Shown: one piece after another, positions 1 through 64,000 of the stretch
Layout of the letters: every line of letters starts with the position of its first letter
Numbering within the stretch: position 1 is the stretch's first letter
NCBI RefSeq assembly: GCF_900103985.1
Contig: NZ_FNIE01000002.1
Coordinates: 558,001-622,000 of the forward strand
Direction of reading: 5' to 3'
Length of the DNA: 64,000 bases
DNA from: Actinacidiphila guanduensis
Lineage (GTDB): Bacteria; Actinomycetota; Actinomycetes; Streptomycetales; Streptomycetaceae
Notes under the pieces: generated by a model
Seen by the model: only the letters and a program-made list of their open reading frames with translations
Database searches by the model: none
Told to the model about the DNA's origin: nothing
Program-made: the position numbers and the translations under genes

Positions 1-17
1 GGGCTTTCCAGGCTCAT
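1..17 (-). CDS. possible 5' end of a second ArsA-like ATPase (truncated)
   Basis: An ATG on the minus strand at position 17 opens a frame (Met-Ser-Leu-Glu-Ser-Pro) that runs off the left edge. It lies about 120 bases downstream of the ArsA-type ATPase gene. In Streptomyces two such ATPase genes usually stand in tandem next to wblA, so this is probably the start of the second. Only five or six codons are visible, so the call rests on context. Confidence 0.35.
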
Positions 18-138
18 CGGTTGCTCGTCCGTCGCTCGTCGGTGGGCTGGTCGGTGCGCTGGTGGCCGGGTGGGCCGGCGGTGGGCCGGCGGCTCGTCCG
101 CGGGTGGGGCGCGGGGCCCGCCCGCCGGGCCGGCCCGC

Positions 139-1275
139 TCACCCGTCACCCGGCGGCTGCTCGTCGGTGCCGGCCTGCGCGGCCTCGCGCGCGTCGGCCG
201 CGGCCGCCTCCGCGAGGTCCGGGCCGTCCTCGGGGACCGGCCCGTGCGGCGGCGGCACCGCCACCGCCTGCCGGCGCAGGCTGTCCGCCAGCCGGTAGAG
301 CCCGCCGAGGTCCACACCGTCCCCCAGCAGCTCCAACTCCCGTACCGGCAGGCCGAGTCCGGCGATCTCGGCGCGCTGCTCGCGCTCCAGAACCACCCGC
401 TGGGCATGCTCGTGGGCCTGCGCGAAGAGCGGCTCGACCAGGCGCTCGGCCACCCCGCCGCGCCGGGCCCCGCCCAGCCCCGCCTGGGAGAGCGCCTTGG
501 CGACCGCGGCCCGCCGCTTGCCGTTGCCGCCGACCTGCGCGGCGGCCACCTCGGCCAGCTCCGCGTCGCCGAGCAGCACCGGCCGCACCATGTTGACGAT
601 CACCGCGCCCACCGGCAGCCCGGCCGCCCGCAGTTCGGCGACGCCGTCCATGGTTTCCTGGACCGGCATCTCCTCCAGCAGCGTCACCAGGTGGATCGCG
701 GTCTGCGGGGACTTCAGCACCCGCATCACGGCCTGCGCCTGATGGTGTATCGGGCCGACCTTCGCCAGCCCCGCCACCTCGTCGTTGACGTTCAGGAAGC
801 GGGTGATGCGGCCGGTGGGCGGGGCGTCGAGGACGACCGCGTCGTACACCGGCCAGCCGGCGCCGTCCTTGCGGCGCACCGCCTCGCACACCTTGCCGGT
901 CAGCAGCACGTCCCGCAGGCCCGGGGCCACGGTGGTGGCGAAGTCGATCGCGCCGAGCTTCTTCAGCGCCCGGCCGGCCCGGCCGAGCTTGTAGAACATG
1001 TCGAGGTAGTCGAGCATCGCCAACTCGGCGTCGATGGCCAGGGCGTGCACCTCGCCGCCGCCCGAGGCGGAGGCGATGCGGCGCTCCTCGTACGGCAGCG
1101 CCTCGGTCTCGAATAGCTGGGCGATGCCCTGCCGCTCCTCGACCTCGCAGAGCAGCACCCGCCGGCCCTCCGCCGCGAGGGCGAGGGCGAGCGCGGCGGC
1201 GACCGTGGTCTTGCCCGTGCCGCCCTTGCCCGTCACGACGTGGAGTCGGACGGCTGATGACTGTTGAGGGCTCAC
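139..1275 (-). CDS. ArsA/GET3-type anion-transporting ATPase
   Basis: A 378-residue cytoplasmic P-loop ATPase of the ArsA/GET3 family. The deviant Walker A motif GKGGTGKTT is at residues 16-24, and VVLDAPPTGR further on is the family's switch II-like region. I chose the GTG at 1275 because TAGGCT (minus strand, 1288-1283) lies exactly 7 bases upstream and no Shine-Dalgarno is visible, which fits a leaderless transcript. An ATG six codons earlier (1293) would fall inside that promoter. The C-terminal 40 residues are Ala/Asp/Glu-rich and probably disordered. Relatives sit beside wblA in Streptomyces; their substrate is unknown and no arsenite role is implied. Confidence 0.88.
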   Translation of the reverse strand: MSPQQSSAVRLHVVTGKGGTGKTTVAAALALALAAEGRRVLLCEVEERQGIAQLFETEALPYEERRIASASGGGEVHALAIDAELAMLDYLDMFYKLGRAGRALKKLGAIDFATTVAPGLRDVLLTGKVCEAVRRKDGAGWPVYDAVVLDAPPTGRITRFLNVNDEVAGLAKVGPIHHQAQAVMRVLKSPQTAIHLVTLLEEMPVQETMDGVAELRAAGLPVGAVIVNMVRPVLLGDAELAEVAAAQVGGNGKRRAAVAKALSQAGLGGARRGGVAERLVEPLFAQAHEHAQRVVLEREQRAEIAGLGLPVRELELLGDGVDLGGLYRLADSLRRQAVAVPPPHGPVPEDGPDLAEAAAADAREAAQAGTDEQPPGDG

Positions 1276-1282
1276 CCTTGCG

Positions 1283-1288
1283 AGCCTA
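1283..1288 (-). promoter_or_regulatory. -10 box for a leaderless ArsA-type transcript
   Basis: TAGGCT on the minus strand lies 7 bases before the GTG at 1275, the spacing expected when transcription starts on the start codon. It is divergent from the -10 of the next gene at 1356. Confidence 0.5.
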
Positions 1289-1355
1289 ACCATTCGGCGG
1301 CCCGGCCAGCGCGCGGGCGGCCCGTTCCCCGTGCGGCGGGCCGCGGACGAGGCAC

Positions 1356-1361
1356 TAAAGT
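1356..1361 (+). promoter_or_regulatory. -10 box for a leaderless DUF4177 transcript
   Basis: TAAAGT is followed by 6 bases and then the ATG at 1368; no ribosome binding site fits in between. Confidence 0.5.
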
Positions 1362-1367
1362 CGCGGT

Positions 1368-1532
1368 ATGGCGAAGAAGTGGGAATACGCGACCGTGCCG
1401 CTCCTGGTGCACGCGACGAAGCAGATCCTGGACACCTGGGGCGAGGACGGCTGGGAGCTGGTCCAGGTCGTGCCGGGGCCGAACAACCCCGAGCAGCTGG
1501 TGGCCTACCTGAAGCGGGAGAAGGACGCGTGA
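1368..1532 (+). CDS. DUF4177 small protein
   Basis: A 54-residue soluble protein beginning MAKKWEYATVPLL and containing WGEDGWELVQVVP, the aromatic/acidic pattern of the DUF4177 family. Function unknown. It appears leaderless (-10 at 1356). Its TGA overlaps the GTG of the RidA gene by 4 bases, so the two are translationally coupled. A second DUF4177 protein is encoded at 25350. The start is fixed by the short upstream gap and the conserved N-terminus. Confidence 0.85.
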   Translation: MAKKWEYATVPLLVHATKQILDTWGEDGWELVQVVPGPNNPEQLVAYLKREKDA

Positions 1533-1996
1533 GCGGGACCGTCGCCGCGCGCCTGGCCGAGCTGGGCCTGGTGCTGCCCGACGTGGTGCCGCCGCTGGCC
1601 GCCTACCAGCCGGCCGTCCGCTCGGGCGCCTACGTCTTCACCTCCGGCCAGCTGCCGATCGTGGACGGCAAGCTCGCCGAGACGGGCAAGGTCGGCGCGG
1701 AGGTCTCCCCGGAGCGCGCCAAGGAACTCGCGGCCACCTGCGCGCTGAACGCCCTGGCGGCCGTCGCCTCGGTCGCGGGTGACCTGGACCGGATCGCCCG
1801 CGTCGTCAAGGTCGTCGGCTTCGTCGCCTCCGCGCCGGACTTCACCGGTCAGCCGGGCGTCGTCAACGGCGCCAGCGAGCTGCTGGGCGAGGTGCTCGGC
1901 GACAAGGGCGTGCACGCCCGCAGCGCGGTCGGCGTGGCGGTGCTGCCGCTGGACGCCCCCGTCGAGGTCGAGATCCAGGTCGAGCTGGCCGAATAG
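1529..1996 (+). CDS. RidA family (YjgF/L-PSP) protein
   Basis: A 155-residue protein of the RidA/YjgF/UK114 superfamily. Members form trimers; canonical RidA hydrolyses reactive enamine/imine intermediates from PLP enzymes. The typical core is visible: PAVRSGAYVFTSGQLPI near the N-terminus, then a VVKVVGFVAS strand and VEVEIQVELAE at the end. It belongs to the longer actinobacterial subgroup, in which the catalytic Arg of canonical RidA is not obvious in the C-terminal segment, so deaminase activity is not assured. The GTG start overlaps the DUF4177 stop (GTGA). Confidence 0.88.
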   Translation: MSGTVAARLAELGLVLPDVVPPLAAYQPAVRSGAYVFTSGQLPIVDGKLAETGKVGAEVSPERAKELAATCALNALAAVASVAGDLDRIARVVKVVGFVASAPDFTGQPGVVNGASELLGEVLGDKGVHARSAVGVAVLPLDAPVEVEIQVELAE

Positions 1997-2031
1997 GCCG
2001 GACGGGCAGCCGGGCCGGGGAGCGGGCCGGT

Positions 2032-2037
2032 TACGGT
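2032..2037 (+). promoter_or_regulatory. -10 box for a leaderless DUF952 transcript
   Basis: TACGGT ends 6 bases before the ATG at 2044; no Shine-Dalgarno is present. Confidence 0.4.
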
Positions 2038-2043
2038 GGCCGC

Positions 2044-2406
2044 ATGGCGGACACCACGCACTCCCCGGACCGGCCCGCGCCCCGCATCCTGCACCTCACC
2101 GAGCGCGCCCTGTGGCAGGAGGCGCAAGCCGGCGGCACCTACGAGGTCTCCACGCGCGGCCGCACCCTCGGCGACGTCGGCTTCATCCACTGCTCGCTGC
2201 CGCACCAGCTGCCCGGCGTGGCCGCCCTGCTCTACGCCGACGAGCCCGGGCGCGACGACCTGGTCGTCCTGACGATCGACACGGCGCTGCTGGACGTCCC
2301 GGTCCGCTACGAGCCGCCGGTCCCGGGCGCGGAGCCCTTCCCGCACATCTACGGCCCGCTGCCGGTGACGGCGGTCGTCTCGGTGCAGCCCTGGCCGCTC
2401 CGCTGA
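2044..2406 (+). CDS. DUF952 family protein
   Basis: A 120-residue soluble protein. The DUF952 hallmarks are visible: an early ILHLTERALWQ, then GFIHCSLPHQL and a late FPHIYGPLP. The family is small and structurally related to ADP-ribosyltransferase-like folds; its function is unknown. The gene stands alone between ridA and the NUDIX gene. The ATG has no ribosome binding site but has TACGGT 6 bases upstream, so it is probably read from a leaderless message. Confidence 0.85.
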   Translation: MADTTHSPDRPAPRILHLTERALWQEAQAGGTYEVSTRGRTLGDVGFIHCSLPHQLPGVAALLYADEPGRDDLVVLTIDTALLDVPVRYEPPVPGAEPFPHIYGPLPVTAVVSVQPWPLR

Positions 2407-2454
2407 GGCGGAAGCCCAGGTGGGGGACCCCTCGAACAAAGCGGCGCGGCGACG

Positions 2455-2460
2455 TACGCT
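2455..2460 (+). promoter_or_regulatory. -10 box for the leaderless NUDIX operon transcript
   Basis: TACGCT is followed by 7 bases and then the ATG at 2468, supporting that start over an in-frame GTG 16 codons upstream. Confidence 0.5.
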
Positions 2461-2467
2461 CTCGGCC

Positions 2468-3328
2468 ATGACGCCTCAGAACGCCGCACCCTTCTCCGAC
2501 GGGTGGGCCGACCGGCTGCGCGCCCTCATGAGCGGCGAGCTGGTCCCGGTCGAGCCGCGCCCGTCGGCCACCGTGCTGCTGCTGCGGGACGGGCCGGCGG
2601 GCACCCCCGAGGTGCACCTGCTGCGGCGCCGCACCTCCATGGCGTTCGCCGGCGGCATGTACGCCTTTCCCGGCGGTGGCGTCGACCCGCGCGACAAGCG
2701 GCGGGTGCGCTGGGCCGGGCCGCCGCTGGACTGGTGGGCCGCCGCGCTCGGCACGGTCGCCCCGCACGCGCAGGCGGTGGTGTGCGCGGCGGTCCGCGAG
2801 ACGTTCGAGGAGTCCGGCGTGCTGCTCGCCGGGCCCGACGAGCGGACCGTCGTCGCCGACACCACCGGGCCCGGCTGGGAGGCCGACCGCGCCGCCCTGG
2901 TCGCCCGCGACCTCTCCTTCGCCGACTTCCTCGCCCGCCACGACCTCGTGCTGCGCTCGGACCTGCTGGCGCCCTGGGCCCGCTGGATCACCCCGGAGTT
3001 CGAGGAGCGCCGCTACGACACCTGGTTCTTCCTCGCGCTGCTGCCGGACGGCCAGCGCACCCGCGACGTCTCCGGCGAGGCCGACCGCACGGTGTGGCTG
3101 TCGGCCGCGGACGCGGTCGGCGGCCACGACAGCGGCGAGCTGGCCATGCTGCCGCCCACCGTCACCACGCTGCGCTCCCTGCTGCCGTACGCGGCCGCCG
3201 CCGACGCGCTGGCCGCCGCCCCCGGCCGGGACCTGGCGCCGGTGATGGTGCGCGCGAGCCTCGACGACACCGGGCAGGTCCTGCTCGATTGGCCCGGCCA
3301 CGGCGACCTCACGCGGGAGGCGCGATGA
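2468..3328 (+). CDS. NUDIX hydrolase
   Basis: A 286-residue protein with a Nudix-type helix near residues 107-118 (AVRETFEESGVLL, the RExxEE core). The glycine-rich strand before it (GGMYAFPGGGVDP) is typical of large NUDIX proteins related to the CoA-pyrophosphatase/NUDT19 group. The likely reaction is hydrolysis of a nucleoside diphosphate linked to another moiety; the substrate cannot be read from sequence. It is the first gene of a three-gene operon: its TGA overlaps the ATG of the MBL gene. Start chosen at 2468 because of the leaderless -10 at 2455. Confidence 0.88.
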   Translation: MTPQNAAPFSDGWADRLRALMSGELVPVEPRPSATVLLLRDGPAGTPEVHLLRRRTSMAFAGGMYAFPGGGVDPRDKRRVRWAGPPLDWWAAALGTVAPHAQAVVCAAVRETFEESGVLLAGPDERTVVADTTGPGWEADRAALVARDLSFADFLARHDLVLRSDLLAPWARWITPEFEERRYDTWFFLALLPDGQRTRDVSGEADRTVWLSAADAVGGHDSGELAMLPPTVTTLRSLLPYAAAADALAAAPGRDLAPVMVRASLDDTGQVLLDWPGHGDLTREAR

Positions 3329-4161
3329 CCACCGCCGCCACCCCGCCGGGCCGCCCGCAGCCCTCGATCGGCGGGCGGGCCACCGCGCGGGCGCTGTGCG
3401 TGCTGGCCCCCAACCCCTCGCCGATGACGCTGGACGGCACCAACACATGGATACTCTCCGAGCCGGACTCGGCGCTCGCCGTCGTGGTGGACCCCGGGCC
3501 ACTGGACGAGGGGCACCTGGCCCGGGTGGTCGCCGCCGCCGAGGAGCAGGGCAAGCGGATCGCCCTGACGCTGCTCACCCACGGCCACCCCGACCACGCC
3601 GAGGGCGCGGCCCGCTTCGCCGAGCTGACCCGCACCCCGGTGCGCGCCCTGGACCCGGCGCTGCGGCTGGGCGAGGAGGGCCTGGCCGAGGGCGACACGG
3701 TGACCACCGGCGGCCTGGAGCTGCACGTCGTGCCCACCCCCGGGCACACCTCGGACTCGCTCTGCTTCCACCTGCCCGCCGACCGCGCCGTGCTGACCGG
3801 CGACACCGTCCTCGGCCGCGGCACGACCGTCGTCGCCCACCCCGACGGGCGGCTCGGCGACTACCTGGACTCCCTGCGCCGGCTGCAGTCACTCACCACG
3901 GAGGCCGACGTCGCCACGGTGCTGCCGGGGCACGGGCCGGTGCTCGACGACGCGCGCGGCGCCGTCGAGTTCTACCTCGCGCACCGCGCCCACCGGCTCG
4001 CCCAGGTCGAGACCGCGGTGGAGTCGGGCCTGCGCACCCCTGCCGAGGTGGTCGCCCACGTCTACGCCGACGTCGACCGCGCGGTGTGGCCCGCCGCCGA
4101 GCTGTCGGTCCGCGCCCAACTGGACTACCTGCGCGAACACGGGATCATCGACCTGCCATGA
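3325..4161 (+). CDS. MBL-fold metallo-hydrolase
   Basis: A 278-residue metallo-beta-lactamase-fold hydrolase, probably binding two zinc ions. Seen: HGHPDH at about 86-91, PGHTSDSL with the next metal-binding His, GDTVLG with the bridging Asp, and LPGHGP with the last His. A C-terminal helical region (ELSVRAQLDYLREHGII) resembles the winged-helix-like tail of LACTB2-type enzymes, some of which are endoribonucleases; that substrate is only a suggestion. It is coupled on both sides by ATGA overlaps, to the NUDIX gene upstream and the P450 downstream. Confidence 0.9.
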   Translation: MTTAATPPGRPQPSIGGRATARALCVLAPNPSPMTLDGTNTWILSEPDSALAVVVDPGPLDEGHLARVVAAAEEQGKRIALTLLTHGHPDHAEGAARFAELTRTPVRALDPALRLGEEGLAEGDTVTTGGLELHVVPTPGHTSDSLCFHLPADRAVLTGDTVLGRGTTVVAHPDGRLGDYLDSLRRLQSLTTEADVATVLPGHGPVLDDARGAVEFYLAHRAHRLAQVETAVESGLRTPAEVVAHVYADVDRAVWPAAELSVRAQLDYLREHGIIDLP

Positions 4162-5456
4162 CCTACCCCAGCACCTCCCCGGAAGCCCAGGGCACCCCTG
4201 GCGCCGCCGACGCCGGCACCGCCCCGCGGGCCGACGGCCCCGCCGCCGCCTTCGCCCCCTGGTCGCCCTCCTTCGTCGCCGACCCGTACCCCGCCTACGA
4301 GGAGCTGCGGGCCGCGGGCCGCGCGCACTGGTTCGCGCCCACCTCGCAGTGGCTCGTCCCGCACCACGACGACGTCAGCGCCCTGCTGCGGGACCGCCGG
4401 CTCGGCCGCACCTATCTGCACCGCTTCAGCCACGAGGAGTTCGGCCGCCAGGCGCCGCCGCCGGAGCACGAGCCCTTCACCGTGCTCAACGGCAACGGCC
4501 TGCTCGACCTGGAGGCCCCCGTCCACACCCGTATCCGGCGGCTGGTCGCCAAGGCGTTCACCCCGCGGATGGTGGACGACCTCGCGCCCACCGTGCGCGA
4601 ACTGGCCGAAGGGCTCGTCGCGGACCTGCGCGCCGACGGCGGCGGCGACCTGCTCGCCCAGGTCGCCGAGCCGCTGCCGGTCGCCGTCATCGCCGAGATG
4701 CTCGGGGTGCCGCCCGCCGACCGCGGGCTGCTGCGCCCCTGGTCCGCCGCGATCACCGGCATGTTCGAGCTGAACCCGGACGAGGAGACCGCGCGCCGGG
4801 CCGTGCGCGCCGCCGAGGAGTTCAGCGCCTACCTGCGGGAGCTGATCGCCGCCCGCCGCCGCGACCCGGGCACCGACCTGGTCAGCGCCCTGATCGCCGC
4901 GCACGACGACGGGGACGTGCTGACCGAGCAGGAAATGGTCTCCACCTGCGTGCTGCTCCTCAACGCGGGCCACGAGGCCACCGTGAACACCACCGTCCTG
5001 GGCTGGCTGCACCTGCTGCGCCACCCCGCCCAGCTGGCCGCCCTCGCCGGCGCCGGCGGGCCGGAGGACCTCCGCGACGCGGTGGAGGAGATGCTGCGCT
5101 ACGACACCCCGCTGCAGATGTTCGAGCGCTGGGTGCTGGACGACATCGAGGTCGGCGGGACGGTCATCCCGCGCGGCTCGGAGGTGGCGCTGCTGCTCGG
5201 CTCGGCCAACCGCGACCCGGCCCGCTTCACCGACCCCGGCACCTTCGACACCACCCGGCCCGCGGCGGACAACCGCCATCTGTCCTTCGGCGCCGGCCTG
5301 CACTACTGCCTGGGCGCCCCGCTGGCCCGCCTGGAGCTGACCACCTCCTTCCACACCCTCCTGCGGGACGCGCCCGGGATGCGGCTGGCCGAGGAGCCGC
5401 AGTGGCGCCCCGGCTACGTCATCCGCGGCCTGGAGCGGCTGCTGGTCACCTGGTGA
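4158..5456 (+). CDS. cytochrome P450
   Basis: A 432-residue class I bacterial P450 haem monooxygenase. Seen: I-helix AGHEAT at about 270, ExxR in EEMLR at about 311, and the haem-binding FGAGLHYCLG with the thiolate Cys near 384. There is no membrane anchor. No ferredoxin or reductase gene is nearby, so redox partners must come from elsewhere. The ATG overlaps the stop of the MBL gene (ATGA), which makes it part of the NUDIX-MBL operon. The N-terminal 35 residues are Ala/Pro/Gly-rich and variable. Substrate unknown. Confidence 0.93.
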   Translation: MTYPSTSPEAQGTPGAADAGTAPRADGPAAAFAPWSPSFVADPYPAYEELRAAGRAHWFAPTSQWLVPHHDDVSALLRDRRLGRTYLHRFSHEEFGRQAPPPEHEPFTVLNGNGLLDLEAPVHTRIRRLVAKAFTPRMVDDLAPTVRELAEGLVADLRADGGGDLLAQVAEPLPVAVIAEMLGVPPADRGLLRPWSAAITGMFELNPDEETARRAVRAAEEFSAYLRELIAARRRDPGTDLVSALIAAHDDGDVLTEQEMVSTCVLLLNAGHEATVNTTVLGWLHLLRHPAQLAALAGAGGPEDLRDAVEEMLRYDTPLQMFERWVLDDIEVGGTVIPRGSEVALLLGSANRDPARFTDPGTFDTTRPAADNRHLSFGAGLHYCLGAPLARLELTTSFHTLLRDAPGMRLAEEPQWRPGYVIRGLERLLVTW

Positions 5457-5488
5457 CGGGCTTGGTGACCGGCCTTGCGCCGGTGCGC

Positions 5489-5555
5489 TTCGACGCAATG
5501 GAGCACACCTCGACACCATGGGCGCGGCCGCGGTCCGCACCCATGGACGCGGCCC
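5489..5555. repeat. CCATGG-containing intergenic repeat, copy 1
   Basis: Between the P450 and the DAG-kinase-like gene (convergent), CCATGG occurs at 5516 and 5541. A related GACGCAATGGAGCAC block at 5492 matches GACGCCATGGTGCAC at 18403 in 13 of 15 positions. This is a member of the family also seen at 10050, 12129 and 18382. Confidence 0.5.
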
Positions 5556-5561
5556 GCACCG

Positions 5562-6389
5562 CTAGCGCGGCACCGTCAGCCGCCAGGCGGACGGCTCCAC
5601 GGTCCAGGTGCGGCTGCGGACGGGCCCGGTGATCGCCGAGTCGGCCCGGTAGCGGAAGTCGCGGCCGGAGACCGTGATCGTCCGGGCCCGCGTCAGCACT
5701 TGGGCCGAGCCCGGGGCGCGCCGGACATGCACCTCGGCGAGGCCGGCCGGCGCGGGCCGCACCGACACCTCGTGCACCGGCTCGTCGAGGTCGGCGAGCA
5801 GCACCCCGTCGGCCTCGACCCGCAACCGCTGGCGGCGCGGCGGCGGGTTGCCGTTGACCGGGATCGGGGCGGTCAGGGTGCGCACCAGGGAGCGGGCGGT
5901 CTTCTCCACCGGCGTCCACCAGTGGGCGGCGGTGTGGGCGACGGGGGTGCCGCAGGGCAGGCTCAGCGTGCCGAGCACGATGCCGCCGCTCTCGTCCACC
6001 AGCAGGTCCAGCACGCGCTCCACGCCGTCGAGCACCGCGCGGGCGGCAGCGGGCACCTGGGCCGGCACCCCGAGCGCCTTGACCAGGGTGGAGCGCGGGC
6101 CGATCGGCACCACCGAGACCGTCGACTCGTGCAGGGTGCGCTCCTTGCGCAGGGCCAGGACGGTGCGCAGCAGCGCCGCGTCGTCGCCCAGTACCACAGG
6201 GTGACGGCGACCGCGGTGGGCGAGGGCCTTCTCGACCTCCTCGGCGGACTCGGGGAACGCCATCTTCACGGAGGCGGCGCCCGCACACAGCACGTCCTTG
6301 GCGATCCTGACGGATTCACCGTCGGTGGCGCGTGCCGCGGGGTCGACGACCACGAGCAGAGGATGCTCGGCCGGGACGTGAGCCGACAC
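5562..6389 (-). CDS. diacylglycerol kinase-like protein
   Basis: A 275-residue protein of the DAGK catalytic-domain (YegS/sphingosine kinase-like) superfamily. The N-terminus (LLVVVDPAA) and the following Rossmann-like half, with [13 protein letters not shown] and a [10 protein letters not shown] strand, resemble the ATP-binding half of lipid kinases. The usual GGDGT signature is replaced by GDDAA, so activity is uncertain. The C-terminal half is beta-rich. It starts with GTG at 6389 after GGAAGGA and is divergent from purA, the arrangement commonly seen in Streptomyces. Confidence 0.75.
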
Positions 6390-6406
6390 CTTGGTCCTTC
6401 CTCAGG

Positions 6407-6452
6407 TAAAATCTCGGTGCAAGAGCCCCTTGCCGCCTTTGCGCCAGGGGCT
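6407..6452 (+). promoter_or_regulatory. candidate purA promoter -10 and leader hairpin
   Basis: TAAAAT at 6407-6412 is the best -10 before purA and would leave a leader of about 105 bases. Within the leader AGCCCCT (6424-6430) can pair with AGGGGCT (6446-6452). No convincing -35 was found, and the structure does not match a purine or ZTP riboswitch. Confidence 0.35.
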
Positions 6453-6524
6453 TCGTCTATTCCGGGGCAGGGTCGACGGCTCTCTGCACGTTGGACATGC
6501 CCCGCCCGGAAGGGGTGTACGCCT

Positions 6525-7808
6525 GTGCCCGCACTTGTGCTGCTCGGTGCTCAGTGGGGTGACGAGGGCAAGGGGAAGGCCACCGACCTGCTCGGCGGCT
6601 CAGTGGACTACGTGGTGCGCTACCAGGGCGGCAACAACGCCGGCCACACCGTCGTGGTGGGCGACCAGAAGTACGCACTCCACCTGCTCCCCTCCGGCAT
6701 CCTCTCACCGGGCTGCGTCCCGGTGATCGGCAACGGTGTCGTGGTCGACCCGGCGGTCCTGCTCTCCGAGCTGAGCGGGCTCGACGAGCGCGGCGTGGAC
6801 ACCTCCAAGCTCCTGATCAGCGGTAACGCCCACCTGATCACGCCGTATCACCAGACCATCGACAAGGTGACGGAGCGCTTCCTGGGCAGCCGCAGGATCG
6901 GCACCACCGGCCGCGGCATCGGGCCGGCCTACGCGGACAAGATCAACCGGGTGGGCATCCGCGTGCAGGACCTCTTCGACGAATCGATCCTCCGGCAGAA
7001 GGTCGAGGCGGCGCTGCACGACAAGAACCAGATCCTGGTGAAGATCTTCAACCGGCGGGCGATCACCACCGACCAGGTCGTCGAGGAGTACCTCGGCTAC
7101 GCCGAGCAGATCAAGCCGTACGTCACCGACACCACGCTGGTGCTCAACAAGGCGCTGGACGACGGCAAGGTCGTGCTCATGGAGGGCGGGCAGGGCACGC
7201 TCCTGGACGTCGACCACGGCACGTACCCCTTCGTCACCTCGTCCAACCCGACCTCCGGCGGCGCGTGCACCGGCAGCGGCGTCGGTCCCACGAGGATCAC
7301 CCGCGTGATCGGCATCCTCAAGGCGTACACAACGCGTGTGGGCTCCGGACCGTTCCCCACCGAACTGCTCGACGAGGACGGCGACCGGCTGCGCACCGTG
7401 GGCCACGAGTTCGGCGTCACCACCGGCCGCGACCGGCGCTGCGGCTGGTTCGACGCGTTGATCGCACGCTACGCCACCCGGGTGAACGGGCTGACCGACT
7501 TCTTCCTCACCAAGCTCGACATCCTCACCGGCTGGGAGCGCATCCCGGTCTGCGTCGGCTACGACATCGAGGGGCAGCGGGTGGACGAACTCCCGTACAG
7601 CCAGAGCGACTTCCACCACGCGAAGCCGATCTACGAGTTCCTGCCCGGCTGGTCGGAGGACATCACCAAGGCCAAGACCTTCGCCGACCTGCCCAAGAAC
7701 GCGCAGGACTACGTCAAGGCGCTGGAGGAGATGTCCGGGGCGCCGATCTCGGCGATCGGGGTGGGCCCCGGCCGGGACGAGACGATCCAGATCAACTCCT
7801 TCGTCTGA
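6525..7808 (+). CDS. purA: adenylosuccinate synthetase
   Basis: A 427-residue enzyme that joins IMP and aspartate using GTP to give adenylosuccinate, the first step from IMP to AMP. Seen: the P-loop-like QWGDEGKGK at about residues 10-18, [21 protein letters not shown], and the nucleotide-binding [13 protein letters not shown] region, ending near [10 protein letters not shown]. The length matches the family exactly. GTG start at 6525, preceded by GGAAGGGG at 6508. It is transcribed alone, with a terminator-like hairpin at 7834. The purB partner step is not in this window. Confidence 0.97.
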
Positions 7809-7833
7809 GCCGCCCGCACACTCTGGTGCACAA

Positions 7834-7867
7834 GTGGGCCCCGCCCTCCTGGAGGCGCGGGGCTCAC
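7834..7867. terminator. bidirectional hairpin between purA and the kinase gene
   Basis: GTGGGCCCCG (7834-7843) pairs with CGGGGCTCAC (7858-7867), with one G-T pair and additional pairing inside. It sits 26 bases after the purA stop and before the stop of the convergent kinase gene. Confidence 0.6.
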
Positions 7868-7904
7868 CCCTTTCCGGCCGTGCATGTGCACTCCTGACGG
7901 TCCG

Positions 7905-9947
7905 TCAGCCCGCCTTGGTGTACGTCAGTGGCGCCTTGCCGTCCTCGTTGTCCCGGCGTAGGTGGGTGGCGTCGAGCAGGGTGAGCGTCGTCGGGTCGCC
8001 CGGCGAGCAGGAGGAGAGCGGGTCGCCGCCGGTCACCTGGGACGCGCTGAGCGCCACCGGCGGCCCGGCCGAGGTCACGCGCATCCGCCAGGAGCAGGAG
8101 TAGGCGGCGCTCTCGCCGGTGAGCACCACGGTGCCGTCGGCGCGCACGGTCAGCGTCCGGGTGTTGTCGCCCTGGTCGGCGCTGACGAACGAGGTGCGCC
8201 ACACGCCCACCATGCCGGCGGGCACGAGGCCCTTCGCGGGCGGCGTCCCCGGGGCCTTGGCGCGCCGCCCGGGCGCCTGGGAGGCCGGCGAGGCGGGCGC
8301 CTTGGCGTCCTTCGAGCCGCCGCTGCCGTGCCGCAGGGCGGTGTACGCGGTGGCGCTCCCGGCGACGACGACCAGAGCGGCAATGGCGGCGAGAAGGGTG
8401 CCGCGACGCCTCACCGGGCCCCGGGTGGGAGGCGGTGGTGTGGGGGACGCGTCGTAGGGCGCGGTGACACCGGTGGGGTAGCTGGTGGGGCGGCCGGTAG
8501 GTGTGGGGGTGCTGGGCGCGGCGACGCCGGACGGTGGACTGGTAGGTGTGGGCGTGCTGGGTGCCGTGACGCGGGATGCTGGGCCGGTGGGGGTCGGGGT
8601 GCCGGGCGGTATTGGTGGCCGGGTGGGCTCCATGGGCGCGGGCGGGGGTGTCGGGTGGGCGGTGCCCATGGGTGCCGGGCGGTGCCCGGGGGACGGTGTG
8701 GAGACCTCGGTCGCCGCGTGCGGCGGCTCGGGGGCTTCGGGGGCTTCGGGGGCTTCGGGGGCTTCGGCGGCTGGTGGCCGGGGTGCCGGTGGGGCTGCCG
8801 GCTGAGGTGCGGGGGAAAGGGGCGCGGGCTCGCGGGGAGCCTGGCTCGCCTGGGGCGGGGCTCCTTGAGGCGCGGTCGCCACCTTGGGTGCGGGGTCCGC
8901 GTCCTGGGTGGCGGGGCTTTGCGGCGGGGCCGGTGGCGTGTCCGCCTCCGCCTCCAGTTCGAGCAGGCGGACGGCGTGGCGGCCGAGCCTGGCCACAATG
9001 GCGGCGGGCAGCCAGGGCTCGGGCTCGTCCGCGACGCGGGCGGGCGGGTCCTGCCGCGCGCCGGAGCGAGCGCCGGGCTCGCCGGGTGCCGCCTCCTCCA
9101 CCGCCGCGTCTGCTGCCGCTTCCGCCTCCGCGAGCATCGCGTGGATCTCCGGCAGCGAGGGCCGCGCGTCGGGCTCCTTGGCCAGGCACGCGGCCACCAG
9201 GGGCCGCAGCCCGGCCGGGACGGGCGCGAGATCGGGCGGCTCCTGGACGATGCGGTACATCTGCGCGTGCACCCCGCTGGCGGCCGCGCCGAAGGGCTGC
9301 AACCCCGTGGCGGCGTAGGCGAGGACCGAGCCGAGGCAGAAGATGTCGCACGCGGGCGTGACCCGGTCGCCCCTGACCTGTTCGGGCGACATGAAGCCGG
9401 GCGAGCCGACCATCGCGCCCGTGACGGTCAGCGAGCCGTCGGCGACCGTCTCCAGGGCGCGGGCGATGCCGAAGTCGATGACGCGGGGCCCGTCGATCGT
9501 GATCATCACGTTGGACGGCTTGAGGTCCCGGTGCACCAGGCCCGCGGCATGGATGTCGCCCAGCGCGTGCGCCAGGCCCGCGGCGAGGACGCGCACCGAG
9601 CGCTCGGGCAGCGGCCCGTACTCCTTGGCGACGACCTGGTGGAGCGAGGGCCCCGGTACGTAACCGGTCGCGACCCAGGGGACCTCGGCCTCGGTGTCGG
9701 CGTCGAGCACCGGCGCGGTCCAGCGGCCGCCGACCCGGCGGGCGGCCTGCACCTCGCGGCGGAAGCGGCTGCGGAACTCCTCGCGCTCGGCCAGGTCGGG
9801 GCGGACCAGCTTCACCGCGACCGTGCGGCCGCGCGCGGACCTGGCCAGGTAGACCCGCCCCATGCCGCCGACGCCGAGCCGCCCCAGCAGCCGGTACGCG
9901 CCGATCCACCGCGGATCGTCGGCCCTCAGCCCGTCGCTGCCGTCCAT
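7905..9947 (-). CDS. membrane Ser/Thr protein kinase (PknB/PASTA-less type)
   Basis: A 680-residue Hanks-type kinase. Residues 1-280 are the cytoplasmic kinase domain: LGVGGMGRVYLA glycine loop, VAVKLV with the ATP-binding Lys, catalytic HRDLKPSN near 140, and DFG soon after. A Pro/Ala/Thr-rich linker of about 200 residues follows, then one membrane span at about 514-536. The outer domain of about 100 residues has GVWRTSF, LTVRADGTVVL and two Cys, probably a beta-sandwich sensor. The ATG at 9947 has GGGAGGGGG upstream; an open N-terminal extension to 10304 is unlike a protein. The ligand and targets are unknown. Confidence 0.93.
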   Translation of the reverse strand: MDGSDGLRADDPRWIGAYRLLGRLGVGGMGRVYLARSARGRTVAVKLVRPDLAEREEFRSRFRREVQAARRVGGRWTAPVLDADTEAEVPWVATGYVPGPSLHQVVAKEYGPLPERSVRVLAAGLAHALGDIHAAGLVHRDLKPSNVMITIDGPRVIDFGIARALETVADGSLTVTGAMVGSPGFMSPEQVRGDRVTPACDIFCLGSVLAYAATGLQPFGAAASGVHAQMYRIVQEPPDLAPVPAGLRPLVAACLAKEPDARPSLPEIHAMLAEAEAAADAAVEEAAPGEPGARSGARQDPPARVADEPEPWLPAAIVARLGRHAVRLLELEAEADTPPAPPQSPATQDADPAPKVATAPQGAPPQASQAPREPAPLSPAPQPAAPPAPRPPAAEAPEAPEAPEAPEPPHAATEVSTPSPGHRPAPMGTAHPTPPPAPMEPTRPPIPPGTPTPTGPASRVTAPSTPTPTSPPSGVAAPSTPTPTGRPTSYPTGVTAPYDASPTPPPPTRGPVRRRGTLLAAIAALVVVAGSATAYTALRHGSGGSKDAKAPASPASQAPGRRAKAPGTPPAKGLVPAGMVGVWRTSFVSADQGDNTRTLTVRADGTVVLTGESAAYSCSWRMRVTSAGPPVALSASQVTGGDPLSSCSPGDPTTLTLLDATHLRRDNEDGKAPLTYTKAG
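8727..8768. repeat. tandem 9-bp repeat in the kinase linker
   Basis: GGGGCTTCG is repeated about four times in direct tandem; read on the minus strand it encodes Pro-Glu-Ala repeats in the disordered linker before the membrane span. Confidence 0.8.
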
Positions 9948-10049
9948 CGCGCGCCGCCCCCTCCCGCGCCCCGGCCGCCCGGGGTTCCGTGGCGGCTGCC
10001 CGCCGCTCACCGGCGAAGAATATGCGCCGCCCGGCCGTGCGGTCATGGG

Positions 10050-10086
10050 CCGACGCCATGGCGTCGGGAACAATCCGCCGCCATGG
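10050..10086. repeat. CCATGG-centred palindromic repeat, copy 2
   Basis: CCGACGCCATGGCGTCGG at 10050-10067 is a perfect 18-bp palindrome. A second CCATGG at 10081 lies in ATCCGCCGCCATGG (10073-10086), which recurs exactly at 18424-18437 in front of purC. Confidence 0.65.
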
Positions 10087-10467
10087 AGGCCAGGTGCCTG
10101 CGCCTCCTTGGTGTCCAGACGCCCTGCCGCAGCCCGCCGCCACCACCTGCCGCTGTGACCTCGCCCACAGCGGACACTCCGGCCCTCGGCAAGCCGCCGG
10201 GCACCCAGGCGCCCGGACGCCTTGCGGGTACGGCACGCGAGCCGCCACCCGCATCCCCCCGCGCCCGCCGGGCAGACGATCACACGAACGCGGGCGGCGC
10301 ACATCCGTACGAGCCTCGCCTATCGTGTCCGCAGCCGACGCGGAACGGCAGGGCGGGACGGAGATCGCGGACCGACGGGGCCCGGAAGATCGGCGTGCCC
10401 GGCCCGCAGGAGGCGCGCCCCGGGCCGCGGCGCAGGACGTACGCACGACCCGCGCGGGCTTGCGCGC

Positions 10468-10521
10468 AGGACCGCGTAGGACCGGGCAGGGCCGGCAGGA
10501 CCACGCGGGACGACGCAGGAC
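10468..10521. repeat. AGGAC elements at about 10-bp spacing before gntR
   Basis: AGGAC or a one-base variant begins at 10468, 10478, 10488, 10497, 10507 and 10517, close to the helical repeat of DNA, and ends 11 bases before the gntR start codon. Confidence 0.55.
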
Positions 10522-10532
10522 GAGGTGACGGT

Positions 10533-11219
10533 ATGGCGGAGGGGGTCGGGCCCCTGGTGCGGCGCAGCAGCCTGCGCCAGCAGATCGCCGACGCCCTGCG
10601 CGACGAGATCATCACCGGCCGCCTCCAGGCCGGCCGGCACTTCACCGTCAAGCAGATCGCCGAGACCTACGGCGTGTCCGCCACGCCCGTGCGCGAGGCG
10701 CTGGTGGACCTGTCGGCCCAAGGGCTGCTGGAGGTCGAGCAGCACCGCGGCTTCCAGGTCCGGCAGTTCACCGCCGAGGACTTCCGCACCCTGACCGACG
10801 CGCGCACCCTCGTGGTCAACGCCGCCTTCCGCCGGCTCGCCGAGCACGGCATGGGCGACCTGCCCGACGACGCCATCGCCTCGGTGCGGCGGCGGGCCGA
10901 AGCCGCCGCACGGGCGGCGCGGGCCGGTGTCCTTGACGTCCTCATAGGCTGCGACCTGCGCTTCTGGGGCGAACTGTCGGCCATGGGCGGCAACCCGCAC
11001 CTGTCGGAGTTCCTGGACCGGGTGCGCACCCAGGCGTGGATCTACGCGGTGCCGCACCTGCGCTCCCTGCCGGACCTGGCGGGCGTCTGCTGGGCGGGGC
11101 ACGTGGAACTGGTGGACGCCGTCGCCGCCCGCGACACCGCCGAGGCCCTGCGGCTGACCAAGGAGCACCACACCCACACCCGCGCCCTGATCGAGAAACT
11201 CGCCCCCGCGCACCCCTGA
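10533..11219 (+). CDS. GntR family regulator, FadR/FCD subfamily
   Basis: A 228-residue DNA-binding repressor type. N-terminal winged helix: SLRQQIADALRDEIITGRL followed by the recognition region VSATPVREALVDL at about residues 50-62. The C-terminal all-helical FCD ligand domain carries acidic/His positions such as CDLRFW and HVELVDAV, which in this family often hold a metal and a small carboxylate. ATG at 10533 after AGGTGA. No adjacent metabolic operon points to a ligand, but the phased AGGAC run just upstream may be an autoregulatory site. Confidence 0.9.
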   Translation: MAEGVGPLVRRSSLRQQIADALRDEIITGRLQAGRHFTVKQIAETYGVSATPVREALVDLSAQGLLEVEQHRGFQVRQFTAEDFRTLTDARTLVVNAAFRRLAEHGMGDLPDDAIASVRRRAEAAARAARAGVLDVLIGCDLRFWGELSAMGGNPHLSEFLDRVRTQAWIYAVPHLRSLPDLAGVCWAGHVELVDAVAARDTAEALRLTKEHHTHTRALIEKLAPAHP

Positions 11220-11306
11220 TCCCCCGGACGCCCCGCGACAGGCACGCATGACGGCGCCGGACGCGTCATCCTAGGCTGTACGTTCCCGACCGGATGGAGT
11301 CCGTAC

Positions 11307-11954
11307 GTGGCTTGCGACTTGTGGCTGGTGCCCCTCGTGGACGTGCTCTGCCACAGCCCGGAAAACCCCTTCGCCGAGGAGATCGCCCGCTACGACAACG
11401 CGCTGGGCGAGGCCGGGCTGCCGCCGATCCCGGTCTACGGCTACATGCCGGGCCTGTCCGGCGACGTCGCCCCGATCGCCTGCTTCGACTACGACGCCCT
11501 GCACTTCCTGCGCCGCGCCTACCTGCTCGCCCTCCAGCGCCTCGAAGTCACCCCCGTGGACGCCCTGGGCGGCGACTACGAGCAGCTGCTGGAGATGTTC
11601 GAGTCCACCGCGCAGTCCTCGCACCTGGTCTGGCACTACGACCACGCCGGCGCCTACGTGCCGCTGGACTTCCCGCAACCGGTCGTCAACGACGAACTCC
11701 TGGAGGGCGGCGGCCCGCTCGGCTCCAGCAACGGGCTGCTGCGCGAGCTGGAGTTCGTCGCCCCCGCGATCGGCATCGACCCCAAGAACCCGCCGGCCCC
11801 GCCCGCGCCGCCCACCCGCCACACCGCCCTGGAGGAGCCCGCGCAGACACCGGCGCTGAACGGCCCCTTCGCCCGGGAGCACCACGTCTGGCTCGGCCTG
11901 CACGCGGCGGCGACCCGCTCGCTGGGCCAGGGCTCGATGATCGTGTTCAGTTAG
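11307..11954 (+). CDS. conserved protein of unknown function
   Basis: A 215-residue soluble protein, starting with GTG at 11307 after GGATGGAG. It has no signal peptide or membrane span. I do not recognise a domain. Notable segments are VPLVDVLCHSPENPF, YMPGLSGDVAPIACFDYDALHFLRRAYLL, HLVWHYDHAGAYVP and a GSSNGLLREL stretch; the C-terminal third is Pro-rich before a conserved-looking GLHAAATRSL. The composition is that of a real high-GC gene. It precedes the purD region and is convergent with the SLATT-type gene. Confidence 0.75.
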   Translation: MACDLWLVPLVDVLCHSPENPFAEEIARYDNALGEAGLPPIPVYGYMPGLSGDVAPIACFDYDALHFLRRAYLLALQRLEVTPVDALGGDYEQLLEMFESTAQSSHLVWHYDHAGAYVPLDFPQPVVNDELLEGGGPLGSSNGLLRELEFVAPAIGIDPKNPPAPPAPPTRHTALEEPAQTPALNGPFAREHHVWLGLHAAATRSLGQGSMIVFS

Positions 11955-11987
11955 GCAGCCAGGTAGGCAGTCAGCCAGGCAATCAGA

Positions 11988-12118
11988 CAGTCAGGACGCT
12001 GAGCAGTCAGGGCGCTGGGCACTTAGGGTGCCGGGCAGTTGAGCCGGCACCCATGCGCCCAGGCAGTCAGGACGCTGGCTGCCAGGTGCCCAGGTGCCCA
12101 GGTGCCCAGGTGCCCAGG
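11988..12118. repeat. short direct repeats in a convergent intergenic region
   Basis: CAGTCAGGRCGCTG occurs at 11988, 12004 and 12064, with looser CAGTCAG copies nearby. It is followed by four tandem copies of the 8-mer CAGGTGCC (12083-12114). The 225 bases between the two convergent genes are mostly made of this. Confidence 0.8.
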
Positions 12119-12128
12119 GCGCTGGGCG

Positions 12129-12180
12129 CCATGGTGTTCGCCCTGGACGTGTGTCGCGGCCCGCGTCCATTGCGGCGGGT
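12129..12180. repeat. CCATGG-containing repeat, copy 3
   Basis: GGGCGCCATGG around 12125-12134 and, on the other strand, CCGCCGCAATGGACGCGG near 12162-12179 resemble the elements at 5489 and 18382. It is degenerate and overlaps the stop of the SLATT-type gene. Confidence 0.35.
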
Positions 12181-12923
12181 CAGCGGGGTGCCTCGGGCGG
12201 GCGCTGGCGCGGCATGGTCGGGCGGGTGCTGGGGTGGGGGAGCCGCGCGGGCGGGGGCGGATCGCTGCGGGCCGGCGCCTGGACGCGCAGCGGCGCCGCG
12301 GCCGCCCCCGCACCGAAGCCCGCCATCCAGTCGCACGTCTCGGCGCGCACCAGGTCGGAGACGTCGTCGCAGAAGCGGCGCAGCAGCCTCAAGCAGCGCT
12401 CGGCGGCCTCGGCCGCGGTGCCCTCGGTGGGCCCCAGCACCTCCCGTACGCTCTCGGTCGCCCAGTCGAAGCGCAGCGCCTCCACCCGGCGCTGCACGGC
12501 CTGCGCGGTGGCCACGTCCCGCATCCAGCCGGCCGTCAGGCCCATCAGCCGGTCGAAGCCCACGCAGGCGCAGGCCAGCAGCAGGCACAGGTATCCCCAG
12601 CCGAGCAGGCCGTGGCCGGCGCCGGCGAGCTGCGCCAGCGGCAGCGCCGCGGCCGCCACCGCGCCCGCGGCCGCACCCGCCCGCAACCCCTGGGCGCCCC
12701 GGCGCTTCCACAGCCGGTCGCGCAGATACCACTCGGCGGTGCGCAGCCCGTGCTCCTCCGACCACCGGTACAGCTCCTCCAGCCGCTCCGCGGGCTCGCC
12801 CCAGTCGCCCATGGGGAAGGGTGGCGGCCGCAGGTCCTCGGGCCGGTGGTGCCGGTGGCGCAGCGCCCGCCGCGGGGGCTCCTGCGGGGCGCCCTCCTCG
12901 GGAAACATCTCCGGCTGGCTCAC
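12180..12923 (-). CDS. SLATT-type two-TM membrane protein
   Basis: A 247-residue protein with two hydrophobic segments (about 83-105 and 107-128) between cytoplasmic helices, the SLATT layout. The region after the second span, WMRDVATAQAVQRRVEALRFDW followed by SVREVLGPTEGT, is the amphipathic part conserved in Streptomyces relatives. SLATT domains are usually predicted pore-forming effectors in nucleotide-signalled conflict systems, but no cyclase or sensor gene is adjacent. The Pro-rich tails look disordered. GTG start at 12923 after GAGGAG. It lies just upstream of, and divergent from, purD. Confidence 0.65.
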   Translation of the reverse strand: MSQPEMFPEEGAPQEPPRRALRHRHHRPEDLRPPPFPMGDWGEPAERLEELYRWSEEHGLRTAEWYLRDRLWKRRGAQGLRAGAAAGAVAAAALPLAQLAGAGHGLLGWGYLCLLLACACVGFDRLMGLTAGWMRDVATAQAVQRRVEALRFDWATESVREVLGPTEGTAAEAAERCLRLLRRFCDDVSDLVRAETCDWMAGFGAGAAAAPLRVQAPARSDPPPPARLPHPSTRPTMPRQRPPEAPR

Positions 12924-13137
12924 TGCGCGCTCCTCGACGACACCGACGACCCGTGGCGGCCCGGGCGGGCATGCCCCCGCGGCACACCGCCCGGATGAAG
13001 CCCCCTTCTTACCGCCGAACGGCTGAGCCGAGCGCCCGGAAGTTCGCCATTACCCTCAGATAAGCAGTGTGATCAGGTATAGGACGCTTGTCGGTATCCC
13101 CCGAAAGAGTGAGGACGGAGGGCGCCGGGACGGCCAC

Positions 13138-13143
13138 TACCCT
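13138..13143 (+). promoter_or_regulatory. -10 box for leaderless purD
   Basis: TACCCT is followed by exactly 7 bases and the GTG at 13151. The bases between (ggtcccc) contain no Shine-Dalgarno sequence. Confidence 0.5.
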
Positions 13144-13150
13144 GGTCCCC

Positions 13151-14419
13151 GTGAAGGTCCTCGTCATCGGCGGCGGCGCCCGCGAACACGCCCTGTGCCG
13201 CTCCCTGTCCCTCGACCCCGACGTCACCTCCCTGCACTGCGCGCCGGGCAACGCCGGCATCGCCGAGCTGGCCGAGCTGCACGCGGTCGACGCCACCGAT
13301 GGCGCCGCCGTCGCCGACCTCGCCGCCGCCCTGGGCGCGGACCTCGTGGTCGTCGGCCCCGAGGCGCCCCTGGTCGCAGGGGTCGCCGACGCGGTGCGCG
13401 AGCGCGGGATCGACTGCTTCGGCCCCTCGCGGGAGGCCGCCGCCCTGGAGGGCTCCAAGGCGTTCGCCAAGGACGTCATGGCAGCCGCCGGGGTGCCCAC
13501 CGCGCGCGCCTACGTGTGCGGCAGCGCCGAGGAGGTCGACGCCGCGCTCGACGCCTTCGGCGCGCCCTATGTCGTCAAGGACGACGGACTCGCGGCCGGC
13601 AAGGGCGTCGTCGTCACCGGTGACCTGGACGCGGCCCGCGCGCACGCCCTGGCCTGCCTGGAGGGCGGCGCGGACGGCGCCCCCGGACGCGTGGTGATCG
13701 AGGAGTACCTCGACGGCCCCGAGGTCTCGCTCTTCGCGCTGACCGACGGCGAGACGGTGGTGCCGCTCCAGCCCGCACAGGACTTCAAGCGCGCCCTGGA
13801 CGGCGACGAGGGGCCCAACACCGGCGGCATGGGCGCGTACTCGCCGCTGCCGTGGGCCGACCCCAAGCTCGTCGACGAGGTCGAGCGGACGGTCCTGCAG
13901 CCCACCGTGGACGAAATGCGGCGCCGCGGCACGCCTTTCGCCGGCCTGCTGTACGCCGGGCTTGCCCTCACCTCGCGCGGAGTGCGGGTCATCGAGTTCA
14001 ACGCGCGCTTCGGCGATCCCGAGACGCAGGTCGTCCTCGCGCGGCTGCGCACCCCTCTGGCGGGGCTGCTGCGGGCCGCCGCGACCGGGCAGCTCGCCGC
14101 CTTCCCCGCGCTGCGGTGGAGCGAGGGGGCGGCGGTCACCGTCGTCATCGCGTCGTACAACTACCCCGACACCCCGCGTACCGGCGATCCCATCGGCGGC
14201 CTCGCGGACGTGCCCGCGGCGGAGGAGCACGCGTACGTCCTCCACGCGGGGACGCGGCTGCTCGACGACGGGCGCGTCGTGTCGGCCGGGGGCCGCGTCC
14301 TGTCCGTCACCGCGACGGGCTCCACGGTCGCCAAGGCCCGCACCCGCGCGTACCGCGCCCTCGCCCACATCACTCTCGAGGGCTCCCACCACCGCGGGGA
14401 CATCGCGTCCGGCGTGTAG
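13151..14419 (+). CDS. purD: phosphoribosylamine-glycine ligase (GARS)
   Basis: A 422-residue ATP-grasp enzyme that joins 5-phosphoribosylamine and glycine to give GAR, step two of purine synthesis. Seen: N-terminal [20 protein letters not shown], the ATP-grasp [13 protein letters not shown] at about 137-149, [22 protein letters not shown] and [11 protein letters not shown]. The length is normal. GTG at 13151 begins right at the conserved VKVLVIG and appears leaderless. It is transcribed alone, with a hairpin terminator at 14532. Confidence 0.97.
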
Positions 14420-14761
14420 GGGTGCGGCTACTCACCGCTGGGGTTCGCCGCCGTGGCCGTCTGCAGGGCTCCTCTGGCTGGTCGCGCCGTTCCCCGCGCC
14501 CCTTTCGGGGTCCCATCTGCCCCACGGGGGTAGTCCACCGTCCAGAGGACGGTGGACTCTTCTCGCGCCGTTCCTCCCTCAGAGCTTCGCCTGGGAGGTA
14601 CCCCCAGCGCCCCTGAACACCTTGCCCTTCGCGTGTAGGGCGAGGCCGTACGACATCAGGGGGCGCTGTCGGCCTGCCCCGGGCGGCGGTCGGGGGCGGT
14701 GGCGTACCCCTGTGGCGGGACGCCACCGTATAGGGGGGAACTCCACTCCAAGGAGTGACGC
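14420..14761. other. 342-base intergenic region after purD
   Basis: No gene is seen. It holds a Streptomyces-type intergenic element (GTCGCGCCGTTCCCCGCGCC near 14481, followed by cctttcgggg), a hairpin at 14532, a second similar CTCGCGCCGTTCC at 14562, and the promoter of the next gene (TATAGG at 14729) with an inverted repeat GTGGCG/CGCCAC at 14712-14726. Confidence 0.6.
14532..14558 (+). terminator. hairpin downstream of purD
   Basis: AGTCCACCGTCC and GGACGGTGGACT form a perfect 12-bp stem with a 3-base loop, about 110 bases after the purD stop. Confidence 0.65.
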
Positions 14762-16642
14762 GTGGGCCATACGGCTGACTCGGTGGCGGAGCCCAACTAT
14801 GGTGCCCCGAAAGCGCACCGCAGGTCTCTGCGGCCAAACAGCCGTACGGCATTGCGATGTCCGCGGGCGGTGCGAGAGTGGGGAGAGGCCGTCGCAGGGA
14901 CGGTCGCCGCTGGCGCAGCGAGACCGCAGGGGGTGACGCCGATGGCCGGAGAAGCAGGTGAGGCCGCCGCGCGGGCCCGTGCGACGTCGGTGCTGCGGCT
15001 GCGGGCGATCGCCACGGGAGCGGCGGTGCTCCCGGCCGCTGCGGCGGTCGTGCTGCACGTGGCGTGGGCGGAGGGCCGGATCGGCGGCGCCGGATGGGAC
15101 GCGGCCCGCTGGAGCGTGACGGCCGTGGCGCTGGCCGTGTTGGCGGTCGCGGCCGCGGTGGGCGCCGTCGTGGCGCGGGCGCGGCCCGCGGTGAGCCCCG
15201 CCGTCCCGGTCGCGGAGTCCGCGGCCCCCGACCTCTACCTGATGGTCCGCGACCTCGCCGACCGGCTCCAGGTGCCGCCCCCCTCGGCGATAGAGCTCAC
15301 CCCTGACTGCGACAGCTGGCTGGAGCACCGCAGGCCGCCCGCGGGGGCGCCCACCACGTCGGCCGTGCCCACCGCACCCGTCCTCGTCATCGGCTCGCCC
15401 TTCCTGTGGTGGATGCGCGTCGCCGAACTGCGCGCGCTGCTCGCCCCGGTCGTCGCCGGCACCGCGGCCGCCGCGGACCCCGACACGGCCGCGGCCCGCC
15501 GCTTCATACGCGGCCTGGACGCCGCCGCGGGCGTCGCCGCCCAGGGCCGCGCGGGCCCACGGCTGCTGCGCCCCGCCTTCGCCGTCCTCGGCTGGACGAC
15601 CCGCCTGCTGCTGCGCGGCTGCGGTACGCAGGCGGCCGAGATGGAGCGGGCGGTGGCCGCGGCCGCCTCCGAGCGGGCGCAGGCGGTGGACTACGGGCTG
15701 CGGATCGTCGCCCAGGAGCAGGTGGGGCTCGCGTACGCGGGGTGGGACCGGCTGCTCACCCGGGTGGCCCTGCCCGCGTGGCGGCTGGGGCGCTGGCCCG
15801 CGCGGCTGGACGCCGGCGTGGTCGCCGCGCTCACCGAGCTGTCCCGCCGTGATCGCCTCGCCGAAGGCTTCGAGTCGCGCCTGGGCGAGCGCCCGGCCTG
15901 CGACCTGCTGGAGGAGCCCGGCGCCATGGACGAGGCCGTCTCGCTGCTGGCCGCCCGCATCTTCCACGGCGGCCCGGCCCGCAGCGGCCCCGGCTGGCAG
16001 CCGGTCGGCTGGGCGGGTTACCCGCAGGAGGTCGTGGACCGCCTCTGGCGCGAGGAAGCCGCGCGGCTGATACGGCTCCTCGACGAGCCCGGCGCCCCTG
16101 CGCATCGCCTCGCCGGCGAGGGCGCCCGCCCGCACGGGCAGGGCGGCCGGCAAGGAGGCCAAGGCGGTCAGGGCGGCTGGAGCGGTGTCCCCTCCGGCGG
16201 GCGGCTCCTGCTCGGCGGCTCGCGGGTCCGCGAGGGGACTGCGGGGGCGACGCTCGGGCGCGTCATCGAACGGCTCGCCGCCGGCGGCACGGACGACCTC
16301 GCCGACCGGATCGCGGCCGCGGTCGCCCACGACGAGGCTGCGCGGCTGGCCTCGGCGGAGCCGGTGTCCGGCGGGATCGCCCCGCTGCTGCCGCAGCGTA
16401 CGGGGCGCGAACTGCTCGCCGACCACGTGGTCGCCGCGGTGGCCTGTGCGGCGGTGGACACCGCCGGGGCAACGGCGGGGCTGGACTGGCTCGACGGTCC
16501 CGTCCTGCTCTTCGCCGGCGCCCGCTGCACCGAACTCGGCCCGCTCGTCCTCCGCCTCACCGAGGAGGGCGAGGCGGCGCCGCTGCGCACGTGGCTGAGC
16601 GGCATGTCGATCTCCCCGGACCACCCACTGCGCTCCGCTTGA
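14762..16642 (+). CDS. membrane protein resembling an M48 peptidase without HExxH
   Basis: A 626-residue protein, GTG at 14762 with AAGGAG six bases upstream. Two membrane spans (about 84-101 and 117-139) are followed by a large domain. The segment at about 206-233 (VLVIGSPFLWWMRVAELRALL) resembles the strand-turn-helix that leads into HExxH in M48 metallopeptidases, but the expected zinc motif reads APVVAGT, so it is probably not a protease. Further on are a Gly/Gln-rich linker (near 460-475) and an Ala-rich C-terminal region. Unknown function. It lies between purD and purC, as in other Streptomyces. Confidence 0.7.
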   Translation: MGHTADSVAEPNYGAPKAHRRSLRPNSRTALRCPRAVREWGEAVAGTVAAGAARPQGVTPMAGEAGEAAARARATSVLRLRAIATGAAVLPAAAAVVLHVAWAEGRIGGAGWDAARWSVTAVALAVLAVAAAVGAVVARARPAVSPAVPVAESAAPDLYLMVRDLADRLQVPPPSAIELTPDCDSWLEHRRPPAGAPTTSAVPTAPVLVIGSPFLWWMRVAELRALLAPVVAGTAAAADPDTAAARRFIRGLDAAAGVAAQGRAGPRLLRPAFAVLGWTTRLLLRGCGTQAAEMERAVAAAASERAQAVDYGLRIVAQEQVGLAYAGWDRLLTRVALPAWRLGRWPARLDAGVVAALTELSRRDRLAEGFESRLGERPACDLLEEPGAMDEAVSLLAARIFHGGPARSGPGWQPVGWAGYPQEVVDRLWREEAARLIRLLDEPGAPAHRLAGEGARPHGQGGRQGGQGGQGGWSGVPSGGRLLLGGSRVREGTAGATLGRVIERLAAGGTDDLADRIAAAVAHDEAARLASAEPVSGGIAPLLPQRTGRELLADHVVAAVACAAVDTAGATAGLDWLDGPVLLFAGARCTELGPLVLRLTEEGEAAPLRTWLSGMSISPDHPLRSA

Positions 16643-16655
16643 GACGGGGCGGCTT

Positions 16656-16747
16656 CTCGCCGTCGGGGTTCCCGTCGCGTCGCCGCCTGCCGCGACCAGC
16701 CATCTGCCGGGCGGCAGGCGGCAACGGCGGGGAACCCCCACGGCGAG
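16656..16747. repeat. large imperfect hairpin between genes
   Basis: CTCGCCGT (16656) pairs with ACGGCGAG (to 16747), GGGGTTCCC (16665) with GGGAACCCC, with a one-base shift, and GCCGCCTGCCG (16682-16692) with CGGCAGGCGGC (16712-16722). Together they make a 92-base stem-loop between the M48-like gene and the next gene. Confidence 0.7.
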
Positions 16748-16889
16748 GTGGAAGACCCCGCTTCCCCCGGAGGGAAACCGGACGAAACGTGATGGGAAGG
16801 GTGCGTTGTGTGATGTGCTGGGTGAGTGCGGCCGCACCCTTGCTCCGGGACGGGCGCGGCGGCCGGGCGACGCTGGGAGGGCGATCGGT

Positions 16890-18374
16890 GTGGGGGAAGT
16901 ACGGCGGTGGGAGTCGGGGGCGCTGGCGCACGGGGTGTCGGACCCGTTCGGGCAGGGGCCGCTGCCCTGGCTGCGGGGCGAGCCGCTGAGCGGTGACGTG
17001 CCCTGGTACGTGGACCTCGCGGCCAGCCGCGGCAAGGCCCCCCGCAAGCCGCAACTGCCGGGCCCGCGCACCGCGGACGACGTCCGCCGCCAGATCAAGG
17101 GCTTCGCCGCGACCGCCGACGCGGTACCCGGCGGCGCCGTGGACTTCCGCATCACCGTGGACCCGCCGCAGGAGTACACCGTGGACGTGTACCGCATCGG
17201 CCACTACGGCGGCGACGGCGCCACCCAGGTGACGGCGAGCCCGCGGCTGTCCGGCATCTCCCAGCCCGACCCCCTGGCCGCCGGCCGCACCGTCTCGTGC
17301 CACCACTGGTGGCAGTCCTGGCGGCTGCAGATCCCGCCGTACTGGAAGCCCGGCGCCTACGTCGCGGTGCTCACCACCGCCGACGGCTTCCGCAGCCACG
17401 TCCCCTTCACCGTGCGGGACCTGGAGGCGCGCGCCGACCTGCTGCTCCTGCTGCCGGACGTCACCTGGCAGGCGTACAACCTCTACCCGGAGGACGGCCG
17501 CACCGGAGCCAGCCTCTACCACGCGTGGGACGAGGAGGGGCGGCTGCTCGGCGAGGAGGAGGCCGCCACCACCGTCTCCTTCGACCGCCCCTACGCCGGC
17601 GCGGGCCTGCCCCTGCACATCGGCCACGCCTACGACTTCGTCCGCTTCGCCGAACGCTACGGCTACGACCTCGCCTACGCCGACGCCCGCGACCTGCACG
17701 CCGGGCGGGTCGACCCCACCCGCTACCGCGGCATGATCTTCCCCGGCCACGACGAGTACTGGTCGGTGCCGATGCGCCGCGCCGCAGAGCAGGCCAGGGA
17801 CTACGGCACCTCGCTGGTCTTCCTGTCGGCCAACACCATGTACTGGCAGGTGGACCTGGGCCCCTCGCCGACCGGGGACCCGGACCGGCTGCTGACCTGC
17901 CGCAAGCGCCGCGGCGAGCACGGCCGGGGCGAGGCGCCCAAGGGCCGTACCGCGCTGTGGCGGGACCAGGGCGAGCCGGAGCAGCTGCTGCTGGGCGTGC
18001 AGTACGCCGGGCGGGTGCCGCAGCCCTCCCCGCTGGTGGTGCGCAACGCCGACCACTGGCTGTGGGAGGCCACCGGCGCGCACGAGGGAGACGCGATCCC
18101 CGGCCTGGTCGCGGGCGAGGCGGACCACTACTTCCCGCGCACCCCGCTGCCGGAGTCCACCGAGCGCATCCTGCTCGCCCACTCCCCCTACGAGGCCACC
18201 GACGGCCGCACGCGCTACCAGGAGACCTCCCTGTACCGGGCGCCCAGCGGCGCGTACGTCTTCGCGGCCGGCACCTTCGCCTGGTCGCCCGCCCTGGACC
18301 GGCCGGGCCATGTGGACCTGCGCATCCAGCGGGCGACGGCGAACCTGCTGGACCGCATCTGCAAGCACATCTGA
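16890..18374 (+). CDS. N,N-dimethylformamidase beta subunit-like protein
   Basis: A 494-residue protein with the C-terminal domain fold of the N,N-dimethylformamidase large subunit. An immunoglobulin-like N-terminal part (VDFRITVDPPQEYTVDVYRI, SCHHWWQSWRLQIPPYWKPG) is followed by a glutamine-amidotransferase-like domain: WQAYNLYPEDG, ARDLHAG, IFPGHDEYWS and FLSANTMYWQV. The real substrate is unknown; the small subunit and the Fe site of DMFase cannot be confirmed. There is no signal peptide. GTG at 16890 has GGGAGG upstream and gives the conserved start VGEVRRWESGALAHG. Its stop is 139 bases before purC. Confidence 0.75.
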   Translation: MGEVRRWESGALAHGVSDPFGQGPLPWLRGEPLSGDVPWYVDLAASRGKAPRKPQLPGPRTADDVRRQIKGFAATADAVPGGAVDFRITVDPPQEYTVDVYRIGHYGGDGATQVTASPRLSGISQPDPLAAGRTVSCHHWWQSWRLQIPPYWKPGAYVAVLTTADGFRSHVPFTVRDLEARADLLLLLPDVTWQAYNLYPEDGRTGASLYHAWDEEGRLLGEEEAATTVSFDRPYAGAGLPLHIGHAYDFVRFAERYGYDLAYADARDLHAGRVDPTRYRGMIFPGHDEYWSVPMRRAAEQARDYGTSLVFLSANTMYWQVDLGPSPTGDPDRLLTCRKRRGEHGRGEAPKGRTALWRDQGEPEQLLLGVQYAGRVPQPSPLVVRNADHWLWEATGAHEGDAIPGLVAGEADHYFPRTPLPESTERILLAHSPYEATDGRTRYQETSLYRAPSGAYVFAAGTFAWSPALDRPGHVDLRIQRATANLLDRICKHI

Positions 18375-18381
18375 CCCGCCG

Positions 18382-18446
18382 CCATGGTGCCCGGGCGGGC
18401 GCGACGCCATGGTGCACCGGCAGATCCGCCGCCATGGCGGCGGATC
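18382..18446. repeat. CCATGG palindrome cluster in front of purC
   Basis: Three CCATGG sites (18382, 18407, 18432) occur in 56 bases. The last is the centre of a perfect 24-bp palindrome, 18423-18446, with arms GATCCGCCGCCA and TGGCGGCGGATC. It lies 67 bases before the purC start and shares 14 exact bases with 10073-10086. Confidence 0.75.
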
Positions 18447-18480
18447 CCTGGCGCGTCCCGCGCCCCGCCGTAGGCGAGAA

Positions 18481-18499
18481 TCGGTGGCTGAACCACCGA
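18481..18499 (+). promoter_or_regulatory. hairpin before the purC ribosome binding site
   Basis: TCGGTGG and CCACCGA form a 7-bp stem with a 5-base loop; the purC Shine-Dalgarno GGGAGGA begins 3 bases later. Confidence 0.4.
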
Positions 18500-18513
18500 G
18501 TGGGAGGACACCC

Positions 18514-19416
18514 ATGTCCGGATTCGTCGAGAAGCCCGAGCCCGTCCAGGTGCCCGGCCTCGTCCACCTGCACACCGGCAAGGTGCGCGAGCTGTACCGG
18601 AACGAGGCGGGGGAGCTGGTGATGGTCGCCACCGACCGCATCTCCGCCCACGACTGGGTGCTGCCCACCGAGATCCCCGACAAGGGGCGGGTGCTCACGC
18701 AGCTGTCCCTGTGGTGGTTCGAGCAGCTCGCCGACCTGGTGCCCGGCCATGTGATCTCCACCGAGCTGCCGAAGGGCGCCCCCGCCGACTGGGCCGGCCG
18801 CACCACGGTGTGCACCCCGCTGCAGATGGTCCCGGTGGAGGCCGTCGCCCGCGGCTACCTGACCGGCTCGGGCCTGACGGAGTACGAGCAGAGCCGCACC
18901 GTCTGCGGCCTCGCGCTGCCCGACGGCCTGGTGGACGGCTCCGAGCTGCCCGCGCCGATCTTCACCCCCGCCACCAAGGCCGAGGTCGGCGAGCACGACG
19001 AGAACGTGTCGTACGAGGAGGTGGCCCGGCAGGTCGGCGCCGAGACGGCCGCGTTGCTGCGGCAGACCACGCTCGCGGTGTACTCCCGGGCCCGGGACAT
19101 CGCCCGGGACCGCGGCATCATCCTCGCCGACACCAAGTTCGAGTTCGGCTACGACGAGAAGGGCACCCTGGTGCTCGGCGACGAGGTGCTGACCCCGGAC
19201 TCCTCGCGCTTCTGGCCCGCCGACGAGTGGCGGCCGGGCCGCCGCCAGCCCTCGTACGACAAGCAGACCATCCGGGACTGGCTCACCTCGGACGCCTCCG
19301 GCTGGGACCGGCACGGCGAGCAGCCGCCGCCGGAGCTGCCGCAGGAGATCGTCGAGCGCACCCGGGCCCGCTACATCGAGGTCTACGAGCGGCTGACCGG
19401 CACGCCCTGGCAGTAG
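18514..19416 (+). CDS. purC: SAICAR synthetase
   Basis: A 300-residue phosphoribosylaminoimidazole-succinocarboxamide synthase. It condenses CAIR with aspartate using ATP. Seen: HTGKVRELYR, ATDRISAHDWVLPTEIPDKG, VPVEAVARGYLTGSG, the FTPATKAEVGEHDENVS substrate loop, and ILADTKFEFG with LGDEVLTPDSSRFW. The length (about 300) is the long actinobacterial/eukaryotic-like form rather than the 240-residue enterobacterial form. ATG at 18514 after GGGAGGA. A strong hairpin at 19451 ends the unit. Confidence 0.97.
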   Translation: MSGFVEKPEPVQVPGLVHLHTGKVRELYRNEAGELVMVATDRISAHDWVLPTEIPDKGRVLTQLSLWWFEQLADLVPGHVISTELPKGAPADWAGRTTVCTPLQMVPVEAVARGYLTGSGLTEYEQSRTVCGLALPDGLVDGSELPAPIFTPATKAEVGEHDENVSYEEVARQVGAETAALLRQTTLAVYSRARDIARDRGIILADTKFEFGYDEKGTLVLGDEVLTPDSSRFWPADEWRPGRRQPSYDKQTIRDWLTSDASGWDRHGEQPPPELPQEIVERTRARYIEVYERLTGTPWQ

Positions 19417-19450
19417 CGCCCCCGGCCGCACCCACGGCCCCACCACGACG

Positions 19451-19480
19451 AAGGCCCCGGTTCTGGTGAACCGGGGCCTT
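19451..19480. terminator. bidirectional terminator, purC / tRNA-Gly
   Basis: AAGGCCCCGGTT and AACCGGGGCCTT form a perfect 12-bp stem with a 6-base loop between the purC stop and the 3' end of the convergent tRNA-Gly. Confidence 0.8.
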
Positions 19481-19488
19481 CGACCTAC

Positions 19489-19564
19489 TGGAGCGGACGA
19501 CGAGATTCGAACTCGCGACCCTCACCTTGGCAAGGTGATGCTCTACCAACTGAGCCACGTCCGC
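19489..19564 (-). tRNA. tRNA-Gly (anticodon GCC), copy 1
   Basis: A cloverleaf with acceptor GCGGACG/CGTCCGC, discriminator T and an encoded CCA (19489-19491). The anticodon loop in CACCTTGCCAAGGTG gives GCC, reading GGC/GGT. The D loop has GG, and the T loop is a normal TTCGAAT. It is identical to the copy at 19700. Confidence 0.97.
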
Positions 19565-19577
19565 AGGGCGTGCCCAC

Positions 19578-19606
19578 ACTCTACCCGACCCGTCCGGCGG
19601 TGTGAA
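19578..19606 (-). promoter_or_regulatory. promoter of tRNA-Gly copy 1
   Basis: On the minus strand: TTCACA (19606-19601), a 17-base spacer, TAGAGT (19583-19578), just upstream of the tRNA. Confidence 0.6.
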
Positions 19607-19663
19607 AACCGGTTCTGTGCCCGGCTGGCGCGGCACAGTACGGCGCGGCCCCACGACGACGAA

Positions 19664-19689
19664 GGCCCCGGTTCTGGTGAACCGGGGCC
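19664..19689 (-). terminator. terminator of tRNA-Gly copy 2
   Basis: GGCCCCGGTT and AACCGGGGCC form a 10-bp stem with the same 6-base loop as the hairpin at 19451; it is part of the duplicated unit. Confidence 0.75.
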
Positions 19690-19699
19690 CTCGTCCTGC

Positions 19700-19775
19700 T
19701 GGAGCGGACGACGAGATTCGAACTCGCGACCCTCACCTTGGCAAGGTGATGCTCTACCAACTGAGCCACGTCCGC
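19700..19775 (-). tRNA. tRNA-Gly (anticodon GCC), copy 2
   Basis: Same sequence as the tRNA at 19489, including the encoded CCA. It has its own promoter upstream and its own terminator downstream, so the pair arose by tandem duplication of a unit of about 125 bases. Confidence 0.97.
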
Positions 19776-19789
19776 ATGTGCTGCTGACC

Positions 19790-19817
19790 ACTGTACCCGA
19801 TCCACCGAAGAGGTGAA
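19790..19817 (-). promoter_or_regulatory. promoter of tRNA-Gly copy 2
   Basis: On the minus strand: TTCACC (19817-19812), a 16-base spacer, TACAGT (19795-19790). Confidence 0.55.
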
Positions 19818-19833
19818 CCGGGGGTGACCGGAG

Positions 19834-19905
19834 AGCGGGTGACAGGAATCGCACACTGCGCCTCCCCCCTGGAAGGGGGGCGCTCTACTACTGAGCTACA
19901 CCCGC
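19834..19905 (-). tRNA. tRNA-Gly (anticodon TCC), non-canonical D and T arms
   Basis: A 72-base gene. Acceptor GCGGGTG/CACCCGC with discriminator T; no CCA is encoded. The anticodon loop CTTCCAG gives TCC (reads GGA). The D loop AGTAGTA lacks the G18G19 pair. The T arm reads GTGC where GTTC is normal, and its stem pairs only if one T is bulged out (GCAG-T-G with CCTGT). Both halves of the elbow contact G18-U55/G19-C56 are therefore missing. Staphylococcal glycine tRNAs dedicated to cell-wall bridge synthesis lack the same features. A translation role is not excluded. Confidence 0.85.
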
Positions 19906-19958
19906 ATGTACTCCGCTGACCTGGGGTTTTTCGCCCCCTGCCCTCGGCGTGCCCCCAC

Positions 19959-19988
19959 ACTATCGGACGCACGGGGGTGCCTGTCCAA
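19959..19988 (-). promoter_or_regulatory. promoter of tRNA-Gly(TCC)
   Basis: On the minus strand: TTGGAC (19988-19983), an 18-base spacer, GATAGT (19964-19959), about 54 bases before the tRNA. Confidence 0.55.
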
Positions 19989-20087
19989 TCGACACGCGAC
20001 CCCTCTTGCCGGGGCCCTGCCGGGGCCTCGCCGGAGCTCTGCCGGGCCCGTGGGAGGCCCGCCCGGTGGCGCCTCGGCACGAGAAGA

Positions 20088-20119
20088 GGGCCGGGGTGCG
20101 GACCCGCTCACCCCGGCCC
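20088..20119 (-). terminator. terminator of the lsr2-like gene
   Basis: GGGCCGGGGTG and CACCCCGGCCC form a perfect 11-bp stem with a 10-base loop, 31 bases after the stop codon on the minus strand. Confidence 0.7.
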
Positions 20120-20150
20120 CGAGGAGCGGGCCACCGCACCCGACGAGCGG

Positions 20151-20468
20151 TCAGCTCGCCTTGTTGAATGCCTCGTAGACCTTCTTGGGGATGCGGCCGC
20201 GGGCCGGGACCTCGAAACCGTTGGACTGGGCCCAGGCACGCACGGTGGCGGGGGTGGGGGCGATGGGGGTGCGCTTGTAGGCGCGGCCGGAAAGGGTGCG
20301 GCGCCGGCCCGCCTCCACGTACGGCGCGAGATCCTTGCGCAGCTTGTCCGCGTTCTCCGAGGAGAGGTCGATCTCGTACCACTGGCCGTCGACGCCGAAT
20401 GCGATGGTTTCCTCGGCCTGCCCTCCGTCGAGATCGTCGGCCAGGGTGACCAGCACGCGTTGCGCCAT
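20151..20468 (-). CDS. lsr2: Lsr2-type nucleoid-associated protein
   Basis: A 105-residue DNA-bridging, H-NS-like protein of actinobacteria that silences AT-rich DNA. The N-terminal dimerisation part (MAQRVLVTLADDLDGG through VDGQWYEIDLS) is followed by a basic linker and the C-terminal domain, with the minor-groove RGR in FEVPARGRIPKKV. Streptomyces species have two paralogues; the location beside purS suggests this is the second one (often called lsrL), but that is inferred from context. ATG at 20468 after AAAGGA; terminator at 20088. Confidence 0.92.
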   Translation of the reverse strand: MAQRVLVTLADDLDGGQAEETIAFGVDGQWYEIDLSSENADKLRKDLAPYVEAGRRRTLSGRAYKRTPIAPTPATVRAWAQSNGFEVPARGRIPKKVYEAFNKAS

Positions 20469-21094
20469 AGGGAATCGGTCCTTTCTTATGCCATCTGCCT
20501 GCGGTGGCGACGGGGCGGGGCGCCGGCCGCTCCCTGCGCGGGGGAGCCGGTGGCCGGGCGTCCGCCGGGGGTCGGGAATGGACGGGGAGCGGAGTTACCC
20601 GATGGTGCTGTTAATTCCCGCCGAACGCACTTGCCAAGCCTCTTCGCAAGCCGGACCCTATGTTTTCCGCCGCCGCTTTCCCATGTATTTCGTCAGCCGA
20701 TATCCAAACGTGATGAGCCGCTGGTGCGGGTGGGACGCCAGCGCCGTACCGGACGGGAAGGATCAGCGGGGTATCAGCAAGGCGCCAGTGCCCGATCAGC
20801 CGCGGTTCGGTCCCCGGCCGGTTCCGGAACGACCCGGTCGGCAGAGATCGGCGGTGATCAGCGGCGATCGGCCGTCGGCGGTCGTGAGCGGCCGCGGAAC
20901 GCGGAAAGTGTCCGGGAAGTGTCCGGGAAGCGGCGCACCGGAACGGCGTGGAAGCGACGGTGGCAGAAGGGAGTTGGCGCCGGGTTCTGCCACGGGCGCG
21001 CGCCGGGCGCGGACCGGTGGCTCGGTCTACCCGGGTAGATTTCCCCACCCGGTACTCTGGGAGAACCTCACGCACCACACCACCGGGAGTGCCA
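20469..21094. other. 626-base intergenic region between lsr2 and purS
   Basis: No gene is supported. The central part, about 20590-20730, has lower GC than its surroundings and probably holds the lsr2 promoter. The right end carries the purS promoter and a palindrome at 21026. Confidence 0.55.
21026..21058 (+). promoter_or_regulatory. palindrome and -10 of the purSQL promoter
   Basis: TCTACCCGGGTAGA (21026-21039) is a perfect 14-bp palindrome. TACTCT at 21053-21058 is a plausible -10, which puts the palindrome over the -35 position: an operator-like layout 37 bases before the purS start. Confidence 0.5.
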
Positions 21095-21340
21095 GTGGCA
21101 CGCGTCGTAGTCGACGTCATGCTCAAGCCGGAGATCCTCGACCCCCAGGGCCAGGCCGTTCAGCGCGCGCTGCCCCGGCTGGGCTTCGACGGGATCTCCG
21201 ACGTCCGCCAGGGAAAGCGCTTTGAACTGGAGGTCGACGGACCCGTCGACGACGCCGCGCTCGCCCGCATTCGGCAGATGGCGGAAACCTTTCTCGCCAA
21301 CACCGTCATCGAGGACTTCAGCGTAAAGGTGGAGTCGTGA
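21095..21340 (+). CDS. purS: FGAM synthase subunit PurS
   Basis: An 81-residue subunit of the three-part formylglycinamidine synthase. A PurS dimer bridges PurQ and PurL and helps ammonia pass between them. The sequence [16 protein letters not shown] followed by [18 protein letters not shown] is typical. GTG at 21095 has GGGAG upstream. Its stop overlaps the purQ GTG (GTGA), giving tight translational coupling as expected for a complex made in fixed proportion. Confidence 0.95.
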
Positions 21341-22037
21341 CTGCACGCATTGGTGTCGTCACATTCCCGGGAACTCTCGACGACCGCGACAGTCAGCGCG
21401 CGGTGCGGGTGGCCGGCGCGGAAGCCGTCCCGCTCTGGCACCGGGACAAGGACCTCAAGCAGGTCGACGCGGTCGTTCTGCCCGGCGGGTTCAGTTACGG
21501 CGACTATCTGCGGGCCGGCGCCATCTCGCGTTTCTCCCCCGTGATGGAGTCCGTCATCGAGCAGGCCCGGGCCGGAATGCCGGTGCTGGGGATCTGCAAC
21601 GGTTTCCAGGTGCTCACCGAGGCCCATCTGCTGCCCGGCGCGATGCTCCGCAACACCGCCCTCCACTTCGTCTGCCGCGACCAGCGGCTGCGGGTGGAGT
21701 CGACGGCCACCGACTGGACCGCGGACTTCACCCCCGGCCAGGAGATCTCCGTCCCGCTGAAGAACATCGACGGCCGCTACACCGCCGACGAGCGCACCCT
21801 GGACGAACTGGAGGCCGAGGGCCGCGTCGCCTTCCGCTACGCCTCCGGCGGCCCGGCCCGCGACGGCTACGGCAACCCCAACGGCTCGCAGCGCGACATC
21901 GCCGGGATCACCAACGCGGCGGGCAACGTGGTGGGCCTGATGCCGCACCCCGAGCACGCGGTGGAGCCGCTGATCGGCACCGGCCGCACCGACGGGCTCG
22001 GCCTCTTCACCTCGGTACTCAAGAAGCTGGTGAGCGC

Positions 22038-22041
<4 letters not shown>
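21337..22041 (+). CDS. purQ: FGAM synthase subunit PurQ (glutaminase)
   Basis: A 234-residue class I glutamine amidotransferase that supplies ammonia to PurL. Seen: [12 protein letters not shown], the oxyanion-region [13 protein letters not shown], the nucleophile Cys in [11 protein letters not shown] at about residue 87, and the His-Glu pair in [11 protein letters not shown] near the C-terminus. The length is normal. The GTG start overlaps the purS stop and its own stop overlaps the purL GTG. Confidence 0.96.
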
Positions 22042-24287
<2,246 letters not shown>

Positions 24288-24312
24288 CCCCGCCACCGCC
24301 GCAAAACGGCCA

Positions 24313-24348
24313 GTAAGGGGCGCCCTCCTCCGGGAGGGCGCCCCTTAC
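24313..24348 (+). terminator. terminator of purSQL
   Basis: GTAAGGGGCGCCCTC and GAGGGCGCCCCTTAC form a perfect 15-bp stem with a 6-base loop, 25 bases after the purL stop. Confidence 0.85.
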
Positions 24349-24466
24349 CCGTACGTCCGGAAACGCGGGCCGCGACGGCAGCGCAGATCTTCTGGCACAG
24401 GCTGAGCAGAGGCGTCGAAGGGGATATTCGGTCGCCATCGGCGAGGGGGCGGGCTAGACACGAGGG

Positions 24467-25216
24467 ATGGTCGATCGGCTGTTCTCGGAGCGTTCGCTGG
24501 CGCGGTTGTACGACGCCTTCTGCGCGGGACGGGAGGACTTCGGGTTCTATCTGCCGCTGGTGGCCGGGGCCCGGGCGGTGCTCGATGTCGGGTGCGGGAC
24601 CGGGGAACTGCTGCGGCGGGCACGGGCGGGCGGACACCGGGGGCGGCTGTGCGGACTGGACCCCGCGGCGGCGATGCTGGAGGTGGCGCGGCAGCGGGCG
24701 GACGTGGAGTGGGTGCTGGGGGATCTGGACTCCGCGGGCGAACGGGGCGTGCTGGATGGGGAGTTCGACCTCGTCGTGATGACCGGCCACGCCTTCCAGG
24801 TGCTCACCGACGACGCGCGGATCGTGCGGGCCCTTTCTGCTGTGCGGCAACTGCTTGTACCCGGTGGGCGGTTCGCCTTCGAGACGCGGAATCCGGCGGT
24901 GCGGGCATGGGAGGGCTGGACCCGCGAGGAGGTCGCCGTTGTGGACGACCCCGACCTCGGGCCCGTCCGGTACTGGCGCGAGGTCGTCACTCCGTTCGAC
25001 GGCGAACTCCTCACCTTCACCCATACGTTCACCGGGCCCCGCTGGGGCGCCCCCCAACACGCCCGCAGCACCCTGCGGTTCCTCACCGCCGAGCGGCTGG
25101 ACGCCTTCCTCACGGCGGCGGGTTTCGAAGTCGCCGAGCGGTACGGAGGGTTCGGCGGGGAGGCGTACGCGGCGGAGACGGCGGAGATCGTGACCGTGGC
25201 GGTGGCCGCGGGGTGA
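24467..25216 (+). CDS. class I SAM-dependent methyltransferase
   Basis: A 249-residue Rossmann-fold methyltransferase. The SAM motif I is VLDVGCGTGELLRRA at about 38-52, followed by motif II acidic CGLDPAAAM and motif III-like FDLVVMTGHAFQVL, and a post-motif LLVPGGRFAFETRNP. The C-terminal part has a beta-rich insert (FTHTFTGPRW) seen in this Streptomyces group. Substrate unknown. Transcribed alone. TAGACA lies just before the ATG, so the message may be leaderless. Confidence 0.85.
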   Translation: MVDRLFSERSLARLYDAFCAGREDFGFYLPLVAGARAVLDVGCGTGELLRRARAGGHRGRLCGLDPAAAMLEVARQRADVEWVLGDLDSAGERGVLDGEFDLVVMTGHAFQVLTDDARIVRALSAVRQLLVPGGRFAFETRNPAVRAWEGWTREEVAVVDDPDLGPVRYWREVVTPFDGELLTFTHTFTGPRWGAPQHARSTLRFLTAERLDAFLTAAGFEVAERYGGFGGEAYAAETAEIVTVAVAAG

Positions 25217-25349
25217 GGCAGCGGCCGCGGCGGGCCGCAACTGCCCGCGGTGGTCGCTGGGATGGCGCGGACATCCGTGATTGGCTGTCCCCGCCGGCCC
25301 GCAGGGCGCGGCACCGTTCGGAGAACCGCACCCATCGAAAGGCCCGGGC

Positions 25350-25553
25350 ATGTACGAGTACAAGGTCGTCACCTTCCGCGAAGCGCTGATCGGCGACGCC
25401 CTGGACAGCGACAAGCTGGAGAAGGTGCTCAACAAGCACGCCGAGGACGGCTGGCAGCTGAAGGACATCACCACCGGCGACGTGAAGGGCCGCATAGGCC
25501 CCGGCGCCGTCGACGGCCTGCTGATCACGTTCGAGCGCCCCGTCCAGGGCTGA
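25350..25553 (+). CDS. DUF4177 small protein, second copy
   Basis: A 67-residue soluble protein: MYEYKVVTFREALIGD, then LNKHAEDGWQLKDITTGDV. It is a clear DUF4177 member and a distant relative of the protein at 1368. Function unknown. It stands alone between the methyltransferase and SCP2-type genes. The ATG is preceded by GAAAGGCCCGGGC, a weak ribosome binding site. Confidence 0.8.
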   Translation: MYEYKVVTFREALIGDALDSDKLEKVLNKHAEDGWQLKDITTGDVKGRIGPGAVDGLLITFERPVQG

Positions 25554-25622
25554 CCCGCGACCGGAGGGCCACGGCGGCCTGCTCCCCGCCCGCCACCCAG
25601 GCGGGATCCGTCGGACACGCTC

Positions 25623-25628
25623 TAGGCT
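25623..25628 (+). promoter_or_regulatory. -10 box for a leaderless SCP2/MDMPI-type transcript
   Basis: TAGGCT is followed by 6 bases and the ATG at 25635, with no Shine-Dalgarno. Confidence 0.5.
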
Positions 25629-25634
25629 CGGCTC

Positions 25635-26441
25635 ATGCCGAGTGAGAGCCGCCGCCGTGCCCGTACGTACGACCCGGACCGCACCTGGGGGGCGCTGACC
25701 GCGCAGGTCGGGCATGTGCGCACCGCCGTGCGGGGGCTGACCGGCGAGCAGTGGAAGTGGCCGGCGGGGCTGCCGGGCTGGGACGTGCGGCTGCTCGTCG
25801 TGCACGTCCTGCGGCAGGTGCAGGCGATCCGCCTCGTCCTCGACAAGCCCGCCCCCGCGCCCGGCGCGCCCGTGCTCGGGCCCGACCGGTGGGCGCTGTC
25901 CACCGGCGGCATCGCCGACCGGCTCGACGCCGGGACCCGCGAGCAGGAGGCCCGCACCGAGGACCCGCTCGCGGCGCTGGAGCAGGAGGCCGACGCGCTC
26001 CCCGCGCTCCGCGAAGAGGCGGTCCGCACCGACCGGCTCGTGCCGAGCCCCTTCGGGGCGATGCGGGCGCTGGACTTCACGGTGACCCGGCTGGTGGAAC
26101 TGGTCGTCCACAGCGACGACCTCGCGCGGGCGGCCGGCGTCGAGGTCGGGCTCGACCGGCAGGCCGTGGCCGCGGCGGTCCGCGTCCTCGCCGACGCGCT
26201 CGCCGTCAAGGCGCCGGGCAACTCCGTCGAGGTCCGCGTGCCGCCGTACGCGGCCGTGCAGTGCGTGGCGGGCCCGCGGCACACCCGCGGCACCCCGCCG
26301 AACGTCGTGGAGACCACCCCGGCCACCTGGCTGCGCCTTGCCACCGGCCGCACCACATGGTCCGAGGAGCTGGCCGCCGCCCACCTGTCCGCCTCGGGCG
26401 AGCGCGCCGACCTCGCCCCCCACCTCCCCGTCCTCGGCTGA
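25635..26441 (+). CDS. MDMPI/SCP2-like mycothiol-linked protein
   Basis: A 268-residue protein with the DinB-like four-helix N-terminal domain of mycothiol-dependent maleylpyruvate isomerases: W-rich start, GLPGWDVRLLVVHVLRQ with the metal-site His, and later VELVVHSDDLARA. The C-terminal part from about 180 has the sterol-carrier-like layout (VEVRVPPYAAVQCV, PATWLRLATGR). Function unknown; mycothiol is the actinobacterial thiol. Found upstream of purF in Streptomyces. Its transcript seems leaderless. Confidence 0.85.
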   Translation: MPSESRRRARTYDPDRTWGALTAQVGHVRTAVRGLTGEQWKWPAGLPGWDVRLLVVHVLRQVQAIRLVLDKPAPAPGAPVLGPDRWALSTGGIADRLDAGTREQEARTEDPLAALEQEADALPALREEAVRTDRLVPSPFGAMRALDFTVTRLVELVVHSDDLARAAGVEVGLDRQAVAAAVRVLADALAVKAPGNSVEVRVPPYAAVQCVAGPRHTRGTPPNVVETTPATWLRLATGRTTWSEELAAAHLSASGERADLAPHLPVLG

Positions 26442-26955
26442 GGCGTCAGAAGCAAGCGCTGGGGCACCTCCCCGGCCGCAGGCTCAGGGGGCTGCGGCCG
26501 GGGACCGAAATCGCGGCGGGGCATCCCTGCCAGGGTCCGCTCACCGGACGGATGTGCCGGACAGGACCTGGGGGCCGCGCTGCCGCTCGTCGTACGCAGA
26601 GCGGCCAGGCGGCCGCGGACGGTGCCGGCGCCGCAGGCGAACGCCGCGGAGCGCGCCGCCGCCACGGAGTTGAGCACGGCCAGAACCAGGACGTACCCGG
26701 CGACGAACCCGGTGATGAGCAACCCGTCGCGCCCGGCGCTCGCCGCCTGCGTTGCAGAAGCCGGACCTGAAGGATCGGCTGGAACTCGCCCGCCACGCCA
26801 TCCGCGTGGGCCTCGTCGAACCGTGGGAAGCGACCCCCGCGGGAGGCAGCGGCGAACGTCACACCCCTGTCCCCGCAAGGAGTGACGCGCGTAGAAGAAC
26901 ACAAACCCGAGGTCCCTCGTTCGGCCGTCACCCGATCCTGCCCTAGACTCAAAAC
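26442..26955. other. 514-base intergenic region before purF
   Basis: No gene is convincingly supported. On the minus strand, about 26640-26745, a hydrophobic stretch (LLITGFVAGYVLVLAVLNSV) is open but lacks a start with a ribosome binding site and runs antisense into the upstream gene. It could be a remnant of a membrane protein gene. The right end carries the purF promoter. Confidence 0.5.
26944..26949 (+). promoter_or_regulatory. -10 box for leaderless purF
   Basis: TAGACT ends 6 bases before the GTG at 26956; the intervening tcaaaac contains no Shine-Dalgarno. A weak TTCGGC at 26920 is the only -35 candidate. Confidence 0.55.
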
Positions 26956-28473
26956 GTGCCTCGTGGTGACGGACGACTCAGCCACGACCTCCTTCCCGGC
27001 GAGAAGGGCCCCCAGGACGCCTGCGGCGTCTTCGGTGTCTGGGCCCCCGGTGAAGAGGTCGCCAAACTCACCTACTTCGGGCTGTACGCCCTGCAGCACC
27101 GCGGACAGGAGTCCGCGGGCATCGCAGTGAGCAACGGCTCCCAGATCCTCGTCTTCAAGGACATGGGCCTGGTCTCCCAGGTCTTCGACGAGACCTCCCT
27201 CGGCTCGCTGACCGGCCACATCGCCGTCGGCCACGCCCGCTACTCGACCACCGGCGCCTCGGTGTGGGAGAACGCCCAGCCCACCTTCCGCGCCACCGGC
27301 CACGGCTCGATCGCCCTGGGCCACAACGGCAACCTGGTGAACACCGCCGAGCTCGCCGAGCTGGTCGCCGACCTGCCGCAGACCCCCGGCCGGGCCACCA
27401 AGGTCGCCGCGACCAACGACACGGACCTGATCACCGCCCTGCTGGCCGGCCAGACCGCCGCCGACGGCAGCCCGCTGTCGGTCGAGGAGGCCGCACCCCT
27501 GGTGCTGCCGAAGATCAAGGGCGCTTTCAGCCTCGTCTACATGGACGAGCACACCCTCTACGCCGCCCGCGACCCGCAGGGCATCCGCCCGCTGGTGCTC
27601 GGCCGCCTGGAGCGCGGCTGGGTGGTCGCCTCGGAGTCCGCCGCCCTCGACATCTGCGGCGCCAGCTTCGTCCGGGAGATCGAGCCCGGCGAGCTGGTCG
27701 CGATCGACGAGCAGGGCCTGCGCAGCTCGCGCTTCGCCGAGGCCCGCCCCAAGGGCTGCGTCTTCGAGTACGTCTACCTCGCCCGCCCCGACACCGACAT
27801 CGCCGGGCGCAACGTCTACCTCTCCCGGGTGGAGATGGGCCGCCGCCTCGCGCGGGAGGCCCCGGTCGAGGCCGACCTGGTGATACCGACCCCGGAGTCG
27901 GGCACCCCGGCCGCGGTCGGCTACGCCGAGGCCAGCGGTATCCCCTACGGCTCGGGCCTGGTGAAGAACTCCTACGTCGGCCGGACCTTCATCCAGCCCT
28001 CGCAGACCATCCGCCAGCTCGGCATCCGGCTCAAGCTGAACCCGCTGAAGGAGGTCATCCGCGGCAAGCGGCTGGTCGTCGTGGACGACTCGATCGTCCG
28101 CGGCAACACCCAGCGCGCCCTGGTGCGGATGCTGCGGGAGGCCGGCGCCGCCGAGGTGCACGTGCGGATCTCCTCGCCGCCGGTGAAGTGGCCGTGCTTC
28201 TTCGGCATCGACTTCGCCACCCGCGCCGAGCTGATCGCCAACGGCATGAGCGTGCAGGAGATCGGCCAGTCGCTGGGCGCGGATTCGCTCGCGTACATCT
28301 CGATCGACGCGATGGTCGAGGCGACCACGATCGCCAAGCCGAACCTGTGCCGGGCCTGCTTCGACGGGGAGTACCCGATGGAGCTGCCCGACCCCGAGCT
28401 GCTCGGCAAGCAGCTGCTGGAGGTCGAGCTCGCCGGGGGCGCCGACGCCGCCGACGCGCTGCGCCGCCCGTAA
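26956..28473 (+). CDS. purF: amidophosphoribosyltransferase
   Basis: A 505-residue enzyme that makes 5-phosphoribosylamine from PRPP and glutamine, the first committed step of purine synthesis. It has a 22-residue propeptide, then the N-terminal nucleophile Cys23 in QDACGVFGVW. Glutaminase motifs are LQHRGQESAG, HARYSTTG and GHNGNL. The PRPP loop is VVVDDSIVRGNT. Cys residues in KGCVFEY, WPCFFGID and LCRACFDGEYP match the 4Fe-4S ligands of the Bacillus-type enzyme, so an oxygen-labile cluster is likely. GTG start, apparently leaderless. Confidence 0.97.
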   Translation: MPRGDGRLSHDLLPGEKGPQDACGVFGVWAPGEEVAKLTYFGLYALQHRGQESAGIAVSNGSQILVFKDMGLVSQVFDETSLGSLTGHIAVGHARYSTTGASVWENAQPTFRATGHGSIALGHNGNLVNTAELAELVADLPQTPGRATKVAATNDTDLITALLAGQTAADGSPLSVEEAAPLVLPKIKGAFSLVYMDEHTLYAARDPQGIRPLVLGRLERGWVVASESAALDICGASFVREIEPGELVAIDEQGLRSSRFAEARPKGCVFEYVYLARPDTDIAGRNVYLSRVEMGRRLAREAPVEADLVIPTPESGTPAAVGYAEASGIPYGSGLVKNSYVGRTFIQPSQTIRQLGIRLKLNPLKEVIRGKRLVVVDDSIVRGNTQRALVRMLREAGAAEVHVRISSPPVKWPCFFGIDFATRAELIANGMSVQEIGQSLGADSLAYISIDAMVEATTIAKPNLCRACFDGEYPMELPDPELLGKQLLEVELAGGADAADALRRP

Positions 28474-28604
28474 GCGCCCCGAAAGCAGCTCGCAAGCACC
28501 CCGCAGCCCCGGGCCGACAGCCCCCGAGAGCCCCCGAGAGCCGCGCACGGTCCGCCCGCGGCCGGTCCCGCCGCCCCCGTACGAACGACACGAAGGTTTC
28601 CGCC

Positions 28605-29678
28605 ATGGCCGAATCAACCGGTGCCAGCTACGCAGCCGCCGGCGTCGACATCGAGGCGGGCGACCGCGCCGTCACCCTGATGAAGGAGTGGGTGCGCAAG
28701 GCGCGCCGCCCCGAGGTCGTCGGCGGCCTCGGCGGCTTCGCCGGGCTCTTCGACGCCTCCGCGCTGCGCCGCTACGAGCGCCCGCTGCTCGCCTCGGCGA
28801 CCGACGGGGTCGGCACGAAGGTCGACATCGCCCGGCGGATGGGCGTGTACGACACGATCGGCCACGACCTGGTCGGCATGGTGGTGGACGACCTGGTGGT
28901 GTGCGGCGCCGAGCCGCTGTTCATGACCGACTACGTGTGCGTCGGCAAGGTCCACCCCGAGCGGGTGGCAGCCATCGTCAAGGGCATCGCCGAGGGCTGC
29001 GTGCTGGCCGGCTGCGCGCTGGTCGGCGGCGAGACGGCCGAGCACCCGGGGCTGCTGGGCCCGGACGACTTCGACGTGGCGGGCGCCGGCACCGGTGTGG
29101 TGGAGGCCGACGCGCTGCTGGGCGCCGAACTCATCCGGACGGGTGACGCGGTGATCGCCATCGGCTCCTCCGGACTTCACTCCAACGGGTACAGCCTGGT
29201 GCGCCACGTCCTGTTCGAGCGGGCCGGCTGGTCGCTGGAGCGTGAGGTGCCCGAGCTCGGCCGGACCCTGGGCGAGGAGCTGCTGGAGCCGACCCGGATC
29301 TACTCGCTGGACTGCCTGGCGCTGACCCGCACCGCGCAGGTGCACGCCTTCGCCCACGTCACCGGCGGCGGCCTGGCCAACAACCTGGCCCGGGTGGTGC
29401 CGGACGGGCTGCAGGCGGTGGTGGACCGCTCGACGTGGACCCCCGCGCCGGTCTTCGGCCTGGTCGGCCGGCTGGGCGAGGTGGCCCGCCCGGAGCTGGA
29501 GAAGACCCTCAACATGGGCGTCGGCATGGTCGCCGTGGTGCCGCAGGAGTCGGTGGACGTGGCCCTGGCCGTGCTCGCCGACCGTGACGTCGAGGCGTGG
29601 GTGGCCGGCGAGGTGCGGGCGCGCGAGAGCGGCGCGCCCGCCGTGGAACTCCTCGGCGAGTACGCGGACGGCGCCTGA
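28605..29678 (+). CDS. purM: AIR synthetase (FGAM cyclo-ligase)
   Basis: A 357-residue enzyme that closes the imidazole ring of FGAM to give AIR using ATP. Seen: SYAAAGVDIEAGD, ATDGVGTKVDIA, DLVVCGAEPLFMTDY, ALVGGETAEHPG, SSGLHSNGYSLVR and VTGGGLANNLARV. The length is normal. ATG at 28605, 131 bases after the purF stop, so purF-purM may be one transcript; the gap is GC-rich with only small CCCCGAGAG repeats. A strong hairpin follows at 29753. Confidence 0.97.
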   Translation: MAESTGASYAAAGVDIEAGDRAVTLMKEWVRKARRPEVVGGLGGFAGLFDASALRRYERPLLASATDGVGTKVDIARRMGVYDTIGHDLVGMVVDDLVVCGAEPLFMTDYVCVGKVHPERVAAIVKGIAEGCVLAGCALVGGETAEHPGLLGPDDFDVAGAGTGVVEADALLGAELIRTGDAVIAIGSSGLHSNGYSLVRHVLFERAGWSLEREVPELGRTLGEELLEPTRIYSLDCLALTRTAQVHAFAHVTGGGLANNLARVVPDGLQAVVDRSTWTPAPVFGLVGRLGEVARPELEKTLNMGVGMVAVVPQESVDVALAVLADRDVEAWVAGEVRARESGAPAVELLGEYADGA

Positions 29679-29752
29679 TCCCCACCGGCGGCCCGCACAG
29701 CCCGACGGCTGCTGGACGACTACCTGCGGTGACGATGCGAGGTGACGACGAA

Positions 29753-29782
29753 ACCCGGTCCGGGGCGCACCCCGGACCGGGT
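29753..29782. terminator. bidirectional terminator, purM / DUF3073
   Basis: ACCCGGTCCGGGG and CCCCGGACCGGGT form a perfect 13-bp stem with loop CGCA, between two convergent genes. Confidence 0.8.
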
Positions 29783-29798
29783 CAAGGTGTCGGCGGCG

Positions 29799-30056
29799 TC
29801 AAGCGCGACGGCGCTGAGACGAGGAAGAGGCCGACTGGTCGTCGTCGTCTTCCTCGTCGTCGTTGTAAAGATCCGCGTACTGTGCGTACGGGTCCTCGTC
29901 CAACTCGTCATCATCGTCGACTGGCTCCGGATTAACCGGCCTCGACGACGATGCGCCCAGCTCTTCGGCCAGACGTGAGAGATCAGTGCCGCCGCTGTTG
30001 TACTTCAGCTGGCGGGCGACCTTCGTCTGCTTGGCCTTGGCCCGGCCGCGCCCCAT
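29799..30056 (-). CDS. DUF3073 family protein
   Basis: An 85-residue actinobacterial protein. Basic N-terminus MGRGRAKAKQTKVARQLKY, then a short helical part, and a very acidic C-terminal half (DDDDELDEDP, DDEEDDDD) ending in a Ser/Arg tail. The opposite charges of the two ends suggest binding to nucleic acid or to a basic partner, but no function is known. Conserved between purM and valine dehydrogenase in Streptomyces. Confidence 0.92.
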   Translation of the reverse strand: MGRGRAKAKQTKVARQLKYNSGGTDLSRLAEELGASSSRPVNPEPVDDDDELDEDPYAQYADLYNDDEEDDDDQSASSSSQRRRA

Positions 30057-30414
30057 GGCTCGACCCCCTCAACGGCGGGGCTCGACGGCCCCGAGTCTTG
30101 ACACGCGTTCATGAATTCGGAGCGGTCTCCGCGGGGAGAACCGGCCCGTAGGGCCTCAACGGTACCTGCTTCCGACGCCACACGGTACGCCGCCCGCACG
30201 ACGCGCGTCGGAACAGGGGACATTTGCGGCCCTGTCCTGCCTGGTCAGGCGCGATTTTACCTTCTTCTAGCGCGAACTTGCTATCGGGTCGTGCCATCGG
30301 TCACGCCGATGGCACGACCCGGGTCGCGTGCCGCCCGGAGGTCCGGTGGAAACCCCCCACTGGAGAGGCGCCGGAAGGGGCGCCCGAGAGGCCGGTGGAC
30401 GGGCTCGGCAGGGC
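30057..30414. other. 358-base intergenic region between DUF3073 and vdh genes
   Basis: It carries the vdh terminator (30285-30321) and, on the minus strand, TAAAAT (30259-30254), a likely -10 for the DUF3073 gene with a leader of about 190 bases. No coding sequence is seen. Confidence 0.55.
30285..30321 (-). terminator. terminator of the valine dehydrogenase gene
   Basis: Perfect 16-bp inverted repeat beginning CGGGTCGTGCC with a 5-base loop, about 95 bases past the stop on the minus strand. Confidence 0.75.
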
Positions 30415-31596
30415 TCAGACCAGGCCCGTGCCCAGCGGGGCCTCGGGGGTGGCCGGGGCGCCGTCCAGGGTGGGCCGCAGCCACTGGGCGGCCGGGGTGC
30501 GCTCGGCCATCCGCTGCTCGGCGAGCCGGTCGGCGGCGACCGCGGGCGGCACTCCGTCGGCCGCCGCGCGCTCGAAGATGGCCAGCGTGGTGTCGAAGAT
30601 CTTCGCCGCCTTGGCCTTCGCCCGGTCGAAGTCGAAGCCGTGCAGCTCGTCGGCGACCTGGATGACGCCGCCGGCGTTGACCACGTAGTCCGGCGCGTAG
30701 AGCACCCCGCGGTCGGCGAGGTCCTTCTCGACGCCCGGGTGGGCGAGCTGGTTGTTGGCCGCGCCGCACACCACGGTCGCGGTCAGGGCGGCCACCGTGG
30801 TGTCGTCCAAGGCGCCGCCGAGGGCGCAGGGGGCGTAGACGTCCAGCGGGGTGCGCACCAGGGCCGCGGTGTCGGCGACGGCGGTGACCCCGGGGTGGCG
30901 GGCGGTGACCCGGGCGACGGCGTCGGGGCGCACGTCGGTGACGACGACCTCGGCTCCGTCCTGGACCAGGTGCTCCACCAGGTGGTGGCCGACCTTGCCG
31001 ACGCCGGCGATGCCGACCCGGCGGCCGCGCAGCGTCGGGGCGCCCCAGCGGGTCTGCGCGGCCGCGCGCATCCCCTGGAAGACGCCGAAGGCGGTGAGCA
31101 CCGAGGAGTCGCCGGCGCCGCCCTGCTCGGGGGAGCGGCCGGTGGTCCAGCGGTTCTCGCGGGCGACGACGTCCATGTCCGCCACGTACGTGCCGACGTC
31201 GCACGCGGTGACGTAGCGGCCGCCGAGCGAGGCGACGAACCGGCCGTAGGCGAGCAGCAGCTCCTCGGTCTTCAGCACGTCGGGGTCGCCGATGATCACG
31301 GCCTTGCCGCCGCCGTGGTCGAGGCCGGCCAGCGCGTTCTTGTAGGACATGCCGCGGGCGAGGTTGAGCGCGTCGTCCACGGCCTCCTCGTCGGAGGCGT
31401 AGGCGTGGAAGCGGGTGCCGCCCAGGGCCGGGCCCAGCGCGGTGGAGTGGATCGCGATCACCGCCCGCAGTCCGGTGGGGCGGTCCTGGCAGAGGACGAC
31501 CTGCTCGTGCCCGCCCTGCTCCGATCGGAACAGCTTGGCGACGACGGCGCCGTTGCCGTCGGTCTGACGTACGTCGGTCACGGTGGTGACTCCCAT
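30415..31596 (-). CDS. vdh: Leu/Val (branched-chain amino acid) dehydrogenase
   Basis: A 393-residue NAD-dependent amino acid dehydrogenase of the Glu/Leu/Phe/Val family; the Streptomyces member next to bldC is valine dehydrogenase, which feeds branched-chain acyl-CoA precursors of fatty acids and polyketides. Seen: LGGTRFHAY, the catalytic-Lys region [25 protein letters not shown], the Rossmann [15 protein letters not shown] and [13 protein letters not shown] at 31596 is chosen from the family length; no strong ribosome binding site is visible. It could also act on leucine. Confidence 0.92.
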
Positions 31597-31793
31597 AGTC
31601 CGTTGGTCGGGTACCGCGCCCCCCGTACGGGTGGCGGAGGGTCGATGGGCTTCGATGGGCTCAGCGTAGGCCCTGCGGGCAGTGGCCGGGATCACCTCCC
31701 CGCGGGCGGTCGTCATGGGACGATCGGAGCGTCGGGGCGCCGGCCCGGGGCGGGACGGCGGGACCCGGCGGACGTCTGGCCGAGGGAGCGGGT

Positions 31794-32636
31794 GTGGGCG
31801 GTTCACCGGTAGTGGTCCCGTACACGGCGTATCTGCGGGTGTACGAGCCTCTGGCGGCCTTTCCCGAGCCCGAACGCACGCACTGGTACCGGTACGCGGC
31901 CGCGGGCCGCGAGCGCGGCGCACAGGACGAGCTGCGGCAGTCGCTGGCCGACCTGGTGCCGGTGCCGCCGATCGCGGTACCCGTGCACGAGAGCCGGGAG
32001 GCGTTCATCGCCGTGATCGGCGGGGTGACCCATGTCTGCCCGTGGCGGACCCGGTTGCGCGGCTGGATGGCGCTGGAGCGGCTGGAGGGCAAGCTGCCGG
32101 GCCCGGTGCTGGACGCGATGCTGCCCCCGGTGGTGCGCCGCCAGGCCGCAGCCGACCACGAGGCGTGGCGGGCCCGCAACCCCGACGCGCGCCCGTGGAT
32201 CCGCTCGGCCACCTGGCACGTGCCGGTGCGCTGGTTCGTCCTGGTCGGCGACGACGAGCGGGAGTACGAGCCGGCCGCCGGCGAGTCGAAGCAGCCCCTG
32301 ATGCGCTACCGCACCCCCATGGTGCAGGCCAGGCGCCGGGTGGCCCGCGGCCTGCGGGTGCTCAGGGAGACCCTGGAGGAGAGCCCGCTGATCGACGGGC
32401 TGATCGACGTGGGGCGCTGGCTGGAGGAGTTCCACCCGCGCTCGATGGTCGAGCTGGACTACGGCGGGCTGGTGCAGGTGATGGGCCACGACCGGCTGGC
32501 CGCCGACCATTCGGCGGCCGACGTGGCCGAGGGCCTGGCGGCCCTGCGCGAGGGCGAGTCGGAGGTTGCGGGCACGGCGTACGAGCGGCTGACCGACCGC
32601 TGGCGGGCGGTGCGGGAGCTGCAGTTCGCCAACTGA
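31794..32636 (+). CDS. conserved actinobacterial protein of unknown function
   Basis: A 280-residue soluble protein conserved between vdh and bldC in Streptomyces. GTG at 31794 after GAGGGAG. Features: [29 protein letters not shown], a [18 protein letters not shown] segment, [24 protein letters not shown] and [10 protein letters not shown] near the end. No signal peptide, membrane span or catalytic motif is recognised. Mostly helical with many Arg. Function unknown. Confidence 0.8.
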
Positions 32637-32979
32637 CCGGGCCGACCGGGCCGACTGGGCCGACCGGGCCGGCTGCTCGCCGATCCGTTCGCCGGCTTGT
32701 TCGCCGATCGGACCGCCGGGGCGCGGCGGCGGGTTACCCGGTACGGTGCCGCCGAGACCTGACGGGCTGTTGTCTCCTGCTGTGCCGGGTGTTGTCTCCT
32801 GTCCGGCTTCGGTCGGCTTCCGCCCCTGCTGCTGGTGCCATTGGCTCATGCATGGCCCAAGCGTGACGCAGAGCACGTAACTGAACTCTTGCCTGCATCA
32901 CCATCTGTCATGCCAAAATGGGACATCGGGTCCGCCTCGGGCTCGCATCGAAGGTGGGGATGTTGCGGATGATCGCGCT

Positions 32980-32994
32980 GTGACTGATCGTCAC
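32980..32994. promoter_or_regulatory. inverted repeat upstream of bldC
   Basis: GTGAC, 5 bases, GTCAC, with another GTGAC half-site at 33001. It resembles Crp/MerR-like operator halves, but the owner is unknown. A similar repeat lies past bldC at 33748. Confidence 0.35.
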
Positions 32995-33198
32995 GTTGGT
33001 GTGACTGTCCGCTATGAGCCGGTCCATCGGCTTCCGTCGAGCTTGAACACCTGAGAGGGCAAATCCATCGGTTTGGCCGACGCGGCTGGACGGATGGTGT
33101 AGTTGTAGTGCCGAGGACAAGCCGTTCGTCCTATTACCGACTCGGCCCGCGTCCGCCATATCGGGCAACGCGGGTCAAGGTGCAGAATTTAAGAGGAA

Positions 33199-33220
33199 AG
33201 AACCGCGTTGGTTCGGTTCT
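33199..33220 (+). promoter_or_regulatory. hairpin just before the bldC ribosome binding site
   Basis: AGAACCG and CGGTTCT form a 7-bp stem with an 8-base loop; the Shine-Dalgarno GAGGAGG begins 4 bases after it. Confidence 0.45.
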
Positions 33221-33236
33221 CTCGAGGAGGCCGCTC

Positions 33237-33443
33237 ATGACCGCTCGCACCCCTGATGCCGAGCCGTTGCTTACCCCCGCCGAGGTCGCCACCATGTTCC
33301 GCGTCGACCCGAAGACGGTCACGCGCTGGGCCAAGGCCGGCAAGCTCACGTCGATCCGCACGCTGGGCGGGCACCGCCGCTACCGCGAGGCGGAGGTCCG
33401 CGCGCTGCTGGCGGGCATTCCGCAGCAGCGCAGCGAGGCCTGA
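33237..33443 (+). CDS. bldC: developmental regulator BldC
   Basis: A 68-residue MerR-like winged-helix protein, the exact size of Streptomyces BldC. It delays entry into development by binding direct repeats cooperatively at many promoters. Seen: LLTPAEVATMFRVDPKTVTRW (helix-turn-helix), then AGKLTSIRTLGGHRRY (wing). It has no effector-binding domain. ATG at 33237 after GAGGAGG. A U-tailed terminator follows at 33561. Its place between vdh and hrpA matches other Streptomyces. Confidence 0.97.
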   Translation: MTARTPDAEPLLTPAEVATMFRVDPKTVTRWAKAGKLTSIRTLGGHRRYREAEVRALLAGIPQQRSEA

Positions 33444-33560
33444 CAGCCCTTTCGGGCGGCTTGCGGGGCCCCTACCCCGCACCCGCCGCCCCCTGACGGC
33501 CTGACCGCCCCCATCGGCGGGCCTGAGGGACGAACCGCATCGCTTCACCACAGCTTCACC

Positions 33561-33604
33561 GGGATCGCATCGGACTCCGCCGGGTCCGGTGCGATCCCTC
33601 TTTT
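33561..33604 (+). terminator. bldC terminator with U tract
   Basis: GGGATCGCA pairs with TGCGATCCC and, after one T-G pair, CGGAC with GTCCG (15-bp stem, 8-base loop). It is followed by TCTTTT, an unusually clear intrinsic terminator for this genome. Confidence 0.85.
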
Positions 33605-33952
33605 GTGCCTCAAAGCCGCCCAGCCCGATGCCTGTTCGCGCCGATTGTGTGTCCCCGGTCACGCCCCTGCGGGCACGTACCATTGCACATATTCTATCGA
33701 GGGCTCTGCGGAGGGGTCCTGGTTCCGGCCTGCGGGCACAAGTTGCCGTGACTCCCGTCACATGCTGCGTACTTGAGGATCCTGCCCGCCATGCGGTAGT
33801 GGGGACGGGCTTACTGAGTGGTCATCGGCTACCCCGGGCCGGCGGCCTCATGCCCCCGGTGGGCGCGCCCTTGTCGGCGCGGGGTGCGGGCGCGGGAAGT
33901 TGGCGGGGGCGTTGCCGTGGGGTGCTGCCGTGGGTTGCCGTGGGCAGCGGAA

Positions 33953-33983
33953 AGGCCCGCTCCCGGTTGCCGGGTACGGGCCT
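33953..33983 (-). terminator. terminator of tRNA-Asp copy 1
   Basis: AGGCCCG/CGGGCCT outer stem and CCCGG-TTG-CCGGG inner stem, just past the 3' end of the tRNA on the minus strand. Confidence 0.65.
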
Positions 33984-34026
33984 CGCAGTCGATCAGTGGG
34001 GATCGATGGGGATCGTCGAACGTGAG

Positions 34027-34101
34027 CGGTCCTGACGGGATTTGAACCCGCGGCCTCCACCTTGACAGGGTGGCGAGCACTCCAAACTGCTCCACAGGAC
34101 C
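34027..34101 (-). tRNA. tRNA-Asp (anticodon GTC), copy 1
   Basis: A 75-base cloverleaf: acceptor GGTCCTG/CAGGACC, discriminator G, anticodon loop CTGTCAA, T loop TTCAAAT. CCA is not encoded. The sequence is the same as the copy at 38471. Confidence 0.97.
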
Positions 34102-34115
34102 TCGCTGCGGGACTG

Positions 34116-34146
34116 ACTGTACCGCAGGTCAGGGGGTGCGGTCGAA
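34116..34146 (-). promoter_or_regulatory. promoter of tRNA-Asp copy 1
   Basis: On the minus strand: TTCGAC (34146-34141), a 19-base spacer, TACAGT (34121-34116). The -35 lies just beyond the hrpA stop codon. Confidence 0.4.
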
Positions 34147-34147
34147 C

Positions 34148-37100
34148 TCAGTGCCGCAGGCCCGACCAGGCCTCGTCGAGCGCCTTGAAGATCCGCTTGT
34201 CGGAGACCGGGAAGGCCGTGCCCAGGGCGTGCGCGAAGTAGCTGACCCGCAGCTCCTCGATCATCCAGCGGATCTCCCGCACCGCGGCCGGCACCGGCCG
34301 CCCGGCGGGCTGCTCGGCGAGCAGCTGGGCGTACTCGCCCTGGATCTCGCGGACCTTCTCCATCCGCGTGGTGTCGCGCTGCACGCCCGTCGGCATCTGC
34401 TGCAGCCGCCGGTCGGCGGCCGTCAGGTAGCGCATCAGGTGCGGCAGCCGCTTCAGGCCCACCTCGGTGACGAAGCCGGCGTGCACCAGCCCGTCCAGCT
34501 GCTCCCGGACGTCCGCCACGTTCGCCAGCAGCACCGGGCTCGCGGTGTCCTTCAGCCGGCGCTCGCAGGAGTGCCAGGCGGCCAGTACCTGCTGCACCTG
34601 CTGGACGCTGCGGACGGTCAGCTCCACCAGGTCGGCCCGCACCGCGTCGAAGAGCTTGCGGTAGCCCTCCTCGTCCCAGGCGGGGCCGCCGTGCTCGGCG
34701 ATCAGCCGGTCGGCCGCCGCGGTCGCGCAGTCCTCGAAGAGGGCCTGCACGCCCCCGTGCGGGTTGCGGGACAGGGCGAGCTTCTGCTGGTTCGACAGGC
34801 GGTCGGCGGCGAACTTCGCCGGGTTGACCGGCACGCCCAGCAGGATCAGCCGCCGGGTGCCCCGCCACATCGCCTCGGCCTGCTCCGCCTCGGTGTCGAA
34901 CAGCCGCACCGCCACCGAGGCGCCCTCGTCCACCAGCGCCGGGTACGCCTTGACCGGCTGGCCGGCCCGCCGGGCCTGGAAGGTGCGCGGCAGGGTGCCC
35001 ACCGTCCAGTCGGTCAGGCCCGTGCGCTGCTCCACGCCCGCCAGCGCCGGGTCCGAGGACCGCTCGAAGGCCCGGGTGATCGCCTCGCGCGTCTTGGGCC
35101 GCAGCCGCTCCTTGAGCGCCTCCAGGTCCTTGTCCTCGGCGATCTTCCTCCGCCGCTCGTCCACCACCCGGAAGGTGATCCGCAGGTGGTCCGGCAGCTT
35201 GTCCGGGTCGAAGTCCTCGGCGGTCACCGGCACGCCCACCATCTGCTGCAGCTCGCGGGCGAGCACACCGGTGAGCCGGTCCGGCCCCGCGGCCACCCGG
35301 TCCAGGAACGCCTTCGCGTAGTTGGGCGCGGGCACGTAGTGGCGGCGGATCGGCTTGGGCAGCGAGCGGATCAGCTCGGTGACGACCTGCTCGCGCAGGC
35401 CCGGGATCTGCCAGTCGAAGCCGTCGGGCACCACCTGGTTGAGCACCTGGAGCGGGATGTGGACGGTCACGCCGTCGGCGTCCGCGCCGGGCTCGAACTG
35501 GTAGGTCACGCGGAACTTCAGGGCTCCCTGCCGCCAGGAGTCCGGGTAGTCGGCCTTGGTGACGGCTTCCGCGTTCTCGTTGATCAGCATGGAGTGCTCG
35601 AAGGTGAGCAGCTCCGGGGACTCGCGCCGCTTGTGCTTCCACCAGGAGTCGAAGTGGGCGCCGGAGACGATGTGTTCGGGCAGGCGCGCGTCGTAGAAGT
35701 CGAAGAGCGTCTCGTCGTCCACCAGGATGTCGCGGCGGCGGGCGCGGTGCTCCAGCTCCTCGACCTCGCCGAGCAGCTTGCGGTTGTCGTGGAAGAACTG
35801 GTGGTGGGTGCGCCAGTCGCCCTCGACCAGGGCGTTGCGGATGAACAGGTCGCGGGAGACCTCGGGGTCGATCCGCCCGTAGTTCACCTTGCGGTCGGTG
35901 ACCAGCGGCACCCCGTACAGGGTCACCTTCTCGTACGCCATCACCGCCGCCTGGTCCTTCTCCCAGTGCGGCTCGCTGTAGCTGCGCTTGACCAGGTGCT
36001 GGGCGAGCGGCTCGACCCATTCGGGCTCGATGCGGGCGTTGACCCGGGCCCACAGCCGCGAGGTCTCCACCAGCTCGGCCGACATGATCCACCGCGGCGG
36101 CTTCTTGAACAGCGCCGAGCCGGGGAAGATCGCGAACTTCGCGCTGCGGGCGCCCAGGTACTCGTTCTTCTCGGTGTCCTTCAGGCCCAGGTGCGACAGC
36201 AACCCGGCCAGCAGCGAGACATGGACGCGCTGCGGGTCGGCGGCGTCCTCGGCCGTGGCGGCCTCCGGCGGCGTCTCGATGCCCAACTGCCGGGCGACCG
36301 TACGCAGCTGGCTGTAAATGTCCTGCCACTCGCGGACCCGCAGGTAGTTCAGGAACTCGCTGCGGCACATCCGGCGGAAGGCGGAGGAGGACAGATCGCG
36401 CTGGCGGGTGCGCAGGTAGCGCCACAGGTTGAGGTAGGACAGGAAGTCCGAGGTGGGGTCGCGGAAGCGGGCGTGCTGCTGGTCGGCCTGGGCCTGCTTG
36501 TCCGCCGGGCGCTCGCGCGGGTCCTGGATCGACAGCGCGGCCGCGATCACCATCACCTCGCCGACCACCCCGTTGCGGTCGGCCTCCAGCACCATGCGGG
36601 CCAGCCGCGGGTCCACCGGCAGCTGGGCGAGCTTGCGGCCGGTGTCGGTCAGCCGCTTGCGCGGGTCGCCGGCCTTCGGGTCGAGCGCGCCGAGCTCTTC
36701 GAGGAGCTGCACGCCGTCCTTGATGTTGCGGCTGTCCGGCGGGTCGATGAAGGGGAACTTCGCGATGTCGCCCAGGCCCGCCGCCGTCATCTGCAGGATC
36801 ACCGAGGCGAGGTTGGTGCGCAGGATCTCGGCGTCGGTGAACTCCGGCCGGGTGAGGAAGTCGTCCTCGGAGTACAGCCGGATGCAGATGCCGTCCGCGG
36901 TACGGCCGCAGCGGCCCTTGCGCTGGTTGGCGCTGGCCTGGCTGATCGGCTCGATCGGCAGCCGCTGCACCTTGGTGCGGTGGCTGTAGCGGGAGATCCT
37001 GGCCGTGCCGGGGTCGATCACGTAGCGGATGCCGGGGACGGTGAGCGAGGTCTCCGCCACGTTCGTGGCCAGCACCACCCGGCGGCCGGAGTGCTGCTGG

Positions 37101-38113
37101 AAGACCCGGTGCTGCTCGGCCGACGACAGCCGCGCGTACAGCGGCAGCACCTCGGTGCCGCGCAGCTGCCGCTTGCCCAGCGCGTCGGCGGTGTCGCGGA
37201 TCTCCCGCTCGCCGGAGAGGAAGACCAGGATGTCGCCGGGGCCCTCGGCCTGCAGCTCGTCCACCGCGTCGCAGATCGCGGTCACCTGGTCGCGGTCCGG
37301 GTCCTCGGAGTCCTCCTCCAGCAGCGGCCGGTAGCGCACCTCGACCGGGTACGTACGGCCGCTGACCTCCACGATCGGGGCGTCGCCGAAGTGCCGCGAG
37401 AAGCGCTCCGGGTCGATCGTCGCCGAGGTGATGACGACCTTCAGGTCGGGGCGGCGGGGCAGCAGCTGGGCCAGGTAGCCGAGGATGAAGTCGATGTTGA
37501 GGCTGCGCTCGTGCGCCTCGTCCACGATGATCGTGTCGTACGCCCGCAGCTCGCGGTCGGTCTGGATCTCGGCGAGCAGGATGCCGTCGGTCATCAGCTT
37601 GACCAGGGTGGAGTCGCCCACCTGGTCGGTGAAGCGGACCTTCCAGCCGACCGCCTCGCCCAGTGGCGTGTCCAGCTCCTCCGCCACGCGCTCGGCGACC
37701 GTGCGGGCAGCGATCCGGCGGGGCTGGGTGTGCCCGATCCGGCCGCGCACCCCGCGGCCGAGCTCCAGGCAGATCTTCGGGATCTGGGTGGTCTTGCCCG
37801 AGCCGGTCTCGCCGGCGACGATCACCACCTGGTGGTCGCGGATGGCCGCCGCGATGTCGTCCTTCTTGCGGCTGACCGGCAGCGCCTGCGGGTAGGTGAT
37901 CTCCGGCACCGCGGCCGCCCGGGCCGCGATCCTGGCCTCGGCCTTGTCGATCTCGGCGGCGATCTCGGCGAGCACCGCCGCCCGGGCCTCGGGCTTGCGG
38001 ATCCGCCGGGCACCGTCGAGCCGCCGCCCGAGCCGCTGCTCGTCGCGCAGCGCGAGCGCGGGCAGGCGCGCGGCAAGAGCGCCGAAGTCCAGGGGGGAGG
38101 GTTGCGTAGACAT
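34148..38113 (-). CDS. hrpA: ATP-dependent RNA helicase HrpA (DEAH)
   Basis: A 1321-residue DEAH-box RNA helicase, full length for bacterial HrpA. Walker A GETGSGKTTQ at 101-110, HTQPRRIAARTVAERVA, DEAH at 198-201, VITSATIDPERF, then motif V/VI (VLATNVAETSLTVPGIRYVID and QRKGRCGR). The ratchet/OB-like domains and the long C-terminal HrpA-specific region (DUF3418-type, from about 700) follow. E. coli HrpA rescues stalled ribosomes; the role in actinobacteria is presumed similar. ATG at 38113. It is flanked by identical tRNA-Asp genes in the same orientation. Confidence 0.95.
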   Translation of the reverse strand: MSTQPSPLDFGALAARLPALALRDEQRLGRRLDGARRIRKPEARAAVLAEIAAEIDKAEARIAARAAAVPEITYPQALPVSRKKDDIAAAIRDHQVVIVAGETGSGKTTQIPKICLELGRGVRGRIGHTQPRRIAARTVAERVAEELDTPLGEAVGWKVRFTDQVGDSTLVKLMTDGILLAEIQTDRELRAYDTIIVDEAHERSLNIDFILGYLAQLLPRRPDLKVVITSATIDPERFSRHFGDAPIVEVSGRTYPVEVRYRPLLEEDSEDPDRDQVTAICDAVDELQAEGPGDILVFLSGEREIRDTADALGKRQLRGTEVLPLYARLSSAEQHRVFQQHSGRRVVLATNVAETSLTVPGIRYVIDPGTARISRYSHRTKVQRLPIEPISQASANQRKGRCGRTADGICIRLYSEDDFLTRPEFTDAEILRTNLASVILQMTAAGLGDIAKFPFIDPPDSRNIKDGVQLLEELGALDPKAGDPRKRLTDTGRKLAQLPVDPRLARMVLEADRNGVVGEVMVIAAALSIQDPRERPADKQAQADQQHARFRDPTSDFLSYLNLWRYLRTRQRDLSSSAFRRMCRSEFLNYLRVREWQDIYSQLRTVARQLGIETPPEAATAEDAADPQRVHVSLLAGLLSHLGLKDTEKNEYLGARSAKFAIFPGSALFKKPPRWIMSAELVETSRLWARVNARIEPEWVEPLAQHLVKRSYSEPHWEKDQAAVMAYEKVTLYGVPLVTDRKVNYGRIDPEVSRDLFIRNALVEGDWRTHHQFFHDNRKLLGEVEELEHRARRRDILVDDETLFDFYDARLPEHIVSGAHFDSWWKHKRRESPELLTFEHSMLINENAEAVTKADYPDSWRQGALKFRVTYQFEPGADADGVTVHIPLQVLNQVVPDGFDWQIPGLREQVVTELIRSLPKPIRRHYVPAPNYAKAFLDRVAAGPDRLTGVLARELQQMVGVPVTAEDFDPDKLPDHLRITFRVVDERRRKIAEDKDLEALKERLRPKTREAITRAFERSSDPALAGVEQRTGLTDWTVGTLPRTFQARRAGQPVKAYPALVDEGASVAVRLFDTEAEQAEAMWRGTRRLILLGVPVNPAKFAADRLSNQQKLALSRNPHGGVQALFEDCATAAADRLIAEHGGPAWDEEGYRKLFDAVRADLVELTVRSVQQVQQVLAAWHSCERRLKDTASPVLLANVADVREQLDGLVHAGFVTEVGLKRLPHLMRYLTAADRRLQQMPTGVQRDTTRMEKVREIQGEYAQLLAEQPAGRPVPAAVREIRWMIEELRVSYFAHALGTAFPVSDKRIFKALDEAWSGLRH

Positions 38114-38346
38114 ACGTCACCCATCGTCTCACCTGGGGGTGAGTGGGGGCGAGTGAATTCTCCCGGGGTGGGACCGTCCGCGGGGACTGCGGCGTACGGG
38201 GCGGCGGGGGTTGCGCGCGTCCTGGCGGCCGTGCCCGCGGGGGTGTCCGGGGGCCCGGTGTACTGGCTGCAGTGCGGGGCCGCGGTACGGGGTGCGGGCT
38301 CTCGCGGTGCAGGTTGTCGTGGTGCGGGCTGCCGGAGGGCGGGAGA

Positions 38347-38388
38347 ACGACGAGGGCCCGCCTCCCTGGGGAGACGGGCCCTCGTCGT
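38347..38388 (-). terminator. terminator of the tRNA-Asp/tRNA-Phe unit
   Basis: ACGACGAGGGCCCG pairs with CGGGCCCTCGTCGT (14 bp), with a further CTCC/GGAG in the loop, right after the 3' end of tRNA-Phe. Confidence 0.8.
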
Positions 38389-38392
38389 GCGG

Positions 38393-38466
38393 TGGCTGGG
38401 GCCGGGGTCGAACCGGCGACCTACCGCTTTTCAGGCGGTCGCTCGTACCAACTGAGCTACCCAGCC
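38393..38466 (-). tRNA. tRNA-Phe (anticodon GAA)
   Basis: A 74-base cloverleaf: acceptor GGCTGGG/CCCAGCC, discriminator A, anticodon loop CTGAAAA, T loop TTCGACC. CCA is not encoded. It lies 4 bases after tRNA-Asp copy 2 and is cotranscribed with it. Confidence 0.97.
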
Positions 38467-38470
38467 GCAG

Positions 38471-38545
38471 CGGTCCTGACGGGATTTGAACCCGCGGCCT
38501 CCACCTTGACAGGGTGGCGAGCACTCCAAACTGCTCCACAGGACC
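38471..38545 (-). tRNA. tRNA-Asp (anticodon GTC), copy 2
   Basis: Same 75-base sequence as 34027-34101. First gene of a two-tRNA unit with tRNA-Phe. The two tRNA-Asp copies are direct repeats on either side of hrpA. Confidence 0.97.
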
Positions 38546-38980
38546 TTGCGTGACGCGGGACAAGTCTGACACATGACGGCCACTGGTCCCGCATCGGTTT
38601 TCCGCGACCTCCGCGCCGAGCCGCCGCCGCTTCCTGGAACACCCTGGGGATTCCCGGTCGCCGGTCGGACATTTCGGCGGGCCGATGTCGCTGGATCAGC
38701 GTATCAGAACCGGGGCGGCCCCCCGTACGAGCGAAGCCGCGCCCGGCGCCGGCGGGAGGGGCGCGCGGGGTCCGTCGGGGCGCCCGTCAGGGCTGCCGTC
38801 CGTGCCGCGTCCGGGTGGGGCTTCCGCGGGCTGCGGCTGAACGGTGGCGGCCGGGGGCGCCGGGTGGGGCGGTCCCGCGCGGGCCGGGGGGCCGGGGGGT
38901 GCCGGACGGGCCGGGGGTCGCGCCTCGGGGACTGCCTCGGGGCTCGTCGCGGTGCCGGGGCTGCCGATACGGTGAGGGGC
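38546..38980. other. 435-base intergenic region between tRNA-Asp and the PhzF gene
   Basis: The left part carries the tRNA promoter region. The right half (about 38740-38960) is extremely G-rich on the plus strand, with runs such as gggccggggggccggggggt. No gene is supported. Confidence 0.55.
38968..38973 (+). promoter_or_regulatory. -10 box for a possibly leaderless PhzF transcript
   Basis: TACGGT is followed by 7 bases and the GTG at 38981. GAGGGG in between ends 1 base before the start codon, too close to act as a normal ribosome binding site. Confidence 0.4.
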
Positions 38981-39820
38981 GTGGACGTGACGCGCTATGT
39001 GGCCTTCGCCACCGATCCGGGCGGCGGGAACCCGGCCGGTGTGGTGCTCGACGCGACCGGGGCCGGGGACGCCGAGATGCTCGCCGTCGCCGCCGAAGTG
39101 GGCTACTCCGAGACCGCGTTCGTGATGCCGCGGCCCGACGGGGAGCTGGACGTGCGGTACTTCAGCCCGCTGGCCGAGGTGCCGTTCTGCGGCCACGCGA
39201 CCATCGCGACCGCCGTCGCGTACGCCGAGCGGCACGGCACGGGCGAGCTGCGGCTGCACACCCCGGCCGGCCTGGTCCGCGTGGCGACCGTGAAGGACCA
39301 GGACGGCACGCTGCGGGCCGAGTTGGTGAGCGTGCCGCCGCACACCGAACCGTTGGCCGCGGACGACCTCGCCGAACTGCTCGCCGCGCTGCGCTGGTCG
39401 CCGGACGACCTCGACCCCGCGCTGCCGCCACGGGTCGCCTACGCCGGGGCCCGCCACCCGGTGCTCGCCGCCCGCACCCGCGCCCGGCTGGCCGCGCTCT
39501 CCTACGACATGGCCGCGCTCGGCGCCCTGATGGCGCGGCGCGACTGGACGACGGTGGACCTGGTGTGGCGGGAGTCGCCGGCCGTTTTCCACGCCCGCAA
39601 CCCGTTCCCGCCCGGCGGTGTGGTGGAGGACCCGGCGACGGGGGCGGCCGCGGCCGCGTTCGGCGGATATCTGCGGGAGCTGGGCCTGGTGGAGCTGCCG
39701 GCGGTGCTCACCGTGCACCAGGGAGACGACATGGGCCGGCCGAGCGTGATCCGCGTGGCGGTGCCGCGGGAGCCGGGCAGCGGGATCGCGGTCGGCGGCA
39801 CGGCGGTGCCGATCCCGTAG
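38981..39820 (+). CDS. PhzF family isomerase
   Basis: A 279-residue protein of the PhzF/diaminopimelate-epimerase-like fold, two related halves. Seen: RYVAFATDPGGGNPAGVVLD, the catalytic Glu in VGYSETAFV at about 46, FSPLAEVPFCGHATIATA, and in the second half VEDPATGAAAAAFGGYL. The phenazine enzyme PhzF isomerises DHHA; this gene has no phenazine neighbours, so the substrate is open. GTG at 38981. Confidence 0.9.
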   Translation: MDVTRYVAFATDPGGGNPAGVVLDATGAGDAEMLAVAAEVGYSETAFVMPRPDGELDVRYFSPLAEVPFCGHATIATAVAYAERHGTGELRLHTPAGLVRVATVKDQDGTLRAELVSVPPHTEPLAADDLAELLAALRWSPDDLDPALPPRVAYAGARHPVLAARTRARLAALSYDMAALGALMARRDWTTVDLVWRESPAVFHARNPFPPGGVVEDPATGAAAAAFGGYLRELGLVELPAVLTVHQGDDMGRPSVIRVAVPREPGSGIAVGGTAVPIP

Positions 39821-39956
39821 CCGGGACCGGCACCGTACGCAGGGTGCGCGGGGGGATGGCGGCGCATCCGGGAGGAGCGCGGAAACCGTCAGAGGGGCGT
39901 TCGGGCGTGTGAGGGGTGACCCGCAGCGACCCGCGGCCTGAACGGCCCGGGACGGT

Positions 39957-41687
39957 TCAGAACGGCTTGGCCAGCAGCAGTTCGGTGTTGTGGTCTCCGC
40001 TGCCGCCGATCTTGGCCGCCGGGGTGGCGTAGGGGTCGTTGAAGGACAACTCCCGATAGAGCGCTGCCAGGTTGGGCTCGGTGGTGGAGCCGAAGTCGGT
40101 GGCGTAGGGGGCCGCGGACTCCAGCAGGGTGGTGAACAGCGAGAGCGTCCCGTCGCCGTTGTCGGCGATCTCCACCGCGCGCGCGTGCTGCGGGAAGTCC
40201 ACGTGGGAGGCGGTGTTGATCTCCCAGAAGGAGCGCTCGGGCACCGCGTGGCCGTGCGGGGTGATGAGGTTGGCGTGCGTGTGGCCGTTCACCCAGGCGA
40301 CGACGTTGGGGTAGCGCTGCGCCAGCGCGACGAGTTCGGTGCCGGTGTGCCGCCCGTCGAGGAGGTGGTACGGGTCGGGCAGCGTGTTGCCCATGGTGGT
40401 GCTGGTGTGGTGGCTGAACAGGACGATCAACTGGTCCTGGGAGCCGCGGCGTACGACGTTGCCGTCGGTGTCGTACCAGTGCGTGCTGTAGGTCTGCAGC
40501 ACCGACTCCAGCCACTTCAGTTGCGCGGAGCCGATCGAACCGTCCGCCCAGCCCGCCCGGTTGGTGGTGTCCAGGCTGACGCCGAGCACGCCGGGGGCCA
40601 CCGGGAAGGTGTAGTAGAGCTTGCCGCTGGAGGCGGCGGCCGAGGTGAAGCCGTGTCCGACCGGCCCGGCGCCGGTGCGGGCCGGGTCCAGGTGGGCCCG
40701 TGCGAACTGCTCGGGTGTGAAGGGGGCGCGGCGGGCGTCGGGCGTCACCTGGCGGACGGGGCCGCCGCCTTCGAGGAGGGTGAGCAGCAGGGTGACCGCG
40801 GCGGCCGGGTCGTGCTGGATCGCGTCGGCGAGCTTGGCCGCGGTGGCGTCGTCCACGCCTTCGATCTTGCCGCCGCCGGTGTAGAGGGAGTTGAGCAGGC
40901 CGAGGTCGGGCAGGGTGCCCTCGATGCTGTCGTCGTGGTTGCCGACGGTGGTGTACCAGGGGGTGCGCAGACCGGTCGCGGTGAACGGCCGGCCGGCCGC
41001 GGACAGGAAGCCGGGCACCTGGGGGAAGCCCGCCGCCTTGTAGTCGTCCTGGAAGGACGACTCGGGGTTCCAGTACAGCGCGGAGCCGGAGTTCTGCACG
41101 CCTTCGTAGCGGGAGGGGTCGCCGGTACCGGGGGTGATCGCGCCGCCGCTCATCACCGTGAGGTACCAGTCGAGTTCGACCAGCTCGTGGTTGTCGGTGT
41201 TGTCACCGGTGGCCATCACCAGGGAGAACGGCAGCCCCGTGTAAGGGCCGCCGGAAAGGGAGTTGACCCGGTCCACGAGGGAGGCGGCGCCGCGCACGGT
41301 CAGCGCCTCGTGCGGGCGGTGCGCGGAGTCGATGTACTTCGCCAGGTACTCGAAGCGGACCGGGGACTCGGTGTCGGCCAGGTGCAGGTCGGTGAACTGC
41401 ACGAAGGAGGCGAGTCCGGTGCGGCGGTCGTCGCGCCCGGCGCCGGCGGGGGCCAGTTCGGAGCGTACGACGAGGGGCCAACCGGGGCCCGCGGCAAGCC
41501 TCTTGTACGCGCCCGTGCCGGTGGCTTGCGCCGCCTGCTCCAGGGTGGTGCCGGCCGGCTGGACCGCGCGGGCGGCCGAGGCGGCGACCGCGCGGTCCCG
41601 CTCCGCGGCGGTGGCGTAGGGGGTCTCCGCCAGGGTCGCGGCGGCGGCCGCCGCCGCGGCGCCGGTGAGGAAGGTACGTCTGCGCAT
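39957..41687 (-). CDS. Tat-exported metallophosphoesterase (TIGR03767-like)
   Basis: A 576-residue secreted calcineurin-like phosphoesterase. N-terminal twin-arginine signal MRRRTFLTGAAAAAAAATLAE with likely cleavage after TPYATA. Metal-site motifs in order: QFTDLHLAD, MATGDNTDN, TVGNHDDS, LFSHHTS and NGHTHANL. These define a two-metal site, presumably loaded in the cytoplasm before Tat export. It belongs to the actinobacterial PPA1498-like group. Substrate unknown (phosphomonoester or phosphodiester). Monocistronic. Confidence 0.92.
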   Translation of the reverse strand: MRRRTFLTGAAAAAAAATLAETPYATAAERDRAVAASAARAVQPAGTTLEQAAQATGTGAYKRLAAGPGWPLVVRSELAPAGAGRDDRRTGLASFVQFTDLHLADTESPVRFEYLAKYIDSAHRPHEALTVRGAASLVDRVNSLSGGPYTGLPFSLVMATGDNTDNHELVELDWYLTVMSGGAITPGTGDPSRYEGVQNSGSALYWNPESSFQDDYKAAGFPQVPGFLSAAGRPFTATGLRTPWYTTVGNHDDSIEGTLPDLGLLNSLYTGGGKIEGVDDATAAKLADAIQHDPAAAVTLLLTLLEGGGPVRQVTPDARRAPFTPEQFARAHLDPARTGAGPVGHGFTSAAASSGKLYYTFPVAPGVLGVSLDTTNRAGWADGSIGSAQLKWLESVLQTYSTHWYDTDGNVVRRGSQDQLIVLFSHHTSTTMGNTLPDPYHLLDGRHTGTELVALAQRYPNVVAWVNGHTHANLITPHGHAVPERSFWEINTASHVDFPQHARAVEIADNGDGTLSLFTTLLESAAPYATDFGSTTEPNLAALYRELSFNDPYATPAAKIGGSGDHNTELLLAKPF

Positions 41688-41949
41688 GGGACGGTCTCCT
41701 GACGTGGGGTCGGTTGCGGCTCTGCCCGGGCGTTTCGGCGAGGCCGTATTACCAGCCGGTAATGGGCCTCCGCCAGGGTGCCGTGCCTTCTCGTCGGTGA
41801 CGGGTCCTGCGCGTGAATGTTCGGGGGGGCTTCCCGCCGTTGCCGGCCGCAGGCCGGCGGGTCGCCGGGCGCGCCCGCGTCCCCGGTGCGGATCGCCGTC
41901 CGCGTGCCGGGCGGGGCCGTACCGCCTGGCGGAGCGGCGGCGGGTACGG

Positions 41950-42450
41950 CTAGAGCGCCGGCACCGGCAGGTCGGCCGGGGGGGTGAGGAAGTGCTCGGC
42001 CACCGCCCGGTTGTACTTGGTGAACATCGCGCCGAGCAGCCGCAGCTCCTCCTCGTCCCAGCCGTCGAGCAGCCCGGCCAGCCGCTCGGAGCGGGCCGCG
42101 CGCACGGCCTCCATCAGGCGCAGCCCTTCACTCGTCGGGGTGACGATGCAGCGCCGGCGGTCGGTGGCCGCAGGGGTGCGCTCCACCAGCTCCTGGCGGG
42201 TGAGCGCGGAGACCTGCCGGCCGGCAGTGGAGGGGTCGAGGCCGAGCAGGGCGGCCAGCGAGTTGATGTCCTGCGGCCCGTGCTCGGCAAGCACCCTGAG
42301 CAGCAGGTATTCCGCCCGGTCGAGCTGCTCGTGCGCGTCGCTGCGGCGGTGCAGCAGCTCGAAGTTGCGCACCAGCACCGCAGTCTGGCGCTCGATGACG
42401 TCGAGCGCCGGGGCGCCGCCTTCCGCGCCGTGCGCGCCGTCCACTGCCAC
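41950..42450 (-). CDS. MarR family regulator
   Basis: A 166-residue winged-helix repressor type. Seen: EYLLLRVLAEHGPQDINSLAALLGLDPSTAGRQVSALTRQELVERTP, where the recognition helix is DPSTAGRQVSAL, and the wing DRRRCIVTPTSEG. The GTG at 42450 is chosen because AGGAG lies 8 bases before it; an earlier ATG would cover the operator-like DNA. It is divergent from the FUSC transporter with 94 bases between starts, so it probably controls both. Confidence 0.9.
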   Translation of the reverse strand: MAVDGAHGAEGGAPALDVIERQTAVLVRNFELLHRRSDAHEQLDRAEYLLLRVLAEHGPQDINSLAALLGLDPSTAGRQVSALTRQELVERTPAATDRRRCIVTPTSEGLRLMEAVRAARSERLAGLLDGWDEEELRLLGAMFTKYNRAVAEHFLTPPADLPVPAL

Positions 42451-42464
42451 GGTTGCCACTCCTG

Positions 42465-42504
42465 ATACCGGTATGGTGCATGTTAATATCGGCATCATAC
42501 CGAT
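42465..42504. promoter_or_regulatory. operator region of the MarR/FUSC pair
   Basis: ATACCGGTAT (42465-42474) is a perfect palindrome; ATCGG-N7-CCGAT (42488-42504) is a second one. ATACCG occurs in both. TAATAT at 42484-42489 is a likely -10 for the FUSC gene, so bound MarR would block it. Confidence 0.6.
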
Positions 42505-42544
42505 GATCAGGGTCGGGTGTCGGCGAGAGGGGCCACGGGAACGC

Positions 42545-44803
42545 ATGGCGAGGGGCTGGATATCCGAGACGTGGGACCGTGTCGTGGGCTCCGACCCCGG
42601 ACTCCAGCGGCTGCGCAGCGCCTTGGCGGCGGCCGTCGCGATGAGCACCGCGATGGCCCTGGAGTACGGCTACGGCCGGATCGACGACCGCGGCCCGCAG
42701 GGCACCCTCATCGCGATGATGCTCGGCACCGTCATGGCCATGATGGGCTCGATGGCCCTGGGTGACGGCAGCAGCGCCCGGGCCAAGGCGCGCACCGCCG
42801 CCTTCTTCCCGGTGGCGATCGGCGGCGGCATGGTCGTCGGCGTCCTGGTCGCCGGGCACACCACGGCCATGCTGGCCACGTTCGTGGCCGTGATGTTCGC
42901 CGCCGTCTACATCCGCCGGTTCGGGATGCCGTTCTTCTTCTACGGCTTCATGCTCTGGATGGGCTACTTCTTCGCCGCCTTCCTGGACGCGACGATGGCC
43001 CAACTGCCCTCCCTGCTCTTCGCGGTGGTGCTCGCCACCGTGTGGGTGACGCTGCTGATGACCACCGTGCTGCGCACCCACCCGCAGCGCACCCTGGCCC
43101 GGGTCCGGCGGGCCTACGGCGCCAGGGCCCGTGCGGTGGCCCGCAGTTGCGCCGATCTGCTTGCCGCCGACCCCCGCGACCCGCGCCGCCTGGCCCGGCT
43201 GCGGCGCCGGCTGCACTCGCGCCAACTGCGCCTGGCCGAGGCCGCGCTGGTGATCGAGGGCTGGTCCGGCACCCCGGCCGCGCTGCCCGCCGGCTGGTCC
43301 GGGGCCGCGGTGCGGCGCCGCGCCCTCGACGTGCACCTGGCGATCGACGCGATGGCCGCGGCCGCCGACGGCATGGCCGGCACCGACGCCCGCGACCTGA
43401 CCGCGGCGGCCCGTATCGCCACCTTCCTCGCGCAGCGCGACTACGTCGCCGCCGAGCGCGAGGCCCGCGCCCTGCTCGCAGCCGAGGACCCCGGTCCGGC
43501 CCGCGACATCGACTCCCTGGCCCGCCATCTGGCGACCGCCGCCTGGGAGTTCGTCACGGTCACCCGTCAGGCGGGCGTGCCGGACGCCGGGGTCGAGGGC
43601 GAGGAGGCGTTCCAGCCCGCGGTCGCCCTCGCGATGGGCGCGCTGCCCGGCTCGGCCGCGGTGGTCGCCGGCGGGGTCGCGGCCCGCAGCCGCTGGAACC
43701 CCGTGGCGCGGCTCTCGCTGCCCACCCGGCAGGCCGTCCAGGTCGCCGTCGCCGGCACGCTGGCGATCCTCGCCGGCCGCGAGCTCAACGAGGTGCGCTA
43801 CTACTGGGCGGTGCTGGCCGCGTTCATCGCCTTCGCCGGTACCGCGACCCGTACCGAGACGTCGATCAAGGCGGTCAACCGCGTCGTCGGCACGCTGGTC
43901 GGCCTGGGCGCGGGCATCGGGCTCGCGCACCTGACCGCCGGGCACACGTACTGGATCATCGCGGTGATCATCCTCAGCATGACCTGCGGGTTCTACGTGG
44001 TCACGCTCTCCTACGCGGCGATGATCTTCTTCGTCACGATCATGGTGTCCCAGCTCTACAGCGAACTCCACGAATTCTCGGCGTCGTTGCTGATGCTGCG
44101 GCTGGAGGAGACCGCGATCGGGGCGGCGATCGGGATCGGGGTGGCACTGGTCGTCCTGCCGACGAGCACGCGCGACACCGTCAACAGCGCCCGCACCGGG
44201 TACTTCACCGCGCTGGGCGAGCTACTGCGGGCGAGCGCGAAGCAGCTCGAAGCCGGCGGCGCCGCCGGGAGCGCCGAACTCGACGCGCGGATCCGGGTGG
44301 TGGACCACCGGCTGCAGCAACTCGCGCTCGTCGCCCGGCCGCTGACCCGCCCGCTCGTCTGGGGCAACGACCCGCGGCTGGTCCGGCACCGCCTCACCCT
44401 CTACGCGGCCGTCACCCGGCAGATCCGGGCCCTCGCGCTCGGCCCGCGCCGCGCCGCCGACCCGGCCCCCGCCCCCCACCTCGCCGCCGCCGCCTGCGCG
44501 CTGGCCGACGCCGCCACCGCGCTCGCGCTCGCCCCCACCCCCAAGAGCCGCCCCGAGCCCGCGGTCGAACGCGCCCTGCGCTGCGCCGAAGCGGCCCTCC
44601 GCACCGACCGCCCTGCCCCGGGCACCGTTCTCCCTCCGGTCACCCGCCCCCTGCACCGCCTCCGCCACCTCCTCCACGACCTCTCCGTCCAGTCCCCGAC
44701 CCAGGGCTCCGGAGGCCGGCCGTCCTCCGACAGCCGTGTGGTCGCCGCCCACCGCCCGGCCCCGGCCGCCGCCCGCTCCGCCGACGCGGACACCCCCTCG
44801 TAG
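42545..44803 (+). CDS. FUSC family membrane transporter
   Basis: A 752-residue inner-membrane protein of the FUSC/aromatic-acid-exporter-like superfamily. Two membrane blocks of about six spans each: the first at about 25-185 (LIAMMLGTVMAMMGSMAL, MPFFFYGFMLWMGYFFAAF), the second at about 400-550 (YYWAVLAAFIAFAGTATRTE, VVGTLVGLGAGIGLAHL, MIFFVTIMVSQLYSELHEF). Cytoplasmic helical domains follow each. Relatives export aromatic acids or other toxic compounds, so the divergent MarR regulator may sense the exported compound. ATG at 42545. Confidence 0.9.
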   Translation: MARGWISETWDRVVGSDPGLQRLRSALAAAVAMSTAMALEYGYGRIDDRGPQGTLIAMMLGTVMAMMGSMALGDGSSARAKARTAAFFPVAIGGGMVVGVLVAGHTTAMLATFVAVMFAAVYIRRFGMPFFFYGFMLWMGYFFAAFLDATMAQLPSLLFAVVLATVWVTLLMTTVLRTHPQRTLARVRRAYGARARAVARSCADLLAADPRDPRRLARLRRRLHSRQLRLAEAALVIEGWSGTPAALPAGWSGAAVRRRALDVHLAIDAMAAAADGMAGTDARDLTAAARIATFLAQRDYVAAEREARALLAAEDPGPARDIDSLARHLATAAWEFVTVTRQAGVPDAGVEGEEAFQPAVALAMGALPGSAAVVAGGVAARSRWNPVARLSLPTRQAVQVAVAGTLAILAGRELNEVRYYWAVLAAFIAFAGTATRTETSIKAVNRVVGTLVGLGAGIGLAHLTAGHTYWIIAVIILSMTCGFYVVTLSYAAMIFFVTIMVSQLYSELHEFSASLLMLRLEETAIGAAIGIGVALVVLPTSTRDTVNSARTGYFTALGELLRASAKQLEAGGAAGSAELDARIRVVDHRLQQLALVARPLTRPLVWGNDPRLVRHRLTLYAAVTRQIRALALGPRRAADPAPAPHLAAAACALADAATALALAPTPKSRPEPAVERALRCAEAALRTDRPAPGTVLPPVTRPLHRLRHLLHDLSVQSPTQGSGGRPSSDSRVVAAHRPAPAAARSADADTPS

Positions 44804-44827
44804 GGAACCTCCCGGGACGCCGGGCCG

Positions 44828-46087
44828 TCAGGCGGCCGGCGGCGCCAGCCACGCCAGCGCGGCGACGACGAGCGCGCGGACGCCTGTGTCCAGCGTCGGC
44901 TGGAGCACGGGGGCGAAGCGGGGGCTGTGGTTGACGGGGACGTCCGCGGCGAGGGTGCCGGCCCGCTCGGCCGCCGCGTAGGCGGCGGGGTCGGTGCCGC
45001 CGATCACCCAGAACGTGGAGGGAGCGCCGAGGGCACGGGGAATCTCGGTGAAGTCGTCGCTGGGCGTGAGGCGTTCGGCTCGGACCGCGTCCGCGAAGTG
45101 GCGGCCGAACGCGGCCGCCACCCGAGCGGTCGCCTCCGGGTCGTTGCGCGTGGCCGGGAAGGACGAGAGGTGCTCGATCTCCGGTTCGCGCGGCGCCCGC
45201 GAGGCCGCGCACTCCGCGCGCACCATCCGCCCGACCGCCTCGATCACCCGGGCGCGCACGTCCTCGTCGAACGCCCGCACGTTGACCAGGAGTTCGGCGG
45301 ACTCGGGGATGACGTTCGCGCCCTCGCCCGCGCGGATGCTCCCCACGGTGACCACCGCCTGCTCGGCGGCGGCGAGTTCGCGCGCCACGATCGTCTGCAG
45401 CCGCAGGACGACCATCGCGGCGAGCACCACGGGGTCGACCGACGCCTCCGGCTTCGAACCGTGGGCACCGCGGCCGTGCAGGACGACCCGCAGGGTGTCC
45501 GCGGCAGCGAGGAACGAGCCGGCCCGGGTGCCGACGTAGCCGGCCGGGGCGTGGAAGACGTGCTGGGCCAAGGCGATGTCCGGCGCCGGTATGCGCTCGG
45601 CGAGCCCATCGGCGATCATGGCGCGAGCCCCGGCACCGCTCTCCTCGGCGGGCTGGAAGAGCACGACGAGGGTGCCCTGCCACGCGCCTGGCGCGGCCGC
45701 CATCAGATGGGCGGCCCCCAGCAGGCAGGCCATGTGGACGTCGTGGCCGCAGGCGTGCATCACGGCCCGTCCCTCTGCCCCGTCCCCGCCTGCCCGGGAG
45801 GCGTAGGGCAGCCCGGTCCGCTCGCGGAGCGGGAGCGCGTCGAGTTCGGCTCGCAGCAGCACCACGGGGCCGGTGCCGTGGACAAGGACGCCCACCACCC
45901 CCGTACCGCCGATCCCGGTGGTGACCTCGTAGCCGCAGGCGCGCAGCTTGCCGGCGACCTCGGCCGCGGTGCGGTGCTCGGCGAAGCCGAGTTCGGGGTG
46001 GGCGTGCAGGTCGCGGTACCAGTCCTCCACATCGCCCCGAAGGGCGTCGAGGCCTGCCAGCACGGCGGAGGCCGCTTCGTCGGACAC
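44828..46087 (-). CDS. M20 family amidohydrolase
   Basis: A 419-residue zinc/manganese amidohydrolase of the M20D group (hippurate, N-acyl or IAA-amino acid hydrolases). Seen: HAHPELGFAEHRTA, LLRAELDALPLRE, MHACGHDVHMA, PAEESGAGA, and a dimerisation insert beginning GRGAHGSKPEASVDP; a final VNHSPRFAP carries the last metal His. Cytoplasmic. GTG at 46087 after GGGGAG. It is 45 bases downstream of the alpha/beta hydrolase gene on the same strand, likely one operon. Confidence 0.9.
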   Translation of the reverse strand: MSDEAASAVLAGLDALRGDVEDWYRDLHAHPELGFAEHRTAAEVAGKLRACGYEVTTGIGGTGVVGVLVHGTGPVVLLRAELDALPLRERTGLPYASRAGGDGAEGRAVMHACGHDVHMACLLGAAHLMAAAPGAWQGTLVVLFQPAEESGAGARAMIADGLAERIPAPDIALAQHVFHAPAGYVGTRAGSFLAAADTLRVVLHGRGAHGSKPEASVDPVVLAAMVVLRLQTIVARELAAAEQAVVTVGSIRAGEGANVIPESAELLVNVRAFDEDVRARVIEAVGRMVRAECAASRAPREPEIEHLSSFPATRNDPEATARVAAAFGRHFADAVRAERLTPSDDFTEIPRALGAPSTFWVIGGTDPAAYAAAERAGTLAADVPVNHSPRFAPVLQPTLDTGVRALVVAALAWLAPPAA

Positions 46088-46132
46088 GGCTGCTCTCCCC
46101 TTCTCTGTTCGCCCGGGTGGGGCTGCGATCGG

Positions 46133-46945
46133 CTACGGCAGGTCGCGGACGAAGGCGTCCAGCAGGTCGGCGAGGGGTCCGGGGCGGTCGAGCTGGACGG
46201 CGTGGCCGGCGCCGGGGACGACCTGCACGGCCCCGCGCCACAGGGTGGGAGCGGTCAGCGCCTCCAGATAGGCCAGGCTCACCAACTGCTCCTCGGCGCC
46301 GTGCAGCAGGGCCAGCGGGCGGTCGAGCCCCGCGACGAGGGCCGCCTCGTCCGCGAACCGCCCCTCGGCGATGCTGCGGGCCACGCCGCCGCGCACGCGC
46401 GGGTCGGTGGCGAGGATGTCGGCCACCAGGGGGCCGAGAGGGACGGCGGAGTCCGGAGCGAGCAGCCCGGCGGCGTAGGCGCGGGCCTCCTCGGGAGTGA
46501 TCGTCTCCTGGAAGCCGATGCCGAGCGGCCCGTCCGGCAGGTACGCCTGGGCGAAGGAGGCGCCGTCCCGCACCGGCGGCGTCCCGAACACGGCGAAGCC
46601 CGCCACGCGTTCACCGAGTGCCCCGGCGGCCTCCAGCACGGCGTGACCGCCCAGGCTCCATCCGACGAGGACGACATCCCGCAGGTCCGCCGCCCGGACG
46701 AAGGACGCGACCGCCGCGGCGAAACCGGGCACCGAGTAGTCGTCCGGATCGGCCGCCGGCGCGGCCTCGCCGTGCCCCGGCAGGTCCAGGGCGAGGCACC
46801 GGTACCGCGCGCCGAACGGACCGTCCAGCAGGGTCTGCCAGACGCGCGAGGAGGAGGAGTTGCCGTGGACCAGGACGACGGGCCGCCCCGTCCCGCTGCT
46901 GGCGCGGGCCGCACCCGGCACCCCAGGCACCTCGGACACGTGCAT
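46133..46945 (-). CDS. alpha/beta hydrolase
   Basis: A 270-residue alpha/beta-hydrolase-fold enzyme. Oxyanion strand VVLVHGNSSSSRVW, nucleophile elbow VGWSLGGHAV with Ser at about 100, and catalytic His in VPGAGHAVQLD near the C-terminus. There is a cap insertion between strands 6 and 7. Substrate unknown. The start is uncertain: ATG at 46945 is used, but GTG at 46939 has better spacing (9 bases) from GGGAG. First gene of a pair with the M20 amidohydrolase. Confidence 0.88.
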   Translation of the reverse strand: MHVSEVPGVPGAARASSGTGRPVVLVHGNSSSSRVWQTLLDGPFGARYRCLALDLPGHGEAAPAADPDDYSVPGFAAAVASFVRAADLRDVVLVGWSLGGHAVLEAAGALGERVAGFAVFGTPPVRDGASFAQAYLPDGPLGIGFQETITPEEARAYAAGLLAPDSAVPLGPLVADILATDPRVRGGVARSIAEGRFADEAALVAGLDRPLALLHGAEEQLVSLAYLEALTAPTLWRGAVQVVPGAGHAVQLDRPGPLADLLDAFVRDLP

Positions 46946-47034
46946 CAACTCCCGCTTCCCGCATCGGATTCACCGCTCGGCCGACCCTAACGGAGCGCCT
47001 GTAAAGGGCGCGTTGAGAGGCGGGCGGGGGAGGC

Positions 47035-47071
47035 CGGCGGGCACCGGCCGGCGCGGGATCGGTGCCCGCCG
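47035..47071. repeat. inverted repeat between the hydrolase and LytS genes
   Basis: CGGCGGGCACCG and CGGTGCCCGCCG form a perfect 12-bp stem with a 13-base loop in the 259-base divergent intergenic region. Confidence 0.6.
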
Positions 47072-47204
47072 CCGGGTGGGGCCGAGCCGAGCGGGCCCGA
47101 CCGCGTACCGGCGCGAAGGGCGCGCGGCGGGGCGCGGCCGGGCCGCACGGCGGCATCGCGCACCCCCTGCCCGAAGCGGGGAGCGGGGGTCATAATGCCG
47201 AAGC

Positions 47205-48386
47205 ATGGCCCCCCTGATCACCACCCTCTCCGCCGCCCTGGTGATCGCCGCCGCCGCTGCCGCCCTGTTCTGGCTGGTGCGCGGGCGCCGCGGATTCGGC
47301 ACCCCCGCCGACCGCGCCGCCTTCGCCACACTGCACTCCGCCTCGCTCGCCGCCCCGCCGCTGCGCGAGGGGCTGAACCCCGACTCCGCGCGGACCGCGG
47401 CCAAACACCTGCGCGCGCTGCTGGGCACGCCCGCCCTCGCCGTGATCGGCGACGGCACGCTGCTCGCGTGGGAGGGCCCCGGCCGCCGGCACGCCGCGCA
47501 GGCGGTGGAGCACGCGAAGGACGCCATGGAGGCGGGCCGGCCGTGGGTGGTGCCCGCGGAGGCGATCGACTGCGGGGACCTGGACTGCCCGGTGCGCAGC
47601 GCCGTCGTGGTGCCGCTGGTGGTCGACGGCCTCGTCGTCGGCGCGCTGTCGGTGTACGCGCGGCAGATCTCCGCGGGCCTGGTCCGCGCGGCCGGCGAGG
47701 TCGCGCACTGGGTGATCTCCCAGCTCGAACTCGCCGAACTCGACCGCTCCCGCACCCTGCTCATCGAGGCCGAACTGCGCGCCCTGCGCGCCCAGATCTC
47801 CCCGCACTTCGTCTACAACTCGCTGACCGCCATCGCCTCCTTCGTCCGCACCGACCCCGACCAGGCCCGCGAGCTGCTGCTGGAGTTCGCCGAGCTGACC
47901 CGCTACAGCCTGCGCCGGCACGGCGAGTTCAGCACGCTGGCCGAGGAACTGCACTCCGTGGACCGCTACCTGCGTCTGGAGCGCGCCCGGTTCGGCGCCC
48001 GGCTGCGGGTGGACCTGCTCATCGCGCCCGAAGTCCTGCCGGTGGCCGTGCCGTTCCTGTGCCTGCAGCCGCTGGTGGAGAACGCCGTACGGCACGGGCT
48101 CGGCCCGAAGCCCACCTCGGGCCGGATCACGATCCGCGCCGAGGACGCCGGCTCCGACTGCCGGATCAGCGTGGAGGACGACGGCGTCGGCATGGACCCC
48201 GAACAGGTGCGCGCCCAACTCGCCGGAAAGGGCGGTGGGGAGTCGCTGGGCCTGGGCAATGTGGACGAGCGGCTGCGGGCGGTCTTCGGCGACGACTCCG
48301 GCCTCGTCGTGGAGACCGCCAAGGGCGCGGGCACGAAGATCACCATCCGCGTCCCGAAGTACCGGAGCGGGGTGCACGCCCAGTGA
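47205..48386 (+). CDS. LytS-type sensor histidine kinase
   Basis: A 393-residue kinase. One N-terminal membrane helix (3-24), a GAF-like domain at about 50-175 (PALAVIGDGTLLAWEG, VRSAVVVPLVVDGLVVGALSVY), then the His_kinase domain with phosphoacceptor His in LRAQISPHFVYNSL at about 205 and an HATPase domain with LVENAVRHGL and EDDGVGMDPEQ. It lacks the multi-span 5TM-LYT input domain, so the signal is probably read by GAF in the cytoplasm. ATG at 47205, with CATAAT eight bases upstream. Its stop overlaps the response regulator GTG. Confidence 0.93.
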   Translation: MAPLITTLSAALVIAAAAAALFWLVRGRRGFGTPADRAAFATLHSASLAAPPLREGLNPDSARTAAKHLRALLGTPALAVIGDGTLLAWEGPGRRHAAQAVEHAKDAMEAGRPWVVPAEAIDCGDLDCPVRSAVVVPLVVDGLVVGALSVYARQISAGLVRAAGEVAHWVISQLELAELDRSRTLLIEAELRALRAQISPHFVYNSLTAIASFVRTDPDQARELLLEFAELTRYSLRRHGEFSTLAEELHSVDRYLRLERARFGARLRVDLLIAPEVLPVAVPFLCLQPLVENAVRHGLGPKPTSGRITIRAEDAGSDCRISVEDDGVGMDPEQVRAQLAGKGGGESLGLGNVDERLRAVFGDDSGLVVETAKGAGTKITIRVPKYRSGVHAQ

Positions 48387-49342
48387 ACCCGCTGCGTGTG
48401 CTCGCGGTGGACGACGAGCCGCCCGCCCTTGAGGAGTTGACGTACCTGCTGCGCGGCGACCGCCGGGTCGGCGAGGTGCGCGCGGCCGGCAGCAGCGACG
48501 CGGCGCTGCGGCTGCTGGAGGACGGCACCACCGACGCGGTGTTCCTCGACATCCGGATGCCGGGCCTGGACGGCCTGGACCTGATGCGGGTGCTCGGCCG
48601 CTTCGCCCAGCCGCCCGCGGTCGTCTTCGTCACCGCCTACGAGGACTTCGCGGTGGACGCCTTCGCCCTCAACGCCATCGACTACCTGCTCAAACCCGTC
48701 AGCCGCGAACGCCTCGCCGAAGCCGTGCGCCGGGTGGCCGCCCTGATCGACACCGGCCTGCCGCCGGGCGGCCCGGCGGACAGCGGGAGTTCGGCCCTCG
48801 GGCCGCCGACCGCCCCCGCCGGCACGCCGTCCGACCCGCGCGCCCCCGAGCGCATCCCCATCGACGTCGGCGGCGTCACCCGCTTCCTGCGCCGCGACGA
48901 GGTGGCGTACGTGGAGGCGCAGGGCGACTACGTACGCCTGCACGCCGCCGGCCGCGCCCCGCTCGTCCGCGTCCCGCTCGCGGTGCTGGAGGAGCGCTGG
49001 GCACCGTACGGCTTCCTGCGCATCCACCGCCGCTACCTGGTGTCGCTGCGGCACGTGGAGGAGCTGCGCTCGGACGCCGGGCACTGGACCGTACGGGTCG
49101 ACGGCGGCGAACTCCCGGTCAGCCGGCGGCACTCGCGCGAGCTGCGCGACCTGCTGCTCAGCTGGTCCGCGCAGCCCGAGCAGCCCGGCCGGGCCGACCG
49201 GCCGGGACCACCCGGGCAGCTCGGCCCGATCGACCGGTCAGGACCACCCGACCGGACACTGCCGCCCGGCCGGCCCGGGCCCTCCGACCTCCCCGGACCG
49301 CCCGGCCGCTCCGGCCCCGCAGGGCCCGGCGGTGCCCCGTGA
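48383..49342 (+). CDS. LytTR-domain response regulator
   Basis: A 319-residue regulator partner of the LytS-type kinase. Receiver domain 1-125: acidic pair D10/D11, phosphoacceptor D56 in AVFLDIRMPG, conserved Lys in YLLKPVS. LytTR DNA-binding domain at about 160-255 (RIPIDVGGVTRFLRRDEVAYVEAQGDYVRLH, FLRIHRRYLVSL). A Pro/Gly-rich tail of about 60 residues follows. LytTR proteins bind 9-bp direct repeats spaced by two helical turns; such an array lies at 51795-51908. The gene continues into the DUF485 gene by GTGA overlap. Confidence 0.94.
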   Translation: MNPLRVLAVDDEPPALEELTYLLRGDRRVGEVRAAGSSDAALRLLEDGTTDAVFLDIRMPGLDGLDLMRVLGRFAQPPAVVFVTAYEDFAVDAFALNAIDYLLKPVSRERLAEAVRRVAALIDTGLPPGGPADSGSSALGPPTAPAGTPSDPRAPERIPIDVGGVTRFLRRDEVAYVEAQGDYVRLHAAGRAPLVRVPLAVLEERWAPYGFLRIHRRYLVSLRHVEELRSDAGHWTVRVDGGELPVSRRHSRELRDLLLSWSAQPEQPGRADRPGPPGQLGPIDRSGPPDRTLPPGRPGPSDLPGPPGRSGPAGPGGAP

Positions 49343-49809
49343 CCGGCGGCGGGCAGCCCGCGCCCCCGCGCCGGGTCGCCGTCACCGCGCCCCGCCGCAA
49401 GCGGGCCGGCGGCTGGTCGGCCCGCGCGGCGGCCGCCGACCTGCACGCGCAGCCCCGGCTCGCCCAGGTCTACGCCCGCGCCATCATCCGCGACCAACTC
49501 CGGCTCGCCCTGGGCGTCCTGGCCGCACTCGTCGTCGTCCTCGGCGGCGTGCCCGCCGCCTTCGCCCTCGTCCCGGCGCTGCGCACGGCCGAACTGCTCG
49601 GCTTCCGGCTGCCCTGGATCATCCTCGGCTTCGTCGCCTACCCGGTGCTCGTCGCCGCCGCCGTGCTCCACGTACGCCACGCCGAGCGCGTGGAGCGGGA
49701 CTTCACCGACCTGCTCAGGAGCCCCGCCGAGGACCCGACGGCGCCCGCCGAAAGGGCTGTTCACGCCGAACGGCCCGAACAGGGCGTCGACGGCGAGGAG
49801 TCCGGGTGA
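49339..49809 (+). CDS. small two-TM membrane protein (DUF485-like)
   Basis: A 156-residue protein with a basic N-terminus and two membrane spans (about 56-77 and 93-112), the layout of DUF485 partners of acetate symporters such as YjcH. The charged ends face the cytoplasm. Its GTG overlaps the regulator stop and its own stop overlaps the symporter start, so it is made together with them. Probable accessory subunit; the exact family is inferred from context. Confidence 0.75.
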   Translation: MTGGGQPAPPRRVAVTAPRRKRAGGWSARAAAADLHAQPRLAQVYARAIIRDQLRLALGVLAALVVVLGGVPAAFALVPALRTAELLGFRLPWIILGFVAYPVLVAAAVLHVRHAERVERDFTDLLRSPAEDPTAPAERAVHAERPEQGVDGEESG

Positions 49810-51608
49810 ACCAGAGCCTCGGGATAGCCGCCCTGGTCGTCGTCCTGGCCGCCACGATCGGCGTCGGCGTCTACGGGTTGCGCCTGTCGCGCGCCACGTC
49901 CGACTTCTACGTGGCCTCCCGCGAGGTCTCCCCGCTGTGGAACGCCTCCGCGATCAGCGGCGAATACCTGTCGGCCGCCTCGTTCCTGGGCGTCGCGGGC
50001 CTGGTCATGGCCTACGGCGTGGACATGCTGGCCTATCCGGTGGGCTACGCGGCCGGCTACCTGGTGCTGCTGCTCCTGGTCGCCGCCCCGCTGCGCCGCT
50101 CGGGCGCCTACACCCTGCCGGACTTCGCCGAGGAGCGGCTGGGCTCGGCGGCGGTGCGGCGGGTCGCCAGCGTCCTGGTGGCCGTGATCGCGTGGCTCTA
50201 CCTCGTGCCCCAACTCCAGGGCGCCGGGCTGACGTTGCAGACCGTGACGGGGGCGCCGCGGTGGGCCGGGGCGGTCGTCGTCGCGGGCGCGGTGGTCGGG
50301 GTGTCGGCGGCCGGCGGCATGCGCAGCGTGACCCTGGTGCAGGGCCTGCACTTCTGGCTGAAGCTCACCGCCATCGCCGTGCCCGCCGTCTTCCTCGTCC
50401 TGGCCTGGCGCTCGGCCGGCTCCCCCGCCCTCACCGGCGACGACGTCCCCCGCTTCCCCCACGCCACGGTCGTGGCGCTGGACCAGCGCACCACCTTCGA
50501 CGTCACCGCCCCGCTGACGATCCGCGCCACCGGCGAACTCGACGGCCGCTCGTACGCCGCAACAGCCGTGCCGAGCAGGAGAGATGGCAGCACGGGCGTG
50601 CCCGTACGGCTGGGCCGCGGCGAGCACACCGCGGCCGCCGGGGCGCGGCTGGCCTTCCCGAAGGGCGCCGCCGTACCGCACCGGAAGGGGCTGCGGCCGG
50701 CCACCGGGGCCGCGTGGGCCCGGCCGCTGTCGGGCGCCGGCGGCCGCGCGCACCCGCTGTACGCGGTGTACTCGATCCTGCTGGCCACCTTCCTCGGCAC
50801 GATGGGCCTGCCGCACGTGCTGGTGCGCTTCTACACCAACCCCGACGGCCGCGCGGCCCGCCGCACCACCGTGCTCGTCCTGGTGCTGCTCTCCGTCTTC
50901 TACCTGCTGCCGCCGGTGTACGGGGCGCTCGGGCGGGTGTTCGCGCCGCAGCTGCTGCTCACCGGGCAGACCGACACCGCCGTGCTGGTGCTGCCGCAGA
51001 TCACCCAAGCAGGGGAGGCCGGGCGGCTGCTGGCCGCGCTCGCGACCGCGGGGGCGTTCGCCGCCTTCGTCTCCACGGCCTCCGGGCTCACCGTCTCGGT
51101 CGCCGCGGTCGTCTCGCAGGACCTGCTCAAGGGCTCGGCCCGCGGCTTCCGGCTGGCCTCGCTCGTCGCGGGCGTGCCGCCGCTGGTGATGGCGACCACG
51201 ACGGCGGGGCTGCCCGTGGCCGACGCGATCGGGCTCGCCTTCGCCGTCGCCGCCTCCTCCTTCTGCCCGCTGCTCGTCCTCGGCATCTGGTGGCGGGGGC
51301 TGACCGACCGCGGCGCGCTCGCCGGCCTGGTGGCGGGCGGCGGCCTCGCCGCGGTGGCGGTGGTCGTCACCAGCGTGCGCGGCCCCGGACACGGCTGGTC
51401 CGCCGCCCTGCTGGAGGAGCCGGCCGCCTGGACGGTGCCGATCGCCTTCGCCGTCATGGCGATCGGATCACTGCTCACCCGGCACCGGATCTCGGACGCG
51501 GCGGTGGACCGGGTGATGGTGCGGATGCACCTGCCGGAGGAGGTCACGGCCCAGGCGTACCCGCCGGTGCCGCAGGTGGACGTGCCGCCGCAGACGACGG
51601 GCGGCTGA
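49806..51608 (+). CDS. cation/acetate symporter (ActP-like, SSS family)
   Basis: A 600-residue sodium:solute symporter with about 13 membrane spans. Seen: ASREVSPLWNASAISGEYLSAASFLGVAG near the start (typical of ActP/MctP), LPDFAEERLG, FLGTMGLPHVLVRFYTNP and AAFVSTASGLTVSVAAVVSQD. A non-membrane insert at about 215-305, with beta-like segments, lies between spans and is longer than in E. coli ActP. Substrate is probably acetate or another short monocarboxylate. It is the fourth gene of the kinase operon; GTG start by overlap. Confidence 0.93.
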   Translation: MNQSLGIAALVVVLAATIGVGVYGLRLSRATSDFYVASREVSPLWNASAISGEYLSAASFLGVAGLVMAYGVDMLAYPVGYAAGYLVLLLLVAAPLRRSGAYTLPDFAEERLGSAAVRRVASVLVAVIAWLYLVPQLQGAGLTLQTVTGAPRWAGAVVVAGAVVGVSAAGGMRSVTLVQGLHFWLKLTAIAVPAVFLVLAWRSAGSPALTGDDVPRFPHATVVALDQRTTFDVTAPLTIRATGELDGRSYAATAVPSRRDGSTGVPVRLGRGEHTAAAGARLAFPKGAAVPHRKGLRPATGAAWARPLSGAGGRAHPLYAVYSILLATFLGTMGLPHVLVRFYTNPDGRAARRTTVLVLVLLSVFYLLPPVYGALGRVFAPQLLLTGQTDTAVLVLPQITQAGEAGRLLAALATAGAFAAFVSTASGLTVSVAAVVSQDLLKGSARGFRLASLVAGVPPLVMATTTAGLPVADAIGLAFAVAASSFCPLLVLGIWWRGLTDRGALAGLVAGGGLAAVAVVVTSVRGPGHGWSAALLEEPAAWTVPIAFAVMAIGSLLTRHRISDAAVDRVMVRMHLPEEVTAQAYPPVPQVDVPPQTTGG

Positions 51609-51794
51609 GCCGTCCCCCGCCGCGGTGACCTCGCGCGACGTCCTGCACGACTACGCCGGGCTTCCCGCCTTCGCCACGGGCGGCCCGAGGGGGAGCCAGT
51701 GCAGGGCGCCCAAGTGGGGCGCCGTGCAGGGGAGTCGGGGTCGAGCGGGCTCCTCCCGGCCGTCGTTGGGTGCCCAAACGAGCTGCCCCGCAGG

Positions 51795-51908
51795 CGCGTT
51801 CGGACCGGCGCGACACATGTTCGGCATTCTTCCGGAACCGTTCGGCGTCCCGCGGGGACCGTCCGTCGCATCGGCGGCACCGTCCGCCGCGCCGCGCGGA
51901 CCGCTCGG
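51795..51908 (+). promoter_or_regulatory. six-site phased array, candidate LytTR operator
   Basis: 9-mers at 51795 CGCGTTCGG, 51816 CATGTTCGG, 51837 ACCGTTCGG, 51858 ACCGTCCGT, 51879 ACCGTCCGC and 51900 ACCGCTCGG start exactly 21 bases apart (9 plus a 12-base gap). The third fits the LytTR consensus WMMGTTNRK at every position; others differ by one to three. The array ends about 45 bases before the -10. Confidence 0.65.
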
Positions 51909-51921
51909 CGACAGCGCGGTG

Positions 51922-51958
51922 CACACGCGTAGCTCCGTGTGACGGCTGCTCCTAGCGT
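51922..51958 (+). promoter_or_regulatory. satP-acs promoter and inverted repeat
   Basis: CACACG (51922-51927) and CGTGTG (51936-51941) flank the -35 position; TAGCGT at 51953-51958 is the likely -10, giving a leader of about 70 bases. Confidence 0.45.
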
Positions 51959-52033
51959 GGAAGGAGGGCCGTATACAAGCCGCCGCGGCCCCCACTTCCC
52001 CCTGCTGCCTTCCTCAACGAGGAGGAGACCGCT

Positions 52034-52666
52034 GTGAGTTCCCCCACCGCCGCCCCCGACACGATCGCCGACCCCGGGCCGCTCGGCCTGGCCGGCTTCG
52101 CCTCGACCACCTTCGTGCTCAGCTCCTTCAACGCGCACCTGATCCACCAGAACCTGCTCACCGTGGTCCTGCCGCTCGCCCTCTTCTACGGCGGGCTGGT
52201 CCAACTGCTGGCCGGCATGTGGGAGTTCCGCAAGGGCAACACCTTCGGCGCCACCGCGTTCGCGTCCTACGGCGCCTTCTGGCTGAGCTACGCGGGCTAC
52301 GTCAAGTTCGTCATCGGCGATCTCCCGCCGGACACCGCCCACCAGGCCACCGGGCTCTACCTGCTGGTGTGGGCGATCTTCACCGTCTACATGACGGTCG
52401 CCGCGCTGCGCACCAACGCGGCGCTGCTCGCGGTGTTCACGGCGCTGGCCGCGACCTTCATCCTGCTGGCCGTCGCGGAGTTCGACCAGTCCACCGCGAT
52501 CACCAAGGTCGGCGGCTGGGTCGGCCTGGTCACCGCGGTGCTCGCCTGGTACGCCTCCTTCGCCGGCGTCACCAACTCCACCTGGAAGCGCACGGTCCTG
52601 CCGCTCGGCACGCTCACCTTCTCCCTCGGCCGCAGCGGCGGACCGGTGGAGGAGCAGCACGCATGA
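52034..52666 (+). CDS. satP: acetate uptake transporter (GPR1/FUN34/SatP family)
   Basis: A 210-residue six-span acetate/succinate channel-like transporter. The family's NPxGL-type motif appears as GPLGLAGFASTTFVL at about 19-33, before the first span. Later spans include LTVVLPLALFYGGLVQLLAGMWEF and FGATAFASYGAFWLSYAGYVKF. It moves acetate (or acetic acid) across the membrane. GTG at 52034 after GAGGAGGAG. It overlaps acs by 4 bases (ATGA), directly coupling uptake to activation. Confidence 0.93.
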   Translation: MSSPTAAPDTIADPGPLGLAGFASTTFVLSSFNAHLIHQNLLTVVLPLALFYGGLVQLLAGMWEFRKGNTFGATAFASYGAFWLSYAGYVKFVIGDLPPDTAHQATGLYLLVWAIFTVYMTVAALRTNAALLAVFTALAATFILLAVAEFDQSTAITKVGGWVGLVTAVLAWYASFAGVTNSTWKRTVLPLGTLTFSLGRSGGPVEEQHA

Positions 52667-54651
52667 GTGGGGAGACCCTGTCCAACCTCCTGTCCGAGGC
52701 CCGCCGGTTCCCCCCGCCGGCGGACCTCGCGGCGGAGGCGAACGTCACCGCGGCCGCCTACGACGAGGCGGCCGCCGACCCCGACGCCTTCTGGGCGGCG
52801 GCGGCCGGGCGGCTCGACTGGGCCGAGCCATGGCAGCAGATACGCGACTGGAGCAACGCCCCCTTCGCCCGCTGGTTCACCGGCGGGAAGCTCAACGCGG
52901 CCCACAACTGCGTCGACCGGCACGTCGAGGCGGGCCACGGCGACCGCGTCGCCTTCCACTTCGAGGGCGAGCCCGGCGACACCCGCACCCTCACCTACGC
53001 CGACCTCAGGGACGAGGTGTGCCGGGCCGCCAACGCCCTGCTCTCGCTGGGCGTCCGGGCCGGCGACCGGGTCGCGATCTACATGCCGATGATCCCCGAG
53101 ACGGTCGTCGCGATGCTCGCCTGCGCCCGGATCGGTGCCCCGCACACCGTGGTCTTCGGCGGCTTCTCCGCCGACGCGCTGCGCGGCCGTATCCTCGACT
53201 GCGACGCCCACGTCGTCATCACCGCCGACGGCGGCTACCGCAAGGGCGCGCCGTCCGCGCTCAAGCCGGCCGTCGACGAGGCGCTCACCGCATGCCCGCA
53301 GGTGCGCAGCGTCCTCGTGGTGCGCCGTACCGGCCAGGACGTCGCCTGGAGCGAGGGCCGCGACGTGTGGTGGCACGACCTCGTCGCCGCGCAGCCGGCG
53401 GAGCACACCGCCGAGGCGTTCGACAGCGAGCACCCGCTCTACATCATGTACACCTCGGGAACGACCGCCCGCCCCAAGGGAATCCTGCACACCACCGGCG
53501 GCTACCTGACCCAGGCGGCCTGGACGCACTGGGCGGTCTTCGACGTCAAGCCGGAACGGGACGTGTACTGGACGGCCGCCGACATCGGCTGGGTCACCGG
53601 CCACTCCTACATCGTCTACGGCCCGTTGGCCAACGGGGTGACCTCCGTGCTCTACGAGGGCACGCCCGACACCCCGCACCAGGGCCGGTGGTGGGAGATC
53701 GTCGCCAAGTACGGTGTCACGATCCTGTATTGCGCGCCGACCGCGATCCGCACGTTCATGAAGTGGGGCGAGCAGATCCCGGCGCGGTTCGATCTGTCCT
53801 CGCTGCGGCTGCTCGGCTCAGTCGGTGAGCCCATCAACCCCGAGGCGTGGGTGTGGTACCGGCACGCGATCGGCGGGGACCGCACGCCCGTGGTGGACAC
53901 GTGGTGGCAGACCGAGACGGGTGCGCAGATGATCAGCCCGCTGCCGGGGGTGAGCACCTGCAAGCCGGGCTCCGCGCTGCGGCCGCTGCCGGGCATCTCC
54001 GCCGAGGTGGTGGACGACAACGGGCAGCCGGTACCGAACGGTTCGGGCGGCTACCTGGTCCTCACCCAGCCGTGGCCCTCGATGCTGCGCACCATCTGGG
54101 GCGATGAGCAGCGGTACATCGACACGTACTGGTCGCGCTTCCCCGGCTACTACTTCGCGGGCGACGGCGCCAAGAAGGACGAGGACGGGGACATCTGGCT
54201 GCTGGGCCGGGTGGACGACGTCATGAACGTCTCGGGCCACCGGATCTCCACCACGGAGGTCGAATCGGCCCTGGTCTCGCACCCGTTCGTGGCGGAGGCC
54301 GCGGTGGTCGGGGCGGCGGACGCGACGACGGGCCAGGGCATCGTGGCCTTCGTCATCCTGCGCGCGACGGCCGCCGAGGCGGGTCTCGACGGGGCGGCCC
54401 TCGCCCGCGAGTTGCGCGCCCACGTCACCAAGGAGATCGGCCCGATCGCCCGCCCCCGCCAGATCCTGGCCGTGGCGGAACTCCCCAAGACCCGCTCGGG
54501 CAAGATCATGCGCCGCCTCCTGCGCGACGTGGCGGAGAACCGGGCGCTGGGCGATGTCACGACCCTGACGGACTCAACGGTGATGCAAGCCATCCGCGAG
54601 GGCCTCCCCGAGGGCTCGCACGGGAGCGGGGAGGAAGCTGACGAGGAGTGA
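52663..54651 (+). CDS. acs: acetyl-CoA synthetase (AMP-forming)
   Basis: A 662-residue ANL-family enzyme that makes acetyl-CoA from acetate, ATP and CoA. Seen: P-loop YTSGTTARPKGILHTTGGYL (SGTT-R form instead of the common SGSTGKPKG), VDTWWQTETGAQM with the acetate-pocket Trp, GDGAKKDEDGDIWLLGRVDDVMNVSGHRI, and the C-terminal catalytic Lys in KTRSGKIMRR, usually controlled by acetylation. The length is normal. ATG overlaps the satP stop. The Arg/Ala in the P-loop may shift substrate choice, e.g. to propionate. Confidence 0.95.
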   Translation: MSGETLSNLLSEARRFPPPADLAAEANVTAAAYDEAAADPDAFWAAAAGRLDWAEPWQQIRDWSNAPFARWFTGGKLNAAHNCVDRHVEAGHGDRVAFHFEGEPGDTRTLTYADLRDEVCRAANALLSLGVRAGDRVAIYMPMIPETVVAMLACARIGAPHTVVFGGFSADALRGRILDCDAHVVITADGGYRKGAPSALKPAVDEALTACPQVRSVLVVRRTGQDVAWSEGRDVWWHDLVAAQPAEHTAEAFDSEHPLYIMYTSGTTARPKGILHTTGGYLTQAAWTHWAVFDVKPERDVYWTAADIGWVTGHSYIVYGPLANGVTSVLYEGTPDTPHQGRWWEIVAKYGVTILYCAPTAIRTFMKWGEQIPARFDLSSLRLLGSVGEPINPEAWVWYRHAIGGDRTPVVDTWWQTETGAQMISPLPGVSTCKPGSALRPLPGISAEVVDDNGQPVPNGSGGYLVLTQPWPSMLRTIWGDEQRYIDTYWSRFPGYYFAGDGAKKDEDGDIWLLGRVDDVMNVSGHRISTTEVESALVSHPFVAEAAVVGAADATTGQGIVAFVILRATAAEAGLDGAALARELRAHVTKEIGPIARPRQILAVAELPKTRSGKIMRRLLRDVAENRALGDVTTLTDSTVMQAIREGLPEGSHGSGEEADEE

Positions 54652-54915
54652 GACCCCCGCGGTGGCCGCCGCACCGAGCCGCCGAGTCTCACGGAACCCG
54701 AGCATCATCCCGCGGCCCGGCTTGACCTCTCCGGCCACGGCCGGCGTGACCTCCGCGACCCCGTCCGACGGCGCCGCGGAGGCCGCGGCAGGAACGGCCC
54801 GACCTGCCGGTACGGCGGCTGCGGACGCGGTCGCCGTACCGGCCGCGATGAGAAACGCGCAGGTCATCGCGAAGATCGCGACGATCGACAGCCTTCTGGA
54901 CATGACTTCGCGCAT
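54574..54915 (-). CDS. small predicted secreted protein
   Basis: A 113-residue product from the ATG at 54915. A clear signal peptide (MSRRLSIVAIFAMTCAFLIAAGTATASA) is followed by an Ala/Pro-rich segment and a C-terminal helix (AAATAGVSLLVSFLPAPVRALGEALADGLHHR). No domain is recognised. Its last 78 bases lie antisense to the end of acs. TATGAT at about 54945 is a possible -10; the upstream region is AT-rich for this genome. An ATG at 54903 is an alternative start. Confidence 0.5.
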   Translation of the reverse strand: MREVMSRRLSIVAIFAMTCAFLIAAGTATASAAAVPAGRAVPAAASAAPSDGVAEVTPAVAGEVKPGRGMMLGFRETRRLGAAATAGVSLLVSFLPAPVRALGEALADGLHHR

Positions 54916-55097
54916 GGAAAGCCGTTCATGTAAATGATCATACTGAAGGCCGGAGCATATCCGTAGAGTGCCCATCTCTCAAGGTCAATTCGACGGGGGT
55001 CTGAAAGCGGGTATTTATCAGAGCTGACGGCTCACTATCAGAGCCTTTCCAGGTCAGTGTTTTGTTCGGCGGCTCTTCCCGGAGAATGACACGTGGA

Positions 55098-58000
55098 TTA
55101 CGCGACGCCGTCCCTGTGGTCGTCGAGACCTTTGGCGAGATCCAGTCCGCGTTGGGCGCGAGTCGCTTCACGGGCCGCGCCGAGGGCCTCTGCCAGTCGA
55201 AACGCCTCGGTGAAGCTGGCCATCGCTTCCTCGCGGTCGGCCGTTCGCAGCCAAATCTCACCCATGGCGAGGAGATTGTCGAGCTGGTTCTTTCGGTCCC
55301 CGAGGGAAACGAATACCTCGTAGGTTTGCCCGTACAGCGACAATGCCTGTGAGGTTTCACCGAGTGATCCCAGGATCTCGGCCAAAGTAGCGCGGACCAG
55401 CGCCTGGTCGTGCCGATTTCCGGCAGTGTCGAGAACTGCGACGGCCTCTTCGAGATTTTGCCTCGCCACGTCGAAACTTCCGAGATCGGCTCTTCCTGCC
55501 GCGAGGTTGTTCAGGGCGAAACCTGCAGATCGGCGGTCACCGGCGGCGGTGAATCCTTCAAGCGCGCGCTCGAGATGGCCGACGGCCGAGGCGGTGTCGC
55601 CCATATCCGTGAGGAGCGTGCCGAGGTTGTTGTGGAGGCGGGAGATCTCGTAGACGTCGGTGCTGTCCGCGCGCAGTGCGAAGGCGCGTTCCAGGAGGGT
55701 CAGCGCTCTGTCGAGTTCACCGCGCTGCCATGCCAGAGTGGCCAGCACACGCAGGACGTCGGCGTGCAGCTCGGAAGCTCCGGACGCCTCGGCGAGCTCC
55801 AGTGCCCGCGCCCCGGAAGCCGCGGCCGACGCGTAGTCGCCCAGCTTCGTGCGGATCTCGGTGAGCGCGGCCAGCGTGCGGCACAGGGCCTCGGGCTGTT
55901 CGCCGTCCGCCCAGACGTCCGCGGCGGCCGTGAGGACATCGGCCGCGTCCGCCCAGTGACACTCGGCCTCCAGATGACCGGCGGCGGCATAGCCGAGAAG
56001 GGCCGCGAGACGGCCCTCGCCTCGGCTGCGCGCATGGGCCTCGACGCTGAGCACGTTGTCCCGCTCGGCCGCCAGCCAGGCGCGGGCCGCGGCCGCAGAC
56101 GCGGGAGCCGGATCTCCCGGCGCGGGAGCGGGAGGTGGCCCGAGTTGTGGTCGGCGCGGATGGGCAAGGCGGTCGGCCTGGGTGGTCGTGCGGGTGTAGA
56201 AGGCGGTGAGGCGGGTGATCACCGCCGAGCGGGTGTGCTGCGGGTCCTCGGCTCGGGCTTGGCGTTGGGCGTAGGCGCGGACCAGGTCGTGGAAGGCGAA
56301 GCGGTCGGGGACGGGCTCGCGGATCAGGTGGAAGCCGAGGAGCTGCTCGAGGAGCCATTCGGCCGCCGGCACCGGGAGGTCGAGCATCGCTGCCGCGGCC
56401 GGCGCCGTGAAGTCGGGGCCCGGGTGCAGGCTCAGCCGGCGGAAGGCGCTGCGCTGGGGCGCGGTGAGGTCGCGGTAGGACAGCTCGAAGACCGTCTCGA
56501 TCGCGCTGTCCGCGCTGCGCAACTGGTCCAACCGGTCCGCCGTGGACAGCCGTTCGCGCAGGGTGGTGAGGGTCCACACCTGGTGGGCCTGGAAGCGCGC
56601 GGCGGCCAGCTCGATCGCGAGCGGCAGATAACCGCACAATTGTACGATATGGGCCAACTCGCCGTCGTCCCCGGTGCGGTCGCGGCCGGCGAAGGTGCGG
56701 AACAGGGCGATCGCGTCCTCCGGCGGCAGCACATCGAGCTGGACGGTCCTGGCGGCCGGCAGACCCGTGAGGTGGCGGCGGCTGGTGAGCACGACCAGCG
56801 CCGGTGAACTCACCGGCAGCAGCGGCCGGATCTGCGCCGCGTCGGCGACGTCGTCCAGCACGATCACCATCCGCCGCCGGGCCAGCAGGTCCCGCCACAT
56901 CGCGGCCTGCTCGTCCACACCGACCGGGATGGCGGGGGCGGGCACCCCCGCGAGCCGCAGCAGCGCGGCCACCGCGGCGCCCGTCGTCAGCGGCTCCTGC
57001 CCGGCGACATGGCCGCGCAGGTTCAAGTAGACCTGGCCGGACGGGAAGTTTCCGGACAATCGGTGGGCGGTGTGGACAGCGAGCGCCGTCTTGCCCACCC
57101 CCGGCATGCCGCTGACCGTCTCCAGGGTCACCACCCCGCCCCCGGCGGCGGGCGGGACCGCGGGCGTACCGCCGGGATCGGCCGCGGCCCCGAACTCCGC
57201 GGTCAGTCGCTCCAGTTCGGCCCGCCGTCCCACCAGCGGCGGCTGCGCGGGCAGGTTCCGCGGCACCGGCACCCGCGGCGGCACCGCGGACCCGCCGCCG
57301 CGCGGGGCGGCGGGCGGCTGCCCGGAAGCGCCCCGAACAGCCGCCGTACGAGCGGACGTCGGACCGCTCGCCCGCGGCGGCCGGAGCAACTCGCCCGCGG
57401 GCACCTGGTGGAGCATGCCCTGGCGGATCCGCTCCAGCATCGGGCCCGGCGCGGAGCCGAACTCGTTCCTCAACTCCCGCCGGGCCCGCTCGTAGACGCC
57501 GAGCGCGTCGGAATACCGCCCGCGCCCGTAGTACGCCAGCATCAGGTGGCCCAGCAGCGTCTCGTCCACCGGCCGGTCGGCGGTCAGCCGCAGCAACTCC
57601 CCGATCGGCTCGGCGAACCGGCCCAGCCGCAGGGTCGCCGCGATCCGTGAGGTCTGCGCGGCCACCCGCTGCTCGGCGAGGGAGTGCCGCACGGCCGCGG
57701 CCCAGTCGCCCCGCAGCCCGCCGAGCGCGTCGCCCTCCCACAACCGGTCGGCACGGGCGAGGAGTTCGACGGCCTGCTCGTCCGCCGCGCTCTCCGCCTC
57801 GGCCACCAGACGCCGGTAGCGGTGCCAGTCCACCGCCTCGGGGTCGGCCCGCAGCACATAGGTGTGGTCCTTCCCGGCCAACTCCACCGGTTCGGCGGCC
57901 GCGGCCAGGCGCCGGCGCAGCCGGGAGACGTAGGACCACACGCTCTGGTCGGGGTGCTCCGGCCCCCTGCCCTCGTCCCACAGGCAGCGCACCAGCGTGT

Positions 58001-58127
58001 CCTGGGTGACCGGGCGGCCCGCGTCCAGCGCGAGCGCGGCCAGCAGCAGGCGCTCCTTGGCGGAGCCGAGTCCGATGTTCGCCCCGCCGGCCCGTACCGC
58101 CACCGGCCCGAGTAACCGGAAGTCCAC
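55098..58127 (-). CDS. AfsR-like SARP regulator with NB-ARC and TPR
   Basis: A 1009-residue signal-integrating transcription factor. An OmpR-type winged helix at 1-95 (FRLLGPVAVRAG, SVWSYVSRLRRRL), bacterial activation domain BTAD at about 100-250, an NB-ARC ATPase with Walker A SGMPGVGKTALA near 340 and MVIVLDDVADA as Walker B, a winged-helix/ARC2 region, and TPRs from about 640 to the end. AfsR of S. coelicolor (993 aa) has the same layout and activates antibiotic regulation; whether this is that orthologue is not certain. GTG at 58127 after GGGGAGGG. Confidence 0.9.
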   Translation of the reverse strand: MDFRLLGPVAVRAGGANIGLGSAKERLLLAALALDAGRPVTQDTLVRCLWDEGRGPEHPDQSVWSYVSRLRRRLAAAAEPVELAGKDHTYVLRADPEAVDWHRYRRLVAEAESAADEQAVELLARADRLWEGDALGGLRGDWAAAVRHSLAEQRVAAQTSRIAATLRLGRFAEPIGELLRLTADRPVDETLLGHLMLAYYGRGRYSDALGVYERARRELRNEFGSAPGPMLERIRQGMLHQVPAGELLRPPRASGPTSARTAAVRGASGQPPAAPRGGGSAVPPRVPVPRNLPAQPPLVGRRAELERLTAEFGAAADPGGTPAVPPAAGGGVVTLETVSGMPGVGKTALAVHTAHRLSGNFPSGQVYLNLRGHVAGQEPLTTGAAVAALLRLAGVPAPAIPVGVDEQAAMWRDLLARRRMVIVLDDVADAAQIRPLLPVSSPALVVLTSRRHLTGLPAARTVQLDVLPPEDAIALFRTFAGRDRTGDDGELAHIVQLCGYLPLAIELAAARFQAHQVWTLTTLRERLSTADRLDQLRSADSAIETVFELSYRDLTAPQRSAFRRLSLHPGPDFTAPAAAAMLDLPVPAAEWLLEQLLGFHLIREPVPDRFAFHDLVRAYAQRQARAEDPQHTRSAVITRLTAFYTRTTTQADRLAHPRRPQLGPPPAPAPGDPAPASAAAARAWLAAERDNVLSVEAHARSRGEGRLAALLGYAAAGHLEAECHWADAADVLTAAADVWADGEQPEALCRTLAALTEIRTKLGDYASAAASGARALELAEASGASELHADVLRVLATLAWQRGELDRALTLLERAFALRADSTDVYEISRLHNNLGTLLTDMGDTASAVGHLERALEGFTAAGDRRSAGFALNNLAAGRADLGSFDVARQNLEEAVAVLDTAGNRHDQALVRATLAEILGSLGETSQALSLYGQTYEVFVSLGDRKNQLDNLLAMGEIWLRTADREEAMASFTEAFRLAEALGAAREATRAQRGLDLAKGLDDHRDGVA

Positions 58128-58343
58128 CAGCGCGCCCTCCCCGCTGGTTCGGCCGTTCCCCGTATGTGCGTTTTGACGAGCATGACACGGCACCGGCAAA
58201 GGTCACCAGACGCTGTCACGCAATGGCCGGTTAGCGCCGCAGCACCGTAAAACAGCGGGCCCGCATGATTCGTCCCGCCAATTGCGCGGGATCATCGCAG
58301 AAGCGCACCGGCAGGGGCATCCGGCCAGTTGGGGGGCAGTGCG

Positions 58344-60641
58344 GTGGCGGAAGCGGCGGGCGGGGAACAGCACAACACCATAGACGGCTCCGTGCAATTG
58401 CAAGGGATCACGATCCAAGCGCGGGATGTGCACGGCGGCGTGCATGTCCATTCCCGGCCGCGGCCCATTCCACGGCAGATCCCGCCCTATTCACGTGACT
58501 TCCTCAGCCGCCGGGAGGACATGGCGGCGCTGGGCCGCCTGGCCGCGGAGGACCCCGCGGGCGGACTGCCGTTGCTGGTCGTGACCGGGCCGGCGGGGAT
58601 CGGCAAGACCGCCCTGGCCGCCCGCTGGCTCGGCGGCCGGGCCGCCGACTTCCCCGACGGGCAGCTCTACGCGGACCTGCGCGGTGCGACGCCCGACGAT
58701 CCGGCGCCGCCCGGAGAGGTGCTGGCCGCCTTCCTGCGCGCGCTCGGCGCCGCCACCGTTCCGGCCGATCTTCCCGAACAGGCCGCCGCCTGGCGGTCGT
58801 TCTCGGCGGGCCTGCGCCTGGCGGTCCTCCTGGACAACGCCGCCTCGGCCGCCCAGGTACGGCCGCTGCTGCCGGCCGGGCCCGGCGTCGTCGTGGTCAC
58901 CAGCCGCCGGCGGCTCACCGCGCTCGTTCTCGACGGCGCCCGCCACCACCGTCTTGCGGGCCTCGGCACCGCGGACGGCGTCGCGCTGCTCGCCCGGGGC
59001 ATCGGGGAGGACCGCGTCGCGGCCGAACTCCCCGCGGCCCGGCGCCTGGTGCGGGCCTGCGCCGGGCTCCCGCTCGCCGTCTGCCTCGCCGCCGCCCGGC
59101 TCGCCCTGCGCCCCGGTCAGCCGGTGGCGGCCCTGGCCGACGCCCTCGCCCCCGAGGCGCAGGGTCTGGCCGCACTCGACCTCGAAGGAGAGACCACCGT
59201 GGCGAAGGCGCTGGACGCGTCCTACCAGGCCCTGACCGCTCCCGCGGCCCAGGTCTACCGGGCCCTGGGCGCCCTGCCGGTGCCCTGGTTCGACGCCGCG
59301 GCCACCGCGGCGGCCTGCGCCCGGCCGCGGACGTGGGCGGAGGACCGGCTGGACGAACTGGTCGAGGCGCATCTGCTGGAGCCCGCGGGGCCGGGCACCT
59401 ACCGCTTCCACGACCTGGTCCGCACCCACGCGCGGGCCCTCGCGGACGGCTCCGCGAGCGCCGGTACGGCGGGGGGTTCCGGTCGTGACGGTTCGGGCGG
59501 GGAAGGTTCCGGTCGCCACGGCTCGGACTCTGACGGTTCCGGTCGTGACAGTTCGGGCGGGGACGGTTCCCGGCGTGACGCTTCGGGCCGGGACGGTTCG
59601 GGCCGGGACCGCCCCGGGCGCGACGGCTCCTCCGCAACCGGCCCCGCCGTCCCGCCCGACGACCCCGCCACCGTGCTGCGCCGCCTCTGCGAGTGGTACC
59701 TGCGCGTGGCCAGCGCCGCCCAACAGCGGCTCACCCCGGCCCAGTTCGTCCTGCCGCGCACTTACCTGCACCCCTGCGACCTGCCCGTGCCGTTCGACGA
59801 CGACCCCGGCGCCGTCCACTGGCTCGACGAGCGGCGGCTGCACCTGAAGGCGCTCGCCGAAGCCGCCGCCGCCCGCGGCTGGTACGACACCGCCTGGCAA
59901 CTGGTCGACGCCTCCTGGCCGATGCTGCTGCGGGTGCGCCACTACGACCTGTGGATCGACCTGCACCGCACAGGAGTTGCCGCCGCCCGGCAGGACGGCG
60001 ACGCCCGGGCCGAGCGGCAGATGCTCAACTCCGGTGCCATCGGCCTGAACGCGGCCGGCCGCGGCGAGGAGGCCGCGGCCTGGTACGAGGAGTCCCTTGC
60101 CGCCGCCCGAGCGGCCGGTGACGCGCGCGACGAGGGCCAGGCCCTGCTCGGGCTCGGCGCCTACCACCAGGACGCGGGCCACCCCGCCCAGGCCGCGCCC
60201 TACCTGGAGCAGGCGGTCGCCGTCTGGACCGGCTGCGGCTACCCGCGCGGCGCCGCCCTGGCCCGCACGGTGCTCGGCGAGACGGCCCTCGCCACCGGTC
60301 GGCCCGATGCCGCCGTCTGCCACTTCGACCGGGCCCGGCGCGAACTCCTCGCCGTACCTGACGCGCACGACGCCGCCCGCGCGCAGGCGTTCCTCGGCCG
60401 CGCCCTCGTGCTGACCGGCGAACCGGCGGCCGGCACTGCCGAGTTGGAGCAGGCGCTGGCCGTGTTCACGGCGACGGGCGCCGTCCACTGGCAGGCCCGC
60501 GCGCTGGAGATGCTGGCGGACAGCACACCCGACCCGGCGCGGGCCCGCGCACTGCTGGAGCGGGCGCGGACCCGCTACGAGGAGACCAGCCCCGCCGACG
60601 CCGCCAGGATCAGCGAGCGGTTGGCGGACCCGGCGGGTTGA
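58344..60641 (+). CDS. NB-ARC/TPR STAND protein with an N-terminal RHIM/BASS-like motif
   Basis: A 765-residue NLR-like protein. Residues 11-36 hold a hydrophobic/Gly-Gln pattern (GSVQLQGITIQARDVHGGVH) resembling bacterial amyloid signalling sequences. NB-ARC: Walker A VTGPAGIGKTALA near 81, Walker B RLAVLLDNAASA, sensor VVVTSRRRLTAL, LPLAV in the ARC part, and a FHDLVRTHA winged-helix end. A Gly/Ser/Arg/Asp linker follows (about 373-431), then TPRs to the end. It has no DNA-binding domain. GTG at 58344 has GGGGGG 7 bases before it. Divergent from the AfsR-like gene. Confidence 0.85.
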   Translation: MAEAAGGEQHNTIDGSVQLQGITIQARDVHGGVHVHSRPRPIPRQIPPYSRDFLSRREDMAALGRLAAEDPAGGLPLLVVTGPAGIGKTALAARWLGGRAADFPDGQLYADLRGATPDDPAPPGEVLAAFLRALGAATVPADLPEQAAAWRSFSAGLRLAVLLDNAASAAQVRPLLPAGPGVVVVTSRRRLTALVLDGARHHRLAGLGTADGVALLARGIGEDRVAAELPAARRLVRACAGLPLAVCLAAARLALRPGQPVAALADALAPEAQGLAALDLEGETTVAKALDASYQALTAPAAQVYRALGALPVPWFDAAATAAACARPRTWAEDRLDELVEAHLLEPAGPGTYRFHDLVRTHARALADGSASAGTAGGSGRDGSGGEGSGRHGSDSDGSGRDSSGGDGSRRDASGRDGSGRDRPGRDGSSATGPAVPPDDPATVLRRLCEWYLRVASAAQQRLTPAQFVLPRTYLHPCDLPVPFDDDPGAVHWLDERRLHLKALAEAAAARGWYDTAWQLVDASWPMLLRVRHYDLWIDLHRTGVAAARQDGDARAERQMLNSGAIGLNAAGRGEEAAAWYEESLAAARAAGDARDEGQALLGLGAYHQDAGHPAQAAPYLEQAVAVWTGCGYPRGAALARTVLGETALATGRPDAAVCHFDRARRELLAVPDAHDAARAQAFLGRALVLTGEPAAGTAELEQALAVFTATGAVHWQARALEMLADSTPDPARARALLERARTRYEETSPADAARISERLADPAG
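59464..59637. repeat. degenerate 15-bp repeats encoding a GSGRD linker
   Basis: Units like GACGGTTCCGGTCGT recur about eleven times, encoding D-G-S-G-R-type repeats between the NB-ARC and TPR parts; the length is probably variable between strains. Confidence 0.75.
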
Positions 60642-61614
60642 GCGCGCGGCCGGGCGGTGGCGCCGCGTCGCACGGCCCGATCCCGTCGGCCAGGGACCAC
60701 AGGGAGCGCCCCCACACCAGCCAGGCGTGGGCGCAGGACGGGAAGAGCGGATGGCGTGCCGCGGCAGCACGGACCACGACGGCCCTCGCCCCGTCCGGTC
60801 CTCCGCCCGCAGCGCCCGCAGTGCCCGTACGAGCGCGTCCTGGGCCGCCGCCGGGTACCGTGCCGCCGTGTGCCGTGCTTCCGGGAGCATGCCCGGCTTC
60901 TGCAGCGGTGCGCCCTGCGCCGCAGCCCGGCAGCGCGCCGGCATTGTCGTGCCCTGCGCCCGTGCCGCTGAGTGCCGCGCCCGCGTGGCCGTTGCCAGCG
61001 CCCGTACGGCCGGGACCAACCGCGCTGCCATGCCCGGTGCCCGTACCGCCGGGACCCGCGCTCGCCGCGCCCCGGTCGGCAGCGCCCTGTCCCGCGGGTG
61101 CTTCCCGAGCCGCGAGCAGCCAGCCGCCTCCGGCCAGCGGCACGGCGGCGAGCGCGCACCCCGGCCACCGGGCGAGCAGCCCGTCCGCTTCGAGCCGGGC
61201 GGCTGCCGGGTCGCGGCGAGCCGGGCCGATCAGGACGTCCGCCCAGGCCGTACGGCGGTCCCGCGCGGATTGATCGGCGTACGCCACCACATGCTCGTCC
61301 AGCACCCGTGAGCCGGCCGACTCCGCCCGCACCTGTGTCTCGTAGCGGCCCCGTGCCGCCGTGAGCAGCCAGCGACCCTCTTCCGTCCGCGCGTGTAGCG
61401 CGAGTACGCCGCCGGTAGCCAAATCGCCGACCGACGTGAGCAGTTCCCGGGCGGCACCGACGCCCCACGCGCAGGGCGCCTCCAAGGCCCGGGTCCGCTC
61501 CGGCAGTTCGCGGGGAGTGCCGGCACCGTACGCGCAGTCCGCAGTCGTACGGTCCGCTGCCGCGGGTTGCGCGCGCCACAGATACCCCCGGACCGTCACC
61601 AGCCCCTCGCTCAT
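60610..61614 (-). CDS. conserved protein of unknown function, paired with the TagF-like gene
   Basis: A 334-residue soluble protein. Two more ordered parts (LVTVRGYLWRAQP to ARWPGCALAAVPLAGGGWLLAAREAP, and the C-terminal AAARHPLFPSCAHAWLVWGRSLWSLADG) are separated by about 100 residues of Gly/Ala/Thr-rich linker. Segments DEHVVAYADQSARDRRTAWADVLIGPARRDP look conserved. No known domain. Its ATG overlaps the stop of the TagF-like gene (ATGA), and its 3' end overlaps the convergent NB-ARC gene by 32 bases. Confidence 0.75.
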   Translation of the reverse strand: MSEGLVTVRGYLWRAQPAAADRTTADCAYGAGTPRELPERTRALEAPCAWGVGAARELLTSVGDLATGGVLALHARTEEGRWLLTAARGRYETQVRAESAGSRVLDEHVVAYADQSARDRRTAWADVLIGPARRDPAAARLEADGLLARWPGCALAAVPLAGGGWLLAAREAPAGQGAADRGAASAGPGGTGTGHGSAVGPGRTGAGNGHAGAALSGTGAGHDNAGALPGCGAGRTAAEAGHAPGSTAHGGTVPGGGPGRARTGTAGAAGGGPDGARAVVVRAAAARHPLFPSCAHAWLVWGRSLWSLADGIGPCDAAPPPGRALNPPGPPTAR

Positions 61615-62852
61615 GCGGGCACCTCGCCTGTGCCCCGTGCCGCGGTGTCCAGGGGCGGCGGTTTCGGCAGCGGGACCGTCGCCGGGAGGTGCGCGGGTTC
61701 GCCGAGGCGCATGACCCGGTACATCAGGCGCCGCATGCGGGAGTTGAAGCGGCCGGGCTCGGAGGTGATGCGGGCGGTGATCGCGGCCCGCTCCTCGTCG
61801 CGGCGCTCGGCAGCGGCGTATTTCAGCTGTTCGAGCAGCGGGTGGCTCGCGGTCAGGGTCGGCACGGCGAGCGCCAACGCGGCCGCCGGGGACGCCGGGT
61901 TGACCTCGTCGTCAGGGGTGGGAGTGGCCAGGAGCACCGCGGCCTGGGTGAGCAGGGAGTACAGGGTCACCGAGCCGTGGTCGCCCAGCACCCAGTCCGC
62001 CGCGACGAGCACGCTGCGCCAGTCCGCCTCGGGCGGCACCAGCGAGATGCCCGCCTGCCGGCAGCGCGCCAGCCAGGCGTTGATCTGCCAAGGGCCGTGC
62101 GCGGCCCAGGCGTTGGGGTGCAGCAGGACCGCGGTGCGGAAGCCGCGGGCGGGGAGTTCGGACATCAGCCGCGGCAGCAGCGCCTCGAAGCGGGCGAAGG
62201 AGGAGCGCGGGCCCCAGGTGGAGACGGCCACCAGCAGCTTCTGGCCCGCGCGCAGGCCGAGTGCCGCGCGGTAGGCGCCACGGCGGGCCCGGCTCGCCAC
62301 GATCCGGTCGTGCACCGGGTCGCCGACGACGTGGGCGAACGGCACCGCGGGCGGGCAGTGGCGGCGCAGTTCGTCCAGCTCGTCGCGGTGTGGCAGGACC
62401 ACGGCGGCCGGTGCGCGGCCGCCGGGGAACAGGTCGCGGCGGCGCATGCCCGCGACTCCGTCGTCGGCGGTGCCGGTGATGCGCTTCAGGTAGCCGGCGC
62501 CGTGCGGCATGGTGATCAGCGGCGCCCGCACCTGTTCGATGCCACCGGGCCCGGCGGTCAGGGCCAGGTCGTAGTCGGTCCTGACCGCCTGGTCCCACGG
62601 CACCGTCGCGCAGCCGCGCCGGGCGAGGAACGCCTTGACGCCCGCGCCGAACACGTGCGGCGGCACCGTGAACACCACCTGCACCCGGAAGTCGCCCTCC
62701 AGGACATCGAGTACGTCGAGCAGCCGTTTCGCGTAGGTGACGGTGTGCGCGACGGCGAGAACTTTCCTGCTGCCCAGGACCGTCAGCCATTCGCGTGCTT
62801 CCGGTCGGGGTGTGGTCGGTAATACGGTGGCGGCGGCTGTCCACGCCGGCAT
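61611..62852 (-). CDS. CDP-glycerol glycerophosphotransferase-like (TagF-like, GT-B) protein
   Basis: A 413-residue protein with a GT-B layout. N-terminal Rossmann half: SRKVLAVAHTVTYAKRLLDVLDVLEGDFRVQVVFTVPPHVF, PLITMPHGAGYLK. C-terminal half: LLVAVSTWGPRSSFARFEALLPRL, LLHPNAWAAHGPW and VAADWVLGDHGSVTLYSLL, which corresponds to the His/Ser motif of teichoic-acid polymerases (TagF). Relatives in Streptomyces have sometimes been labelled IF-2 by mistake. It may act in wall glycopolymer assembly; no membrane span is present. ATG at 62852. Second gene of the unit is at 61614. Confidence 0.75.
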   Translation of the reverse strand: MPAWTAAATVLPTTPRPEAREWLTVLGSRKVLAVAHTVTYAKRLLDVLDVLEGDFRVQVVFTVPPHVFGAGVKAFLARRGCATVPWDQAVRTDYDLALTAGPGGIEQVRAPLITMPHGAGYLKRITGTADDGVAGMRRRDLFPGGRAPAAVVLPHRDELDELRRHCPPAVPFAHVVGDPVHDRIVASRARRGAYRAALGLRAGQKLLVAVSTWGPRSSFARFEALLPRLMSELPARGFRTAVLLHPNAWAAHGPWQINAWLARCRQAGISLVPPEADWRSVLVAADWVLGDHGSVTLYSLLTQAAVLLATPTPDDEVNPASPAAALALAVPTLTASHPLLEQLKYAAAERRDEERAAITARITSEPGRFNSRMRRLMYRVMRLGEPAHLPATVPLPKPPPLDTAARGTGEVPA

Positions 62853-63059
62853 GGCGTCCCCCCAAGTCCAGGTCCTCCGACGGGCGTTCGGGCCCGTGTC
62901 GTCGGGGGTCCCATGCCCGGGGCGGTGGGCGGAAGCCTGGACGGCGGCTTGCAGAAACCTTGCAGGGGGCGGGATCCGACCGGGCGCGGGCTGGGCCCGG
63001 CGTTCAGCGGCTTCAGCGGGCCCCAGCGGGCCAGCGGCCCCAGCGGGCCTCGGTGCGCA

Positions 63060-64000
63060 TCAGGGGGTGAGCGCGGACACCGGGATGCGGGTGAAGGTGA
63101 TGGTGTCCGTGGAGGTGGTCGTGCCCGTCTCGTAGAGCAGGCCGACGTGGGAGCCGGTGAGCTGGACCATGTCGCTGTAGGCGGCGGGGAGCGGGGAGAG
63201 GGTGAGGACGGGGGTCCAGGTGCGGCCGGCGTCCAGGCTGGCGCGGATCGTCATCGCGGCGCGGCGGGTGGGGTCGGCGGGGCCGGAGAAGAGCAGCGGT
63301 CCGTGCTCGGCCTGCAGGACGGCGCCCTGGACGACGGTGCCGGCCAACTCGGTCTGCGGGACGTAGGGGTGGACGAGCGTGGCGCCGCCGTCGGTGCTGT
63401 AGGCGTCCACCCGGACACCGGGGGCGGTGCCGCTCTGGTTGCGGGCGTTGAAGTAGATCCGGCCGTCGGTGAGTTGGGCTGCGGTGGTCTCGTTGGCGTT
63501 GACGGCGCCGTCGGGGGCGTCGTCCAGGAAGCCGATCTGCCAGGAGGTGCCGCCGTCGTCGCTGAACAGGCAATGCCCGCCGTAGTACTTGGCCTCGGTG
63601 CCGGTGTCGGGGGAGCCCGCGGGCGGCGGAGTGGAGTGGTTCGCGGGGACGACCAGGCGGCCGCGGTGCGCCCCCGCCGTCAGGGCGATGGCGTGGCCCG
63701 GGCCGGTGGCGTACCAGCGCCAGTCCGGGTGCTTCACCTCGGCGGTGATCTCGCGCGGGCGGCTGAAGGTGGCGCCGTCGTCGTCGCTGTGCTGCAGCCA
63801 CACCCGGCGTCCGTCCGCCGGGTCCACGGTGCCCGCCATGATCGCCGTCTCGCTGGCGTCGGCGCCGTTCGTGCAGGTCAGCAGGATGATACGGCCGGTG
63901 CGGGGGTCCACCACCGGGCACGGGTTGCCCTGGGTGTCGGTGCCGTCGCCGGCGACCGGCTGCAAGGGGCCCCAGGTGCGGCCCTCGTCGTGCGAGCGCT
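63060..64000 (-). CDS. sialidase / BNR-repeat exo-alpha-sialidase (5' end outside window)
   Basis: The last 313 residues of a six-bladed beta-propeller. Asp-box repeats (SxDxGxTW) are visible: SHDEGRTW at the very edge, SDDDGATF, SDDGGTSW, STDGGATL and SLDAGRTW. GPGHAIALTAGAHRGRLVVPANHS and an ANETTAAQLTDGRIYFNARN blade hold the usual sialidase Glu and Arg-rich positions. The frame stays open to position 64000, so start and signal peptide are not visible. Likely secreted and acting on sialylated or related glycans; GH33 is probable. Confidence 0.88.
   Translation of the reverse strand, partial: RSHDEGRTWGPLQPVAGDGTDTQGNPCPVVDPRTGRIILLTCTNGADASETAIMAGTVDPADGRRVWLQHSDDDGATFSRPREITAEVKHPDWRWYATGPGHAIALTAGAHRGRLVVPANHSTPPPAGSPDTGTEAKYYGGHCLFSDDGGTSWQIGFLDDAPDGAVNANETTAAQLTDGRIYFNARNQSGTAPGVRVDAYSTDGGATLVHPYVPQTELAGTVVQGAVLQAEHGPLLFSGPADPTRRAAMTIRASLDAGRTWTPVLTLSPLPAAYSDMVQLTGSHVGLLYETGTTTSTDTITFTRIPVSALTP

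Follow-up and report, generated by a model that had tools for sequence, protein, structure and literature searches.

Genes and repeats at the satP-acs locus

The window (the whole 64,000-nucleotide stretch of Actinacidiphila guanduensis DNA analysed here) carries, in this order, genes for a sensor kinase, a response regulator, a DUF4212-like protein and a symporter, then an array of short direct repeats, and then satP and acs. The relevant features are listed below, with repeat units numbered from the promoter outwards.

47205-48386, + strand: sensor kinase, LytS class by its catalytic domain, with GAF, His_kinase (PF06580) and HATPase_c domains (Pfam scan, open reading frame, genus synteny)
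48383-49342, + strand: REC-LytTR response regulator, proposed binder of the array (Pfam, genome-wide search, alignment)
49339-49809, + strand: small DUF4212-like membrane protein (below the Pfam cut-off)
49803-51608, + strand: sodium:solute symporter of monocarboxylate/acetate type (nearest to the NCBIfam VC_2705 family, MctC and ActP, all below cut-off; start approximate)
51795-51805, + strand: unit 6, most upstream, partial, CGCGTTCGGAC (GTTCGG core alone; not conserved)
51816-51826, + strand: unit 5, partial, CATGTTCGGCA (GTTCGG core alone; not conserved)
51837-51847, + strand: unit 4, strong, ACCGTTCGGCG
51858-51868, + strand: unit 3, strong, ACCGTCCGTCG
51879-51889, + strand: unit 2, the C6 variant typical of the second position, ACCGTCCGCCG
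51900-51910, + strand: unit 1, strong and promoter-proximal, ACCGCTCGGCG followed by A, starting 53 bp upstream of the -10
51953-51958, + strand: predicted satP-acs -10 hexamer, TAGCGT (TAGCGT in 21 of 23 promoters, TACGGT in 2)
52034-52666, + strand: satP, acetate uptake transporter (NCBIfam AceTr_1 above cut-off)
52666-54651, + strand: acs, acetate-CoA ligase (TIGR02188 above cut-off; start approximate)

The kinase is recognised by its His_kinase (PF06580, 82.8 bits) and HATPase_c (53.8 bits) domains. Its N-terminus has one hydrophobic stretch, and the Pfam scan of the protein found a GAF domain in place of the 5TMR_LYT membrane sensor domain, which it did not detect. In the regulator, REC is followed by a LytTR domain (PF04397; 68.9 bits against a cut-off of 22.6, E 4.6e-19), the best NCBIfam match being BtsR, below cut-off. 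A genome-wide search identified it as the only LytTR protein of the genome. It carries FLRIHRR, an FxRxHR-type motif beside the DNA-contact loop, in which F, R and HR are invariant in six relatives; the equivalents in known LytTR proteins are FFRCHNS in AgrA and FhRhHRS in VirR (PMC4227749). We sought an autoregulatory site before the kinase gene and found none: the array motif was not detected upstream of the window's kinase-regulator operon, and autoregulation, common in LytTR systems, is therefore not indicated.

The intergenic region (51609-52033) contains six in-phase units starting at 51795, 51816, 51837, 51858, 51879 and 51900. A sequence-only reading of this DNA had reported six units with a strict 21-bp period, and all five steps are indeed exactly 21 bp; only four of the six (51837-51910), however, are strong sites of the ACCGYYSGNCG type, and the number that is conserved is three to four. 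Units 5 and 6 score below zero on the profile built from the genus and have no counterpart in other genus promoters. Their GTTCGG core was picked post hoc; the + strand of the window has 40 copies of it (6e-4 per position), and chance is an unlikely reason for two such cores to fall in phase with the array. The array comprises four solid units and two partial ones. The earlier description of the cores as GTTCGG/GTCCG-type needs a small correction, in that the core at 51903 is GCTCGG and GTT is not invariant, GCT and GTC/GCC being common. The unit at 51837 fits the LytTR core WMMGTTNRK fully, as had been claimed, while the remaining strong units deviate at GTT (GTC, GCT). The array had also been said to end about 45 bases before a -10, and TAGCGT at 51953 does lie 45 bp past 51908.

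In order to judge the repeats independently of any motif, we used a self-similarity score that compares four 11-mers spaced by any lag between 11 and 60. The intergenic region scores 54, whereas 1000 dinucleotide shuffles average 38.8 and reach 51 at most. Two strong units in phase (ACCGYYSGNCG-N10-ACCGYYSGNCG) match three times, with overlap, in the 8.2-Mb genome, every time at the array, and control matches number 0. Chance or compositional periodicity of GC-rich DNA was considered as an explanation of the repeats, and GC-rich coding repeats of the window do reach similar raw self-similarity at multiples of 3; the other self-similar spots (e.g. 59475, 49190) lie inside long GC-rich open frames. 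The array, in contrast, is noncoding, exceeds all 1000 shuffles and is conserved in phase across genera and families, so that the probability left to this explanation is practically nil. Conservation already refutes it, and a chance origin of the four strong units is excluded.

Two further candidates were discarded. A coding repeat was rejected, no supported gene being present across 51795-51910. A wider regulon in the same genome was likewise rejected, since the loose pair pattern is at background (25 matches against 36 for the reversed control) and the strict pattern marks the array locus only. An Rfam scan of 51600-52100 matched no known RNA element.

Conservation of the array and promoter in Actinacidiphila

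We compared 23 satP promoters of the genus, each anchored on a -10. Three strong in-phase units are present in 14 and four in eight, and the remaining promoter (genome G032) contains one 22-bp step. G017 (L046), the most divergent member, has no recognisable -10 and is for that reason not among the 23; its array is headed by two perfect ACCGTTCGGCG units 21 bp apart. Column identity is 87-93% in the cores and 61-65% in the spacers, and the consensus of 71 genus units is ACCG[CT][CT][CG]G.CG. The alignment that the sequence-only reading had proposed as a check therefore came out in its favour: phase and cores are kept while spacers change, in the 23 genus promoters and in several other actinomycete families. 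Because the genus sequences are related, these counts do not represent independent events; the independence of the evidence rests on Jiangellaceae, Streptosporangiaceae, Thermomonosporaceae, Geodermatophilaceae and others, together with a rearranged locus and unlinked targets described below. At the upstream end of one array (L048, genome G023) an extra ACCGTTCGTCG unit lies 28 bp, not 21 bp, before the next unit, within a recent-looking tandem duplication that hints at how arrays grow.

The distance to the promoter is conserved as well. The proximal unit starts 52-54 bp upstream of the -10 in 22 of the 23 promoters; in L048 the score threshold assigned the next unit, at 74 bp, and a weaker unit is present at 53. 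Relative to the predicted start, the proximal unit is thus centred at about -60. No recognisable -35 was found in the genus promoters, where the best TTGACA matches reach 2.7 of 6 positions against a background of 2.5. It is very improbable, in our judgement, that the array represses satP-acs or sets its level with no activation. PlnD, a LytTR regulator acting on the same repeats as PlnC, does repress (PMC2714321), but the upstream position of the array (about -60 to -124) and the missing -35 fit activation, as at the agr promoters.

The satP leader (51965-52033) has features of its own. A GC-rich inverted repeat follows the -10 directly, is conserved in the genus and is clear in relatives (e.g. 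GGGACCGGAAACGGTCCC in L033). The ribosome-binding site (52010-52026 in the window) has the genus-conserved form TTCCTC-RAY-GAGGAGG, whose upstream arm could pair with the Shine-Dalgarno sequence. In a single-sequence fold the leader does no better than shuffles.

The units differ according to their position in the array. In all 23 promoters, position 6 of unit 1 is T and its core is followed by A. Unit 2 is in phase in 22 of them and has C at position 6 in 20 of these 22. T returns at position 6 in unit 3 (17 of 22) and unit 4 (8 of 9). Since the base at position 6 varies with unit position, the array looks like a series of strong, variant, strong and strong units and not like a set of identical copies. 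In other orders, too, the second position from the promoter is degenerate (e.g. L077, L094, L084). The same regulator might act through one pair only, probably units 1 and 3 or 3 and 4, the others being decayed duplicates with no role. Two good units are frequent in other genera, and units 5 and 6 of the window are weak and not conserved, as this explanation would have it. We nevertheless consider it unlikely, given the numbers of promoters with three or four strong units and the in-phase unit 2 with its own consensus, which decay would not keep.

Co-occurrence of the array and the regulator

Of the 35 genomes of the genus, 24 have the regulator, and exactly these 24 also have a close satP orthologue. 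All 11 regulator-less genomes encode acs (with about 76% identity); over the 700 bp upstream of this gene the weaker unit of the best 21-bp pair scores at most 3.3 bits, compared with 9.9-14.6 in the 23 regulator-positive promoters. One of the 11 (G001) has a single strict-pattern match elsewhere, with a different core type; we rejected it as background, since reversed-pattern controls give 12 matches over the 35 genomes. In G011 satP-acs is divergent and lies across the kinase gene, on its other side, and the array has moved along at the same 53 bp.

In order to look beyond the genus, we examined 80 named actinomycete loci that encode relatives of the regulator; two come from Actinacidiphila. 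Chains of genus-type units above 12 bits number 25 at lag 21 and 0-4 at every other lag from 12 to 32. On one side of these chains are the DUF4212-symporter genes and on the other a second operon; that of Jiangella begins with DUF485, followed by ActP and acs. Across other actinomycetes the genes downstream of the 21-bp motif are DUF485-actP(-acs), satP-acs, an acs gene that is not linked to the regulator, or a lactate/oxalate-formate-type MFS gene. Taken modulo 21, the spacing between a chain and the following -10-like hexamer, found by a simple first-match rule that may misplace single cases, is 10-12 in 25 of 26, so that promoter spacing is also kept. Other genera often have two good units only, and because the profile was built from the genus, distant LytTR sites (e.g. 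in Micromonosporaceae) mostly escape it and detection in distant families is partial.

The motif also accompanies target genes that have left the regulator. Searching by motif alone turned up a pair some 130 bp upstream of acs in G112 and G237, where the regulator gene is on a different contig or roughly 0.4 Mb distant. Three Streptomycetaceae genomes (G249, G104 and G070; loci L215, L216 and L221) have a three-unit array before an L-lactate/oxalate-formate-type MFS gene, the regulator being encoded elsewhere, and in G060 and G049 a pair sits between the regulator and a divergent satP-acs, 54 bp upstream of TAGCGT. Since the motif tracks target genes wherever they are placed, in regulator-bearing genomes, it behaves as an operator would. 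The array, its conservation, its fixed distance from the -10, its co-occurrence with the regulator and its travel with the target genes are all legible in the genomes themselves.

As side observations, the MFS gene of L215, L216 and L221 adjoins a beta-ketoacyl-ACP synthase III-like gene. Most of a set of loci from Lentzea (L096, L105, L133, L140, L143, L144) and Saccharothrix (L109, L111, L119, L141) carry opposite-strand pairs such as TCCGTTCGTCGC-N9-GCCACTCGTCTC, situated 1-4 kb past the kinase gene; these are probably a related operator with another target. A review of S. coelicolor lists an orphan LytTR regulator, SCO1220 (PMC9739842).

The co-occurrence bears on whether a different regulator of acetate genes, such as GlnR, a BldC-like protein or an unlinked factor, binds the array, with the LytTR system a mere neighbour. 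GlnR is discussed in connection with acetyl-CoA synthetase in actinomycetes in a review (PMC10704036), and BldC forms cooperative multimers on direct repeats in Streptomyces (PMC5859096). Yet the motif tracks the LytTR gene across genomes: besides the regulator-less relatives, which have no motif before acs, the regulator is present in 10 of 16 motif-picked genomes from other genera of the family, including all those with an ACCGYTCG-type pair before satP, acs, actP or an MFS gene, although the 20 genomes of this search were chosen with the motif in mind and the 10 positives give no unbiased rate. The array unit does not appear to resemble the GlnR box, and BldC repeats are about 10 bp apart. 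Together with the 9-12-9 layout and the ACC-GYT core, which are features of LytTR sites, this makes binding by another factor quite improbable. The repeats are very probably, as judged from sequence, binding sites of the neighbouring LytTR-type regulator, and the earlier proposal that the protein encoded at 48383 controls satP-acs through them gains support from the conserved phase and cores, the 24-of-35 co-occurrence, the lack of the motif before acs in regulator-less relatives, and the motif at unlinked targets.

Comparison with known LytTR systems

LytTR regulators act on two repeats of 9-11 bp with 11-13 bp between them (PMC4847170; PMC6193735), and the period of 21 bp in the window and its relatives falls within the resulting 20-22 bp. 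Known repeats include 9-bp elements 12 bp apart, e.g. ACCGCTTGT-12-ACCGCTTAT, and repeats of the ACC-GYT kind are established LytTR sites (PMC6193735). Nearly all LytTR promoters have two repeats (PMC4847170), a number that the sequence-only reading had called usual, compared with three to four strong units per promoter in the genus; two is usual rather than necessary. The array keeps the known geometry and extends it.

The E. coli pyruvate systems of the LytS/LytTR type, YpdA/YpdB-yhjX and BtsS/BtsR-btsT (yjiY), likewise combine a LytTR regulator with a PF06580-type kinase acting on a monocarboxylate transporter gene. The GGCATTTCAT repeats of YpdB are exactly 21 bp apart, like those of the array, as computed from an oligonucleotide in PMC4847170, and yhjX is an MFS transporter gene, comparable to the lactate/oxalate-formate-kind MFS gene behind the array in Streptomyces relatives. 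YpdAB and BtsSR differ from the present system in having two repeats, where we find three to four, and in site sequence; here the targets include satP, acs and actP, and in place of the multi-span sensor of LytS type the kinase has a GAF domain and a single hydrophobic stretch. In the same yhjX oligonucleotide (PMC4847170), GTCATTCATT stands 21 bp before the first GGCATTTCAT, alike at 6 of 10 positions, and may be a third, weak YpdB unit.

AgrA at agr P2-P3, PlnC at PlnA and the S. mutans LytTR systems likewise act at weak promoters preceded by 9-bp direct repeats that are separated by 12 bp, with similar site sequences (PMC6193735) and, for AgrA, promoter-proximal repeats centred at about -60 (PMC4227749). 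These are pairs, not arrays, and serve quorum sensing, bacteriocins or competence, not acetate use. Acetate use and acs are under two-component control by CrbS/CrbR in Pseudomonas and Vibrio, where CrbS is a symporter-kinase fusion, unlike the kinase here (PMC5715377). CrbS/CrbR is analogous to the LytTR system described here, its DNA-binding part not being homologous. CrbR is a LuxR-type regulator. Our search of the open-licence literature yielded no paper linking LytTR to acetate or acetyl-CoA synthetase in actinobacteria, Streptomyces included.

Proposed mechanism and implications

We are confident, on the strength of the comparative evidence, that the repeats serve as the operator of the upstream REC-LytTR regulator (48383-49342), which when phosphorylated would bind head to tail and activate satP-acs. 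The neighbouring kinase would phosphorylate the regulator, which would then occupy the array with one LytTR domain per ACCGYYSGNCG unit. A period of 21 bp amounts to two helical turns and would put the units on one face of the DNA, so that regulator molecules could align head to tail. Regulator on the proximal unit, whose centre is some 60 bp upstream of the predicted start, would recruit RNA polymerase to a promoter with a good -10 and no -35, and satP-acs would be switched on when acetate or a related monocarboxylate is available. The targets point to acetate or a related monocarboxylate as the probable inducer. Observations that count against this mechanism include the C at position 6 of unit 2, where PlnC needs T, a base crucial for its binding (PMC2714321), and the 22-bp step in G032. 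We infer binding, phosphorylation, activation rather than repression, cooperativity, graded control and the inducer from the features of the locus and its relatives.

A bolder extension, which may well prove wrong but seems to us a real possibility, is that actinomycete LytTR regulators form head-to-tail oligomers on three to six 21-bp units, not one dimer per pair, and that the variant unit 2 (C6) tunes cooperativity into a sharp or graded switch of acetate uptake and activation. The best hint of oligomers longer than a dimer is that the commonest number of units is three. YpdB, for its part, binds as monomers, sequentially and cooperatively (PMC4847170).

The regulator, by its domain a LytTR response regulator, and the units, which appear to be LytTR-type sites, belong to an already known kind. 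The present system departs from it in how many units there are, in their position-specific sequence and in its acetate targets; set against the usual LytTR pairs, an array whose second unit is a conserved variant represents a new form. The odd number of units, mostly three, and the position-specific second unit challenge the picture of LytTR regulators as one dimer on a pair of sites. A specific candidate operator and target set can now be assigned to a widespread actinomycete two-component system undescribed in the open-licence literature searched. This system appears to control the uptake of acetate and related monocarboxylates. The acetyl-CoA that its targets supply is the precursor of polyketides and other compounds that these bacteria are used to make.
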